64,000 bases of DNA from Hexactinellida sp. DTS-2022. Taxonomy: Eukaryota; Porifera; Hexactinellida. Numbering within the stretch: the stretch's first letter is position 1; every line of letters starts with the position of its first letter. Under the pieces are notes generated by a model. That model made no database searches. It was not told the origin of the DNA and saw nothing but the letters and a program-made list of their open reading frames with translations. The stretch covers positions 7,998,001-8,062,000 of the forward strand of contig JAPNXP010000002.1 in NCBI GenBank assembly GCA_028753945.1. Reading direction: 5' to 3'. The translations under genes were made by a program, and so were the position numbers. This document shows positions 1 through 64,000 of this stretch, in pieces.

Positions 1-2400
1 ATTACGTATAATACGTATTATACGTATTATACGCAATACGCGTATCAAACAATTTAGCTTTTAATGTAGTAACCTTTTGAAGATTCCTACGTCATTTGTC
101 AGCATGGGAAGTCCATTCTATAAACTGTTTTTTGGAGGGATTTGGAGCATAGCTTATCCTGTATATATGCAAAAACCTTTTAATGTTTAGAAACAAAGGA
201 TTACTTATAAAGTAAGGGGGTTATATAGATTTGAAGAATAAGTATGTGCATAGCCTACCCAATATATGGCCTGACAGTAGGTGTACCAGGGATGAACAAG
301 AAGATGGGAAATTTAAATTTTTTAATGTTTTCTATATTGAACTATTAAGTTCTTTATGGGTCTCTAGGTCGTAAACATAACTCAGCAGTGCTAGCCCGTG
401 ATTAGTATTAACTGTAATGAGAACGGTGATTGGATTCTCATAATTTAATAGTAATAATAAACACAAACAGTACAATTTCTATATTATTATACAGTAAATA
501 ATACACAATTATTTGCTTTCTTTACTCTCTCCTCTTTCTCTCTCTGGCTCTAGCAGTGACACACGACACACTTAACTACATAATAGAAATAAAAATAACA
601 GAGTGATACAAATCATGGTAAATACAAATAAGTAGACACATAATTAACTATAATTCAGCTAAGTTAGAGTTTGATTTATCAAGTAAGCTGCTAACAACAC
701 AACATTCGAATTTAATTGATTAATCGAACGTGGGTTAAATAAGAATTCCATACCGAGATGAAAGACCTATTAATTTGCACAAAATCTGTCGACTATTATC
801 TAATAAAACTTTAATTAATTATTCATAATACTAAATCAACTCAGGATATTTGGTATGGGCACCCCCTATAATTCCCAAAGTGACCGCCACCTAACACAGC
901 CATCCCCTCCAGTGCGGCATGGAGGGTTTGTTTTCAATGTGCCAGGACATCCTGAGGGCCAAGATATAATCTCAGTCTGATGAGAGGTTTAACATGCAGA
1001 TTTTTATGAAGGGCATCGTGCGTTACATGGAAATTTGACAATAAAATCATATTTCCCTTATAAGATAAATTAAAGTTACATGATCTACTTACCAGTTTTT
1101 GCAGCTTTGAATATTATCATTTGATTACTTACCTAGGAAAATGAATTATTTTGTAACAGATTTAAGCATTCGCGAATAATCTTCCGTATATCACTGAATG
1201 GGATTAGCTTTGGCCATCATTTAGGTTTTTTATCGTTCCAGATATTTCGTTTTTCGTCCTAAACGAGTAAGTAAGAGATTACAGAACACAATAAATAAGC
1301 AAATAATACATAATCGAACTTATCGATCGATTGCTGTGTTATTCACCTCACCATGCACCGAAGTGTTGAGACATTGAGTTTCAGGTATTCTTATGGAAAT
1401 TGTTCAGAAAAATCTCTATAATCTTCAAGTTTAGAAATTGGACTTGCTTTTTCAGGCCTGTGAACAGAGGAAATCAAGGAATGCCATATTTCGTTATGAT
1501 TTTCTCAGTATACTCTTTGTAGTAGCTTGTTCCAACGATATTCATTTCCCATTCTAGGTGAATGTTGTGCCTACAGCTTCGCCAGTAACCTTAGTAAAAA
1601 TCTAAATCGCTTTAAAGGTGTTTTCTAGCATTCGCTTTAGTGCCTCGTGGCATTGATAAATTTGTCTCAAATTGGAATGCAATTCTTAAGGTTCAGGTAT
1701 CCTCTAGAGTACTTCTACCATAAGTATTTATCCGAATGAATTAATTTTTTTACAGCGGATTACTTCATCCTCAGGATGCCAAAAATACAATAATATTGGC
1801 AAATAAACTAATAGAGGAAAAATCTTTTTTTAAATTTTACCATTTTTGCGGAATAGATCAATCAGAAAAGATAAACAATACCAAGAATATTATTGATAAA
1901 ATGTGTTTAGCTGGATGTAATATAACTTTTGAGTACAGGAATTGTGAATATCTACATTTTTCTGGATTTCAAATACTTTTATGTGATGTCGATTTTCAAA
2001 TGAAGATTTTCCTTATCCAAAATCCAAAAAACAGATGAACTATTCATATTAGGGTAGATCGCAGCCCTGAAAAGTTGTATCTTTACGAGATCTCTCCGAA
2101 ACCGTTGAGTTTTTGATTCTACGACCAAAATTGACAAAATGACTTCTTCCGCAATTCTGAAAATGTTAGTTTTGGGAAAGCGGCTTTTGAAAAAAAAATT
2201 TACAGCAATTATTCCTAAATTGAGGTGACCAAAGTGTGTCAAACTGGAAAAATAATAGGAATCTAGCTTAGAAATCTCTTGAGAGTACTCATTGGTATCA
2301 ATATAATCCCAAAATGCAATAAAAGAGAAATAGACAATGATTTGGATTTTATCTAAATATTCGAAATTTGTAGAGTATACCTGAACCTTAAGTAGTAAGT
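1..2400. repeat. 2.4-kb direct repeat, copy 1 (left end cut by window)
   Basis: The bases match 8622-11021 at a constant offset of 8621 with no difference seen on reading. The left boundary is outside the window; the right boundary is sharp at 2400/2401, where this copy joins hAT coding sequence while the other copy continues into unrelated DNA. The unit begins in palindromic ACGTATAATACGTAT-type sequence, holds a stretch at about 185-260 related to the TTAA-4 element, and ends with a whole TTAA-1 element. It carries no recognisable gene apart from the small ORF inside TTAA-1. Confidence 0.93.
1686..2391. mobile_element. TTAA-1 MITE, copy 1
   Basis: The element is bounded by TTAA on both sides with inverted ends GGTTCAGGTATMCTCTA. 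A TTAA target is typical of piggyBac-like elements, so this is inferred to be a non-autonomous relative. It is 706 bp. A minus-strand reading frame of up to 143 codons (2410-1979) runs through most of it and is partly kept in other copies, but it resembles no transposase I know. Confidence 0.8.
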
Positions 2401-4283
2401 CGATCTCCAAATCTGCATTATCGTTTGATGGCTTTGATGATTGGCGTAATCCAGTTGTGATTAAAACTCATGAAAACTCACTGGAACATAGGGATGCACT
2501 CTTAACTTATCTCAGTAGGCGACGGGGAAAAACAATAGACCACCATCTTCAGAAGCAGATAAATGAGGAGCAAGAATACTGGAATCAAGTTCTTCAACGT
2601 GTCTTATCAGTTATTCGCACCTTAGCCGAACGTGGATTGGCATTTCGAGGAGGTGATGAACGATTTGGCTCTACACACAATGGGAATTTCCTCGGTATAC
2701 TGGAGCTCATTGCTGAATTTGACCCTTTCCTAGCCAGCCACATTAAGCAATATGGCAACTGTGGCAAAGGAAATACCTCATATCTGTCCAAAACGATATG
2801 TGAAGAACTGGTCAAACTGATGTCTTCCAAAGTCAGAGCATCTATTCTGGAGGATATTCAACGAGCCGGATACTTTAGTATTTCTGTTGATTCTACACCC
2901 GACCTCTCACATGTTGATCAGTTAACTGTTATCATTCGGTATGTGTCTCCCGATGACAATGTCCCTGTGGAACGCTTCCTTACATTTCTGCAAATGGAGA
3001 ATCACACTGGCGAATATCTGGCCAACAAAGTATATGGGTATTTGGTTGATGAGTGTGGACTTGATTTTAGTAAATGCAGAGGACAGTCGTACGATAATGC
3101 AGCAAATATGTCCGGAAAATATAATGGCATGCAAAGCAAAATTAGGGAGATGAACAGATTTGCTCTATACATACCTTGTGCTGGACACTCACTGAATCTC
3201 ATTGGTCGTGCTGCTGTAGATTGTTGCCTGGATGCCGTCAATTTCTTCGGTGTTGTTCAACAACTCTACAATTTCTTCTCTGGATCTACCCATCGTTGGG
3301 CAGTACTGCAATCGTATTTGGAAGAAGATTCTACTGTGCTCAAAGGGCTATGTAAGACAAGATGGGAAGCCCACGCGAAAGCCACGTCAGCTGTATTAGA
3401 TGGCTATGATTCCATTACTGGTGCTCTTCATCATATATATGAAGACATTAACGAGAAAGGTGACACAAGGCGAGAGGCTGGTAATCTTAGAGATAAGATG
3501 GAAGAGTTCGAATTTGCTCTGATGTTAGAATTATGGAATCGCATTCTGAAGCAGTTTTACCATACAAGCAAGGCATTACAGGACCCAAAGCTGTCTCTGG
3601 ACACATGCTCGAAACTGTTTGCATCACTCGACAATCTCCTTGTCAAAATCCGTGACAGTTTTGATGAAATTGAACTCAAGGCAAAGGAAAGATTACCAGA
3701 TGTAGACTACAAGGTCGCTACCAAACGGCGACGAACAAAAAAAGTTTTCTTTGATGATGGTGATACTCCATATGCCGATGATACTTTGCTTCCACGAGAT
3801 AAATTCCGGGTCACATCATTTGTGCCAATAGTTGATGCACTACAAGTCAACCTCCAAAAGAGGGCTGAGGCTTACCATAAGGTGGCAGAGGCCTTCGACT
3901 TCCTTATTGACGTCAAAATCTCCGAACAATTGTTGCAAGAGCGAGTTGAAACATTAGTGCAGATGTACTCAGATGACGTGAACACTGATCTTGTACCAGA
4001 AGTGCAGCATTTCCACTCATACATCAAGAAGAACACGACAATAGAGAAAATCAGCTACCAAGACATGTACCATATCATCAAAAAAGATAGAATCGCTATG
4101 GCCTTCCCAAATGTGGAAACGGTGTTGAAACTGTTTCTCAGTCTACCTGTGACAAACTGTTCAGGAGAAAGATCCTTCTCAAAACTGAAACACATCAAAA
4201 ATGAAACACGCACAACGATGGGACAAGAAAGACTGTCATCGCTAAGTATTTTGTATATTAGTCAGATATCCTTCGAAAATTGA
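2401..4283 (+). pseudogene. hAT transposase, DUF4371/ZMYM1-like, 5'-truncated (hAT1)
   Basis: This is a DDE-type hAT cut-and-paste transposase. The frame is open from the junction at 2401 to a stop at 4283; the first possible start is a GTG at 2457 giving 608 codons, but homologous-looking sequence (a GFDDW-type motif) extends upstream of it, so the true 5' end is missing. Visible landmarks are an SVDSTPDLSHVDQL motif near residue 143 (DUF4371 catalytic Asp region), SYDNAANMSG near 213, CAGHSLNLIG near 241, TRWEAHAKA near 301, and the C-terminal hAT dimerisation motif with NCSGERSFSKLKHIKN near 565. The N-terminal TTF-type zinc finger usual in this family is absent because the gene is cut exactly where the 2.4-kb repeat ends. 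The remaining 1.8 kb has no stop or frameshift, so truncation looks recent. Confidence 0.88.
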
Positions 4284-4344
4284 AATTTGAAGACTTAATA
4301 AAGGTATTTAGCTACCAAAAGGCCCGAGGTGTACTGCTGTGAAA

Positions 4345-4450
4345 ATTTATTGTAAACTTGTTCTAAAGTTAAGAGTGAAATTCTATTGTAATCCTGTTCT
4401 GAAGTTATTAGGGAAATTATATTGTAATCTTGCTCTAAAGTTATTATTGA
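4345..4450 (+). repeat. Three-unit tandem repeat in hAT1 3' region
   Basis: Three imperfect units of about 36 bp share the core TTGTAAnCTTGTTCTaAAGTTA. They lie between the hAT1 stop and its right terminus. Subterminal repeats of this kind are common in hAT elements, where transposase binds them. The role here is inferred. Confidence 0.6.
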
Positions 4451-4624
4451 TGAAGAATAAAGTGGGCAATTGCCAATTAAATCTACGTTTCAGTTTATAT
4501 TGGGCGAGGGCGGCCAGGGTGTGAGGTATCTGTGTGACGTTTTGAGATGATTGATAATTGATATTCTAAGTAGGTATTATAAAAAAGGGCCCCATCGTAT
4601 ATTTGGCTTAGGGCCTCATCATGT

Positions 4625-4639
4625 GCTAATCCGGCCCTG
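4625..4639. repeat. Right terminus of hAT1
   Basis: The sequence GCTAATCCGGCCCTG reads CAGGGCCGGATTAGC on the other strand, a typical hAT terminal inverted repeat. Immediately after it, coding sequence of a different hAT begins, so hAT1 is inserted in hAT2. The 8-bp target copy on this side would be 4640-4647; the left end and its target copy are lost. Confidence 0.65.
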
Positions 4640-5466
4640 ATCTCAAGCCTGCAATTGCCGCTACTTTATTAGAAATTGATTTAGATATCGAGTTCTCATC
4701 TGCTGAATGGACACTGTGTGACAAAATAGTCACATGTCTAAAGTGTTTTGAAGAGGCAACAAAGTTGTTATCTTCGAAAGAAGCATCAATCAGCTCAACT
4801 ATTCCCTTTGTATTTACAATCATACGTGCTTTAGAAACAACAACTGAAGATCTTGGAATAATGAGAATGAAAAACAGACTCAAAGGTGCTATGATTGAAA
4901 GATTTAGAGACATTGAGAACTGCGAGCATTATTATCTCTCCTGTTTACTTGATCCACGATATAAGAAATATTTCTTCAAAGATAAATCAAATTTTCAACA
5001 TGCAAGATCTGTGCTAATTTCTAAAGTAGCGAATTCTATTAATTCATCTTCTGAATCTCCAAGATGCGATGACAAAGTTACAGCTGATCAACAGGATCTT
5101 TCTTTCACAAGTTTAATGGAGATAATAATAGCAGAGAACGAAGTAAGTCAATGTACTAGTACTTGCCAGGACCATTCATTTACTAATGCAAAAGACACAG
5201 TTGACAAATATCTAAATGCTACTGTAACTGAGGAATGTTTGGAATTCTGGAAAGAATATTCAAAATCAACAAATCTTTACGAAAAGAAACTAGCTGAACA
5301 AGCATTATTATATCTTACTCCACCACCGACTACCACTGATGTCGAACGTTTATTTTCAACAGCTGGTGACATTGTAACCGATGAAAGGAACAGATTACTC
5401 CCAGCAAATGCGGAAAAAATATTGTTTTGTCGAGAAAACTTACCCAAAGTTGATTTCATTTATTAG
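4640..5466 (+). pseudogene. hAT transposase C-terminal part, interrupted by hAT1 (hAT2)
   Basis: An open frame runs from the hAT1 terminus to TAG at 5464-5466, about 275 codons. The first internal start-type codon is at 4765, but the frame is coding-like from 4640. It has a WTLCDKIVTCL segment, then FEEATKLLSSK (the hAT core after the RNase H-like domain), a DPRYKKYFF motif (about 4951-4977), and a C-terminal dimerisation domain with TPPPTTTDVERLFSTAGDIV followed by NRLLPANAEKI. This pattern resembles ZBED/hobo-like hATs rather than the DUF4371 type. The 5' half is missing: it should lie to the left of hAT1, but that side has been replaced by the 2.4-kb repeat. Confidence 0.85.
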
Positions 5467-5559
5467 AAAAAGATAGTAACACAAATTACGTAATTGAAAA
5501 TTTGCTCAACTATATTAAAATAACTGTGATGATTAATTAAAATAGTATTTATTGTCTTG

Positions 5560-5618
5560 TAAATTGTGGCCGAAATAACGAAATTCGGTTTCGGTAAAAT
5601 ACTGGTTTCGGTCGTTCA
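5560..5618. repeat. Probable right terminus of hAT2
   Basis: About 100 bp after the hAT2 stop the sequence CTGGTTTCGGTCGTTCACTA reads TAGTGAACGACCGAAACCAG on the minus strand, like a hAT inverted end. GTTTCGG also occurs just inside it as a subterminal repeat. The matching left end is not in the window. Confidence 0.45.
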
Positions 5619-5627
5619 CTAATTAAC

Positions 5628-6074
5628 GTTATGGGCGGTTGGTGCCCGGTTTAGAATTTTGATTTGACCTAAATACAAAAAATTGCGACCTTTTGAACGC
5701 ATAAAATGAATAAAAAGGTCATCATCTGATGCGATATTTGATAAAATGTTTAAAATAATTGATTTGGAGTCATAAATCAAAAATGCAAACCGACTACCAA
5801 CTCCGTACGCTTGTGATCTTTAAATATTGTTTCTGATAACAAACATTGATGCCCGCATTGCCAAAATACCGCATAATATCGACCACTTTTGGAAATCGCC
5901 CTATGGGAAATTATACTTGTCAAATTTTGAAACTGACAAAAAATAAAAAGTATAATAGATAGAGACATTTTCTTTTTGGTTTATTGCTTTATAGCGTATA
6001 TGGATCTGTTTCTCACAATTACAGATTAATACAAGCACTTTCATTCACCTGGGGTAATTTAACCTTAATCTATT
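5628..6074 (+). repeat. Dispersed repeat R-A, copy 1
   Basis: About 440 bp from CGTTATGGGCGGTTGGTG to GGGGTAATTTAACCTTAA, matched along its length by 28162-28604 with scattered substitutions. The ends are not inverted copies of each other and no gene is seen, so the class is unknown. Confidence 0.75.
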
Positions 6075-6301
6075 GTATCTTTCTCTCAAAAGTCGGGCAT
6101 TTACCCTTGATTTGGGAAAAATTAATTCTGAGAAAACAGTGATCAAAGTTACCAATCTTTTCTAATTATATGAACAAGGTTTCCGGATGAGCAGGGGGAG
6201 ATAATATGGTGTTTATATTGCCAACCCCTCTTGTTTACACACTTCATGTCTTATTACATCAATTTGTTTCCAAAGTTTGTTTTGTCCTTTCTGGACATGT
6301 G

Positions 6302-6642
6302 CAAGGGCGGCGACAGCACAGCCCCATTAGGGGGCGTAAGGGGGGCGGACCAATGCACTGGAGGGCCAAACTCAATAGTTGTAAACCTTCCAAAATTCAC
6401 ATTCAAACCAACACCGATATTTTTAATGACAAATTTGGTTAAATAATATATAATAGTTACGGTGGGGCATCTCAGCAAAACAGCTAATTATGAACTCCCT
6501 GTCCAGAGCATTTAGCATTTCCGCATTAACATTAAGTTCTCCTATAACAGACAAGCGAGTTCCCGCCCCCCCACAGGGGGCCGGATTAAAATCCCTGGGG
6601 ACGCGGCCGCCCCCCCCGAGCTCCCCCATTACTCCGCTACTG
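6302..6642. mobile_element. Non-autonomous hAT MITE with exact 8-bp target duplication
   Basis: A GC-rich element of 341 bp starts CAAGGGCGGCGAC and ends CCGCTACTG, flanked by exact GACATGTG copies at 6294-6301 and 6643-6650. Ends and target length fit hAT. It contains C/G runs near both ends and no coding sequence. Confidence 0.75.
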
Positions 6643-6650
6643 GACATGTG

Positions 6651-7205
6651 CCACATTGCCTCATTGTGGCAGGCACAAGGGCACTAAATTGGCGTGTTAT
6701 CATTTTATGACCACGTTATACACAGTTTACTGGGTTATCACCGCGTTTCGCATTGGTTATATAGTATCTATTCTAATACTCATAGGTAGATCCATAACTC
6801 ACCTATATGCTAACTTCAACGAACCATGGATTCAAATTATATCCATCGTTGATCCATGTCCTCGGTTCTAATTGTAACGGACATGCCGTCTACCGGTTCT
6901 GAACAAGATCAAAATCGTTTCAATTTTGACTAACCAAGGATTTACCATGGATGCTACATTATAAAACTGAGATAAATTGATATACTTACCCAGTATTCGA
7001 ACGAATTTACTCCCTAAGAATAACCGAGTTACTGCGATGGTTATGAAAAGGTGTAACCGGAAGCTAAACTTGCATGTACCTGAATTATTCCGATAATATA
7101 TTGACCAAATAATGTAATAACATTATAGTGATCAACTAATGTGTATCAATTTTATTATACCAATGTCATTATTATTGACCCGGCGCTTATTCGGGGAAAT
7201 ACAGT
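6651..7205. other. No gene seen
   Basis: AT-rich sequence with no long reading frame or clear repeat, except that 7175-7205 resembles a mariner/pogo MITE end (on the minus strand TACTGTATTTCCCCGAATAAGCGCC). Confidence 0.4.
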
Positions 7206-7212
7206 ATGCTTT

Positions 7213-7440
7213 TACGGATGCTTACTTCCAAATTCTGGCGAATTAACAGAAATTTAACCAGAAATTTAAATGTCGAGACTAGAGTGAATTATATTACTTC
7301 TATATCTTGGGATTATGCTGGAATCGAAATTTTCAAAAGTCTGTCCACTATCCCCTTCAGGGGGCATTTTAGTTGCGTCATTATTGATGTTTTGGCAATT
7401 AAATGAGTGTGTATATACATTTATTCACATTTATTCACAT
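7213..7440 (+). repeat. Dispersed repeat R-D, copy 1
   Basis: Matches 61785-61980: both contain CCCCTTCAGGGG, then GTCATTATTGATNTTTTGG and TACATTTATTCACATTTAT. A further match continues at 7705-7810 against 62675-62775, separated by other sequence in each copy. Confidence 0.7.
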
Positions 7441-7449
7441 AAATATCAG

Positions 7450-7640
7450 GGTTGCCAATCCAATCCAATCGGGAAGATTTTCGAATGCCAATTGCTGCAA
7501 TTTTCATCGGATGAATCATCGGTTGGATTGCTGCAATTTTCATAGATTGGATTGTCGATTGGATTGGTTCGATTTTTTTCGGTGGACTGCAATCGATGAA
7601 TTTTCCTCAAATTTTTTCGATTTTTTTTTTTTTTTCAATT
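7450..7640. repeat. Degenerate AATCC/GGATT simple repeat and T-run
   Basis: Imperfect short repeats of CCAATCC and GATTGGATTG on both strands are followed by a T-run at 7618-7635. No coding signal. Confidence 0.55.
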
Positions 7641-8345
7641 TCTAAATAATGCCAAAATTTAAAATGCTTAATTGCTCGTCAATTAAACCCAATAATATAT
7701 GTTTTAAGTTAGAACAATAGACTCGTCTTAAAGACTATGTACATATAACCAAAGCTACACTGACATGTATAAAGACAACAATGACTATTTAGATAATTAT
7801 TTATTTACATTTTGCATTAACTAACCTACCATGAATTGTGGATTATTTGACTTGGTGTAGATTATATTTATTGTTGCATTATTTGTTATTGATATGAGTG
7901 TTGTTTTACGGCATTAGAACTTTGTTAAGTCATCAGTGGTTTGTTAAATCGGTCGTTGTTTATTCTTTAGCCACCAGAAAAAGTGAGTGGTGGCTTAATT
8001 AGCCACCATCAAAATTTCATTTTGTCGAGCACTGGTGGTAAAGAATTAAGATTTCGTGACCAACCTCTGGCTAATTAAGTTTAATGCCCTAATCTGGTAC
8101 TTAGGATATATCTCGCGATTTGAGCCCCTATGCCGCCTGGAAGTTTGGGCAAACCTTTCCATCGCAACACAATCAACAGGGCCTCCGGCAATCATTTTGA
8201 AAAATTAAGGCCCCTATCTGAACATTTCATAAATTGATATTAGACTGTCTTTGAACCGTATACAATAAGTACTATCTGCATTAAAAATTTCAACTCAATC
8301 AGGACTATACTTTTAATATAAGTTGTTTAATACGTCTTTTATTTG

Positions 8346-8660
8346 TCACGTATTACGTATAATACGTATAATGGAATACGTATTATACGTATACCTTACT
8401 TATAATATTGAGCTCATGGAATTTGCTTTGAACAATTTTTGGTTTAATCGTTATTCTTTTATTGTTAACTGACTCGTAGGTATAGTTAGTTTTGTACAAA
8501 TATAATTATTTGCTAGATGTTGTATTAATAACAAGAATTAGAAATATTCTGTTGAATATATTTCGAAAACATCTCTAGTTGATCATAAATTTAACGTATA
8601 ATACGTACTGGTGGATAGCGTATTACGTATAATACGTATTATACGTATTATACGCAATAC
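8346..8660. repeat. ACGTATAATACGTAT palindromic cluster at duplication junction
   Basis: Three tracts of ACGTATTATACGTAT-type palindrome lie at 8346-8395, 8594-8607 and 8621-8662. The first is a near-perfect inverted repeat around AATGGAAT. The last overlaps the start of the second 2.4-kb repeat and also begins the first copy at position 1. Confidence 0.7.
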
Positions 8661-11021
8661 GCGTATCAAACAATTTAGCTTTTAATGTAGTAACCTTTTG
8701 AAGATTCCTACGTCATTTGTCAGCATGGGAAGTCCATTCTATAAACTGTTTTTTGGAGGGATTTGGAGCATAGCTTATCCTGTATATATGCAAAAACCTT
8801 TTAATGTTTAGAAACAAAGGATTACTTATAAAGTAAGGGGGTTATATAGATTTGAAGAATAAGTATGTGCATAGCCTACCCAATATATGGCCTGACAGTA
8901 GGTGTACCAGGGATGAACAAGAAGATGGGAAATTTAAATTTTTTAATGTTTTCTATATTGAACTATTAAGTTCTTTATGGGTCTCTAGGTCGTAAACATA
9001 ACTCAGCAGTGCTAGCCCGTGATTAGTATTAACTGTAATGAGAACGGTGATTGGATTCTCATAATTTAATAGTAATAATAAACACAAACAGTACAATTTC
9101 TATATTATTATACAGTAAATAATACACAATTATTTGCTTTCTTTACTCTCTCCTCTTTCTCTCTCTGGCTCTAGCAGTGACACACGACACACTTAACTAC
9201 ATAATAGAAATAAAAATAACAGAGTGATACAAATCATGGTAAATACAAATAAGTAGACACATAATTAACTATAATTCAGCTAAGTTAGAGTTTGATTTAT
9301 CAAGTAAGCTGCTAACAACACAACATTCGAATTTAATTGATTAATCGAACGTGGGTTAAATAAGAATTCCATACCGAGATGAAAGACCTATTAATTTGCA
9401 CAAAATCTGTCGACTATTATCTAATAAAACTTTAATTAATTATTCATAATACTAAATCAACTCAGGATATTTGGTATGGGCACCCCCTATAATTCCCAAA
9501 GTGACCGCCACCTAACACAGCCATCCCCTCCAGTGCGGCATGGAGGGTTTGTTTTCAATGTGCCAGGACATCCTGAGGGCCAAGATATAATCTCAGTCTG
9601 ATGAGAGGTTTAACATGCAGATTTTTATGAAGGGCATCGTGCGTTACATGGAAATTTGACAATAAAATCATATTTCCCTTATAAGATAAATTAAAGTTAC
9701 ATGATCTACTTACCAGTTTTTGCAGCTTTGAATATTATCATTTGATTACTTACCTAGGAAAATGAATTATTTTGTAACAGATTTAAGCATTCGCGAATAA
9801 TCTTCCGTATATCACTGAATGGGATTAGCTTTGGCCATCATTTAGGTTTTTTATCGTTCCAGATATTTCGTTTTTCGTCCTAAACGAGTAAGTAAGAGAT
9901 TACAGAACACAATAAATAAGCAAATAATACATAATCGAACTTATCGATCGATTGCTGTGTTATTCACCTCACCATGCACCGAAGTGTTGAGACATTGAGT
10001 TTCAGGTATTCTTATGGAAATTGTTCAGAAAAATCTCTATAATCTTCAAGTTTAGAAATTGGACTTGCTTTTTCAGGCCTGTGAACAGAGGAAATCAAGG
10101 AATGCCATATTTCGTTATGATTTTCTCAGTATACTCTTTGTAGTAGCTTGTTCCAACGATATTCATTTCCCATTCTAGGTGAATGTTGTGCCTACAGCTT
10201 CGCCAGTAACCTTAGTAAAAATCTAAATCGCTTTAAAGGTGTTTTCTAGCATTCGCTTTAGTGCCTCGTGGCATTGATAAATTTGTCTCAAATTGGAATG
10301 CAATTCTTAAGGTTCAGGTATCCTCTAGAGTACTTCTACCATAAGTATTTATCCGAATGAATTAATTTTTTTACAGCGGATTACTTCATCCTCAGGATGC
10401 CAAAAATACAATAATATTGGCAAATAAACTAATAGAGGAAAAATCTTTTTTTAAATTTTACCATTTTTGCGGAATAGATCAATCAGAAAAGATAAACAAT
10501 ACCAAGAATATTATTGATAAAATGTGTTTAGCTGGATGTAATATAACTTTTGAGTACAGGAATTGTGAATATCTACATTTTTCTGGATTTCAAATACTTT
10601 TATGTGATGTCGATTTTCAAATGAAGATTTTCCTTATCCAAAATCCAAAAAACAGATGAACTATTCATATTAGGGTAGATCGCAGCCCTGAAAAGTTGTA
10701 TCTTTACGAGATCTCTCCGAAACCGTTGAGTTTTTGATTCTACGACCAAAATTGACAAAATGACTTCTTCCGCAATTCTGAAAATGTTAGTTTTGGGAAA
10801 GCGGCTTTTGAAAAAAAAATTTACAGCAATTATTCCTAAATTGAGGTGACCAAAGTGTGTCAAACTGGAAAAATAATAGGAATCTAGCTTAGAAATCTCT
10901 TGAGAGTACTCATTGGTATCAATATAATCCCAAAATGCAATAAAAGAGAAATAGACAATGATTTGGATTTTATCTAAATATTCGAAATTTGTAGAGTATA
11001 CCTGAACCTTAAGTAGTAAGT
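8622..11021. repeat. 2.4-kb direct repeat, copy 2
   Basis: Second copy of the segment at 1-2400, same orientation, offset 8621. The 6.2 kb between the copies holds the two nested hAT genes and several MITEs. Apparent identity over 2.4 kb of non-coding DNA implies a very recent duplication, gene conversion, or an assembly artefact. Confidence 0.93.
10307..11012. mobile_element. TTAA-1 MITE, copy 2
   Basis: This is the same element as 1686-2391, carried inside the second 2.4-kb direct repeat. Both TTAA sites and both inverted ends are intact. Confidence 0.8.
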
Positions 11022-11189
11022 ATTATACTTGTGATTATTATACTAGGGTAATTATCTTACGAGGATGCTCTATGTACTTGAATACGAGCATGCTCTCTGT
11101 ACCTTTATACTATCATGCCTATGTACCTTAAGAGCATGCTCCTTGTACCTTATGAGCATTCTCTGTGTACTTTTTGTAACCTCTGCAAT

Positions 11190-11640
11190 TAAGTCTAAAT
11201 GGCGCAAGTTCTGTAATAGTGCTGATTTGACTCTAGACTATTAGTGTTACAAATCCGCCACGTGAATTAATCACAATTATTTAATTATTTATTCCATAGA
11301 TTTTCAATTAATTGCTCAAATTTACCAATATTTGGCTCAGATCAATGATTAGCTCTAGAATAGTATATTATAGTTGAAAATCGACGTGGCGCATTTGGAA
11401 GCTGTACTGATAAGGATAACCTTTGAGAAATCCTTTTTCTCTCCGACATATACTATTTGAGATAACCTCTTCATTAACAAAGTAACTCCCTGGAAATTCT
11501 TACGGAATGTATTTGTTCAAAATGACAATTATATGACCTTTAGTGACGTTAAAAAGGTCAAGAATGTCCGAATGAAATATTTCTTTCGGATTTGGATAGA
11601 TAGCATGTCGAAGTATAACTTGGAGTGGTTAAACATTCCA
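11190..11640 (+). repeat. TTAA-2 family internal fragment
   Basis: Homologous to 15865-16300 and 50748-51175: shared landmarks are GGCGCAAGTTCT, a run ending GAAAATCGACnnGGC, ACAAnTGAC followed by GACCTTTAGTGACGT, and AAAAAGGTCA. It lacks both element ends. Confidence 0.7.
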
Positions 11641-11720
11641 ACTATACTTTAATACACTTTCTATCAAATTCCGAATTAAAATTTGATTCCAAATTATTTT
11701 GACCATTTTGACGTGACAAA

Positions 11721-11875
11721 CAGAGGCGTAGCTAGGCCTGCATGAAGGTGCGGCACTGGTAGATTATGGGTGCGGAAGTTGGCACTAAAGTATCATCCTA
11801 ATTGGATTTTTTGTTTGCACAAATCCTTTTGGTTGCGGCCTGTGTCTCAAATGCTGCACCCTGGCTACGCCTATG
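11721..11875. mobile_element. 155-bp hAT MITE
   Basis: The inverted ends are CAGAGGCGTAGCTAGG and, on the other strand, CATAGGCGTAGCCAGG. Flanks GTGACAAA (11713-11720) and GTGACCAA (11876-11883) are an 8-bp target duplication with one mismatch. The CAGAGGCGTAGC end is a widespread hAT signature. It is too short to code. Confidence 0.8.
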
Positions 11876-11884
11876 GTGACCAAA

Positions 11885-12110
11885 GCTCAAAATCACCGTT
11901 ATTTTCTACAAAATAGATTCCGCAAGATTTCCGGAGAGTGAACTTTGTATAGCTCGCATATCACACAAAAATAATTTGGAGAGAAAAAAAACATTCCTCA
12001 AAAATGATCCTCATCAGCAAAAGGTTTTTTCCCGCAGTGTCGATTTTCAACTTTATTACAAAGTTATGGAGTTAATAAATAGGTAATGCCAAATTTCTGG
12101 TAAATTGAGG
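11885..12110 (-). repeat. TTAA-2 family fragment, inverted
   Basis: Reverse-strand match to the same family region as 15985-16210: GTCGATTTTCAACTTTATTACA mirrors the GAAAATCGAC landmark. It faces the fragment at 11190-11640 across the 155-bp MITE. Confidence 0.6.
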
Positions 12111-13230
12111 GATTATTTTAAAATCCTCACATAGGCTACTCTATATATGGCCTAAAAGCTAAAAACCATGAATATGTTAGAAGTCATTTTATCATTGTAC
12201 AATGAACAATGCTTTTCATTATATTCTCTAAATTACCATAATGAATCAATAACAAATGTGATTACAGAGAATACTAATAGCGAAATGGAATCTAATTAGT
12301 AGTTTTTGTGTTTCTTCACAGATTTAATATCGCTTTCATGTATTGATTGTGGTTTTAGTTTCAAATTTTTCGATTACTTCTCTTCTTTCTTACCTAAAGA
12401 TACCATAGAATTGAAATCTTTAACTTTATTGGAGATAATGCAATTAGAGATGACTGTCAATTTCCTTTTTTAATCGCATAAATAGTCTATTTAGTAGAGT
12501 TAAACTCAAACCTTTCATTCCACCTTATAAACTAATCATTTCAAAACCTTAAATTTCATATCATTGACTTCTTTGAGGATGAATTAATGCATTAATTAAC
12601 CAAGGATCATGAACATATATTATTATGATTTAGTCTAGAAGTCTTTCCACAGTGGATTAAAATCGCAGTTGGTTGGGAATAGATATATGTGTGCACTTTA
12701 GCCTATTATAATGTATTAATTGCATTAGGGTTATCGATGTTTAGAAAATGTTTGGTGATATCAAAGTTTATTTAGACCTCATACTTTGTCTGTTATGACG
12801 TCATGATGATGTTATTTTTTTTGAAATACTGAAATCTGCTATATCTTTAGAGTTAGCGTTGTACTATGAATTAATTACATATGGGTTATCGGTACCTATG
12901 CATCTTTTGGCATCTAAAAAGATTCTTTATGGCTCCAGATGTATAAGTTATGACTCATGCAACCGTGTTTTTATTATTACTTCTGGTATTAATGAATTTG
13001 ACCCCTTAAATTAATATTTTGCAATTATATGTCGACTGTACCTAGGAATTGCTTAGAAAAATAATTAACTTATTGTCTTAATTGATTCAAAATATGTTTA
13101 TTAATTATCTATTAAGCAGGTATTTCAATACCACTTGGAATTAAAAGCTGACGTAAGCTCGTATATTTCCTTTTACCAATTTCCAAAATATCATGAAGAA
13201 AAAACTACTTATCAATCGGTACTTTCTTCG
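12111..13230. other. No gene seen
   Basis: About 1.1 kb of AT-rich DNA without long frames, clear repeats or RNA genes. Confidence 0.4.
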
Positions 13231-13626
13231 TTATCGCATCACTAAATCTTCAGAATTGGCAATCTTTTTGGAAATCGGTGCTAACTCACGGTTATCGTCT
13301 TGATTTGGGTAGCAATTGTAAAGCAATAGCTGCGATTGAAATTTCTGAAATTTATTCAATTTCTGCAATTTCTTTAATGCACTCCTGTAATTAGAGAGGC
13401 GTAATCTCTGATGTTTCAAAGAAACAATATCGAGACTCTTTCTATGGATAGGTCTACTTTCACCAGGCACAGAGGGCGTAGTATAGTAAGCTGGAGTTGA
13501 TAGACGACTCTTTTTTAAGTCATAATTAAAATCGATTTGAGAATTCGACCATTCTCCATCCAATTCGTCAATTGACTTCCTTCCTTTCCTCACATTATTA
13601 CGAACCCTCCATAGCAATGATTTCAA
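13231..13626 (-). CDS. Unrecognised basic protein fragment, possible host exon
   Basis: A 131-codon minus-strand frame with balanced codon use, unlike the low-complexity frames around it. It is rich in Lys, Arg, Ser and Leu, with RKGRKS near the start and a helical K/Q/L-rich stretch (LKKLQKLNKFQKFQ) around residues 85-98. I recognise no family. Its only start codon is TTG, and a coding-like stretch directly upstream (13640-13748) is in another frame, so it may be a downstream exon or part of a frameshifted gene rather than an independent small gene. Confidence 0.35.
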   Translation of the reverse strand: MKSLLWRVRNNVRKGRKSIDELDGEWSNSQIDFNYDLKKSRLSTPAYYTTPSVPGESRPIHRKSLDIVSLKHQRLRLSNYRSALKKLQKLNKFQKFQSQLLLYNCYPNQDDNRELAPISKKIANSEDLVMR

Positions 13627-13635
13627 GGCCCTTTA

Positions 13636-13748
13636 TTTGTTCCAACAGACTCTTCAATTTCAGTCATTGCTGCTTGAATATTGAATTCGTGCGACTTCAT
13701 AATCTTTGCCAAATCAAGTCTGGTCTTGGGGATATTCCGATCACTAGC
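13636..13748 (-). pseudogene. Possible exon upstream of the 131-codon frame
   Basis: On the minus strand a splice-acceptor-like sequence ending TTAAATAGCAG is followed by about 36 sense codons containing RNIPKTRLDLAKIMKSHEF and AAMTEIEESVGTNK, then a stop. The stop falls where the next frame (13231-13626) takes over in a different register. A single indel, or a splice I cannot place, would join them. The product is not recognised. Confidence 0.3.
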
Positions 13749-13764
13749 TGCTATTTAAGATAAA

Positions 13765-15661
13765 TACACAAAAAATGAATTAAAATTGACGCGAATTATG
13801 GTCACTACTATCTTAAACAATATACATATATATCACATATGAAACAGAAGTATCAAATAACTTGGTAGTTACAATGAATATTGAATTGCACAGTTACCAA
13901 AATGAGACTTGGAATCTTGCATAGTAACCGAATGCTCACATTGGAATGTATTATATATTTTTATTCCCGGAGGGAACCGGAGGTTGTGACGTTGTTTATT
14001 ACCTTTAGATACATTAATTGATTTTCTGAATGTATATTCAATTTGCATTTCTTTGCATAATGGTGTTTCCGCACTCTTCAAATTTCTAGATTTGTTACAA
14101 TGTATTTAATTTTACTGGTGATATTAAAAATAATATTTTCTTGGGAAAATATTTAAGGAACACTACTATGATTAAAAAATACAGTTTCAGAATACTCAAA
14201 TTAATAATCTAAATTAAGTACAGACAAAAGATTGCCATAGTAACATAATTATATTGACTCTAAGTAGAATACCATATTTCAAATTCCAACAAAACCGCAA
14301 ATGGAACTAAATTACTGCAACATTTGAAGTCAATTTTATATAGTACTTGTAGGCTTTAGATAAGCTGGAAATTTGAAATTTAGAACACTATGGCAATCAA
14401 ATAAGAATAAGCAAGCTGGAAAATACAATAATACAGACCTCAATAATTGGTCTATTCCCTGCCATAAGCCACTGTGTTGTGTTTAGTTGAGCTTGGGTAA
14501 ATAGGAATATGAAGTCCTTTCTGCATACAACGGATTAGGGAGCATCGTGGATGTTTAAAATATTTAATTATAGGTAACCTAAAATTACTACCCTCCGATT
14601 TCCCATTTAACTAACCTATTCATAGCTGTTAGCTGCTCCTTATTTCTTTGCTTCTTGAAGTCGCCAAAACTTTACTAAACAACATTACTTTTATATCGTT
14701 CTAAGAAACAGCAAAATCGCTACTTAATTTTGTTTATCAGCCTTGGTATTTTACTTTACTTAATTATTTTGCATGTCTTAATCCTAAGATTCCTTTTTAA
14801 CGCTGCACGCTTTTCGAATGCTCTGCCTTTGCATGCGACGTTCTGAGGGCGTCTATATATAAAAAATAGAATTTTCTCGTTATAGATTTTTTCTCGTTTG
14901 GCAGGACTGTAATGGGAATTAGTTAGCATGTATTCTTACGGAACCTTTTGTTCCAGTCTTTTTCTAAAGGAGTCTATGGTAGGAATATATATTTGCTAAT
15001 AAGGAACTGCAGTTCCCTGAATAGCTATTCTTTTCAATTTGTTATTCAAATCATCAGGAGAAACTCGAACCGGAAAATGAGTCATTTATAAATTTAGTCG
15101 GAAAACTTAATGTGTGCAGTCGTGGGCAGATGTTTTGATTAATATTAATTGTTCCTATATCTAAAGGCTATTAATTCATAAAATAAAATGGCCCGCACAA
15201 CCCCGCCCAAGTCTTCCAAGGCATTTTATTGGAGGCCAATATTTTTAATTCGTCCGAACATTATTTTATTAATCTTTTTTTATTATACTATAAATAGTAT
15301 GAATCAAGATTATTTATTATCTAATGGATAATATGGAGGATATTGATTATATAAATGACAGCTTTAATTCCGGGAGGCAACAGAGGTTTTTATGAACGAT
15401 TTTAGAAATTCCAGTGAGCGATTCTTATCAGATTTATAGGAAATTAAAGAGCTATCCATGATTAATTATAGCCAACTCTGCTTTAATAAACTATTTCGGG
15501 TTCCTAAAAGTACTTGTACTGCGATAATTAAACTCACTAACCATCTACCGTCTCCATATTCAATGTAATATAATATTTTAAAATGAAATTAATTGGCTTT
15601 TAGTTATTTTTATCATTTATAAATATATTATTAATATTCATGTGTGACTAATAATTGATTG
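13765..15661. other. No gene seen
   Basis: About 1.9 kb of AT-rich sequence with stop codons in all frames and no repeat shared with the rest of the window that I could find. Confidence 0.4.
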
Positions 15662-16484
15662 TTAAGGAGATAGGTCCTCAAATTTTCGACACCCGATAAC
15701 CCCTAATTATTATTGTGTTTTGAATAGTACTAATTATTCTAAGAAGGACGTAGAAGCTCAGAATTTCTAAAATCGAAAAATTTGAATTAGATATTCATAG
15801 TCAAAGTTTAGCCTAATAGTGAATCCATACTAGTCATTATAAATTCTAGCTATTTACTCTAATTGGCGCAAGTTCTATTATAGTGCAAGTTTAACTCTAC
15901 TACATTAGTACAAGGGATTATGCCACACAGAATTTTCGATATCGATTTGATTCTTTTTTTCTATAGATTTTCAAATAATCACTCGATTTTATCAGAATAT
16001 GGCATTATATATTAATTAACTCTATAACTTTGTATTAATGTTTGAAAATCGACACGGCATAATCCCAAGAACAACTGACAAGGATCATTTTTGAGGGATA
16101 ATTTTTTCCTCTACTACTTATACTTTTTGAGATACACATAAGAATACAAAGGTCACTCTCAGAAAATCTTGCGGAATTTGTTTAATACAAAATAGCGGCG
16201 ATTTTGACCTTTAGTGACGTCAAAAAGGTCAAAGAAATGTCCTAATCAAATTTTTCTTTCGGAATGGATAGATAGTATATCAAAGTATAGTTGGGAGTGC
16301 TTAAGGGTCGACCGGCATCATCACTAAATTGTTGATATTGTAGTCAAATTATTTTATAAGATTTAGCCTTATCTATACTGATGACAAATCCACCATCAGA
16401 ATTGATTTCGAATAATATTAGTTCGAGTGATTGATTATAGTTCCATATTACGTAATACTAAATTGCTATACCTGACTGAAAATA

Positions 16485-16806
16485 TGTGCGCCCATTTTAG
16501 AAAAAAACTAATAAAGATTAAGAGTTGATTATGTATAAGATATTATCTATGTATAATAACGAGAAAATGCAGCATCATTTGAAATCAATTCATAGGCACA
16601 TTATTGTGCTATCACGTTTTTAAGTGAAACTTATCAATTTCTAATGATTATTTTGCATTTTTCTGATTCAAACACTTACAACAAATTTTCAAATGCATGA
16701 AGAATATCAAAATGATGCTGCATCGCTTCATTTTTATATAGGCAATATAACATAAGTTTGAAATCATCAAATACTTGAGAGAATTTTTTTGCAAATGGGC
16801 GCACGT
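16485..16806. repeat. Inner inverted repeat, possible MITE
   Basis: ATGTGCGCCCATTT at the left and AAATGGGCGCACGT at the right form an inverted pair about 320 bp apart inside TTAA-3. Clear target duplications are not visible, so it may be subterminal structure rather than a separate insertion. Confidence 0.45.
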
Positions 16807-16872
16807 TGGACTAGGTCAACTATTTATTGAAAATTATCAGTTTATTTATATTATAATACAGTTTACTATATA

Positions 16873-17436
16873 CACTGACCAGCCAAAAGTATTTGAACAA
16901 TAAGGATTTTAATGCAGACACAATATTCATCCGGTAACTTATTAACGGCTATCTAAACTACTCTGAAATGACTATAAATAACTTATTATATATATAAATA
17001 TTAAAATATTGTGATTTCAATTAAATTTAGAAAATTTTCACGAAGTGGCATAAGTGTTTCTGCCACGTGCCACTCGTGGCATAAGTGGCACAAATGGAAA
17101 TCTGGCTGTATCACAGTAGAAAATATTCGGATTGATTTGAAATTATGCACTTAGAGTAATTTAACTATGTGGAATTCAAATCTGCTATCAGAATTAATAT
17201 ATTAACATTGCATCTTAATTATCACAAATTAATTATTTAATGAGCTAATTATATATTTAATGAGTTTAACGCCTCCATAAAAATGTGAATTCGAAAATTT
17301 TGCTGTTGTAATATACTTTACATATCGTTTCATGTAAATGGCCATTTTGTAGAATCTACTATTGTTATAATGCTGGTATAAACTCAAATGTCTGAATACA
17401 AATTATTGTTGTTCAAATACTTTTGGCCGGTTAGTG
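16873..17436. mobile_element. Tc1/mariner-type MITE nested in TTAA-3
   Basis: TA-flanked inverted ends CACTGACCAGCCAAAAGTAT and (other strand) CACTAACCGGCCAAAAGTAT, continuing to TTGAACAA, define a 564-bp element. The GGCCAAAAGT core is usual for Tc1-like ends. A short internal repeat TGGCATAAGTGGCA occurs at 17047-17091. No transposase. Confidence 0.8.
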
Positions 17437-17990
17437 TATATACACTTCATTCATTAGGAATCTAATAATGTGGTTATATAACAATGTTAACTAAGTCTTA
17501 TGCAATGGTTTCTTTATAATTTATGAAGTGATTTACCATAAGAATATTATTATTTCTCTATAATATGTGATGAAATCCCACTCAAATTTTTGTGTTATGT
17601 CACTGGCGCATGGTTCTGTATTTTCTAAAGTATTTATAATTTCCGGATAAGATTTGGTTTGAATATACCCAGCCTATAGGCCATTCGAAATCTGAACTAA
17701 TACCGAATTAATGATTATCTGGATGTCTGTTTTAATGATGCCGGTCGAGCCTTAAACAATAATCCATAATTTTTCATGATTTACTAATAATTGAGTGTCC
17801 TACCCCCTAATTTGCACAATTCCCCATTCTTTGACATTCAGTGACGTCAAAAAGGTCAAAAAAATGTCCGAATTAAAATTTTCTTTCGGAATTAGATAGA
17901 TAGTATATCAATGTATATAGCTAGGCGTGCTAAAAACAATATTTTTGCGTTTGGAACATTAGTGATTAATTTGAGGACCTATCTCCTTAA

Positions 17991-18243
17991 GGACGTTTCC
18001 AGTTGTTTCTTTTGATAATAATTATTATTTATCGTCAAAGGTGTCCTACCAGTACCCAGAAATTCCGCCAACACAATTTCATTGAACAACCACTATTTAG
18101 AATCAACTTTGTCGCGCGTATACTAGTATATATGCACGACAGTGAATATCATCATTTTCGTAAATATACAATAGCGTACATGCATGCACGCTTATCTTGC
18201 ATATTCGCTTCAAGAGGTATATTGTGTTTATTAAACCAGAAAA
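17991..18243. other. No supported gene
   Basis: An 86-codon frame at 18003-18263 has no recognisable features and runs into the simple repeat that follows, so I do not call it. Confidence 0.4.
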
Positions 18244-18249
18244 AATCAT

Positions 18250-18680
18250 TAAAATATCGATGAAAATTTCGATGAAATTATCGAGAAATATTGATGATCA
18301 TAATCATCGATATTTCTAGATAATTTCATCGAAATTTTTATCGATAATTATTGATAAAAATATCGAGAAATATCGAGAAATATCAATGAAAATATCGAGA
18401 AATATCGATGAAAATATCGAGATATAAGGATAAAAATATTGATGAATAATCGATAAAAATTGGATGGATTGTAGATTGTAATGGAATCATCAGATAGGAT
18501 TTACATCCCTGCGGGAAGCCAGATAATATCGTCAAAGAACAATGAAATTACTTTTCAATTAAGAGATAAAAATCGATAAAATGTCGAGAAATAACGATGA
18601 AAATATCTAGAAATATGGATGAAATTATTGAGAAATATCGATAAAAATATCGATGAAAAATCGATAAAATTCTGATTGTC
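18250..18680 (+). repeat. Degenerate AAATATCGATGA minisatellite
   Basis: Dozens of imperfect copies of AAATATCGAGAAATATCGATGA run through the region with one interruption (about 18465-18570). The ATCGAT core is palindromic, so inverted pairings are frequent. Confidence 0.8.
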
Positions 18681-18714
18681 GATATCGATTGTATTGTCTA
18701 TATCACAAATATAA

Positions 18715-19212
18715 ACCTAATTTTAGTCAAACCAAAGTGGACGGTCTTCCTTTCTCCCTGTTCGTAGTGCTAGTAAAATTGCATGTTTATATTAGATAAA
18801 TAGGCATAATTAGAGTCAAACTAAAGTGGACTAGGACAAGCAATATACTAAGTGGACAGTCTCCCTTTCTTCCTGTCCGTAAGGGCTAGATAAATCGTGT
18901 GTTTTTATTAGACAAATATGCCGTATTAGATTCAAACCAAAGTGGAATACGATAAGCAATATACTAAGTGGACAGTCTCCCTCTCTCCCTCTCTCCCTAC
19001 TTGTAGTGCTAGTTAAATTGTTGGTTTATATTAGATTAATAAGCATAATTAGAGTCATAATAAAGTGGACTAGGACAAGCAGTATACTAAGTGGACAATC
19101 TCCCTCTCTCCCTGTTCGTAGTGCTACAAAAATTGTGGGTTTATATTAGATAAATAAGCATAATTAAATTCAAACCAAAGTGGACTTGGACAAGCAATAC
19201 TAAGTCGACAGC
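18715..19212 (+). repeat. Tandem repeat, about 4 units of 113-123 bp
   Basis: GTGGACnRTCTnCC recurs at about 18737, 18852, 18968 and 19091, with GTCGACAGC at 19205 starting a fifth. Each unit includes GTAGTGCTAG, TTTATATTAGAtaAATA and AGCAATATACTAA. Units differ by several per cent and by small indels such as extra CTCTCCC. Confidence 0.85.
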
Positions 19213-19499
19213 ACATTGTCGAGAATGACAATTTAGGGGAAATAGGCATTTTAGTAGCAGATAGCCATTCATGAAGTATTATTGACATATAGGTTATTGA
19301 TAGCTGGGAATTGAATGGCATCATTAAAAATGATTTATGTAGCCTCCTAAACGTGGTTCTAGACAATTAATTAAAATTCAGTCCGAAATAACATTTTTGG
19401 TTTGTTAAGAGTCATCACAGAAGTATCTTCTTTTTAAGAACAGACGAGCATGTATTTATTTCCGTTTTCGAGGATTTGATTTCCAGGGTTTCCCAGAGG

Positions 19500-20292
19500 G
19501 CACTTGTCACACGTAAGTGACTCTAGAGCGGGCATTTTCCAACGCCAATTTGTCGCCCTTAATACAAAATCAGCGGGAACATTTCCCTAATTGTGACATA
19601 GCAAAAATAATTGTTAAAGGTAATCGTTGGAATGATGATATCTCAAGACCTCTAACATACCAGGGCGAACGATTTTCATTCTTAGCTTGTGTTGTTATTT
19701 CGTTAGAGACTTGGCTGGATTGCCAAGAAATATAGGTACGTTAAGTAAAAAACGTTTACCATGTCTAAACATGCTTGTACTGTATTGCCTCAGATAACTA
19801 ACCATTTGTTTTTGTGGATTTAACAATCTTTTGGCATCCTTTTTACAGACAGATCCATTGGAACATCACTTTGGCCTATATCGTATGATGTCAGGATCAA
19901 ACTATCATATCTCGCATCTTCAAATCCTTGAAACTGAACGTCGCCTCAAGTTATCTAACATATTAAAGATTTTTGCATCACAACAAGATTGTGGCTTAAA
20001 TTCAATTCAGACATTTATTGATTCATACTCATCCTTTGATACGAATAATGGCGATGAAATCGATGTAAAACTAGTCTGGGATGAAATTGATGATCTAACT
20101 TCCATTGAATGTAATTTACAGACTCTTCACTCATTGGCTTTAATTGCTGGTTATGAAGTACCACGGACTTCGAGAATACCCGGGTGGGAAACTCGCAAAG
20201 TGTTGAAAAAAAAACTGGAGGCTGAGAGGCTTCAATTTAAAATTGATAAAGCATTTGGTTTCCGGTTTCCAAATGTGGTTTTTGGCATATAG
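19500..20292 (+). pseudogene. P-element/THAP9-like transposase, C-terminal remnant (P1)
   Basis: Two pieces in different frames, 19517-19735 and 19831-20292, show the C-terminal half of a P-element-type transposase. The first has KGNRWNDDISRPL and GERFSFLACVV; the second has FLQTDPLEHHFGLYRMMSGS followed by a helical ETERRLKLSNILKIF region, the most conserved C-terminal motif of this family. Between them (19736-19830) faint homology to the GKLxxQTFTSFxHS segment is visible in shifted frames. The THAP zinc finger and most of the catalytic domain are missing, so it is dead. Downstream TCGAGGTTCTCACT (about 20320-20333) is mirrored by TTTCGAGAACCCTG (about 20378-20391), possibly subterminal repeats. 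Confidence 0.85.
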
Positions 20293-20616
20293 GGGTAACT
20301 TTTGACAGCCGTCAACAATTCGAGGTTCTCACTCAAAATCTCTCACACCTCGACAAGTTATGACGTCATTGTCACATTTCGAGAACCCTGAAAATTCACT
20401 TAATTGAACATAATTCGCGCCATCTAAGAGATAAAAATCTGAAACTTTAATAGTACATGGACATTAATGATGCGGACAGGTTGGTCACACCAGATTTCCA
20501 ATATGCATACTCATTATCGCATGATGACTAATTCACTAATTTTCTTATTGTTAAATTTGACTATTTAGGCCTATTTACGCTTTATAATCATTGTTGTAAC
20601 TTAGAAGTAAATAAAC

Positions 20617-20650
20617 CGCACACCAACCGCAAAGCGGTTGGTGTGTGGTT
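20617..20650. repeat. Strong hairpin CCACACACCAACCGC / GCGGTTGGTGTGTGG type
   Basis: CCGCACACCAACCGC, loop AAA, then GCGGTTGGTGTGTGG gives a GC-rich stem of about 14 pairs in otherwise AT-rich DNA. Nearby AGCGAAGCGC repeats the short-stem style of the hairpin clusters at 39512 and 58673. Confidence 0.6.
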
Positions 20651-20699
20651 GGCTTCTTCCGTGAATTGACCTAGCAAGCGAAGCGCGATAGTATGTATA

Positions 20700-21306
20700 T
20701 ATATTGATGCTAGTGTATCTATATAGATTGATGCTACAGAATATCTATATAGTTAACTGACCGTGGTGGCCTAAAGTATCCATCTGAGTTTATCCTCGAA
20801 TCTATGTTAATTTATGGAAGACGTTAATTGCAATTGAAAGCAAATAAAACTTGTTTGCGATGTTGAGGGAAGGATCATCCATAAAAATATTGTGATAGTA
20901 ACCTTGATATTCTTAGTAGAGACTGATGCGATTGCTAAATTGAGTTGCATTTCTTGTTGTGTCTCTATTTAGACTATCCTAAAAAATCCTATTTTCACTT
21001 GCGCCAACTGTTTACTAGCTAACAAAAAGGAATAGAAAAGCGAAAACTGAAGTAGTTCTCACATTGATGAAATACATCTGAAGGGTACTCTTCTATTAAT
21101 ATTATTGTTAGTTTTATTGGTATTTGAACCCAGATTATTATTTATGTATTCTTATCACTGTTGTTAAGTAAGCAATAAAGACTCAATAGAGAAAATCTAT
21201 TAATTTACTAGAATATTTTATTTTAAAAGATTAATTTCTAAAATTAATCTCATCGTACACTACTTCATCCATGGTACATTTGATGGTAGGCATCATATAG
21301 AGTAGG
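20700..21306. other. No gene seen
   Basis: Contains a short ATTGATGCTA/CTATATAG repeat at about 20690-20750; otherwise AT-rich DNA without long frames. Confidence 0.4.
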
Positions 21307-21314
21307 CTATGATG

Positions 21315-24300
21315 CAGTGATGATTTCCAGGGGGAACGCGGGGGAACGCCGTTCCCCCTTGAGAAATTCAAGCGCGGAGTGATCGGCGTTCCCCTAATAG
21401 ATCATTCAGTTGTGCAAATGTTTGTTTAAGTGTTGTTTGATGTATTTTTAAATCAGACGTCCCGTCAATCTCGGACTCAACGAGGGTTTGTAAATAAGAT
21501 ACTTAACAAGAATTAAATGCTTTGTTTACTCTATACACTTATATTGGCTTCTTTAATAGTAGTATCATTAATTGTTAACCAGACAAATCAGATCACTCAC
21601 ACAGTGTTAAAAACAATGTGCAAACAATTTAGCGCATAATTTTTTGACGGTAATTATGATTAGCATGACCATTACAATTTATTACGGGCTAATAAAACAG
21701 ACAAGCGAACAAACATATCTCAATTGTGTTTTAAATAAATTGATTACGATGGCTTATCATACTTGTTGCACTTGATATGCATAGAAGTAGAATATACTTA
21801 CTTTCTTATTAAACTTTCTAAATATGAAAAATATTATATAATGCTCCTATAAATGACCATGATTTTCCATTAAATCATTGTTCCAACGTGTAAAATTCAG
21901 CTTTAATCAAATTTGAATATTTTGTTTTTGATCAAGCTTGTTTGTTAGGGATGTCCAAGCAATCTAAAATGATTGGATTCTTTAATTAAGAGACCTGCTC
22001 AAGATTCAATTTCAGAAGGCGAACAACAAACGCGCCATATTTCAATCGATTTCGATGAGGATGTGGCACTTGACGTTTCTCCAGGGTCCTTGACAGGGGC
22101 TGATAAACCGGACATATGGACAAATGAAATGTGGGTTGAAAAACAGCAGCAATATCCATGGTTATCGTGTAAAAATGCTAAACTTGGTTGTAGTCTTTGT
22201 GCATCTGCAAGAGGTCTAGGTCCACTCAAAATGCAAGGGGTTTACTTAAGTCCAGAATGGCAGACAACTAATGTCACATATAATGGGCACTCGCATGAAG
22301 CCAAGCTCGCGTCACTAAGGAAAAAGATTTTCAAACATTTGCATTCATATGCACATATTAAAGCAAAAGATATCGTTGCTCATCAGAAGAAAAACAGTAT
22401 GGTTACCCATTTAGAAGTTATGAATAGCATATACTTGGATACAACAAAGAGAATTTTCCGTACGAGTTATTATATAGCAAAAAATGACAGACCACTGAGC
22501 GATCATCAAGGCTTGGTTGACTTGCAAATTCAGAATGGAGTTGATATGGGGACTGGTTTGCGCTCACGTTTCTCTGCAGCTGCAATAATTGATCATATTG
22601 CAAATGAGATGCGTTCTACAATTTGCAAAACTATAAAGGAAAACAATGGCAAAGTTTCCATCCTCATTGACGAATCCAACACGGGATCCGACATTTCAAC
22701 TCTTATTATCTACTTGAATGCTCAACTTGAGACATCCGGAGAACCTCAATTTCTGTTCTTGGATTTGGTGGAGTTGACAAATGGTGAGAGTGCAGAAGAG
22801 ATTCACAAGGCATTAATTACTTGTTTGAATAGTAATTCATTTAATATGGATTATTTGCAAAAACATTTCATTGCTTTCACATCTGACGGAGCTAGTTTCT
22901 TAACTTGACGGAAATCAGGAGTTATGGCGCTACTCGCGAAGGACTTTCCGAATCTCATCACTTGGCATTGTTTGAACCATCGCCTAGAACTTGCAGTTGA
23001 TGATGCCATTGTAAATTTAAATGGAATAAACCATTTCAAAACTTTTATAGAGAAATTGCACTCAGTATACAGTCAGTCACCCAAAAACAAGCGACAGTTG
23101 AAAGAAATTGCAGAGAATCTAGATGCCCAGCTTCTTAAAATTGTTAAGATATTGAACACGAGATGGGTCGCTAGTAGTTTCCGAACCGTGCTGGCAGTTT
23201 GGAACAACTATGAACCACTCTATTGGCACTTCAAAGCCAAAATAACGGAGAAGGGAAAGCAATCTGTAATGTATGAGGGCTTGAACAAACGAATTCAGTC
23301 TCCAGAATTCTTACTAGACTTGGCGCTCATGTACGATGTACTTTTTGAGCTTTCCGAGCTCTCCGAAAGCCTACAAAACCGTTCAATGAACATCGTCAAA
23401 GCCGACATATGTATTAGGAGAGCCATGAGAAGCATCGAATCATTGAAACGTAAGATCGGAACAAAGATGATGATAGCTAGTGATTCAATTAAAGATGGGA
23501 AATTTGGGACTATAACTCTAAGTTCTAATCGTCGACATGTCAGTATCGATACTACGCATTCATTGGTAAGTTGCTGGATGCTATGAAGGATCGTCTTTTT
23601 GCTACGAATGCAGCTGGATCTGTTCGAACGCATGATGCCTACCAGAAGCTGCTTGATGAAATTAGAGTTCTTTTTCCTAATTATTGGCCTCAAAATATGA
23701 ATTTTGACTATGGTGTTGGAGAGGTACGATCATTGTGCAATCGTTTCGGCCTTACAACAAATTCTACAGTGTCTGCGTTCCAAGACTACGTTGACAATCA
23801 AGGACGACGAGTTCCAGACGATCTTCATCCTTTACTGAGATGCTGTTCCTGTATTCCTGTTTCATCAGCTGAATGCGAGCGAGGATTTAGTCAATTGAAC
23901 TTAATTAGAACTTCTACACGAAACCGTCTTCTCATTGAGAGGATATCACACTTGATGTTTGTAAAACTGCATGGCCCTCCGATTGACGCTTGGATTCCAG
24001 ATAAACATGCCAAATCTTGGTTACAAGCGCACCATACAGCAGATGACCAAAGAGTAAAAAAACGCAAAATGGATCAAACAGAGCAAGAGGAGAGAACTGC
24101 TAAGAATAAAGTTTAGGAATTACTATAGAATTAATGTTAAAAATTTGAATTAACAAAATTTAGTTTCCATATAATATTCAAAGTAAACTAAATTTTGTTC
24201 TTTAATTAGTAGCTATAAGGAATCAAATTGATAAAATTCTTCCATGCCTAGGAGGATAGAACAGACTCATTAAATTTTCAAGAGCGTTCCCCCACTTCTA

Positions 24301-24320
24301 AAATTGGCAAAACATCACTG
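21315..24320 (+). mobile_element. Complete 3-kb hAT element with both ends (hAT3)
   Basis: The inverted ends are CAGTGATGATTT on the left and CAGTGATGTTTT on the other strand at the right. Both ends have a run GGGGGAACGC just inside. The 8-bp target copies are CTATGATG (21307-21314) and CTATGATA (24321-24328), one mismatch. The only gene inside is the mutated transposase at 21951-24116. Confidence 0.9.
21951..24116 (+). pseudogene. hAT transposase, KIAA1586/ZMYM-like, three lesions (hAT3)
   Basis: This is a hAT transposase of the type related to KIAA1586-like and ZMYM-like animal genes. Translation likely starts at ATG 21951, giving a short leader with MIGFFN; a one-base insertion near 21986 then shifts the frame, which is open again from 21973. 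Landmarks in order are the Cys-rich WLSCKNAKLGCSLC (about 22159-22200), SILIDESNTGSDI, TSDGAS, an in-frame TGA at 22906-22908 followed in the same frame by RKSGV, WHCLNHRLELAVDDA, TRWVASSF, a frameshift at about 23565-23585, and the dimerisation motif VSSAECERGFSQLNLIRTS near 23860-23910. It ends with a basic tail (KKRKMDQTEQEE). Few lesions in an otherwise complete gene suggest recent death. Confidence 0.88.
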
Positions 24321-24328
24321 CTATGATA

Positions 24329-24794
24329 GTACTAAGCTAATTTTTGCAGTATAGTTGCAAAATGCCCTATTGAGCAATATACCAAAAGTCCCCAAGTATC
24401 CCCTTTGTGCTTAATTTTTTTGCATTCTAATTTTTTTCATTTTTCAGATGTTTAAATATTTCCGCCCATTTGTACAAATGGTTTAAATTCAATATCTCAT
24501 AAATCCTTGATCCGATCCCTTAGCGTTTTTCAAAATAGATAGATACCAGTAGGATGTATAAAATTATATGCATTTTTTTTCTTCTAAAATATGCTTTTCT
24601 GGCCTTCAGGCCAACAAAGGTGTGAAGATTTTCGCGGTTTTATCAAAAAAAGATTTTACACATTTTATCCATCATACTAGGTTTAATAACTGCACTGAGT
24701 TCAAGATTTCACTCAGAATGAGGAGATCTCCTTTATCTTTAGATATAACGTCCTCATTTTGAAAGGGATTGACTCATGGACTAGATAATAGAGG
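24329..24794. other. No gene seen
   Basis: AT-rich stretch between two hAT elements. Only short frames are present. Confidence 0.4.
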
Positions 24795-24802
24795 ATTGTA
24801 GG

Positions 24803-25135
24803 CAGTGGAGGCGCCAGGGCACCGCCGCTGGGGGGGCACCAGGTGGGCAAACCTGAACCTAGGGGGGCACACCTTTTTAGAAAAAAAACGCAGGAATTCA
24901 TAGTTGCCGTCGAGACTCGAGAATCCACTTATTTTCCCAGTAGAGTATAAAAAACTAATCCCAATTTGCCCAAAACTCCAAGAATCGCAAGCCGTTCGCA
25001 TTTCAAACTGGTGGATCTTGTTGTTCATGTTCAATATTGTTCATATTTCGCTATAAATATCTGGGAATATTTGTTTTCCAAAGAATCTTTCAAAAGTGTG
25101 CCCCCCCTGCCCCCCCCCCACTGGTGCCGCCACTG
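24803..25135. mobile_element. Non-autonomous hAT MITE, CAGTGGCGGCACC ends
   Basis: Left end CAGTGGAGGCGCCAGGGCACC and right end CAGTGGCGGCACC on the other strand, with C-rich runs inside each, define 333 bp. The target copies are ATTGTAGG (24795-24802) and ACTGTAGG (25136-25143), one mismatch. No coding sequence. Confidence 0.8.
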
Positions 25136-25179
25136 ACTGTAGGCTCCCTGCCGGGTCCAGGAACTTGGGACCATTGTTC

Positions 25180-25435
25180 TTTTTGATATCTCGTAATCCG
25201 CTAATGTTGGACACAGGAAATGTATTATAGTCGTATAGGAAGTCATATTTTTGGAGTCCATTGGTCATAGTCCCTAATCTCAAATATTTGTGAAATGTTA
25301 ATTTTTCGGTTTTCACACCTTTCCATTTATGGTAATAATCTCAAATTCGCTACTTCAGTTAGAGTTAGGCATTGGAAATGTATTATTGTCGAATAGGAAG
25401 TCACATGTAAGGAAGATATTGGCATATTGACTATC
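25180..25435 (+). repeat. Fragment related to foldback element at 60.8-61.7 kb
   Basis: TCGTAATCCGCTAATGTTGG, then ACAGGAAATGTATTATnGTCG and TAGGAAGTCATATTTTnGGAG, match 60856-60925 and continue with lower similarity into ATTTGTGnAATGTnA and TTTTCACACCTTTCC. It lacks the partner arm. Confidence 0.65.
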
Positions 25436-25439
25436 AGTA

Positions 25440-26174
25440 ATTAGCTTTGCTCAACAAATTAGGTGGTTTGTTGCCATTAGCCAACAAAAATATTTCTTAA
25501 GATTGCTGAAAAGAATATTGAAGAGGAATGCATACAATCGATCAAAACAAGCGCAAAAATTCAAGATGCCTTGATTTACACACTAGTCGTTTGGTATCAT
25601 TTCGAACAAAACGTTTATTGGTACAACTTTCTACGATTATGATGGAATAAAAACAAAAAAATTCAACTTGAAGAATATTTAGTTCTCACAATTTTGTAGT
25701 TTTTTTTGTTATTGATAGTTAGTCAACATATTAAAATTTAGATCAGGAGTTCGCAAACTCGCATTTTTAAGCCGCATGCGGCCGGATTGCTTTTTTGGAG
25801 CGGCCGGTAGCAGCAATGCCTAAATGTTCTACGAGGACAATTCAGATTTTTTCTACATTTTAAGGAATTTTTTAAAATTATTTACTGCTGGAAATTTGAT
25901 ATATTTTTGTTTATATTCTAAATGGATTGCCATGTAACTGACTATTTACTCTAACCACAATTTAATTCATGTGTACACAAGTTTACTAGCTAATTTTGTT
26001 CAACAAATGAGATGTAGTGACGCAATGTTATTGTAATTACTTAGTAAAAAAATCTGAGGGCAAGCCCGCAGACGCCCCTTATACACTAAGAGGACAAAAG
26101 TAATTCAAACCATTGTGAGATTTAACGGTATTCCCGGCAGGAAAATATTCGTGAATTTATCCAAAAAACACATC
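25440..26174. other. No gene seen
   Basis: AT-rich DNA without recognisable feature. Confidence 0.4.
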
Positions 26175-27428
26175 TTAAGGTTCAGGTATACTCTACAAAT
26201 TTCGAATACAGTCTACTCCGCTTAATCGGGACACCTTTGTTCCAGGCCTCTTGTCCCAATTAAGCGGAGATCCCAATTAACCGAAAAATTTGGTAAAGTA
26301 GTGATTTACCTGCGATTTACACAGATTTTGGTTTTAAACCTGTTACAACAATTCCTCCAATACGTGCGGACCCTTGATTCTTCTCAAAATCCCATAGAAT
26401 GAGCCGTAATATTCTTTGGATCGTTTGATATATCCCTGAAATACAAAGTGATAATTTGTGGAAAATTTAGATATTACTGAAATCAATAAGAAATTGACAA
26501 TATTTAGATATTTTGTATTGCCTTCATCATTATTGACAAAGTTTATTAGAATTTGTTCTAATTAAAGGAATTTTCTATTGAGCGACACGAATTTTGAACC
26601 AAAATTGTTTAGTTTGTCCCTATTAAGCGGAGTTTGTCCCGATTAACCGAAAGTTTTGTAATGGCTTCTAGTGAAAGGATTCTGTTCTGGTGGCGTTGTC
26701 CCAATTAAGCGGCTGTCCCGATTAACCGGTGTCCCAATTAAGCGGAACTACACAGTATTTTGATAAAATCCAAATCATTGTCTATTTCTCTTTTATTGCA
26801 TTTTGGGATTGTATTGATACCAATGAGTACTCTCAAGAGATTTCTAAGAAAATTCCTATTATTTTTCCAGTTTGACACACTTTGGTCACCTCAATTTAGG
26901 AATAATTGCTGTAAATCTTTTTTTCAAAAGCCGCTATCTCAAAACTAACATTTTCAAAATTGCGGAAGCAGTCATTTTGTCAATTTTGGTAGTAGAATCA
27001 AAAACTCAACGGTTTCGGAGAGATCTCGTAAAGATTCAACTTTTCAGTGCTGCGATTTACCCTAATATGAATAGTTCATCTGTTTTTTGTATTTTGGATG
27101 AGGAAAATATTCATTTGAAAATCGACATCACATAAAAGTATTTGAAATCCAGAAAAATGTAGATATTCACAATTCCTGTACTCAAAAGTTATATTACATC
27201 CAGCTAAACACATTTTATCAATAATATTCTTGGTATTGTTTATCTTTTCTGATTGATTAAATCCGCAAAATGGTAAAATTAAAAAAAAGATTTTTCCTCT
27301 ATTAGTTTATTTGCCAATATTATTGTATTTTCGGCATCCTGAGGATCAAGTAAATCCGCTGTAAAAAAATTAATTCATTCGGGAAAATACTTATGGTAGA
27401 AGTACTCTAGAGTATACCTGAACCTTAA
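26175..27428. mobile_element. TTAA-1 MITE, copy 3, with pogo-like insertion
   Basis: TTAA flanks at both ends, with GGTTCAGGTATACTCTA at left and its reverse at right. It lies in the opposite orientation to the copies at 1686 and 10307. A TA-flanked MITE (26209-26755) splits it near its left end. The conserved frame (87 codons, 26872-27135) remains open in this diverged copy. Confidence 0.85.
26209..26755. mobile_element. TA-flanked pogo/Tigger-like MITE, copy 1
   Basis: The ends are CAGTCTACTCCGCTTAATCG and, on the other strand, CTGTGTAGTTCCGCTTAATTG; TTAAGCGG and GGGACA motifs repeat near both ends. TA flanks fit Tc1/mariner-pogo insertion. It has inserted in the TTAA-1 element. No transposase. 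Confidence 0.8.
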
Positions 27429-28161
27429 CAAAAAAATTTTTTTAAGCTCGGTAATAAAGAAGCGCCATGTTTATTGTTTATACAAAGTTTTGAATATTTC
27501 CCAATCGTATTTTCAAAGATATGAGATAATTTGGAGAGCGGAACATTGGTTTCACCTTTTCGAACCATTCTATCTGTATGTATTCCTCATAATTGGTAAG
27601 ATTAGTCATTCCATTACTCTATCCAAGTGATCTCTGATGAAAATAATAAACATCTGATCAACAGCAACCAAATTAAAAAGTGAAAATTTGAAACTTTATT
27701 GCCTATCATCTCATTCGAGGGTACGTTTTCATGAAGATTTCTTATCTCCGACAACCGAGCAGCTAGAATCAAAAACTACATCTCAAAATACACGCTATAC
27801 CCGACTTCCAAATAGTCAATTATACATTTGTTGACGCTAACACGCATAGTTTTCAAAATAATCCAAATATGGGCATTTAAGGTTAAATTACGGCAGATTC
27901 ACCCAAAAAAACACATGAATTTAGTTTTGAAGGTGGGAGTTTGAATTTCACATATGTGATGGAAGACATTATAGCTATATCGAAACTGAAAACGAAATCT
28001 AATTATCTTCTATAAATTCGAAATTATTGGGCTTGCAGTGTTATGCTAATACAAAAGTCCCATAGGGGGATTTTTTCAGACTCCACCTGATAAGTGTGTG
28101 GTTTGCAAGATCATTATTTGCTAAAGACCTGTACTGTGTGATCTATCAGATAGATCATCGT
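27429..28161. other. No gene seen
   Basis: AT-rich DNA with only short frames. Confidence 0.4.
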
Positions 28162-28604
28162 TATGGGCGGTTGGTGAGTGGTTTAGAATTTTCATAAGAT
28201 CTAAATAAAAAATATTGCGACCTTTTGGAACCAAAAAATGAATAAAAAGGTCATCTTTTCATGCGAAATTTGATAAAATGCTTGATAAAAAAAATTCCAA
28301 GTCATAATTCAAAAATGTAAACCGTCTACCTACTCCGTACGCTTATAATCTTTAAATATTGATTCTGAAAACAAACATTGATGGCCGCATTGCCAAATTA
28401 CCGCATAATATCTACCACCACTTTTGGAAATCGCCCTATGGGAGATTTGTATTAGCCAAATTTTGAAACCGACAAAAAATAAAAAGTATAATAGATAGGG
28501 ACATTTTCTTTTTGGTTTATTGATTTGTATCGGATAGGTATATATTTCTCACAATTACAGATTAATACAAGAACTTTCATTCACGTGGGGTAATTTAACC
28601 TTAA
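28162..28604 (+). repeat. Dispersed repeat R-A, copy 2
   Basis: This is the second copy of the repeat at 5628-6074, same orientation. After the shared GGGGTAATTTAACCTTAA end the two copies enter different sequence, which fixes that boundary. Confidence 0.75.
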
Positions 28605-28930
28605 TGTGCCCATTTTTGATGACGCTGCAAATTTCTATTTACTTAAATATAAAACCTAGAGCTTAGATCTACCATCTTATCACATCAATATCCCATTACT
28701 AAATCATTGAAAGAACTATTGAGACTATTTTCGAAATGGTTACATTCCTGTAAATTCACATGCCCATATATGGTGGTCTCATTGAAGTGATGTGACCATT
28801 AATCTGGAAATAAAAAATGAAGCTAGAACTTAGCTCTAACTTGCTATTCATATCAATTATCCATTTTGACGCCTATCCGATAACTTATAAAGATAATATG
28901 ACTATCCATACGGAAATAACTAATTTATTA
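28605..28930 (+). repeat. Dispersed repeat R-B, copy 1
   Basis: Shares ATGTGCCCATTTTTGATGACG, GAGCTTAG, AATCCCATTAC-type sequence and CATATATGG with 51470-51725 (inverted) and 54725-55080 (same strand). It directly follows R-A copy 2. Class unknown; each copy carries a CCATATATGG palindrome. Confidence 0.6.
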
Positions 28931-29339
28931 ATACTTTGAAAACGTTTTTACAAAAAGTGACCACACGGGGTTGATCGCAGAGACACCAATATAGTAAATT
29001 GAGGTTTGAAATTTGTTTTGCATATTTTTATTGTGTATTTGAACAGTTTGATAACCCCGAATTTCCAATTTCAAATTTTTAAACTTGATGTGTATGTTTA
29101 AAGTTCAAATATAGCAAAAATCGTTCAAAGTTTAGACAAACTGACGAAAATCCTCAAAAAATGGCACAGCAGAAATCTTAAATTCAAGCATGAGGAGAAC
29201 TTTCACATTGGGCCAGGATAACAAACTCTAAGATAAGCCTTTGCTTTTCAAGCGATTTTCCAGATTAAAAGAAATATCTTCAGAAATATCCTGAATCGAT
29301 TCGATCACTTATACAATCAAATCGATCAACCTGTAGACA

Positions 29340-30900
29340 CTTCGCCCGGGAGTAATCCATCGTGTCGCTGCGCCCTTGATAAGTAGTCTGAAATATGTCT
29401 CATCCTCTAAACATTTACCTTTCGAATTTCCACGTTGCGATTAGATTTTCTAAACACTTTATAAATGGCGTTGATAAGTTCGTTTACTTCCTTCACTAAC
29501 TAAACTTCACTAGAAACCGTTTGCAAACTAATGCATTACGATGTGCGCGACAATGCTCGAAAAGAAAATTTTGATTATAAAAACGTTTTGGGTATCCAAA
29601 GACTGCTTCCTGTTCGCTAGATATATTTCTGGCCCCGTAAATGGAAACGCTCCTGCATAGTTTTTTTATATTGCCCAAATTTTTTTATACTCTCATCGAC
29701 TAGTTAAAGAGATTCTCGGCAGTAGTCCTTCCTTCAATGGGCTTACAATCTAGCTTGCACTCCTCCACGTTGCCTGTTTTGGTAGAGATACTGTATACTT
29801 CACATAAATACTCATAATCCCATGATGTTTCATCGGCTAAGAGATTCCTGGATAGATAGATGTTCAGTGAAGCTGAAAGGTCATCATTAGTGTATTCACA
29901 AATTTGTCTTTCGAACAACTCCAAGAACTCCTTGACTGAGGTCAACGATCTATAGGTGGCTTTATGATCTCGGTTCTTGGTCCAGATATTTACATCCTCG
30001 CTCATTCGACAAGCGAGGGAGATTAATTTTTCAAACTTGGTAGTATATAGGAATTTGCTCTTTGAATTGAAAATATGTTTGGTTGAGATTTTTAGATACA
30101 GTCTACTCCGCTTAATTGAGACACGTTTGTTCCAAGCCTCTTGTCCCAATTAAGCGGAGATCCCAATTAACCGAAAATATTCTGTAAAATAGTGATCTAC
30201 CTACGATATATAACAATTTAAGTTTTAAACATGTTACAACGATTCCTCCAATGCCAGGGTACACTATGATTATACTCAAACCCACAGTATGACCCCTAAT
30301 ATTCTGTGGACCGTTTTTAACTATGCCTGAACCATAGTTCATAATCCCTGTTGATTTTCGATTTATGGAATTCAATTATATAATTGGCCCTATTTAGAAA
30401 TTTTGTCATGCCTTAATCAGAATTTACCAAGATTATTAAAATTTGTTTGATCAATATTTATTTTCTAGTAAGCGAGCACAATTTTGTAGCCAATTAATTG
30501 AGTTTGTCCCAATTAAGCGGAGTTTGTCCCGATTAACCGAAATTTTTATTATTAGCTTCTATGGAAAGGATTCGGTTCTTGGGGAGTTGTCCCAATAAAG
30601 CGGCTGTCCCGATTAACAGGTGTCCCAATTAAGCGGAGTACACTGTGTATACTTTTCCTTGTTTGCACTTTTCTGCTTTGAGAGTTTTTCAGCTGTCTCA
30701 TTAATGTAGGCACAATGCTTTGGTTGTTCGATGCTAGTTGTATATGTCTACTATCCCCCTCGTGAATAACGGCCTTCGTTCCTGGCTGCAGTTTAATACC
30801 ATATACCTTGTCAACAAATCACTTGGCTCCGGTCTCCTGAGTCAGTTTTTTGGCCAGACTCGCGTCGTGACAAAAACCACACAAATATCATCCTTTGACT
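29340..30900 (-). pseudogene. Unrecognised broken gene, split by a MITE
   Basis: Coding-like sequence with non-repetitive composition continues across several minus-strand frames. 5' of the MITE (about 30650-30800) one frame holds VYGIKLQPGTKAVIHEGDS, another ETAEKLSKQKSANKEKY. 3' of it 29700-30093 gives about 130 codons with SLACRMSEDVNIWTKNRDHK and FLELFERQICEYTNDDLSA. Past the stop at 29700 another frame continues (SIKKFGQYKKTMQERFHLRG) and then 29496-29678. At least two frameshifts and the TA-element insertion make it non-functional. I do not recognise the family; the absence of transposon ends means it could be a host gene copy or a transposon gene. Confidence 0.5.
30099..30645. mobile_element. 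TA-flanked pogo/Tigger-like MITE, copy 2
   Basis: Second copy of 26209-26755, 547 bp in each case, with the same TTAAGCGG/GGGACA subterminal repeats. It splits an unrecognised minus-strand gene: coding-like sequence lies on both sides (29700-30093 and 30650-30900). Confidence 0.8.
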
Positions 30901-31189
30901 TCCACTACCCTAGGGTGGTTCATTCGAAAGGAAGCAGCCTTGAGCATATTCAAGTAAATTAGTATCTATTCTAACTTTTTAGATAGGTGAGCCTTAAATG
31001 GTACTCGGATATGCGAATCGCCTTATTTGCATCTTTCAGGACCCTAAGGTTGATTATTCATAAGCCCTATTTGAAACTAAGGAATTTTTGATATTTCAAA
31101 AAAACCTAGATGTGTCTAAATTCATCAATAAAGGTAGATTATTAATTCGAAAAACGAATATTGAATGCAGGCTTCGAGATGTCGGAAAT

Positions 31190-31565
31190 GGGTCCTCTTC
31201 GGTCGAACCGCTTACAAGAGTGTCCGAGTCACAGTGTCCTCAGTGACTACATCTCCGGTCTAGCAAACGAAATGGAGGAAAGATTCTCAGGGGATAGCCG
31301 TGATTTGGCAAAACTTGCAAGGTTTGATGTATTTGAATGAGTGGAAACTTGCAATGCGATTTCGTGGGTCAGTCGGAGGTTTGGTTTAGACAAATCGGCT
31401 CTAGTCGCCGAAATATATGCACTATTCAAATACATCGAGACTGAAGAGCTCTTCAAAGGATGTAACACTCAAGAGGATGTATATAAGAAGTTTCTATCCA
31501 ACGCGACCTTAAATTGTTTAGCTATTTTGAGTAAACAACAACAACAACAACAAATATTCATATTA
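31190..31565 (+). pseudogene. hAT transposase fragment (hAT4)
   Basis: The plus-strand frame reads LSDYISGLANEMEERFSGDS and DLAKLARFDVFE, then a TGA at 31338-31340, and continues in the same frame with ISWVSRRFGLDKSALVAEIY and IETEELFKGCNTQEDVYKKF. The spacing resembles the segment just before the dimerisation domain of animal hAT transposases (GTF2IRD2/ZMYM6-like group); the family match is from memory and moderate. No dimerisation motif follows: the frame ends in the CAACAA simple repeat. Confidence 0.5.
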
Positions 31566-31830
31566 TAAATTTTTAAAAGCGAAATTCGTGTTCGACATAC
31601 TTGTTTACCTATAATACCCGTTGGAAGCTAACTTCCAGGTTGATTTTGAATTTTAATTAATTTGCTTACATATTTTGTGTAAACAACAATAACAAATATC
31701 AATATGAGAAATTTATAAACGCAAAATTCGTGTTCGACATACTTGTTTACCTATAATACCCGTTGGAAGCTAACTTCTTGGTTGATTTTGAATTTTAATT
31801 AATTTGTTTACCTATTTTGTGTTAAGGGAA
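31527..31830 (+). repeat. Tandem repeat, two ~148-bp units beginning (CAA)n
   Basis: Each unit has AAACAACAA..., then GAAATTCGTGTTCGACATAC, TTGTTTACCTATAATACCCG and TTGGAAGCTAACTTC. A third partial unit lies at 33645-33730 after the TTAA-1 insertion (32239-33644), and a single inverted copy at 39360-39470, so the array predates the insertion. Confidence 0.75.
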
Positions 31831-32238
31831 GAATGTGTCTGTTTCTCAGCTAATGCTTTCTTCTCTAACTTTGACATGTTTCTGTGAGCTCTCGCATGTT
31901 GTGTGTTATAGTGACGTCTGACATTATACTCCTTGTATACTTCCAGACTCGCATTACAAAGCAAACAAACACATCGGCCATTCACTTCTGTAAAGAAATA
32001 TTTTCCTCGCCACTCTTCATTGAAAACGCGACATTCCTTACTCTACCTTTCTTTTCTTTGAAATTTTCGAAGCCATACCAAGATAAAGTACTATTAATAA
32101 AAACTAAACAAATTTATTCATAGGTCAGGAAAGAATCTCGGAATCTCGCCCACAGAATTATCGTAATTTGAAATTTTGTCCGAGGAAATTTCGTCCCAAA
32201 CAGAATATAAACTGAATGTCTATTACATATATACTAGC

Positions 32239-33644
32239 TTAAGGTTCAGATATACTCTAGAGTACTTCTACCATAAGTATTTACCCGAATGAATTAATTT
32301 TTTTACAGCGGATTTACTTGATCCTCAGGATGCCAAAAATACAATAATATTGGCAAATAAACTAATAGAGGAAAAATCTTTTTTTTAATTTTAACATTTT
32401 TGCGGAATTAATCAATCCGAAAAGATTAACAATACCAAGAATATTATTGATAGAATGTGTCTAGCTGGATGTAATATAACTTTTGAGTACAGGAATTGTG
32501 AATATCTACATTTTTCTGGATTTCAAATACTTTTATGTGATGCCGATTTTCAAATGAATATTTTCCTTATCCAAAATACAAAAAACAGATGAACTATTCA
32601 TATTAGGGTAAATCGCAGGACTGAAAAGTTGTATCTTTACGAGATCTATCCGAAACCGTTGAGTTTTTGATTCTACGACCAAAATTGACAAAATGACTTC
32701 TTCCGCAATTCTGAAAATGTTAGTTTTGGGAAAGCGGCTTTTGAAAAAAGAATTTACAGCAATTATTCCTAAATTGAGGTGACCAAAGTGTGTTAACCGT
32801 AGACTGCCGGTGTGATTTTCAGGAAAATAACTTAAACTGAATTAACCTGTAGTTCTTTGTATATAATATGTAGAACCTATAAATTTGAAATCCAACAAGA
32901 GCACAATAATATATTAATATTACGAAATTTTTGAAAAGATTTATTCGAGGATTTAGACCAAAAGTGATGACACATACTTTCTCTTTAAATCGATATAACG
33001 CCGCTAATATATAAGTAATCCTTTGTTTCTAAACAGGAACAAATACGACTATCTTATTAGCTATCAGATTTCAAAATTTGAACAATTCTGCATCAGGAAA
33101 CTAAAGTTGCGTCATTTTTATAAAAATGATAAATCTGTATTTGATGAACCATGGATTACGAAAATATACATATATTTGAGTAATAAATGTCACAACTCTA
33201 TATTAGTCCACCCAAATATCCTAAAACAGATAATATTAGTCTAATACCCTCTTATGGGTATTCCCACGGTGAGATTTTCACATTTCTTATCTACAAAAGT
33301 AAGAGGGTGGCAAGTGGAGCAGTTCACTTTTATGCTACGTCATGATAACAAATTCTGAAAATTTTGATTTTTTGATTGAAATCGATTGAGAATACAATAC
33401 CATGTCTAAATCCGAATTTTCTCGAAATTTGAATGATTAGATCGACATGTTTCCCTCCTGACACAACGTGTATCAGTTAGGCAGTCTACAGTTAAACTGG
33501 AAAAATAATAGGAATCTTTCTTAGAAATCTCTTGAGAGTACTCATTGGTATCAATACAATCCCAAAAATGCAATAAAAGAGAAATAGACAATGATTTGGA
33601 TTTTTCAAAATATTCGAAATTTGTAGAGTATACCTGAACCTTAA
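32239..33644. mobile_element. TTAA-1 MITE, copy 4, with TTAA-4 insertion
   Basis: TTAA flanks and both inverted ends are present; same orientation as 1686-2391. A different TTAA element (32793-33495) interrupts it, leaving the native element at about 0.7 kb. Confidence 0.85.
32793..33495. mobile_element. TTAA-4 MITE, copy 1, nested in TTAA-1
   Basis: TTAA flanks with inverted ends CCGTAGACTGCCGG and (other strand) CTGTAGACTGCCTAACTGAT. Uninterrupted TTAA-1 copies read straight through this site (GTGTGTCAAACTGG), which confirms the insertion. No transposase. It shares about 70 bp around AAACAAAGGATTACTTATA with 185-260. Confidence 0.85.
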
Positions 33645-33799
33645 CAGCAACAGCAAATATTTATATGAGAAATTTATAAACGCGAAATTCGTGTTCAGCA
33701 TACTTGTTTACCTATTATAACAATTGAAAGTTAGTTTATATCTCATATATCAATGCGGTTTCTATTCCCCCATCACTTTAATACAATCCGGACAAGCAC

Positions 33800-33835
33800 A
33801 CAAACACACACACACACACACACACAAACAACAAT
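33800..33835 (+). repeat. (CA)n microsatellite
   Basis: About ten CA repeats with small interruptions at each side. Confidence 0.9.
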
Positions 33836-33890
33836 CGAGATTTAATAATATAGATGTCTACACTAGTTTGGATACAGTAAGTATATACTA

Positions 33891-34399
33891 CAGTGGAACC
33901 CCGCGTCTCGGGGCACCTCCGTCCAAGCGCTCAGCGCCCCGATTCGAAGGAGTGCCCCGATACGCGGGGTTCTAAGAAAACTCCAATACTTTTGTTAAAA
34001 CAATTAAGTTAGCACCTACACAACAAATCATACACATATAGTCAAAACCTAGAGTTAAGGCTGATATTTAAGCAGTACTACTCATTACAATTTCACATTA
34101 AACTTTACCTACACTAGGAGTCACAAATCTATGATATTCACGGAATTTTCTTTTTGAAAAACTCCCCCGAATACCTCAGCACGAGTCTCTAGCGTGAGTT
34201 TGTGACGCTTAGCGGCCATTACAAAGAGTACTAAGCTGCTCAAAAGTAAAAAGCATGTTACTCAAGAGAAATATTCTTCGGTGGAGTGCCACGATAAGTG
34301 AATGGCGCCCCTTCCGCGGGGTTATTTTTAATGGGAAAAAAACAAATTCCCAACCGACTGCCCCGAGACGCGAGTGCTCCGATACGCGGGGTTCCACTG
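33891..34399. mobile_element. Pogo/Tigger-like MITE
   Basis: Inverted ends CAGTGGAACCCCGCGTCTCG and (other strand) CAGTGGAACCCCGCGTATCG are flanked by TA. A second pair of CGNGGCA motifs lies inside. 509 bp, no transposase. The end type is common in animal pogo-group MITEs. Confidence 0.88.
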
Positions 34400-34474
34400 T
34401 ATGTATATTAGAATTGACTTGATATATATCATATAGTCAATCAATCTGTTGATAATGCAATAAGAAAATATATA

Positions 34475-34560
34475 TATATGCCGATCAGGGATTCGAACGC
34501 ATGATCAACTGATTGTTGGCCATATATGGTAACCACTGAAATATATGTGCATTATAATAT
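34475..34560 (-). repeat. tRNA-like SINE head
   Basis: On the minus strand CAGTGGTTACC resembles a pol III A box and GCGTTCGAATCCC is a good B box about 35 bases downstream, followed by TGATCGGC. Acceptor-stem pairing is poor, so this is a tRNA-derived repeat or decayed pseudo-tRNA rather than a working tRNA gene. Confidence 0.45.
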
Positions 34561-35990
34561 TAGTTTAAATGATAGAATTATTTAATTGCAAGATATATGA
34601 TATATAATATCAAAGAATGTCAGTTGCGATATTGAATAATGCTGAATCATCAATAATGACGTCGCTAAATTGGCATTCTGACGACTTTGGAGAAATTATT
34701 TCAAAGATTTTTCACTTCTCAAATAATTCTATGATATGTTAGCTTCATTTCAATGTATAAACTCGCTTTTCAATTTTGCAACTAAAGAGCCCAAATTTTC
34801 TGTCGAAGCATCCTTAAATTATTAATTCTCAACTCTAATGCTTATACTTACAAATATTTGACTTATCTATTTTAATTGGCAGTTTATAGGCGATGCAAAG
34901 ATGAACCCCATCTATCGATGGACAAACAAGTTAGCTTATTATTGCAATTTTTTGTTGTTTGCTAATGATTACACTTATTTGTGTCTAATTATTTATTCCT
35001 CTACTTTAATATTTCAGGCTAATTGTCCAACAGATCGAAGTTTTTTACACACGTACACATTAAATTCGCGTACAGTTGAAATCGTGATAAATATTTTGAC
35101 ACAGGTCTTTTTCAACTCACCTGGTTATATTGTCCCACCGAGTTATTTTCCCTTCCATCAGTGTTCAAATAGTTCTATTTGTACTGTTTTCTAATCGGAT
35201 TATTTTGTCGCCAAATATAGTGTAATTAAATCGACAAAATAATCTTTCTAGTAAGTAATATGCATATTTGAGGTGTTGAAAAGTACTGGGCTCATGCTCC
35301 TAATTAAATGGGGGTATAGTTACTAGACTTGGTTGCAGGGATGTTGTTATGGAATTAGCTTATATTAACGACATTATTATTTGCCTGGTTTAATTACCAG
35401 GACATTGCAATGGAATTATTGGGTTGTTGCGGAGACGAAAAAGTACAACTAACATTCGCCTAATGTAATTCACTAAACATCGTTTAAGAAAATAATAGAT
35501 TACATACATGCCAAGCTGAGCTACGAGCAAAGCGGGACGGGAAGTTGTATTTATCGGGAAATTTCGATATTTAACGGGACATAGCATATTAGTATTAGAC
35601 CTCACTGGCAAAAAGCGCGACAGTTGGCAAGTATGAAATTAGTATATTTTTGCTTTTTGTTAATTTCTTTTGAGATTTTATTGCATGTCTACACGTGATT
35701 GTACGAATTCTGCAGATTCCTTCAATTATTCGAAGTTATGACTTGATGCTCGCAAAAAAATATTAGTGTAAATGTCCATATTTTTGCAATATTTCATGAA
35801 TTTGTAGTGTTAATTTTCAAAAAAATGTGATGTGATGGAACAAAAGGGCCATCAGATCTGTGATTAGCATAACAATGTTGCTATAAAACGCTTAATTAAT
35901 ACAATGTATTTTCTAAAACAAAGAATTTGTTGTACAGTGTAATTCTTCACTCAAATTCTTTGTTGAAATTACTTTCCTAACAATTACAAT
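34561..35990. other. No supported gene
   Basis: A 97-codon frame at 34901-35194 has no recognisable motif. The 5' end of the P-element downstream may lie within the last few hundred bases, but I could not find its inverted terminal repeat. Confidence 0.4.
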
Positions 35991-35994
35991 TAGA

Positions 35995-38690
35995 ATGCCA
36001 AATAAATGTTCTGCTCCTGGTTGTCGAAGCAACTATGATGGCGAGCCATACACCCCGGTCTTCAAATTACCCCAGAACAATGATATGGAGCAAGAATGGC
36101 TGCATGCTCTTCATAGAGTCGGTATTTCTGATCTGAAATGCGTATATGTAAGTGCAAAACACTTTCGCCCGGAAGATGTTATTACTGATGTTGATATGCC
36201 ACAACCCGATGGATCGATCATTAAAGTCAAACGTCGTCCAATCCTTCGTGATAACGCTTGTCCCTGCTTCTTATCCAATTGCCCCACTTACCTTAGTTCA
36301 CATCCTACCTCTACCAAACCTAAACGTTTGGATCCAGATCATATAGACTTAACACATTTTAAAACAGCCTTGCAATACAGCCAAGAAGAATATGACATAG
36401 AACAGAAGAAATTTGCTGTCGATTCTTTTGATCAAATAAAATCAAAACTGATGCATCAAGAATTTTCACTTAATTCGTTGATTTGGTACCCTAGTTCAGC
36501 AGAAATTAATCTTATCAAACCTTCAACTTCTGGAGATGCTATTTCTATCACTAGTTCTATCAAAATAGACAGTTCGCTAACTGTCAAAGGATTCGTTCAC
36601 GACACACAGATCCCACTCTCAGTAAGTAGTATTAGTGATGAAGGCAAGTTTATACTCTAATGACCGAAGTTGAAGGGTATAAACGTACTCTTTTGGATGC
36701 AATATCCTTGCAGCTGTTAAATGGTTGAGAACCGCAAAACTAAATTTAGAAAACCTCGACGAAATTTCCGATGAAGATTCTCATTATCTGCCCAGTCTAG
36801 AATTTGTACTCTCTCAACTTGAAAATCTACTCGTATCCAAGACTCGTAGGAAGTATGACCTCATAACCATGGTTCTCGCACTGAAATGTAAAATTAAATC
36901 CCCTGCTTGGTATAGATTTCTTCAGACCCAAGAGTATCTCATACTGCCTCATTACAACACCTTACGCCGGCTCTACACAAGTATTGGACTGGAAGACGAA
37001 TTTATATCTTACCTAAAGGTGTCCACTAAAGAGTTTAACAGCTTAGAACGAAACGTCGTTCTACACATGGACGAAATTCATATTAAATCGGATTTTTCTT
37101 ATACTGGCGGTAGAATAATCGGTTCTTCAGTTAACACTAAACTCAAGCCTGCAACTATTGTATTAGCATATATGGTTTCAAGTCTTTGTAAAAATGGTCC
37201 ACCATTGTTCGCTTACTACCTTGTTCAAGAACATCAGCTTCTGAACTATTCCCCATTACCAAACAGATAATTTCAGATATAGAATATTGCGATCTTCAAG
37301 TCCAAGTATTGTGTACAGACAACTATTCTCTTAATGTTAAATTATTCAAATGCTTCTCTCCCTCGGCTACCTTAGAACCAACTGTACCACATCCTATTGA
37401 TTCAGCCAGATCACTTAACCTTATGTTCGATTTTGTCCACATAATGAAGACAATACGTAACAATTGGCTCAATCAGAAAGATGTCAGTCATACGTTTATC
37501 TTCCCAAAATTCGACAACTTTTCCCTTTCTAATAAGGCTTCTTTCGAGGATGTGAGACTGTTATTTAAAACAGAACAACACAACGTTGCCAAGACTGCAC
37601 ATCGTCTAACCGTGAAATCTTGTTGGCCTTCTAACCTTTAGCGACAGAACGTTGGTTTGGCTTTGAGGGTATTTAATGAATCCACTGCGGCTGCTCTTCA
37701 ACTCCATGCATCCAAAGAAAACCTTTCTTCCCAGACATCCGAGTTTATTACATTGATCACAAATATATGGAAAATATTCCATGTTAATTCTCCAAACAAA
37801 GGATTTCGGCTCAATGATACAAATCCCATGCCTTTAAGAAACAACAATGTGAGATTTTCATTTCTCTCAAAAGTTGTAGAATGGCTAGATAACTGGAAGA
37901 TGATTCCAGGGAAACTCGGGAATCTAAGCAGTCAGACTTTCACCAGTTTCCGACATTCTTGTATTGCACTTCAAAATACCGTTAATATTCTCACTGGAAT
38001 TCGTGGCTTTACCTATGTCCTGAGTTCATTCCTACAAAACGATCCACATGAACATCACTTGTCTTTATCGAATAATGTCAGGAGCTCAATATAATGTTAC
38101 GCTTTCTCAAATTTTGGAAACTGAGAGGCGGATTAAATTATCTTGTATACTAAAAATTTTCTCTGCTACCATTCCAGCTAATCGTCCAGATTATTTGTAA
38201 GAATTTTTTGAATAATTTTCTGATTCGCCACGCAAAGACGATACAACAATTGATGATTTAGAACCATATAGTTTACTCCTTGATACTTTTTAAACCCCTC
38301 CCATATCTGATCCATTTATTTTACAATCCCTTGCTTTCATCGCCGGCTATACAGCTCACTCTATTTACAAAAGCAAAGTATGCTGTAAACCTACGAAGGA
38401 TTCAACTACCAAATCTATGTGTCCTAGTTGTTTGTCTTTTCTAACAGAAGACAAAGATTTGGAATTCGAAGACCATGCCGATTCAATTTATGGCTTAATA
38501 CAATTACAAGATCGGGGTGGGCTTAAATGGCCATCAGTTCCTGTACTCGAAGCTGTATGCACTTTATGGAATTTATATATGAAAATTGAAAAGGATTCCA
38601 ATCAATTCGCTCAATTTCTAGAAGCACCGTCTCGCGAATTCTTGTCACTCTGGCGATGCTTATTATTGAATCTCATTAAGTAGAGTTTTG
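35995..38690 (+). pseudogene. P-element/THAP9-like transposase, nearly full length but broken (P2)
   Basis: This is a DDE-type P-element transposase with an N-terminal THAP DNA-binding finger. ATG 35995 gives CSAPGC (Cys 5 and 10), KLP near residue 25, Trp 35 and KHFRPED at 55-61. The third zinc ligand Cys is replaced by Ser 53 (codon AGT at 36151). The first frame stops at 36660; a short frame from ATG 36660 (start overlapping the stop) and then 36725-37270 continue with PAWYRFLQTQEYLILPHYNT and LHMDEIHIKSDFSYTGG, which contains the likely first catalytic acidic pair. 37309-37641 has CTDNYSLN and FDFVHIMKTIRNNWLNQ; 37657-38094 has NLSSQTFTSFRHSC and NDPHEHHLSL, then frameshifts; 38417-38683 is the C-terminal RGGLKWPSVPVLEAV region. 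At least five frame breaks make it dead. Confidence 0.9.
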
Positions 38691-39359
38691 GAGAAACAAT
38701 TTTTCATTTTGCGACACATCTGGTTGGGAATATCTCAAGACAATAATACGTATTACTGCCAACTGTATTCTGTCGTATAAGGTAAAGAATTTAAACTCTG
38801 ACGGAGTGACACATCAAGAAGATTCTCGTGAATTTAAAAAAATTAAGTCAACATAGTATAGTATGTATGTAGTTTCTCTCATAGTATAGTTCCTGTGTAT
38901 TTGTACTTGCAATATTGTATTTAGGTATTCTTAGACTGTAATATTTACTATATATTACTATTTCAGCTGAAAACATAAATAATTCTATGAATATTTATCT
39001 AATCTGCATGCTTGAGAACAACTATTCATTAACAGGGCATTGAATTGGAATCTATATGAAATAATGACTTCAGCCTTTAAGTAATCCATGGTTCAAAGTA
39101 GTGGTATGCCTTTATATAACGAAGGTCACGTACTACCCAATTGTATAGTTATCCTTGTTAGTTTTGCGATGTGAGTTGGAGTCGAAGAACAACGATCATC
39201 GGAGACGATTTTAGTTGTAGAGGAGAAAGATCTTTCTACGCTAGCTGTCCCCAATGGTCACGACAAAAGAAAGGTTGCCTCCATTGAGTGCTCGAATATA
39301 CAACCCTTAATGAAAATTCAAAATCAACCTATAAGTTTGCTTTCCATGGGTATTATAAG
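38691..39359. other. No gene seen
   Basis: Presumed 3' region of P2 followed by AT-rich sequence. No inverted end matching the 5' side was found. Confidence 0.4.
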
Positions 39360-39470
39360 TAAACCAGTGTGCCGAACACGAATTTCGCTTTTAAAAATTT
39401 ATAATATGAATATTTGTTGTTGTTGTTATTTACTCAAAATAGCTAAACAAATTAATGAAAATCAAAATCA
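39360..39470 (-). repeat. Inverted single unit of the 31.5-kb repeat
   Basis: GTGCCGAACACGAATTTCGC followed by TTATAATATGAATATTTGTTGTTG and TTTACTCAAAATAGCTAAAC is the reverse complement of 31515-31610. Confidence 0.75.
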
Positions 39471-39511
39471 TAACGTCCCTTTCTACCATTTCCATGGTAG
39501 AAAATGTGAGG

Positions 39512-39593
39512 AGTAAGGCCGCACAGCGGACGTTAACTTGAGATGCGTAGCACCGATCTGTCTCAAAGCGACCGAGACCGAAGGGCTCGTATT
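39512..39593 (+). repeat. GC-rich hairpin-cluster repeat, copy 1
   Basis: AGTAAGGCCGCACAGCGGAC, then TGCGTAGCACCGAT and GACCGAGACCGAAGGGCTCG. It matches 58673-58755, but two of the three short stems are partly broken here. Confidence 0.7.
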
Positions 39594-40499
39594 ATACATA
39601 TTACTTAATTAATCACCACATTATCCCTATATTATTCCCTGAAAGGATGTCCCTAAAGAATGCGGATTCAGGTACTACTTGGCGACTTGTATTCTATTCG
39701 ATTAATTATAGCTACTTATATATTTAAATGATTTAGCGAGGTAGCTTAACGGTGCACTATACTCAAGATTGCAAAGACCTTATTTTTGAGTTTATCTCAT
39801 ATCCCTGGTTGTACTATTCGGGAAGATAATAGGTCATTATTTTTTAAATTCTGAATTGAATTGTACGCTCTAGGGCTCGGTAAATTGGGAAATCAATGAT
39901 ATTTGGCCAAATTAGTGGAATTATATATGGCATCGGCACTATGCTGGTCAGAGAAATTGATACTTGTTTGTTTCCGTTAGTACACTATAAAGTACAGCTG
40001 CACTTAAAATTTCCGGTGCTTCTGATATCTAGTTTTGCTGTAGTGACAATTATATGTTCAAAGAATGGGATAGTCATCATGAACGGTGTCTTTTTCAAAG
40101 GTTTGTAGCGAGCACTGTCTCAATTTGCTTTCTTAGACGTTGTTATTCATTCAATAGTAATTATAATATGTAATTAGTTAGTAAAGCAAAAATCTTTAAC
40201 ATTCCAAAATATAATTCCGAGTTACAGTCATTTGAATTCCGATTTAAAATGCCAACCTGCCAAGTCTGACTCCAAAGGGCTGCAAATCTGAAAGTTTGCA
40301 TGGCAAATTTTAAATCAATGAATAATCCCTTACTTAAGATGTATATTTGTTGTTTTCGCTTGGTTTCAGATAATTTCTTCAATCTGTGTCCCCTGTACAA
40401 AATACACCTCGTTGAGTTGTATCTTCCTGTAATCTTATTGGGTAGTCCTTTATTTTTTGAATCTCAACACCTGTCCACCTATATTTCTTATTTTCAGCG
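39594..40499. other. No supported gene
   Basis: Short frames at 39896-40108 and 40300-40440 have no recognisable features. One could be an upstream exon of the candidate at 40500. Confidence 0.4.
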
Positions 40500-40617
40500 C
40501 AAAATGCTCGCAATACCTGACTTCCTATTAGACGATTATACATTTTATACCCCTAACACTCGCCGTTTTCAAGATGACAATATATTGGGAAGGAATGTGC
40601 CTCTATTGATGATTTAG
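40500..40617 (+). CDS. Possible terminal exon of an unrecognised gene
   Basis: A strong acceptor-like sequence (TATTTCTTATTTTCAG, ending 40498) precedes an open stretch of about 38 codons ending at TAG 40615-40617. It reads MLAIPDFLLDDYTFYTPNT and RRFQDDNILGRNVPLLM, a normal-looking protein composition. No upstream exon can be joined with confidence and I recognise no family. Confidence 0.25.
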
Positions 40618-41216
40618 CAAATTTTTAACTCCTGAAATATTGACTCTGGGGCTTATTACTAAATTTATAACCACATCCATGCACTTTTGCAAACCTATTA
40701 GAAGAACAATTGAAACCATTATCCAAAAGTTTCCTAACTTATAAATTCAACAGATTACGCTCATAATAGTGTGAAAAGTAAATTAATAATAAATTAACAC
40801 TAGGTTCAACTAATGCAAATTTTTTGCAAATTGGTTGAAACTAAGTCTAAACTAATAACGACATATGCAATTCCGGAAGATTTTCAAACTAAATCTACGA
40901 AGCAAACTTTCAGAATTCTATATCCTTGAAGTTCGACTTCGACTGCAAATTGACAAAAATTCGTCCAATCATTCAAATTTGGAGGTCGAACAGTGACTTT
41001 AAGCTTGCATCATAACCTATATAGAACTTGAATAGTTATGGATACTTGAATTTTTTATTTTGGCTATTTTCACTATTTGAAATTGCAAGTTCTCTGAGTC
41101 TTGAGTTAACATTCCGTACTAAATTGGCTAGAATACAGTTTGCTGCAATTGATTGATTTACGGAGCGTAGTCCATCCTTGTTGATTACAAGATCCGCACG
41201 TATTTATCCAGCTGAA
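40618..41216. other. No gene seen
   Basis: AT-rich DNA. It may include the 3' flank of the P3 element, whose terminus I could not define. Confidence 0.4.
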
Positions 41217-42455
41217 TCATTGTGTATCCTCTATGTATGTAATAGCGAGTTGGACTAATATCATTCTTGAAGGTCCTGCCAAAAACTGCTGCATCAAGCT
41301 AGAATCACCTTCTATTGTTATATAGATGTTCAAAACAATAATAATAGCATATATCACAATATGTGATGGCCATTTGAGGGCACCTCGGTCGATAAGCTGA
41401 ATGAATTTGTAAGTATCCTTTTCATCCACAATTTCTAGCTTTTATATTTTGTCAGCAAGGACAAACAAGCATTGCACTTACTAGATTGTTTCAAATACGT
41501 ATGGACTGCATAACTTCCTACAATGGCGATTGATTGAAGAAGTTAAGTTTCCAGTGTGAGGTTCGGAAAGCTTCCATTGCTAGGAGATATGTGTCTAAAT
41601 TTGATGAATTTGATGGTTCATCAGGTGGTAAGGAAAAGGATTCGATTATACCTTTTAGATTCACGTAATCCGATTCGTTTTTTTTTGAGAAACTCTTCAG
41701 TATGCTTGATAGTTTAAACTCCGTTCGCTTTCAAGTATTTGAGTAAAGTGATATGATATTGGGCACCTGACATCATACGATACAACCCAAGGTGATGTTC
41801 AATCGGGTCATTCTGTAATCGTGATGTATGTACATATTCAAAACCACAGTTATGAGTGAGATGATTTACGATTTCTATCAGCGCTAGACATGAATGGGAA
41901 AAGCTAGTAAATGTCTGAGGACCTAATTTTCCATATTTACCCTCACGAGATCTCCAACGTGCAAGCCAGTTGATAATGAGCCTGAGGAAATTGAAACGTT
42001 CATCATTATAGTGAAGAGGTCTTGAAAGCTCATCATTAAGTCGTAGGTGTTTATGTGTCGCATTTATATTGAATATCTTACAAACTTTTATAATAATGTC
42101 TAGAAATTCGCATGTCTTGCGGGATTCAAAGTCTGTTCGCTTAGAGTTGTAAATTGATAGAGCTGTAAGTGTTGATGTATCAAATAGGTTGACATTTTGT
42201 CTTTCTAAAGTAGTGGGCCAACAAGCCTTTGCTGTTAAGCAATGTACCTGTTTGAGGACCAAAGTTTGCTCATTTTTGTAAAGTAATCCAACATCTTGGA
42301 AATGAGCAATATTTACTTTGTGTGCTAGGAAAGATTAATGCATTTGGGTAGGCAAACGCACGCTCGTAGTCTTTCAAATTGAGCCAATTGTTTCTAAATG
42401 ATTTAATTATGTGCACGAAGACGAAGATTAAAAAGAGTTTTCTTTCTGGATCCAA
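41217..42455 (-). pseudogene. P-element/THAP9-like transposase, 5'-truncated (P3)
   Basis: Three minus-strand pieces give the second half of a P-element transposase in the right order. 42455-42270 has FVFVHIIKSFRNNWLNLKDY; 42262-41714 has CLTAKACWPTTLERQNVNL, then HLRLNDELSRPLHYNDERF, GKLGPQTFTSFSHSCLAL and NDPIEHHLGLYRMMSGAQY; 41429-41217 is the C-terminal RGALKWPSHIVIYAI region. The stops between pieces and loss of the THAP and first catalytic segments show it is inactive. The 5' side is cut at about 42455, where a MITE begins. It is closer to P2 than to P1 in the NDPxEHHxxL region. Confidence 0.88.
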
Positions 42456-42866
42456 GGGTGGGGTTTGCTAACCGATCTGAGACAACGGTTACAATTCGAT
42501 TTCTCGCCACGGTTAACCGGTTAGCCGCCCATCCTACTCAATACAATAAATCCTTTATAAAAATTTGATTATACTACAGAATAAGACTCAGCTGTATAAA
42601 GTATAACCGCATAAGTATATTAACTGACACATTTCGTGCTTTAGGGAAATTTCAATCAATGTTGTCTAAGAAAATTTATTTAATGGTGATGAGAAATTGA
42701 TATAGGACTAACATATTCTGATAAAATTCAAAAATTTTAATACTTTATACATTAATTTCCCAATAACTCTGCTGATATTCAACAGACCGGCTAACTGGCT
42801 AATAAAATCTCTAACCGTTAACCGATGTCAGCAACGGTTAACCGGTTAGCCGGTTAAAACAGGGCT
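42452..42866. mobile_element. hAT-like MITE with AACCGGTTAGCC repeats
   Basis: The left part reads AAGGGTGGGGTTTGCTAACCG and the right end on the other strand TAGCCCTGTTTTAACCGGCT. CGGTTAACCGGTTAGCC is repeated near both ends. Target duplications are not clear because the left flank is the truncated P3. Confidence 0.5.
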
Positions 42867-43556
42867 ATAAAAACATGATAATTCGAACGAAAATTGATGA
42901 TTACGTCATCAGATGAAGACATATTTCAATTCTGAAAGGCTCTATATATCATATTCGGATGTTCCCATATACTTACGAAACATATTCAGGTCTACCAATA
43001 CTAATAATTGAGATAAAGAAGTGCCCTCTATTTTACAATGGCCTTCGACATTATCCATAGTCCACATTTTGATAACACTGAATAGGCCTTATTATAACGT
43101 AGGTCACGGGTAGATGTAAATTCTGCAGTTATGAAACGAACTTTAAAGTAATTATTCACTTATGTTTGGCTCATTTAATACACAGCATAGGATTTGATAT
43201 AGATAAAAAATTTATACAACAAAAAGATGTGAGAAAACTGAATTCACTTTGTATCGGATTTATTATACGCGCTTTTGAAATGACATGTATCAATAATATA
43301 ATTTATTCCAATCTTTATTCATTGTATTTATGAGTAATTTTTTAATAGTATAATGATCATTTTGCAAGCTCATTGATGCAAACTAAAGATTAGTGTCTGA
43401 GTAGAGACCAAGCAAGGAGCAAAAATACCACTTTCAGGCCTCTTTTTTGACGAATTTTAGGATTCGTAAGTTAAGAATCGGTTAAACTTGGGATAGGCGT
43501 CTGGTGAGCTAAGCAAATGTAGTGCTAATAGTACTGATTAATCAAACAAATTTTTG
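42867..43556. other. No gene seen
   Basis: AT-rich DNA without recognisable feature. Confidence 0.4.
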
Positions 43557-43564
43557 GAGCTACA

Positions 43565-44522
43565 CAGTGGTGGCGCTACCGTACTGTAACGAATGGGGCT
43601 AGCCAGGGCTGATTATTTTCTTAATGGGGCTAACTCAAACTTGCTATAGAAATTATGCAATTATATTAACTTGTTTCGCACTATTATTTACCCCGAATAA
43701 GCGCCCGCATTGGCAGATAAAAATTACCCACCTAAGATTACCCCAAGTATTCTAACTTGTTCAAAGTTACCCTCCTCAGATAAGACTATAGTATCACAAG
43801 CTTTTTAGTCAGATTAGTTTGGCAGATCTTTAAAATTTTAATTATTCTTTACTTTAATTATTTTTAGATTACTCTTTAGCCTTTACTATTTTTATAATGA
43901 AAATTATACATACCGTATTTACTCGAATAGTAGCCTAGGCGATTATTGTTTTTACTCCATTTTTCGACCAATAATTTTGAGCAATTTTCTAGAATATCCC
44001 ATTTTATTACAATTTAATTATGATAATCGGTTGATAATCGTATTGTGAGTTATATTAGATGTAAATGTTTACTCCGGGTAGCAGTAATAAATTTTATTTG
44101 CTACTTTAGGGGGGCGATTATTGGAGGTAGGCGATTATTCGAATAGAGGCTACTATTCGAATAAATACGGTATTTAGTATAATCTCAGCCCCATCCAGGT
44201 TAGGAAAATTTATGATTTATTTGATTTTTTTTGGAAATTAAAATCATTGATTTGAATGAACATAACTCAAATTATATAATAGGTATTCAATTGCGAATTT
44301 CGCAGTAAGTATACATTGTAATATTACGTCGAAATAACTACGATTGCGATAGGTATCACCATTTTCAAATAGTAAAAAACAACTTTAAATCAATTGATTT
44401 TGATTTTGATTTTATTTGAAAAAATCATTATTTACCATTCCGGGCCCCATCAACTGATGGGGCTAACAAAATAATGTAATGGGGCTAGCGCCCCATCTAG
44501 CCCCATGCTAGCGCCGCCACTG
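43565..44522. mobile_element. Non-autonomous hAT element, exact 8-bp target duplication
   Basis: Ends CAGTGGTGGCGCTACCG and (other strand) CAGTGGCGGCGCTAGCATG are flanked by exact GAGCTACA copies (43557-43564, 44523-44530). GGGGCTAGC motifs repeat inside both ends. A TA-type MITE (43911-44174) is nested in it. About 0.96 kb with no transposase. An inverted internal fragment of the same family lies at 46060-46300. Confidence 0.88.
43911..44174. mobile_element. 264-bp mariner-type MITE nested in hAT element
   Basis: TACCGTATTTACTCGAATAG at left and the same sequence inverted at right (CTATTCGAATAAATACGGTA) form long inverted ends, with GGCGATTATT repeats inside them. TA flanks fit Tc1/mariner insertion. 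Confidence 0.85.
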
Positions 44523-44649
44523 GAGCTACATCGAATATACTTTATATGAATTAATTAAGTGAAATCTAATAAAACAGTATTACCCCTATGGGGAGGCATT
44601 TCCTAAATAATTTATTGCTGCTCGAAAAATAGTTTGGTCTTAGATATGA

Positions 44650-44770
44650 TGTATACATTTTAAGCTTAGTTATGCAATTACAGAGCAGATTGGAGAATTA
44701 CACTACAATATCTACAAAGACGCTAAAACTACCCATACCGCTAATACATTTTTCACCCTAAGCATCCTTA
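44650..44770 (-). repeat. 3'-end fragment of the hAT5 family
   Basis: TTAGTTATGCAATTACAG and CCATACCGCTAATACATTTT match 63401-63488, the region just past the hAT5 dimerisation domain. It stops at CCTTAATCAC, where TTAA-1-family sequence begins. Confidence 0.6.
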
Positions 44771-45375
44771 ATCACTTATGAGTCAAATTTTTCATCAATA
44801 TATGTGGACATCACTTTTTTCATCATCAATAAATTAAATAAAAAGAAAAGTTACAAATGAAATCGCTGAACTCATGTGATAGAACTAATTGAGAGCTGTC
44901 CAAAACCGTTGAGATTTTGTTTCCAGGTGGTATATGAGTCATAATATGACTTCCGCAATGGCAATAATTGTGTTTGGAGATAGCGGGGTTGAAAAAAAGT
45001 GTCCCCTATAGCAGTGGCTTAGGTGGAGGACTCTAAAAAGTTCGTATCATTGAAGGTTTTCAATATTTTTCCATAAGATTTGAAATTAAGATGCGAAATC
45101 TGCTGTTATATCTAAATATTAGATTAAACCTATATGTGGCTATTACCCGAAATTATCAATTTTCTAGGGTATACTGCAACCGGCAACCAACATCAGAACC
45201 CCTGTTTTTTTTTTTCAAAGCTCGAGGTGAGTCAAACTGGAGAAATAATTGGAATTTTTCTTAGAAATTTCGTGAGAGTCCACATGGGTATCCACAGAAT
45301 CCGAAAATGCAATAAAAACGAGATTAACAATGTTTGGGATTTAATCGAATTTGGGATTTCGTAGAGTATACCTGA
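44767..45375. mobile_element. TTAA-1 family diverged copy, one end only
   Basis: Matches 49905-50480 in reverse: TGTCCAAAACCGTTGAGATTTT, GTCCCCTATnGCAGTGGC and GGTATACTGCAACCGGCAAC. The right end reads TAGAGTATACCTGA but lacks the final ACCTTAA; the left terminus is missing. Confidence 0.7.
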
Positions 45376-45599
45376 GTATGCTCTTCAACACTTTTTCCAC
45401 ATTTTTTTTCAGATTTGAAAGATATTTTTAGTTTTAGATTGCCAGCGGCGAGATATATCCAAAAATGCAATAATATTCGACCTAGGTAACATTGAGAAAA
45501 TATTATATTTTCTAAAAACACATTTTGAGTAATCGGAAAAGTTTTTTTCATGTTGATGATAAGAATTGTTTCCTATTTTATTACTTAGAGAAGCTTCTA

Positions 45600-46040
45600 A
45601 CCTATCAAATGAATGTACAACTTCTTTTGATTACTTATGAGTCCAATTTTCCATCAATTTCTGTGAGAGCACTTTTTTTATGATTAATAAATCAAATCAA
45701 ATTAGAAAGAAATGTTAATAATGAAATCCATACATTCATTTGATAGTGCTCATTGAGAGCTGTCCAAAACAGTTGAGATTTTCTTTCTAGGTTGTATATG
45801 AGCCAAAATGGGTCTTACTCAACGACAAAAATTCTGTTCCGAGGTAGCGGCGATGGAAAGAATGACCCCCCCAAGGAAGTGGCTCAGGTGGAGGACACTA
45901 AAAAGTCTGTATCAATCAAAGTTTTCAATATTTTGCGATGAAATTTGGAATTGATATGCGGCATAGGCTGTTCTATCCAAAAATAACATAAAACCGATAT
46001 GTGGCTAATTACCCGAAAGTTGAAATTTTTGTGGTATACC
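45600..46040. mobile_element. TTAA-1 family fragment, second tandem copy
   Basis: Repeats the internal part of 44767-45180 (ATTACTTATGAGTCnAATTTT, GAGAGCTGTCCAAAACnGTTG, GTGGCTnAGGTGGAGGAC) in the same orientation with more divergence. Both termini are missing. Confidence 0.65.
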
Positions 46041-46059
46041 CCTACCTACTGCCAGTAAT

Positions 46060-46300
46060 GGAAAATATTATTTTTTTAAAATAAAATTAAAATTAAAATC
46101 AATTTATTTAAAGTTGATTTACTATTTGAAAATGGTGAAACCTATTTCAATCGTAGTTATTTCAACGTAATATTACAAAGTATACTTACTGCGAAATTCT
46201 CAATTGAATACCTATTATATAATTTGAGTTATGTTCATTCAAATCAATGAATATAATTTCCCAAAAATCAAATAAATCAAATTTTCCTAGCCTGACTACA
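46060..46300 (-). repeat. Inverted fragment of the 43.6-kb hAT element
   Basis: CTTACTGCGAAATTCTCAATTG, then ATACCTATTATATAATTTGAG and TTCATTCAAATCAATGA are the reverse of 44250-44320. It lies just downstream of gene A. Confidence 0.7.
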
Positions 46301-46439
46301 ACACTGCTGTATACTTTCCAGGAACAAAATACATTGTATCCATAAATAATTATACCCTCACAACTAATAAGAAGTTGATTATAATATAGAATGCAACATA
46401 TATTGTATGCATACATATTTCTAACCTGAAATTGCCTAG

Positions 46440-46500
46440 AGGTCACTGCCACTGCCACTGCCACCGCCACCTCCGCCTCCGCCTCCGCCACCGCCGCCTC
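46440..46500 (-). repeat. GGAGGCGGC/GGTGGC triplet repeat downstream of gene A
   Basis: A run of CCGCCA, CCTCCG and CTGCCA triplets (plus strand) begins just past the gene A stop. A similar GGAGGTGGA run follows the candidate third gene at 54060-54110. Confidence 0.75.
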
Positions 46501-46512
46501 CTTGTTTAGGAT

Positions 46513-46823
46513 TTATCTCCGCCACAGGTAGCATCCCCCTGCTATACATAGGAGGATCATGGGGATGCTAACCCCTAGGGCAATGGCAGCCTCCCGGAAG
46601 CTGCGCATCTCTTTCCGGGCCTGCTCGGCCTCTTCTAGGGCGTGATCTCTCTGATCTAAATATAAAGTATGATGAGTGTGTAAAGGAAATATCCATAGCT
46701 ATAGTGAGTGAAATTACCTCTAAACTGTTTTGTTTGGAGCCCGGAGACCCACAACCGAACGCGTAGTTTGTAAATGGCCTCCTCGAGATATACATAGTCT
46801 TGAGGCTTTGGGACTGTAGACAT
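46513..46823 (-). CDS. Tandem gene A: small coiled, C-terminally anchored membrane protein
   Basis: A two-exon gene: exon 1 46823-46718 (ATG at 46823), a 62-bp intron 46717-46656 (GTAATT...TTTAG), exon 2 46655-46513 ending TAA. The intron is phase 1. The product is 82 aa: residues 1-57 are hydrophilic with heptad-like charged helix (DHALEEAEQARKEMRSFREA, about 38-57), then about 20 hydrophobic residues (ALGVSIPMILLCIAGGCYLW, 61-80) and terminal RR. There is no signal peptide, so a tail-anchored or type II/IV membrane topology is inferred. The neighbour at 47165-47556 has the same exon structure, intron length and phase, and architecture. I recognise no family. The splice model and ORF are seen in the sequence; function is unknown. 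Confidence 0.72.
46656..46717 (-). other. 62-bp intron of gene A
   Basis: Starts GTAATTTCACTCACT and ends CTTTATATTTAG on the minus strand. The gene B intron is the same length and begins GTACTTTCACTCACT and ends CACTATATTTAG, so both descend from one intron. Confidence 0.75.
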
Positions 46824-46847
46824 GCTAATTGTTGTAATAGGTATAAC

Positions 46848-46953
46848 ATTTCATTATTGTACAGAATAAATGGTGACCGATTGTCTCAATTATTGGATCA
46901 GAGTGTATCTTTCCTATTTCTATAAAGGAAAGAAATATTCCATCATTTCCAAG
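46848..46953 (-). promoter_or_regulatory. Conserved upstream block of gene A
   Basis: About 106 bp, identical to 47581-47686 on reading, located about 25-130 bp upstream of the gene A ATG. It contains CCTTTATAGAAATA, a possible TATA-like element on the coding strand. Presumed promoter and 5' UTR by position. Confidence 0.6.
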
Positions 46954-46959
46954 AGAATT

Positions 46960-47160
46960 TTGTGTATTTTATGTGTATTTATTTTGTAGTTTTTATGTTT
47001 TTTGTGTATTTTTTTGTGGGTATTTTTGTTTTTTGTGTATTTTTTGGTAGTTTTTTTGTTTTTTGTGTAGTTTTTTGTAGTTTTTTTGTAGTTTTTTTGT
47101 GTATTTTTTTGTAGTTTTTTTGTTTTTTGTGTATTTGTTTGTAGTTTATTTGTTTTTTTG
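46960..47160 (+). repeat. T/G-rich low-complexity array, copy 1
   Basis: Repeats of TTTTTTGTAGTTTTTTTGTTTTTTGTGTA. Reverse-strand frames here (Lys/Thr/Asn-rich) are artefacts of the repeat. It separates gene B's stop from gene A's upstream block. Confidence 0.85.
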
Positions 47161-47164
47161 GGAT

Positions 47165-47556
47165 TTATCCCCTCATCCACCAACAAAACGAGCCCAGGCA
47201 TACTAGGATAGGTATCCCGATGCCCAGGCCCAGGCCAATAACTATGGCATCAGAAATAGCGCTCTGCATGCCACGGAGGTGGAGCAATTCATCGTGCTCA
47301 GCTCCGTGCACCCCCCGGAGCCGCGCCACTTCCCTGAGCGCGTCATCACGTTCAGCTAAATATAGTGTTATAGAGTGGGAACAGGAAATCTACACATGCT
47401 CAAGTGAGTGAAAGTACCTCGGTATTTCTCAGCTTCGCCGCGAGCGGCCGCCTCTCTCCTGCTGAATTCGCGGCGAGCGCCCGTCTCTGCTAATTGGGCC
47501 ACACGGATTAGGCGATGCACTTCTGGGATATCAGTTATCCTGAGCGATAATGGCAT
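47165..47556 (-). CDS. Tandem gene B: paralogue of gene A, 109 aa
   Basis: Exon 1 is 47556-47418 (ATG at 47556), intron 47417-47356 (62 bp, GTACTT...TTTAG), exon 2 47355-47165 ending TAA. The intron is phase 1, as in gene A. The protein has an Arg/Glu-rich helical region at about 15-77 (RREFSRREAAARGEAEKYR in exon 1; AERDDALREVARLRGVHGAE opening exon 2), and a hydrophobic anchor at about 83-107 (AIVIGLGLGIGIPILVCLGS then FCWWMRG). Compared with gene A the start of exon 2 (xxRDxALxE) and the anchor are similar, while exon 1 is almost unalignable. The start lies 733 bp from gene A's start, matching the tandem unit. GC content of the exons is far higher than in surrounding DNA. Function unknown. 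Confidence 0.74.
47356..47417 (-). other. 62-bp intron of gene B
   Basis: GTACTTTCACTCACT at the donor side and CACTATATTTAG at the acceptor side; homologous to the gene A intron in length, phase and end sequences. Confidence 0.75.
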
Positions 47557-47580
47557 TTCTAATTGTATATGTTATATCAT

Positions 47581-47686
47581 ATTTCATTATTGTACAGAAT
47601 AAATGGTGACCGATTGTCTCAATTATTGGATCAGAGTGTATCTTTCCTATTTCTATAAAGGAAAGAAATATTCCATCATTTCCAAG
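47581..47686 (-). promoter_or_regulatory. Conserved upstream block of gene B
   Basis: Identical to 46848-46953 over about 106 bp. The match ends abruptly at 47687, where the T-rich arrays begin with different sequence. Confidence 0.6.
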
Positions 47687-47699
47687 GCAATTTTCACTA

Positions 47700-47880
47700 T
47701 TTTTTTGTGTGGAATTTGTTTTTTGTGTATTTTTTGTAGTATTTTTGTTTTTTGTGTATTTTTTTGTTGTAATTTTGTTTTTTGTGTATTTTTTTGTAGT
47801 ATTTTTTGTTTTTTCTGTATTTTTTTGTTGTATTTTTGTTTTTTCTGTATTCTTTTGTAGTTTTTTTGTTTTTTGTTCTA
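47700..47880 (+). repeat. T/G-rich low-complexity array, copy 2
   Basis: Same composition as 46960-47160, upstream of gene B. Apparent reading frames on both strands are low-complexity artefacts. Confidence 0.85.
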
Positions 47881-47886
47881 CAATAC

Positions 47887-48103
47887 ATGATACATAAATA
47901 TTATAACATAACATAACTAATAGTTTCCGTACACATTCCGGTGCAATGTAATGTAACTAAGTTGTAGAATTAGGTTTAGCTTCTTCCAAACATACAAAAA
48001 ACTAACAAAAGTTTCTAATAGTTACAATAAAGGTTGAGACTAAGTATTATAAATTGTATAACAAATAATAACTAATAAACATACAAATAAAAAGTTTTAG
48101 CGA
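47887..48103. other. No gene seen
   Basis: AT-rich spacer between gene B's upstream region and the end of the Mutator-like gene. Contains ATAACATAACATAACTAA short repeats. Confidence 0.4.
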
Positions 48104-49305
48104 CTAACAACAATTACATAGGGGGCATATCCACAAATCATCTTCTCCGACATCTACAGCTACAACATTCATATTCCTCAAACAATTATTATGATGCCAA
48201 CCATCACAGATATCACAACATAACCAGGCTACACTTACACTAATATCTTTACCAATACTACTACCCGCCTTGTTCAATATCCCACTGTCTTCGCTCCCTC
48301 CACATATTTTACATTTTATGTCCATATCCCGTGGCACAGTTGCTGTTTGGGAAAAGGCTCCGCTATTATAGGTAGCTCCACGCTTCCGGGAGCGCTTTGC
48401 TTGTTTTAGGGACCACCTACGCTTAGTATTATTTGCACATCTTAAACTATTTGTAATTCTCTCATTATCGAACTCTTTACCAAATTATCTATTGAAAAAT
48501 AACCGTTCAATCCTAAAATATCGATGATTTTTTGAATCCCAGCTATCCCCTCGTTGAAACGAAGAATTGATAAACTACAACCTAATTACATCAAACTCAA
48601 TTCTATTGGCTTAGTTTTACTAATACAGTTCCAAATCATCCCATGAAGGTTCTCATTCAAATTTGAGGTATTACCACTCTGAACCTTTTCCAAAAATGAC
48701 AGCGCAAAATATGGTGCTAAAATATCTAAAACACGATCCCTACAGGCTAAACTGATGCACCTGGGATGTTTTGGAATGGTATCTCCTACAACTACCGCTT
48801 TCTGATACATGCAAAATGAATCAACACCCTTCTCACAATATTTATGCATTTCATGACAATTCTCATCATTAGCAGCTAAATGATAAACAATTCCCAACAA
48901 TGCTTCACGTAATTCAATTAGATTACCACCAATTCTACTTTTTACAACAAAGCCATAAAGTGATGTTATTTTATCAATTATATTATCAGCTAAAAGATTT
49001 ATTTCAATAGATATATCTCCTAATTCTTCACTATCACCCCAATTATCTCTCCCTTTTTTCAAATCCCTAAGCGTAGATGGCCGATATAGATCCCTAACAG
49101 ATCTTTTCTGCGCTTCTGTTTTACATTGCCCCAATTCGTGTTGCAATAGTGTCTTTTGAGAAGCAATAAATTCTTTTTGTTTTTCAACTAAATGTATTCG
49201 TATACGCTTCTGAACATGGCTCAAACATTCCTCCCTCCTTATTGTTAAATTAAATTCCCCATAAATGTTATTTTCAGCTAATATATTGATACTTTTATCA
49301 TCACC
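48104..49305 (-). pseudogene. Mutator-like transposase with C-terminal PHD finger, 5'-truncated
   Basis: The main minus-strand frame (49224-48586, open upstream to about 49305) holds CEKGVDSFCMYQKAVV and SGNTSNLNENLHGMIWNCIS, the H/C..KGxDSxCxYQ and GxTxNxNExLxxxIW pattern I associate with animal Mutator-like elements (Pfam Mutator, PF20700). After a TAA at 48586 the same frame continues (SLSILRFNEGIAGIQKIIDI), shifts near 48480, and joins the frame 48470-48104 with basic KRRWSLKQAKRSRKRG and then a C4HC3 PHD finger: CKICGG, CCDICDGWHHNNC and CPLC. PHD fingers bind histone tails, so targeting to chromatin marks is a plausible but untested role. The N-terminal half is missing where a hAT-like end begins at 49303. 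Confidence 0.75.
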
Positions 49306-49490
49306 ATCCAGGGCTGTATCAACTCATTTTGAGTTGGAAAAATCAACTCATTTTTCTGAATGAGTTGAATGAGTTGGTAGTGGTCTAAATGAATGAGTTG
49401 AATGAGTTGATAGCTCACTTGAATGAGTTGAAATGAGTTCAACTCATTTTAGAAATGAGTTTGTTTGAACCAACTCATTTCTAAAATTGG
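49303..49490 (+). repeat. AATGAGTTG-repeat region with hAT-like end
   Basis: Starts CAGGGCTGTATCAACTCATT, a hAT-type terminus, followed by more than ten short copies of AATGAGTTG in both orientations. The other terminus is not visible; it may have been removed by the TTAA-2 element at 49670. Confidence 0.5.
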
Positions 49491-49669
49491 TTAAAATATA
49501 TATCATAGTCAATAATTGTGCTGCCATGTGGCATAAGTAGTATTTGCGTCAACCCATAGTGAGATGCAGATCCCATCTCAATAATCGAAAAATACTCGAA
49601 ATCATGAAAATAGTGCTGAAGCAAGTTTTTTAGCAACAGTGGCTTGCATCGCATATGTATACAATTTTT

Positions 49670-51246
49670 TTAAGGAGATAGACCGGTGGATTTTCGACAC
49701 CCGATGACCCCCAATTATTATTGTGTTTATGAACAGTACTAATTATTCTAAGAAGGACGTAGATACTCAGAATTTTTAAAATCGAAAAATTTGAATTAGA
49801 TATTCATAGTCAAAGTTTAGCCTAATAGTGAATCCATACTAGTATTCAAAATTCTAGCTATTTAAGGTTCAGGTCTACTCTACAAAATACCAAAATTTCG
49901 ATAAAATCCCAAACATTGTAAATCTCGTTTTTATTGCATTTTCTGATTGTGTGGACACCCATGTGGATTCTCACGAAATTTCAAAGAAAAATTCCAATTA
50001 TTTCTCCAGTTTGACTGACTTCGAGTTTTGATAAAAATATCGGGGTTCTGGTGTTGGTTGCCGGTTGCAGTATACCATAGAAACTTGATAATTTCGGGAC
50101 ATAGCCACATATAGGTTTTATCTTATATTAGGATAGAACAGCATATATCGCATCTTAATTTCAAATCATATGGATAAATATTGAATACTTTCAATGATAC
50201 ATACTTTTTAGTGTCCTCCACCTAAGCCACTGCCATAGGGGACACTCTTTTCAAACCCCGCTATCTCCAAACACAATTATTGGCATTGCGGAAGTCATAT
50301 TATGACTTATATACCACCTAGAAACAAAATCTCAACGGTTTTGGACAGCTCTCAATTAGTTCTATCATATGAGTGCAGCGATTTCATTTGTAACTTCTCT
50401 TTTTCTTTTAATTTAATTTATTGATGATGAAAAAAGTGATGTCCACATTTATTGATGAAAAATTTGACTAATAAGTGATTAAAAGAATTCTTGCACTCAT
50501 ATGATAGTTTAGAAGTTTCTCCATGCAATGCAACAACATTCTACTCTTAATCATTAACAGGAAATACTTATCCGTTCCGCAAAATACGATTTTATAGAAG
50601 AAAAAAAATTTCACTGAGTTACCTAGATCGAATATTATTGCATTTTTGCCATTTAGAAGCTGAAGTAAATCCGCTGTAAAAATTTAATTAATTCGGGTGA
50701 ATATATTTGGTAGAAGAGCTCTAGAGTATACCTGAACCTTAATCTATTTGGCGCATGTTCTATTATAGTGCAAGTTTAACTCTACTACATTAGTACAAGG
50801 GTTTATGCCACACAGAATTTGTGATATCGATTTGATTCTTTTTTTCCATAGATTTTCAAATAATCAAGCGATTTTATCAGAAATTTGGCATTATATAATT
50901 ATTAACTCTAAAACATTGTAATAAAGTTGAAAATCGAAACGGCAAAATCCCAAGAACAACTGACAAGGATCATTTTTGAGGGATAATTTTTTTCTCTACG
51001 ACTTATACTTTTTGAGATACACATAAGTATACAAAGGTCACTCCCCGGAAATTCTGACAGATTGTATTTGTACAAAATGAAGGTGATTTTGACCTTTGGT
51101 GACGTCAAAAAGGTAAAAAAAATGTCCGAATCAAATTTTTCTTTTGGATTTGGATAGATACCATGTCAAGGTAGAGCGAGGAGTATTTATCATAGATAAT
51201 TTGGATCCAGCCTTCGATTGACAAATCGACCGGTCTATCTCATTAA
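49670..51246. mobile_element. TTAA-2 element, second copy, with TTAA-1 insertion
   Basis: TTAA flanks, ends GGAGATAGACCGGTGGATTT and (other strand) TGAGATAGACCGGTCGATTT. Internal sequence matches 15662-16300 closely. A TTAA-1 element is inserted at 49862; the uninterrupted copy at 15855-15870 shows the empty site. Confidence 0.85.
49862..50742. mobile_element. TTAA-1 MITE, copy 5, nested in TTAA-2
   Basis: TTAA on both sides and GGTTCAGGTCTACTCTA / CCTGAACC ends. The body is the diverged subtype also seen at 44767-46040. Interrupts AGCTATTTACTCTAATTGGC of the host element, duplicating TTAA. Confidence 0.88.
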
Positions 51247-51249
51247 TTG

Positions 51250-51420
51250 AACATACGGATTTAGGATAAGTATCATTTATTGGGTATAAATTTTTTTGAG
51301 TCTTAATCCCTTGTATCTTTCTCAAAAAAGTTGGGCATCTACCCTGGCATCTGGTCAATCCAAATATTCCTAGAAAATGGGTACTGAGCGGCTGCAATCA
51401 TGTGGAAAGTATTTTTATAC
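51250..51420 (-). repeat. Dispersed repeat R-C
   Basis: TTGTATCTTTCTCAAAAAAG followed by TTGGGCATCTACCCT matches 6072-6110 next to R-A copy 1. Only two partial copies are present, so the class is unknown. Confidence 0.5.
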
Positions 51421-51469
51421 TATATTAAACTTTACCTTCTAACATGAAATGGAAAGTTGATATGTCTAG

Positions 51470-51725
51470 GAAGTTAGAGCTTAGCTATCGCATATTAATT
51501 TGTTTCAAGGTTTATGGTCACATGACTGAAATGACACCACCATATATGGGTATCTGAATTAATAGGAATGTAACCATTTGGATAAATGTCTCATTTGTTC
51601 TTCCAATGAGTTTGTAATGGGATATTAGTGTGATTTAATGGTTAGAGCTAAGCTCTAGAGTGTATACAGTAGGAGAGATGAAATTTGCTGCGTCATCAAA
51701 AATGGGCACATTACATGCCCATATA
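51470..51725 (-). repeat. Dispersed repeat R-B, copy 2 (inverted)
   Basis: Reverse-strand counterpart of 28605-28930: GCGTCATCAAAAATGGGCACAT at its right end mirrors the start of copy 1, and GGTAACATTCC-like and CCATATATGG landmarks follow in mirrored order. Confidence 0.6.
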
Positions 51726-52154
51726 TGGATCATTTTGTAAACTGTGCGTGTTAGGGTCACGAAATGTAATATTGACGGATGGGAAGTCGGGTATTATGAT
51801 TTTTTTGAGACGTATGACAGGATTCTAGCACCTCGGGTGTCTAAGAAAAAAAATTGACAAGAAAACGTACCTCGAATGGTATTATTGGCCATAAAGTTTC
51901 ACATTTTCACATTTATAGATTTTTTTTGATGAATTGACCATTATTTTGGTCAGTGATTGCTTGGATAGAGTATTGAAAACACCAATCCTACCAATGTTGA
52001 AGAATAGAGTTTTGAGAATCGTTAAAAGTTGTGAAACCAATGTTTTGCTTTACAAAATAGCTCATAACAATGTAAATACGATAGGAAGAGACTCATAACA
52101 AAGTTCAAGGGTTAAATATGGTCGTTTCACTGTACTTTTACCACAAATAAAATA
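51726..52154. other. No gene seen
   Basis: AT-rich DNA between repeats. Confidence 0.4.
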
Positions 52155-52820
52155 TCGGGGTATGTTGAATTTCTTTGTTAAATTTCGATTAATTTCCATG
52201 CGTAGACACCTTAATACTAATGTGTACTCTCAAGAGATTTCTAATAAAAATTCCTATTATTTTTACAGTTTGACAGACTTTGGTCATCTCAATCTAGGAA
52301 TTAAAGGTTCAAATTCTTTCCAAAAGCCTCTATCTCAAAACTAACATTTTCAGATCTGCGGAGAGATGATTTTGTCAATTTTGATCGTGGAATCAAAAAC
52401 TCAAAGGTTTCGGATAAATCTCGTAAAGATCCAACTTTTAGTCGTGCGATTTAATCTATTATGAATAGTTCATGTGTATTTTGGATTTTGGATAAGGAAA
52501 TCTTCATTTGAAGGTCGACACACATAAAAATATTTGAAATCCATAAAAATTTGGATTTTCATAATTCCAAGACTCAAAATTTATTTTACATCCACCTAAA
52601 CACATTTTATCAATAACATTCTTCGTCTTGATTATGATTGCTGATAGATCGATTCCGAAAAAACGCTATAATTATAAAAATCTTTTTCCTCTCTTAGTAT
52701 ATTTGCCAATATTATTGTATTTTTGGCAAACTGAAGATGAAGTATATCCGCTATAAAAATTTAAATTAAATTGGGTAAATATCTTTAGTAGATGTGCTCT
52801 ATAGGATACCTGAACCTTAA
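52155..52820. mobile_element. TTAA-1 MITE, copy 6, left end lost
   Basis: Body matches 26815-27420 (AATACTAATGTGTACTCTCAAG, CCTATTATTTTTACAGTTTG, GGATACCTGAACC then TTAA). The left terminal 30 or so bases are replaced by other sequence. Confidence 0.75.
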
Positions 52821-52870
52821 CTTTGTAGAGAAGTTCTATAGAAACTGGCCATAATTAACTTCCTGACTCC

Positions 52871-53607
52871 TCTACTGTAGACTGCCTAACTAATACACAT
52901 TGTAGCAGGAGGAAATCATGTCGATTAAATAATTCAAATTTCAAGAAAATTCGGATTTAGACATTGTTTTGTACTCTCTATCGATTTCATTCAAAAAATC
53001 AAAATTTTCAGAAATTGTTATGATGACGTAGCATAAAATTGAACTGCTCCACCTGCCTGCCACTTGCTTTTGTAGAATATAAATGATATAATTTCGCCGT
53101 AGAAATACCCGAAAGAAGATATTAGACTAAATAATATCTATTTTAGTTTATTTGGTTTGGCTAATACAAAGTAGTGAATACTAGTGATAGATACAAATAC
53201 CTATATTTTAGTTATATCTATTAGATATAACTCAAATATAGGTATTTTTTCGTAATCCATGGATCATCAAATACAGATTTGTCGAGTTGTTTAAAATGAT
53301 GCAACTTTAGTTTAGTGAATCGGAATTGGTCAATTTTTGAGATCTGATAACTAATAAATAGTCGTCATTGTTCAAGTTTAGAAACAAAGGATTACTTACA
53401 TGTTAACGGCGTTCTATCGATTTAAAGAGAAAGTATATGTCATCACTTTTTGTCGAAATCCTCAAGTAAATTTTTTCCAAAATTCTAGCATGTGGATATA
53501 TCTTTGTGCTCGTGTTAGATTTCAAATTAATAGGTTCTAAATATTAAATACAAAGAACTACACGGTATGCTATTTTCCTGAAAATCACTCCGGCAGTCTA
53601 CGGTTAA
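52871..53607. mobile_element. TTAA-4 MITE, copy 2
   Basis: Inverted relative to copy 1: starts CTGTAGACTGCCTAACTAAT and ends CCGGCAGTCTACGG then TTAA. The left target site reads TCTA instead of TTAA, probably a mutation. It contains an added hairpin (53196-53252) not found in copy 1. Confidence 0.75.
53196..53252. repeat. Hairpin of about 22-bp stem
   Basis: AAATACCTATATTTTAGTTATATC, loop TATTA, GATATAACTCAAATATAGGTATTT: a nearly perfect stem inside the second TTAA-4 copy, absent from the first. Confidence 0.7.
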
Positions 53608-54059
53608 GGGTGTCCAAGCATGGAAATATATAGGAAATTACCAACGGTGTCGACGTGATGAAACCCCGAAAATATAATTTTCACTCCCAATAAACCTTTT
53701 GGTGCAAGAGTAACCTCAAACTAGTTATCTTTTGCACCCAACCTTTAAATTTCACATTCCTCATATATATGACCTTTATTATGACGTTTAAACACCTCCA
53801 TATATGGTCAAAAATTCAATGTTTCCCGTTTTTATTCAAATTTTCACTGAAGGTTACCAATTATGGGATTGTTAATTCCACATCTCTAGAATTACATTTT
53901 CCATGATATACACTGTATTTGACACGTTTATTTGTCATTCATTTACTAATTACGAATTCAGGTTAACATGGCAGCACAGACGAATAATCACATAATTAAT
54001 GTGAAATTGAATCGGGACAATTTCAAATTATAACCAAACAATCACCTGAATAACACCTT
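53608..54059. other. No gene seen
   Basis: AT-rich DNA. No frame or repeat recognised. Confidence 0.4.
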
Positions 54060-54415
54060 CTTCCTCCTTGCCACCTCCACCTCCTCCATCCTCCTTTATA
54101 CATCCACCATCCTCCGCCGACCTCCTAACCCTTGAAGGGGGACCTACCAACGACCTCTTAGTCGGAGGATTATCCCTCCGAATAAAAGTCTTAATGGAGA
54201 TAGACTACCCCCTTCAAGGTACGCTTGATATACCAGTTTTCGGCTATAGGATTTGCAAATAAAATCTTGCGTTCAAATCGTTTCTGTCAAACAAAACTAA
54301 ACACTATATACAACTTACCTTCTAGTCCTCGGACTTTCTTTCGGAGGTCCTGGTTCGCCCGCTTCATCTCCCAGCAAACTAGGCACCTCCTATAATCTTC
54401 CACGAACATTTTCAT
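54060..54415 (-). pseudogene. Possible third member (gene C) of the A/B family
   Basis: Exon 1 at 54415-54319 (ATG, 32 codons plus one base) has MKMFVEDYRRCLVCWEMKR and the basic helix NQDLRKKVRGLE, then a consensus donor GTAAGT. Its short length, charged helical character and phase-1 end equal those of genes A and B. Exon 2 is uncertain. Acceptor-like AGs lie 35, 53 and 75 bp downstream; the one at 53 gives a frame ending in a modestly hydrophobic RLLFGGIILRLRGRW tail, the one at 75 a short non-hydrophobic tail. A GGAGGTGGA-type run follows, as it does after gene A. I rate it as a diverged or broken relative. Confidence 0.4.
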
Positions 54416-54724
54416 TATCTAATAATTAATAGTTGATTTGATAAAATACTAAATCCAACATAGGTTGGAATCAAGCTTATAAACAAATTTATATGTAATG
54501 GTATAAAATCTAACACGTCAGTTGAGATAGGGTAAGAATTTGATTGAGTGCATAATAGGTTGCTTCAATATCCATATACGAGAATGGGCACCACTTATGT
54601 TTTTGAAATTATTATCAGACTCCCGTGCACCTAGAATTAAAATGTACTAGTGGAAAAGGCTCGCAATACACGACTTCTTATGCGTCCCTAATACATTTTG
54701 TGACCCTCAGACGCCCCATTTTTT
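54416..54724. other. No gene seen
   Basis: Upstream region of gene C. It has no visible match to the 106-bp block of genes A and B. Confidence 0.4.
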
Positions 54725-55080
54725 CAAATGACCATATATGGGCATGGATATGTGCCACATTTTGATGATTCAGCAATTTTGTATCTCATAAAATAGAGAA
54801 AGCAGAGCTTAGCTAATATCGATTATTCACAATAATATATCATGCATATATCATTGGAATAACAAATTGGAGTATTTTCCAAATAGTCACCATGTTAAGA
54901 AGCCCATGCCCATATATGGAGGTGTCATGTGACCACCACAAATCATCGATCATGAAAATCAGAGTTGTGAAAGATCTTAGCTCTAACTTGCTAACATTAT
55001 CAGTAATCGTTTTCGAGGAATATGACCTGCTTCAATTATCTTCAAACCATTATCTGTCAGAAGTATTGAAGGTTTGTGCC
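54725..55080 (+). repeat. Dispersed repeat R-B, copy 3
   Basis: TGTGCCACATTTTGATGATTCAGCAA at the start and GAGCTTAGCT, CCCATATATGG, GTGACC and TTAGCTCTAACTTGCTA further on match the order of elements in 28605-28930. Confidence 0.55.
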
Positions 55081-55221
55081 ACTATTGTGTCCTTCTAAAC
55101 ACTCTTCTCCACATAAATATTTTCTAATACCGGCAGTGGAAAAAGCTAGAGAACTCCGTGATTATTTATCGTATCAACTTGAAATTTCGAGGAGATGTAG
55201 TTTATATATATATATAAATAA

Positions 55222-55951
55222 CGTTCAGGCTCTACATAGCTCGTCGGGCCAAAATTGACGGATTGCTCATGAGTATTTTATTCTATCTATTAAAATGCTA
55301 TATTTTGTTGTATATCAAATTTTAGGAGTAACGCATCACTCGTTTACAAGTTACAGACATTTTAAAAGTCGATCCTATATAGTCATTAATGTTAGCTTTC
55401 CATTAATGGAGATTTTAGTGGAAATCTACCGAAAAAAGAATTTTCTGTAAGACCGTTTGAAGTCAATTTGATTCGAAATCGAGTCAACTCAATTGCAATA
55501 GTTAGTAATACTATAGAAACATAATCTCATGCAGAATAGGGAATTTTCATAGTAAACTCTTTATAATAATAGAATCCAAATTATAAGAAAGGTCAAAATA
55601 TTAAGGAATTTCTAACCATAACACAAAGACAAAGGTCAAATATAGAAAGTAAACACAATATATATGCGTCCGTGGTAGAGAGGATACCTAAGAGATTCTA
55701 ATAATTGCAGAAACTAGTGTTGATAAGAATGGGAAACAATTGAGTATGCTAGGTCTTACATAAATTGTGGTTAGATACGAATCCATATTGAATAGGCTGA
55801 TATACTGAATAATTTCTTAAAATAGCTACAGTTACATTTCTATGATTCATAATCGATTGAAAATTGAAGAGTACGTAGATAACACTGTAAGAATACATAA
55901 TAAAATGCTATCTCGAATCCCATGACGAGCTATGTAGAGCCTTCAGAGCGT
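55222..55951. mobile_element. Possible inverted-repeat element
   Basis: AGGCTCTACATAGCTCGTC near 55227 and GACGAGCTATGTAGAGCCT near 55925 form an inverted pair about 0.7 kb apart. Adjacent TAAAATGCTAT is also mirrored. Target duplications are unclear and there is no coding sequence. Confidence 0.5.
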
Positions 55952-56620
55952 TTCAATACTTTTTTCTAATTTCGCAAAGTTGTATGGCCACATTTCTCAA
56001 AAATATGGAAATTCCATCAAAAAATTGACCTAAATTTTTGAAATCCCAAATAATAATATTAATTTAGATATTATTGGTGATTTTCTCGTATACGCAAATT
56101 GAATGCATATTTATTTGATGAGTTATGAAGTAAAAACAAAGTGTTTCAAGTTATCATGTTTTTCTACTAGATATATCTATGGCTTATATTACATAGCAAC
56201 GCTATATATGTTTTCATTGAATATAGGCAAGTTTAAGAATGAAATCAATGATGTTAGTAATAATTCATATACTATACAGTAAGGTAAAGGAACTGATATA
56301 CTAATTGAATTGACATCGTAAAAAGTATTGATTTTACCCATGACGTCACAGTCATGAGAAGTCGTAGGTAGCGTTAAGAAAAAAAATAGCAAACCGAAAA
56401 TGAAGAAGAGAATTGTGTAAATACTAAATAGTAATAATTAACTTTTAGATAATTATAATACTAATATTATAATAATGAAATAATAATAGTGTAAGTTGCA
56501 TAATTCTGAGTTTTAGATTAGAGGGAGTAATAGAGCATAATATCTAATAAGGCTTCAAAAGCTACATAATTTGTTTACATATATTACTAACTAACTTTCT
56601 ATCTTTATTCAAGCCAAAAT
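55952..56620. other. No gene seen
   Basis: AT-rich DNA with short frames only. Confidence 0.4.
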
Positions 56621-57105
56621 CAGCAGCACTCTATAAGGAGTTCCTATTTACGGGGTATCGAGTAAACAATTACAAAATCAACAGCACTCTCTAAGGAGTT
56701 CCTATCTACGGGGTATCGGGTCAACGAATACACAATCAACAGCACTCTCTAAGGAGTTCCTATCTACGGGATACCGAGTCAACAAATAAACAATCAACAG
56801 CACTCTTTAATGAGTTCCTATCTACGGGGTATCGAGTCAACGAATTCACAATCAACAGCACTCTCTAAGGAGTTCCTATCTACGGGATATCGAGTCAACG
56901 AATACACAATCAACAGCAATTTCTACTAAGTTCCTATCGACGGGGTATCGAGTCAACGAATACACAATCAACAGCAATTTCTACTGAGTTCCTATCTACG
57001 GGGTATCGAATCAACGAATACACAATCAATAGCACTCTCTAAGGAGTTCCTATCTACGGGATATCGAGTCAACGATACACAATCAGCAACACTTTCTAAG
57101 GTGTT
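56621..57105 (+). repeat. 58-bp minisatellite, about 8 units
   Basis: CAGCACTCTCTAAGGAGTTC, then CTATCTACGGGGTATCGAGT and CAACGAATACACAATCAA recur every 58 bases from about 56624. Two adjacent units share the variant CAGCAATTTCTAC. The pattern suggests recent unequal exchange. Confidence 0.92.
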
Positions 57106-57698
57106 ATCTACTAACAACAGCTCAATGAACAACAACTTTCATATCCAAAGGTGCCACTCGAAGGGGAGGGGCCTGGTAAGACGAGTGGCTTGCAGTAGAC
57201 GCTTATTTGTTTTGCTGTGTAAACCCTCCAGGGGATTGGAAGTACAATTGTGTAAACAAATATAGTTTTGATTCAAGTGGTATGCATGTTCTATTATATA
57301 ATGTTTCAAATTATATCATATACCATTAATAGCAATTGATTCTCCAGTGCCATACAAACTATAAATCTCGGGATAAATATCGTTGTATAGCTAAGCAACA
57401 TTTTGTTGAGCAAACTAAATAATTTCCGATTGTCTTACAGGTAGAATTCAACCGATATAATTAGTAACTAATTATCATAGATCGTTGAGTCAATGTATAT
57501 TATAGTTGCTATTTGAGAAAACGAGCTACCATGACTGTCTAGATTCTAAATTCCTAAGCTAAAAGATCAAATTTATCTTTAGAAATATTTTATTAATTAA
57601 CTGATTATTAGTTCCAGATTTATCTATTCTAAATCGTAACATACCAAAGTTAAGAGAACTAATTAAAATTAGGAAATAATGACAAAAGTATTAATGAA
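57106..57698. other. No gene seen
   Basis: AT-rich DNA between the minisatellite and the foldback element. Confidence 0.4.
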
Positions 57699-58412
57699 TT
57701 AAGGCTAAGGTTCGCCTGGAGATGGAGAAAGTACATTGGCTTGTTATATTCAGCCCTTATACGCTTTCGAATTATCTATTGTTTAAGACAAAGTTTGACT
57801 CTCTAGCTTATATACTTCCCGACTTACAGCAAGGTATGTGAATATGGAACTGAATGACAAATGATTGACCACAACATTAATTGAAAATTATTTATAACTC
57901 GAGTCATAACTGAAATTTGGGTTATTATAAATGCGATGTTAAAGTCGCTATAGTTAGTACAAAGTAAATGCTTGGGGGCGATAGAGAGCATAATATGATC
58001 AAATGTTTACTTTTCACACTACGTGGGTGATCAGTCGGAATTTTCAGGATGATGAAACATTCCTGAAAATTTCCGACCGATCACCCACGTAGTGTGAAAA
58101 GTAAACATTTGATCATATTATGCTCTCTATCGCCCCCAAGCATTTACTTTGTACTAACTATAGCGACTTTAACATCGCATTTATAATAACCCAAATTTCA
58201 GTTATGACTCGAGTTATGAATAATTTTCAATTAATGTTGTGGTCAATCATTTGTCATTCAGTTCCATATTCACATACCTTGCTGTAAGTCGGGAAGTATA
58301 TAAGCTAGAGAGTCAAACTTTGTCTTAAACAATAGATAATTCGAAAGCGTTTAAGGGCTGAATATAACAAGCCAATGTACTTTCTCCATCTCCAGGCGAA
58401 CCTTATCCTTAA
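57699..58412. mobile_element. Near-perfect palindromic foldback element with TTAA flanks
   Basis: TTAA at 57699-57702 and 58409-58412 encloses two arms of about 345 bp that are reverse complements with very few differences, around an 11-base loop near 58050-58060 (TGATGAAACAT). The ends read GGCTAAGGTTCGCCTGG and GGATAAGGTTCGCCTGG. No coding sequence. A transcript through it would fold into a long hairpin. Confidence 0.92.
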
Positions 58413-58672
58413 TAACTAACTAATTACTGTACGTTAAAAGTTCTAGAACATTCCCTATTTAAATACTTAAGTTACAGAACAAATGTATCTTATTAAATTT
58501 ATTACGTAGAACACAACGTGACTTGGGGTTAGGGGTATAAATAGTTTGTCCCATTTTCACTGTACATTTCAATTTCTTAAGTTGAAGTAACTAATCATTG
58601 GTGCTAGACAGTGTCAATTAAAAACGACCAAACCAATAAAAAAATATAAGTGTTACATTAGTAAGTTTACTT
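58413..58672. other. No gene seen
   Basis: Short AT-rich spacer. Confidence 0.4.
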
Positions 58673-58755
58673 AGGAGTAAGGCCGCATAGCGGCTGTTAA
58701 CTTAGGTGCGTAGCACCGATATGTCGCAATGCGACGGAGACCGAAGGGCTCGTAA
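58673..58755 (+). repeat. GC-rich hairpin-cluster repeat, copy 2
   Basis: Three perfect 5-bp stems with 3-base loops follow each other: GCCGC-ATA-GCGGC, GGTGC-GTA-GCACC and GTCGC-AAT-GCGAC, then CCGAAGGGCTCG. The local base composition differs sharply from its surroundings. It may be the conserved part of a mobile element or of a structured RNA. Confidence 0.7.
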
Positions 58756-58959
58756 CAGATAAAGTCCGAAGATATGTCAAGTATACGAACCCCAAAAGAA
58801 ATTCAAAAGATTTCACCTTTGAGGTCACTTTTGGGAAGAAATTAGAATAAAACAGGCCCGTAGCACGCCAACATTTATTGGTGCGGCATAGTGACGTCAC
58901 CATAATTATTATAAACAGACAATAATATTTTGTACTTTATACGCGCTTTAAAGTATGTT

Positions 58960-59135
58960 TTAAGGTTCATGTATACTCTGCAAAAATCCAAATTCCAAAT
59001 AAAGCCAACTATTGTCTATTTCGTTTTTATTGTATTTTTGTTTGCATGGATACCCATGTGTTCTCTCACGAAATTTCTAAGAAAAATTCAAATATTTTTC
59101 TAGTTGGACATAGTTTCGTAACCTCGTCTTTTAAA
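58960..59135. mobile_element. TTAA-1 element, left-end fragment
   Basis: TTAAGGTTCATGTATACTCTG starts a match to the first 170 bp of the family (TTGTCTATTTCGTTTTTATTG, GTTCTCTCACGAAATTTCTAAG). The remainder is missing. Confidence 0.7.
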
Positions 59136-59195
59136 AAAAAAAATGGGAAATTTTGTTTTAAATCGGAAAAAACATTTGCGGAAATGTTTTTTCTA

Positions 59196-59392
59196 ACGGG
59201 CCCCTTCTCGGCTCTACTTGCCCCATTCCCGCTCTATCCGGCCCATTCCCGGCTCTAACGGGCCCATTCCCGGCTCTACTCGGCCCATTGCAGGCTCCAC
59301 CTGCCCCATTCCCGCACTATCCGTCCCATTGCCCGCTCTATCCGTCCCATTCCCGGACCTATCCGGCACATCCCGGCCCATTTCCGGGCCCC
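59196..59392 (+). repeat. GC-rich ~21-bp minisatellite
   Basis: About nine imperfect units of CGGCCCATTCCCGGCTCTAT, some with CGTCCC or TGCCCC variants. It is a GC island in AT-rich surroundings. Confidence 0.9.
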
Positions 59393-59429
59393 TTTAAATT
59401 TGAACTACTATTTGTAGCAAAAACTAAAT

Positions 59430-59512
59430 CAACCACATAACTATGGTCAACCACATATCTATTTCTGCCACATTATTATGGCCAGCCACATTACTATGGG
59501 CAGCCACACAAC
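59430..59512 (+). repeat. Short tandem repeat of CCACATNACTATGG
   Basis: Four imperfect units of about 20 bp containing CAACCACAT or CAGCCACATT and ACTATGG. Confidence 0.6.
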
Positions 59513-60764
59513 ACAATGCAAAAATGGTAGCAAATTTCACATACTATTATTACATAAAGTTATTTGAAAAGACTATGATTTCTATAATAAGATATTGTGA
59601 CATCTGAAACAATAAATATTGAAACAGATTTCAGTTGTATAATTACACTATAGTATCAGTTTTCAATATACGCTAATTACAACAATACTACAATCACATT
59701 ACACATTACACTTTTGAATTATGTTAAACATTACAATCTAGGAAATGGTAACCATGGAAATGATATAGAGTCAGAATTCCAATGTGGAGATGATATAATC
59801 AAAGAATTATAAACATGGATCTTTTTTTCATCATAAAAACAATGATCTATATCAGGGCATTGAGACACCAAAATGTCAAAAAAATCCAAGTTATTTCGGA
59901 AAATTACCAAATAAGGAGCTATAGTATGACGCATAAGTGCATTCATATAAACCAAAAAATGTTTTTTCCACCTAGCATGAAACAAGCCATGCCTAAGAAT
60001 AAATTAGCGAGAAAAAAAATAATTGCCTCGAAATGATATTTCCACTGAAAATCAATATTTCGTCTTTCGGCGATACCGTTAATAGGAGTCAAATTTGTTT
60101 TGGTAATCTTAGACATAAATATTACTAATGTAAATATACGCATATTATATACGACAGGCCCGCAAGAGCAGGTGCGGCGGGTGCGTCCTTGACCGCAACA
60201 ATATTTTAGCTAGCCAATGAGTTCTAATACACATTAAATGAGTTCTAATACACATTATGATTACATTCAGTAAGCGTCTACCCCCTTTACATGAATGTAT
60301 ATATAATATCCGCTGGGAACTGGGGTTTTAAAAAACTTTCATGTGCAAGATATTTGAACAATAACAAAGGTTGCAAGCTAATATTTGACCGAATAATTGC
60401 TTTTCGATTGGCTAAGAATCGGTTGATTACCAAATCCAGTATTATTTGTCATTTTGGACCGCACATATATCCATGTCTACAAATACAAGTACGTATTTGC
60501 TTCACATGATAATCATATTTTGTTGAATATATTTTAGTTTACTGTTGACAAATTGTACTATTGGTCAACCGAATAATAATATTTGGTCAACCGAAGATAA
60601 GCAAAATATTATCATCAGGTAGGACAAATGCTTTTATTTGATGAGCTAAATACATCAGGATTCATATAAAACCAATAAACCTTGATTTGGGTAAGCGACC
60701 GATACTTAGCTAATCGGCAACCAAATATTGGGTCATTCATTTGGTTTCAACATTGACAATGACC
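59513..60764. other. No supported gene
   Basis: AT-rich. Frames of 60-85 codons exist on both strands over the same bases (59731-60143) and none shows a recognisable motif. Confidence 0.4.
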
Positions 60765-61722
60765 ATGAGCAGGGAATTCTTTAATATAGGGACTGTAAAC
60801 TTCGTTTTACGGTAAATTAGCGTAGGCCTAAAACAGTATTGTTACTTATTGATATCCCGTAATCCGCTAATGCTAGACACAGGAAATGTATTATTGTCGT
60901 ATAGGAAGTCATATTTTGGGAGTCCAACGGTAATATTGGTTTATCGAAAATATTTGTGGAATGTAAGTTATGCGATTTTCACACCCTTCCATATATGGTA
61001 ATATTGTTAAAATCTCGAGATTACTTAACTTTATACATATGAAATGTATCATTTTCGTACAGGAATTCATATTTTGGGAGTCTAACGGTCATATTGGTTT
61101 ATCGAAAATATTTGTGGAATGTAAGTTATGCGATTAGCAAAACTACAAAACAGGGTCGGGGCAATCCTCCAGTAGAGAATGCCAAAATAATAATATAGGC
61201 TAAGGGGAACGCCTTAGGTAAATCAATGTGATCTACTGAGTCCCTAATATGAATTCCCATTTCCCATTCGCCAATAATATATTTAATATGTATAAAACTA
61301 ACTAATCTCGAGATTTTAACAATATTACCATATATGGAAAGGTGTGAGAATCGCATAACTTACATTCCACAAATATTTTCGATAAACCAATATGACCGTT
61401 AGACTCCCAAAATATGAATTCCTGTACGAACATGTTACATTTCATATGTATAAAGCTAAGTAATCTCGAGATTTTAACAATATTACCATATATGGAAGGG
61501 TGTGAAAATCGCATCACTTACATTCCACAAATATTTTCGATAAACCAATATTATCGTTGGACTCCCAAAATATGACTTCCTATACCACAATAATACATTT
61601 CCTGTGTCTAGCATTAGCGGATTACGGGATATCAATAAGTAACAATACTGTTTTAGGCCTACGCTAATTTTACCGTAAAACGAAGTTTACAGTCCCTATA
61701 TTAGAGAAGTCCCTGCCATGAG
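60765..61722. mobile_element. Large palindromic foldback element
   Basis: Left arm about 60765-61137 and right arm about 61350-61722 are inverted copies (ends around CATGAG and ATATAGGGACTGTAAACTTC). Each arm holds two tandem sub-units containing GAAnTCATATTTTGGGAGTC, CGAAAATATTTGTGGAATGT and CCATATATGG-type sequence. The 210-bp centre is unique. Partial relatives lie at 25180-25435. Confidence 0.9.
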
Positions 61723-61784
61723 TTCATAATAAAATATTGTTAACTAACCAAAAATGTATTTTTCTTTGAATTAAAATAGATTGA

Positions 61785-61980
61785 CTTCGGAATTCTGGCG
61801 AAATACTCAACAAAGTTGAATTTCGAGATTAGTGAGAAATATATTACTACTATGTCATGGAATTATGCTGGAATTGAAAATTTTCAAAATTAAGTCCTCC
61901 ATCCCCTTCAGGGGACATTTAGTGACGTCATTATTGATATTTTGGCTATTAAATGAATGTATATGTACATTTATTCACAT
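61785..61980 (+). repeat. Dispersed repeat R-D, copy 2
   Basis: Matches 7213-7440 (AATTCTGGCGAA, ATTATGCTGGAATnGAAA, CCCCTTCAGGGG, ATTATTGATATTTTGGC). The family continues at 62675-62775 after an inserted MITE and a SINE-like head. Confidence 0.7.
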
Positions 61981-61987
61981 TTATATG

Positions 61988-62485
61988 CAGTGGAACCTCT
62001 ATAAGTGGGGGAGCATGGGACGGGGAAAATTCAACTGCCCCCCATTCCCCGGTTATAAAATTCAATTGGAAAAACATTACATATGCCATATTATACAAAA
62101 TATTCATATAACACACACATTAATGCACGTTCTAGTTCTTATTTGTATATTATGACAATTTAGTTAAACTGCTGATCTACACTAGGTGATTTCTTCTAAA
62201 AATATCAGAGTAGATCAATTGAAAATATATTTTTTTTAGAACTTTAGAGTCGATTTATTGGAAATATTGTATTATTTATAAGAATCATGTTACGATTTGT
62301 CCATACCCCCATTTATGGAGGTTGTTTTGTATGGAGATAAAAACTCCTTGAAATTTATGGTCCCCCATTCCCCACTTCCCCGCTTATAGAGGTTCATTTG
62401 TATGGATATAAACGAATATGGTAAAAGATTCCCCACTTATGGAGGTTCCCCATTTATAGAGACCCCACTTATAGAGGTTCCACTG
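61988..62485. mobile_element. Pogo-like MITE, CAGTGGAACCTCTATAAGTG ends
   Basis: Left end CAGTGGAACCTCTATAAGTG and right end (other strand) CAGTGGAACCTCTATAAGTGG. Four or more internal copies of CCnCTTATAGAGGTT lie toward the right end. A TA follows the right end. 498 bp, no transposase. Confidence 0.85.
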
Positions 62486-62545
62486 TACATGTATTATATT
62501 CTATATTCCATTAATGTGGAATAGAATTTATTTTCTAATATTTAG

Positions 62546-62610
62546 AAGTCCCAATAGTTCAGTTGGTAGCATATCAGAACAGTATGCAAGTGTTCCTGCG
62601 TTCGATCCCC
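62546..62610 (+). repeat. tRNA-derived SINE head
   Basis: TAGTTCAGTTGGTAGC is a good pol III A box, and TGCGTTCGATCCCC a good B box about 30 bases later. The spacing is tRNA-like but the acceptor stem does not close, so a SINE head or pseudo-tRNA is more likely than a working gene. Confidence 0.6.
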
Positions 62611-62779
62611 AAACTTGGCGTAACCTTTTGGCAAGGAACTATATAAAGACAAATCATAAGCTTTATTATTATAATCTTATACACTATGGACTAAGTACAC
62701 ATAACCAAAGCTAAACTGACCTATATAATGACAAAAACAACAATTTCAGATAGTTATTGAATTACATTTTGCTTTAAAA

Positions 62780-63435
62780 GTGTCCCAAAAGAAAATGGAC
62801 TGCTATTGACAAATCCAATACATTCCAAAAGCTACACATTATTCAAAATACAATGTTTAAGCGAATGGGAGCTTAACTGATGAATCCATCCTGGGATGAA
62901 AAACCTTGTAATAGATTAGTTCTAATTGAATTTGCAGGGAAAAATTTGAGCTTCGATTGCTCAATTCGGGATTTTGGAGCTTTCAACCAATATTTTGGAA
63001 AAAGTATTGAATTTTACTCTATGAAATTTTTATGTATATTAGTACACACTGTAACCAACATATTTGACCATTATTGAACAGAACTAAGAATTGCTTCCTG
63101 TTCAGTGACTTCAGAGAAAGGCATAAAATAGGAAATTTTAACGAATTTCACGCATTTCCTGGAGTTTGTATTTCTAGAATACTTTACTATGATCTAAACA
63201 GTCTGAAAATGGTCAAATTTGTAGATCTAATACTGTTAATTATAGACAATAATGTATGGAAATATAGCTTCCACAGTATCCTAGAAATCTTGGTCACGCT
63301 AAGATAACGATAGTATTGCCGAGACAGGAAGCCTTAAACAATGTTATACAAAATCATTCCGAAAATAAAACAAAGGAAGTTATGCAGTGGTGATTATATG
63401 CTTAGTTATGTAATTACAGTCTAGTATAGAGAGTT
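62780..63435. other. No supported gene
   Basis: AT-rich. The last 40 bases match the 3' flank of the hAT fragment at 44650. Confidence 0.4.
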
Positions 63436-64000
63436 TCAATGCAATATTATAAATATTGTAGAAACCACCCATATCGCTAATACATTTTTGACGGCAAGTA
63501 TACTTAAATACGTTTTAATGCGTTTCAGAGTTGAGAAACTTCTTTCACTTGTAGCAGTTGTGATTGGTAATGTGGAAAATATCTGTAATATTATAGACAG
63601 TGCTGGCATCAAACTTTTATTGGATTCATATAATGCTTCGACTACAGTTTTAGATACCATCTCGCCTTTTGCCAGTTTATTAGACCAGATACTTTGCCAT
63701 ATATCCATTTCTGCTTCGATTTCTGCAGTACGATAAGGCAGCAATGACTCTAATGGCTTCAAAACACTCTTTACTTGATCCATAGGCATTTTAGCACCGT
63801 TAATTGGCAAAATATTTTGGAGAGTAAAGATTTTTTCTCTGTGTTTCAAGAACTTAAGATTAAGTTGCTCTATCAGCCCCTGAAAATATGGAAGGAATAC
63901 GTGTTCTCTGTAGAAAATTTCTTCTAGGTTGAGAAATTTAGAATTAGCTCTTGCTAGACCCTGGAAAGCGTCACTGTAGATCCAAAAATTTCAGCTTTTG
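63436..64000 (-). CDS. hAT transposase C-terminus, continues beyond the window (hAT5)
   Basis: The minus-strand frame is open from the right edge (64000) to a stop at 63436, about 188 codons. The visible part reads FYREHVFLPYFQGLIEQLNL, then KVLKP-like SVLKPLESLLPY and MDIWQSIWSN, and the dimerisation motif TLPITTATSERSFSTLKRIK, the classic LPxTxxxxERSFSxLKxIK of animal hATs (close to the type in hAT1). No stop or frameshift is seen. The usual RLSxLxLLxI ending is altered after KTYL, so the last 25 residues may be frameshifted. The start and catalytic domain lie outside the window. Confidence 0.8.

Follow-up and report, generated by a model that had tools for sequence, protein, structure and literature searches.

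The two split genes that we rebuilt on the minus strand of the window, by which we mean the whole 64,000-nucleotide stretch of DNA from Hexactinellida sp. DTS-2022 that was analysed, are probably not isolated host genes but accessory genes carried by a DNA transposon that has TTAA-GG ends and a PF20700 transposase (we put the probability at roughly 0.75). A unit of this kind has a conserved leader and a putative phase-1 intron of 62-64 nt; its product of 80-110 aa is charged and probably helical towards the N-terminus and closes with a single C-terminal anchor and a short tail, which makes it likely to be tail-anchored. The initial annotation of this DNA had suggested a lineage-specific gene family; that the genes belong to no known family stands as far as the searches went, whereas the main point, that they are cargo of a TTAA-flanked PF20700 transposon, had been missed.

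Structure and genomic copies of the split genes

Gene A and gene B were rebuilt by script from ATG, splice sites and stop (Table 1), giving products of 82 aa and 109 aa from coding totals of 249 nt (106 + 143) and 330 nt (139 + 191). This agrees with the initial annotation, which had proposed two two-exon genes with 62-nt phase-1 introns and these same totals, and the architecture recurs in other copies. Exon 2 opens with the RDxAL-type pattern pointed out earlier (QRDHALEE in A, ERDDALRE in B), and the C-terminal hydrophobic anchor that had been described is found in both products, with best 19-residue Kyte-Doolittle means of 2.23 (A) and 2.46 (B) and tails of 5 and 8 residues between the end of the hydrophobic stretch and the C-terminus. 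Each product contains two Cys, placed within or beside the anchor.

Table 1. Positions in the window of the two microprotein genes, the remains of their probable carrier element and other transposase genes.
Feature	Position	Strand	Length	Remarks
Gene A exon 1	46823-46718	minus	106 nt	
Gene A intron	46717-46656	minus	62 nt	putative; phase 1, GTAA..TTAG; 95-98% identical in E5, E6, E8
Gene A exon 2	46655-46513	minus	143 nt incl. stop	predicted helix and C-terminal anchor
Leader of gene A	46824..46970	minus		12 matches in genome
Gene B exon 1	47556-47418	minus	139 nt	charged N-terminal part
Gene B intron	47417-47356	minus	62 nt	putative; phase 1, GTAC..TTAG; 94% identical to N2 intron
Gene B exon 2	47355-47165	minus	191 nt incl. 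stop	predicted helix and C-terminal anchor
Leader of gene B	47557..47703	minus		129-nt direct repeat (95%) and alignments; mosaic
Decayed 3' part of PF20700-type transposase gene	48106..49323	minus		frame interrupted; ends in PHD-like Cys/His stretch
3' flank of element	45383..46512	minus		GGTGGCGGT-like repeat, then sequence common to other copies
hAT transposase part	2457-4283	plus		open frame; DUF4371 and hAT dimerisation
hAT transposase part	4765-5466	plus		open frame; hAT dimerisation
hAT transposase part	23571-24116	plus		open frame; hAT dimerisation
Further transposase gene	35995-36660 and 36725-37270	plus		adjacent frames; THAP domain, TNP-like RNase H N-terminal domain

Searches for relatives bore out the earlier remark that no family is recognisable, as far as they went. 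The spliced products gave nothing above cut-off in Pfam, and Anoctamin_N (E=0.07) and Mid2 (E=0.031), both far below threshold, were rejected as identities; a 7-sequence alignment of the microproteins was run against a protein database, where 7993 candidates were scored and none was a homologue at E<=1. The missing relatives may reflect how rarely such split genes are predicted. The whole window gave no Rfam match at gathering thresholds.

Within the genome itself, where the annotation had recommended searching, both genes have relatives: protein A gave 18 matches and protein B 4 at E<=10, and a 141-bp stretch of the gene A leader gave 12 matches in the 112-Mb assembly, 11 of them on a single contig, C11. 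A 24-nt leader pattern allowing up to two mismatches occurs at 25 places, of which 12 are exact, 2 have one mismatch and 11 (uninspected) have two; the reversed control gave 2. In all, we found 15 microprotein units at 12 loci, on C11 (the window, E2 and E3 with two units each, and E4, E5, E6, E7, E8, N2 and N4) and on C1 (E9 and D8); the loci are not independent, since a single duplication exceeding 15 kb includes E2 and E3. Seven units have a spliced frame that is open throughout (A, B, E5, E6, E8 with a GC donor, N2 and N4), those of the window lying at C11:8.0445-8.0457 Mb and the other five near C11:13.843, 9.220, 6.677, 6.611 and 10.236 Mb, and seven others are broken (both units of E2, both of E3, E4, E7 and E9). 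The remaining one, D8, has a short open spliced frame with a 64-nt intron, a stop before the usual tail and extra leader sequence, and was counted as cut short and left out of the intact set. Disrupted homologous loci had been named in advance as evidence against the genes and do exist, next to the seven open frames; a mixture of broken and intact units suits a transposon family.

The intact units share their build, with an exon 1 of 97, 106 or 139 nt (all phase 1), an intron of 62 or 64 nt, an anchor with a Kyte-Doolittle mean of 2.0-2.5 in six products (1.51 in N2) and a C-terminal tail of 5-8 residues except in E5, which has a long extra tail. The E5 unit is without the usual stop, and its frame continues across the GGTGGCGGT repeat to form a tail rich in Val, Ala and Glu. 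In E6, a 7-residue ERDHARN-like unit occurs three times in frame within the helix. The intron of E7 is split by other DNA with a TTGAGCGAAACC-like satellite at both borders, leaving its exons about 4.5 kb apart.

A transposon as the probable carrier of the units

The decayed transposase gene of the window lies upstream of gene B and is 83-99% identical in DNA to eight other copies over 1.2 kb, closest to E4 (98.8%), E2 and E3 (about 98%), E5 (97.1%) and E7 (96.8%), and less close to N1 (94%), E6 (88%) and N4 (83%). In intact relatives the domain PF20700 ('Mutator-like transposase') is recognised at E=1.5e-36 and 9.2e-38. The most complete picture of the element comes from N4 (C11:10.236 Mb), where TTAAGGTTCAGGTAT termini with TTAA-GG at both ends stand 4941 bp apart and enclose a 912-codon open transposase frame with a 2A-like leader, followed by a microprotein gene, which we call gene C. 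This gene is 25% identical to A in the alignment and has a related leader, a phase-1 intron of 64 nt and a C-terminal anchor. The N4 transposase ends in a PHD finger just below threshold (22.7 vs 24 bits). The right ends of both E6 and E9 likewise show TTAA-GG, and in N2 a B-like gene sits between a different PF20700 lineage and terminus-like sequence.

Among the 13 close transposase copies inspected, the unit lies downstream in eight (window, E2, E3, E4, E5, E6, E7 and N4) and is absent in five (N1, N3, N5, N6 and N7), of which N1 and N7 retain sequence from beyond the gene. More distant PF20700 copies had no unit within about 2.1 kb in seven of seven cases judged by eye. At the start of the intact transposase frames stands a hydrophobic peptide that closes with a 2A-like motif (GGVEVNPGPP or GGVEENPGPP); four of 13 transposase relatives in the database have such a motif (P0002, P0003, P0005 and P0007), and the other nine lack it or start later. 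In viral contigs, seven stretches matched a transposase pattern and none was confirmed.

The window copy is a remnant that lacks the 5' part of the transposase and has no recognised termini of its own. Its alignment with E4 extends down to 45383, the right terminus is not recognisable at the 3' flank, and a search for the 5' terminus recognised none in an area that other repeats overlie. Short TTAA-ended repeats, about 91% alike and in inverted orientation, flank the gene-bearing remnant at 49862-50742 and near 44768-45375. We considered whether the genes might be later exons of the transposase transcript and did not adopt this reading: a stop closes the transposase frame, and every unit comes with a separate leader and ATG.

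Exon divergence, mosaics and rival explanations

Divergence between copies is concentrated in the exons. Although the transposases of the window and E5 are 97% alike, window A is only 61% identical to E5 in exon 1 and 80% in exon 2, against 98% in the intron and 95% in the leader; exon 1 has 65 of 106 positions matching where an identity of 95% would be expected (binomial 7e-26). Comparison with E6 and E8 gave similar values (exon 1 63-64%, intron 95-97%, leader 92-98%). The closest gene to that of E5 is found in E6 (exon 1 85%, exon 2 88%), although the two transposases are only 86% alike; the intron and leader, with 124 of 127 positions shared, are more alike than the transposases (binomial p=1e-5), so these stretches look constrained too.

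Two units are mosaics. Exon 1 of E4 equals that of the first E3 unit (91/91) and its exon 2 equals that of the second (77/77), and its intron, which matches the second unit at 61 of 62 positions and the first at 56 of 62, fits a switch point early in the intron. The leader of gene B in the window shares its ATG-distant part with gene A, nearly letter for letter down to AATGAAAT; beyond that point, in the ATG-proximal leader and onwards, B follows the unit of N2, whose carrier transposase is of a different lineage (aa identity of 26-42% to N4 and N1 over three aligned pieces). Taken together, these mosaics suggest that recombination within the conserved leader and intron has joined exon cassettes, and the cassettes appear to have been exchanged between element copies and across distant transposase lineages.

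Substitutions within intact units point to translation. Pooling three intact pairs (A/E8, E5/E6 and B/N2), a choice restricted to intact units that leans towards constraint, we obtained a pS of 0.272 and a pN of 0.170, a ratio of 0.63 (Fisher p=0.0019). Changes in exon 2 are purifying (pN/pS 0.48, p=0.0016), and the ratio of 0.78 in exon 1 is not significant (p=0.15). A pN/pS below 1 in intact pairs supports translation, of exon 2 at least. The architecture of A and B is thus more than chance, given that the structure recurs in the genome and that the changes in intact pairs favour translation, the splicing itself being putative.

If the genes do belong to the element, the divergence of their exons might still be neutral, and we rate this at even odds: old tandem paralogues would have been sorted by crossing over, with leaders and introns kept alike by constraint or conversion and no arms race involved. 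The tandem units in the window, E2 and E3 and the fusion of two E3 units in E4 fit such a history, as do the pairwise dN/dS values of exon 1, which range from 0.43 to 0.97 over seven pairs and never exceed 1, with silent sites diverged too. Taken alone, however, neutral sorting leaves unexplained why a B-like body also occurs with a distant transposase lineage, and it does not say why the exons alone escaped homogenisation.

It is unlikely, in our estimate, that the units are a host family of variable membrane microproteins that was picked up by, or lies beside, the transposon and works for the host, with the transposase an incidental neighbour. Ten of the 12 loci lie on C11, which makes up 13.8% of bases (binomial p=1e-7, E2 and E3 being one duplication), and the units of E8, E9 and D8 were not seen beside a close-family transposase, as a host family might have it; yet the position of the units is unchanged behind two distinct transposase lineages, the two termini of N4 enclose gene C, and the transposase is itself crowded on C11. 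A 355-aa piece of the E5 transposase has at least 120 genome matches, at least 75 of them on C11 among the matches listed (114 of 246 candidates scored), and the bias therefore belongs to the element. That the units are no genes at all, merely chance open frames alike by common descent in a GC-rich, repeat-flanked part of the transposon, would suit the GC-rich exons that adjoin GGTGGCGGT repeats, the eight broken or shortened units and the lack of a database homologue among the candidates scored, but is very improbable in view of the conservation of splice sites, intron phase and frame among A, B and C, the constraint on exon 2 and the steps in GC content at exon-intron borders (e.g., 0.47, 0.29 and 0.58 along gene A).

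Superfamily placement and a possible membrane role

Accessory genes of a transposon, as we take the units to be, can be compared with those of named superfamilies. Kolobok elements are marked by TTAA target-site duplications and 5'-RR ... YY-3' termini, according to the portion of PMC9587614 drawn on here. A related short element in E2 lies between two TTAA where the matching E3 site has one, an empty site that belongs to this short relative, the full element showing only the TTAA at both ends of N4; inside the TTAA, the termini carry GG. On the strength of the TTAA duplication and the two-purine termini, we call the element Kolobok-like, as it looks by termini and target site, whereas the Pfam name of its domain, found above cut-off in two intact frames, is Mutator-like. 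Target duplications of MuDR elements are longer (8-11 bp), and at the E2/E3 site only TTAA is duplicated, so that target site and termini point to Kolobok and not to MuDR. In the transposase, a CLSH follows an ADGDD stretch and is a candidate for the C/DxxH motif that Kolobok transposases have between the second D and the last E, a motif common to five superfamilies according to PMC9587614.

A transposase accompanied by a lineage-specific accessory protein is a further likeness to Kolobok, where KolX, exonucleases, a RecQ helicase and a His-Me nuclease have been named in several lineages (Kojima and Bao 2022, PMC9587614, in the part drawn on). The present element differs in its putatively spliced, anchored microprotein and in the 2A-like leader of its transposase. 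KolX is described in the same part of that paper as a cytoplasmic ballast fold with seven conserved Cys; compared by Cys content, A and B, with two each, do not resemble it. The word 'transmembrane' does not occur in the main text of PMC9587614, and we found no report of such an accessory gene in the open literature searched. N-terminal signal sequences that are 2A-like and also recode translation are described in part of PMC4981915, whose text contains neither 'transposase' nor 'DNA transposon'; the hydrophobic N-terminal peptide ending in a 2A motif is alike, and here it stands ahead of a transposase and any ribosomal skipping is putative. As in tail-anchored proteins, a hydropathy script run on the seven intact products found one hydrophobic stretch at the C-terminal end as the only such signal, followed by a tail that is short except in E5.

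The combination of an anchored microprotein with a 2A-linked hydrophobic leader suggests that membranes are involved in part of the element's life cycle. Tentatively, and with more doubt than confidence, we propose as the most likely role that the microproteins might act as an ER or nuclear-envelope membrane factor of the element, the variable N-terminal helix engaging a changing partner, from the host or the element, and thereby favouring transposition or escape from control. Equally speculative is a wider reading, that this is a TTAA transposon lineage whose recombining, hypervariable tail-anchored microproteins and 2A-linked leader would form a membrane-targeting kit belonging to the element itself and varied by the shuffling of exons, in a conflict either with the host or among elements.

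The usual picture of a eukaryotic DNA transposon comprises two ends and a transposase of the nucleus. A second protein, spliced and membrane-anchored, together with the exchange of cassettes between transposase lineages would, if true, widen the coding repertoire of transposons, and a cytoplasmic or nuclear-envelope step would enter the transposon life cycle. The case also carries a warning, as tiny split genes that ORF scans miss may belong to the load of a transposon instead of being new genes of the host.

Other elements are present in the window, among them parts of hAT transposases and a further transposase gene (Table 1). The stretches at 1374-2391 and 9995-11012, 8.6 kb apart, agree in the ends and the flanks of a short TTAAGG-ended element, which gives the impression that a longer segment was duplicated. 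Contigs C11 (15.6 Mb) and C1 (17.6 Mb) are far longer than the four other contigs compared, which measure 5.4-6.6 Mb.
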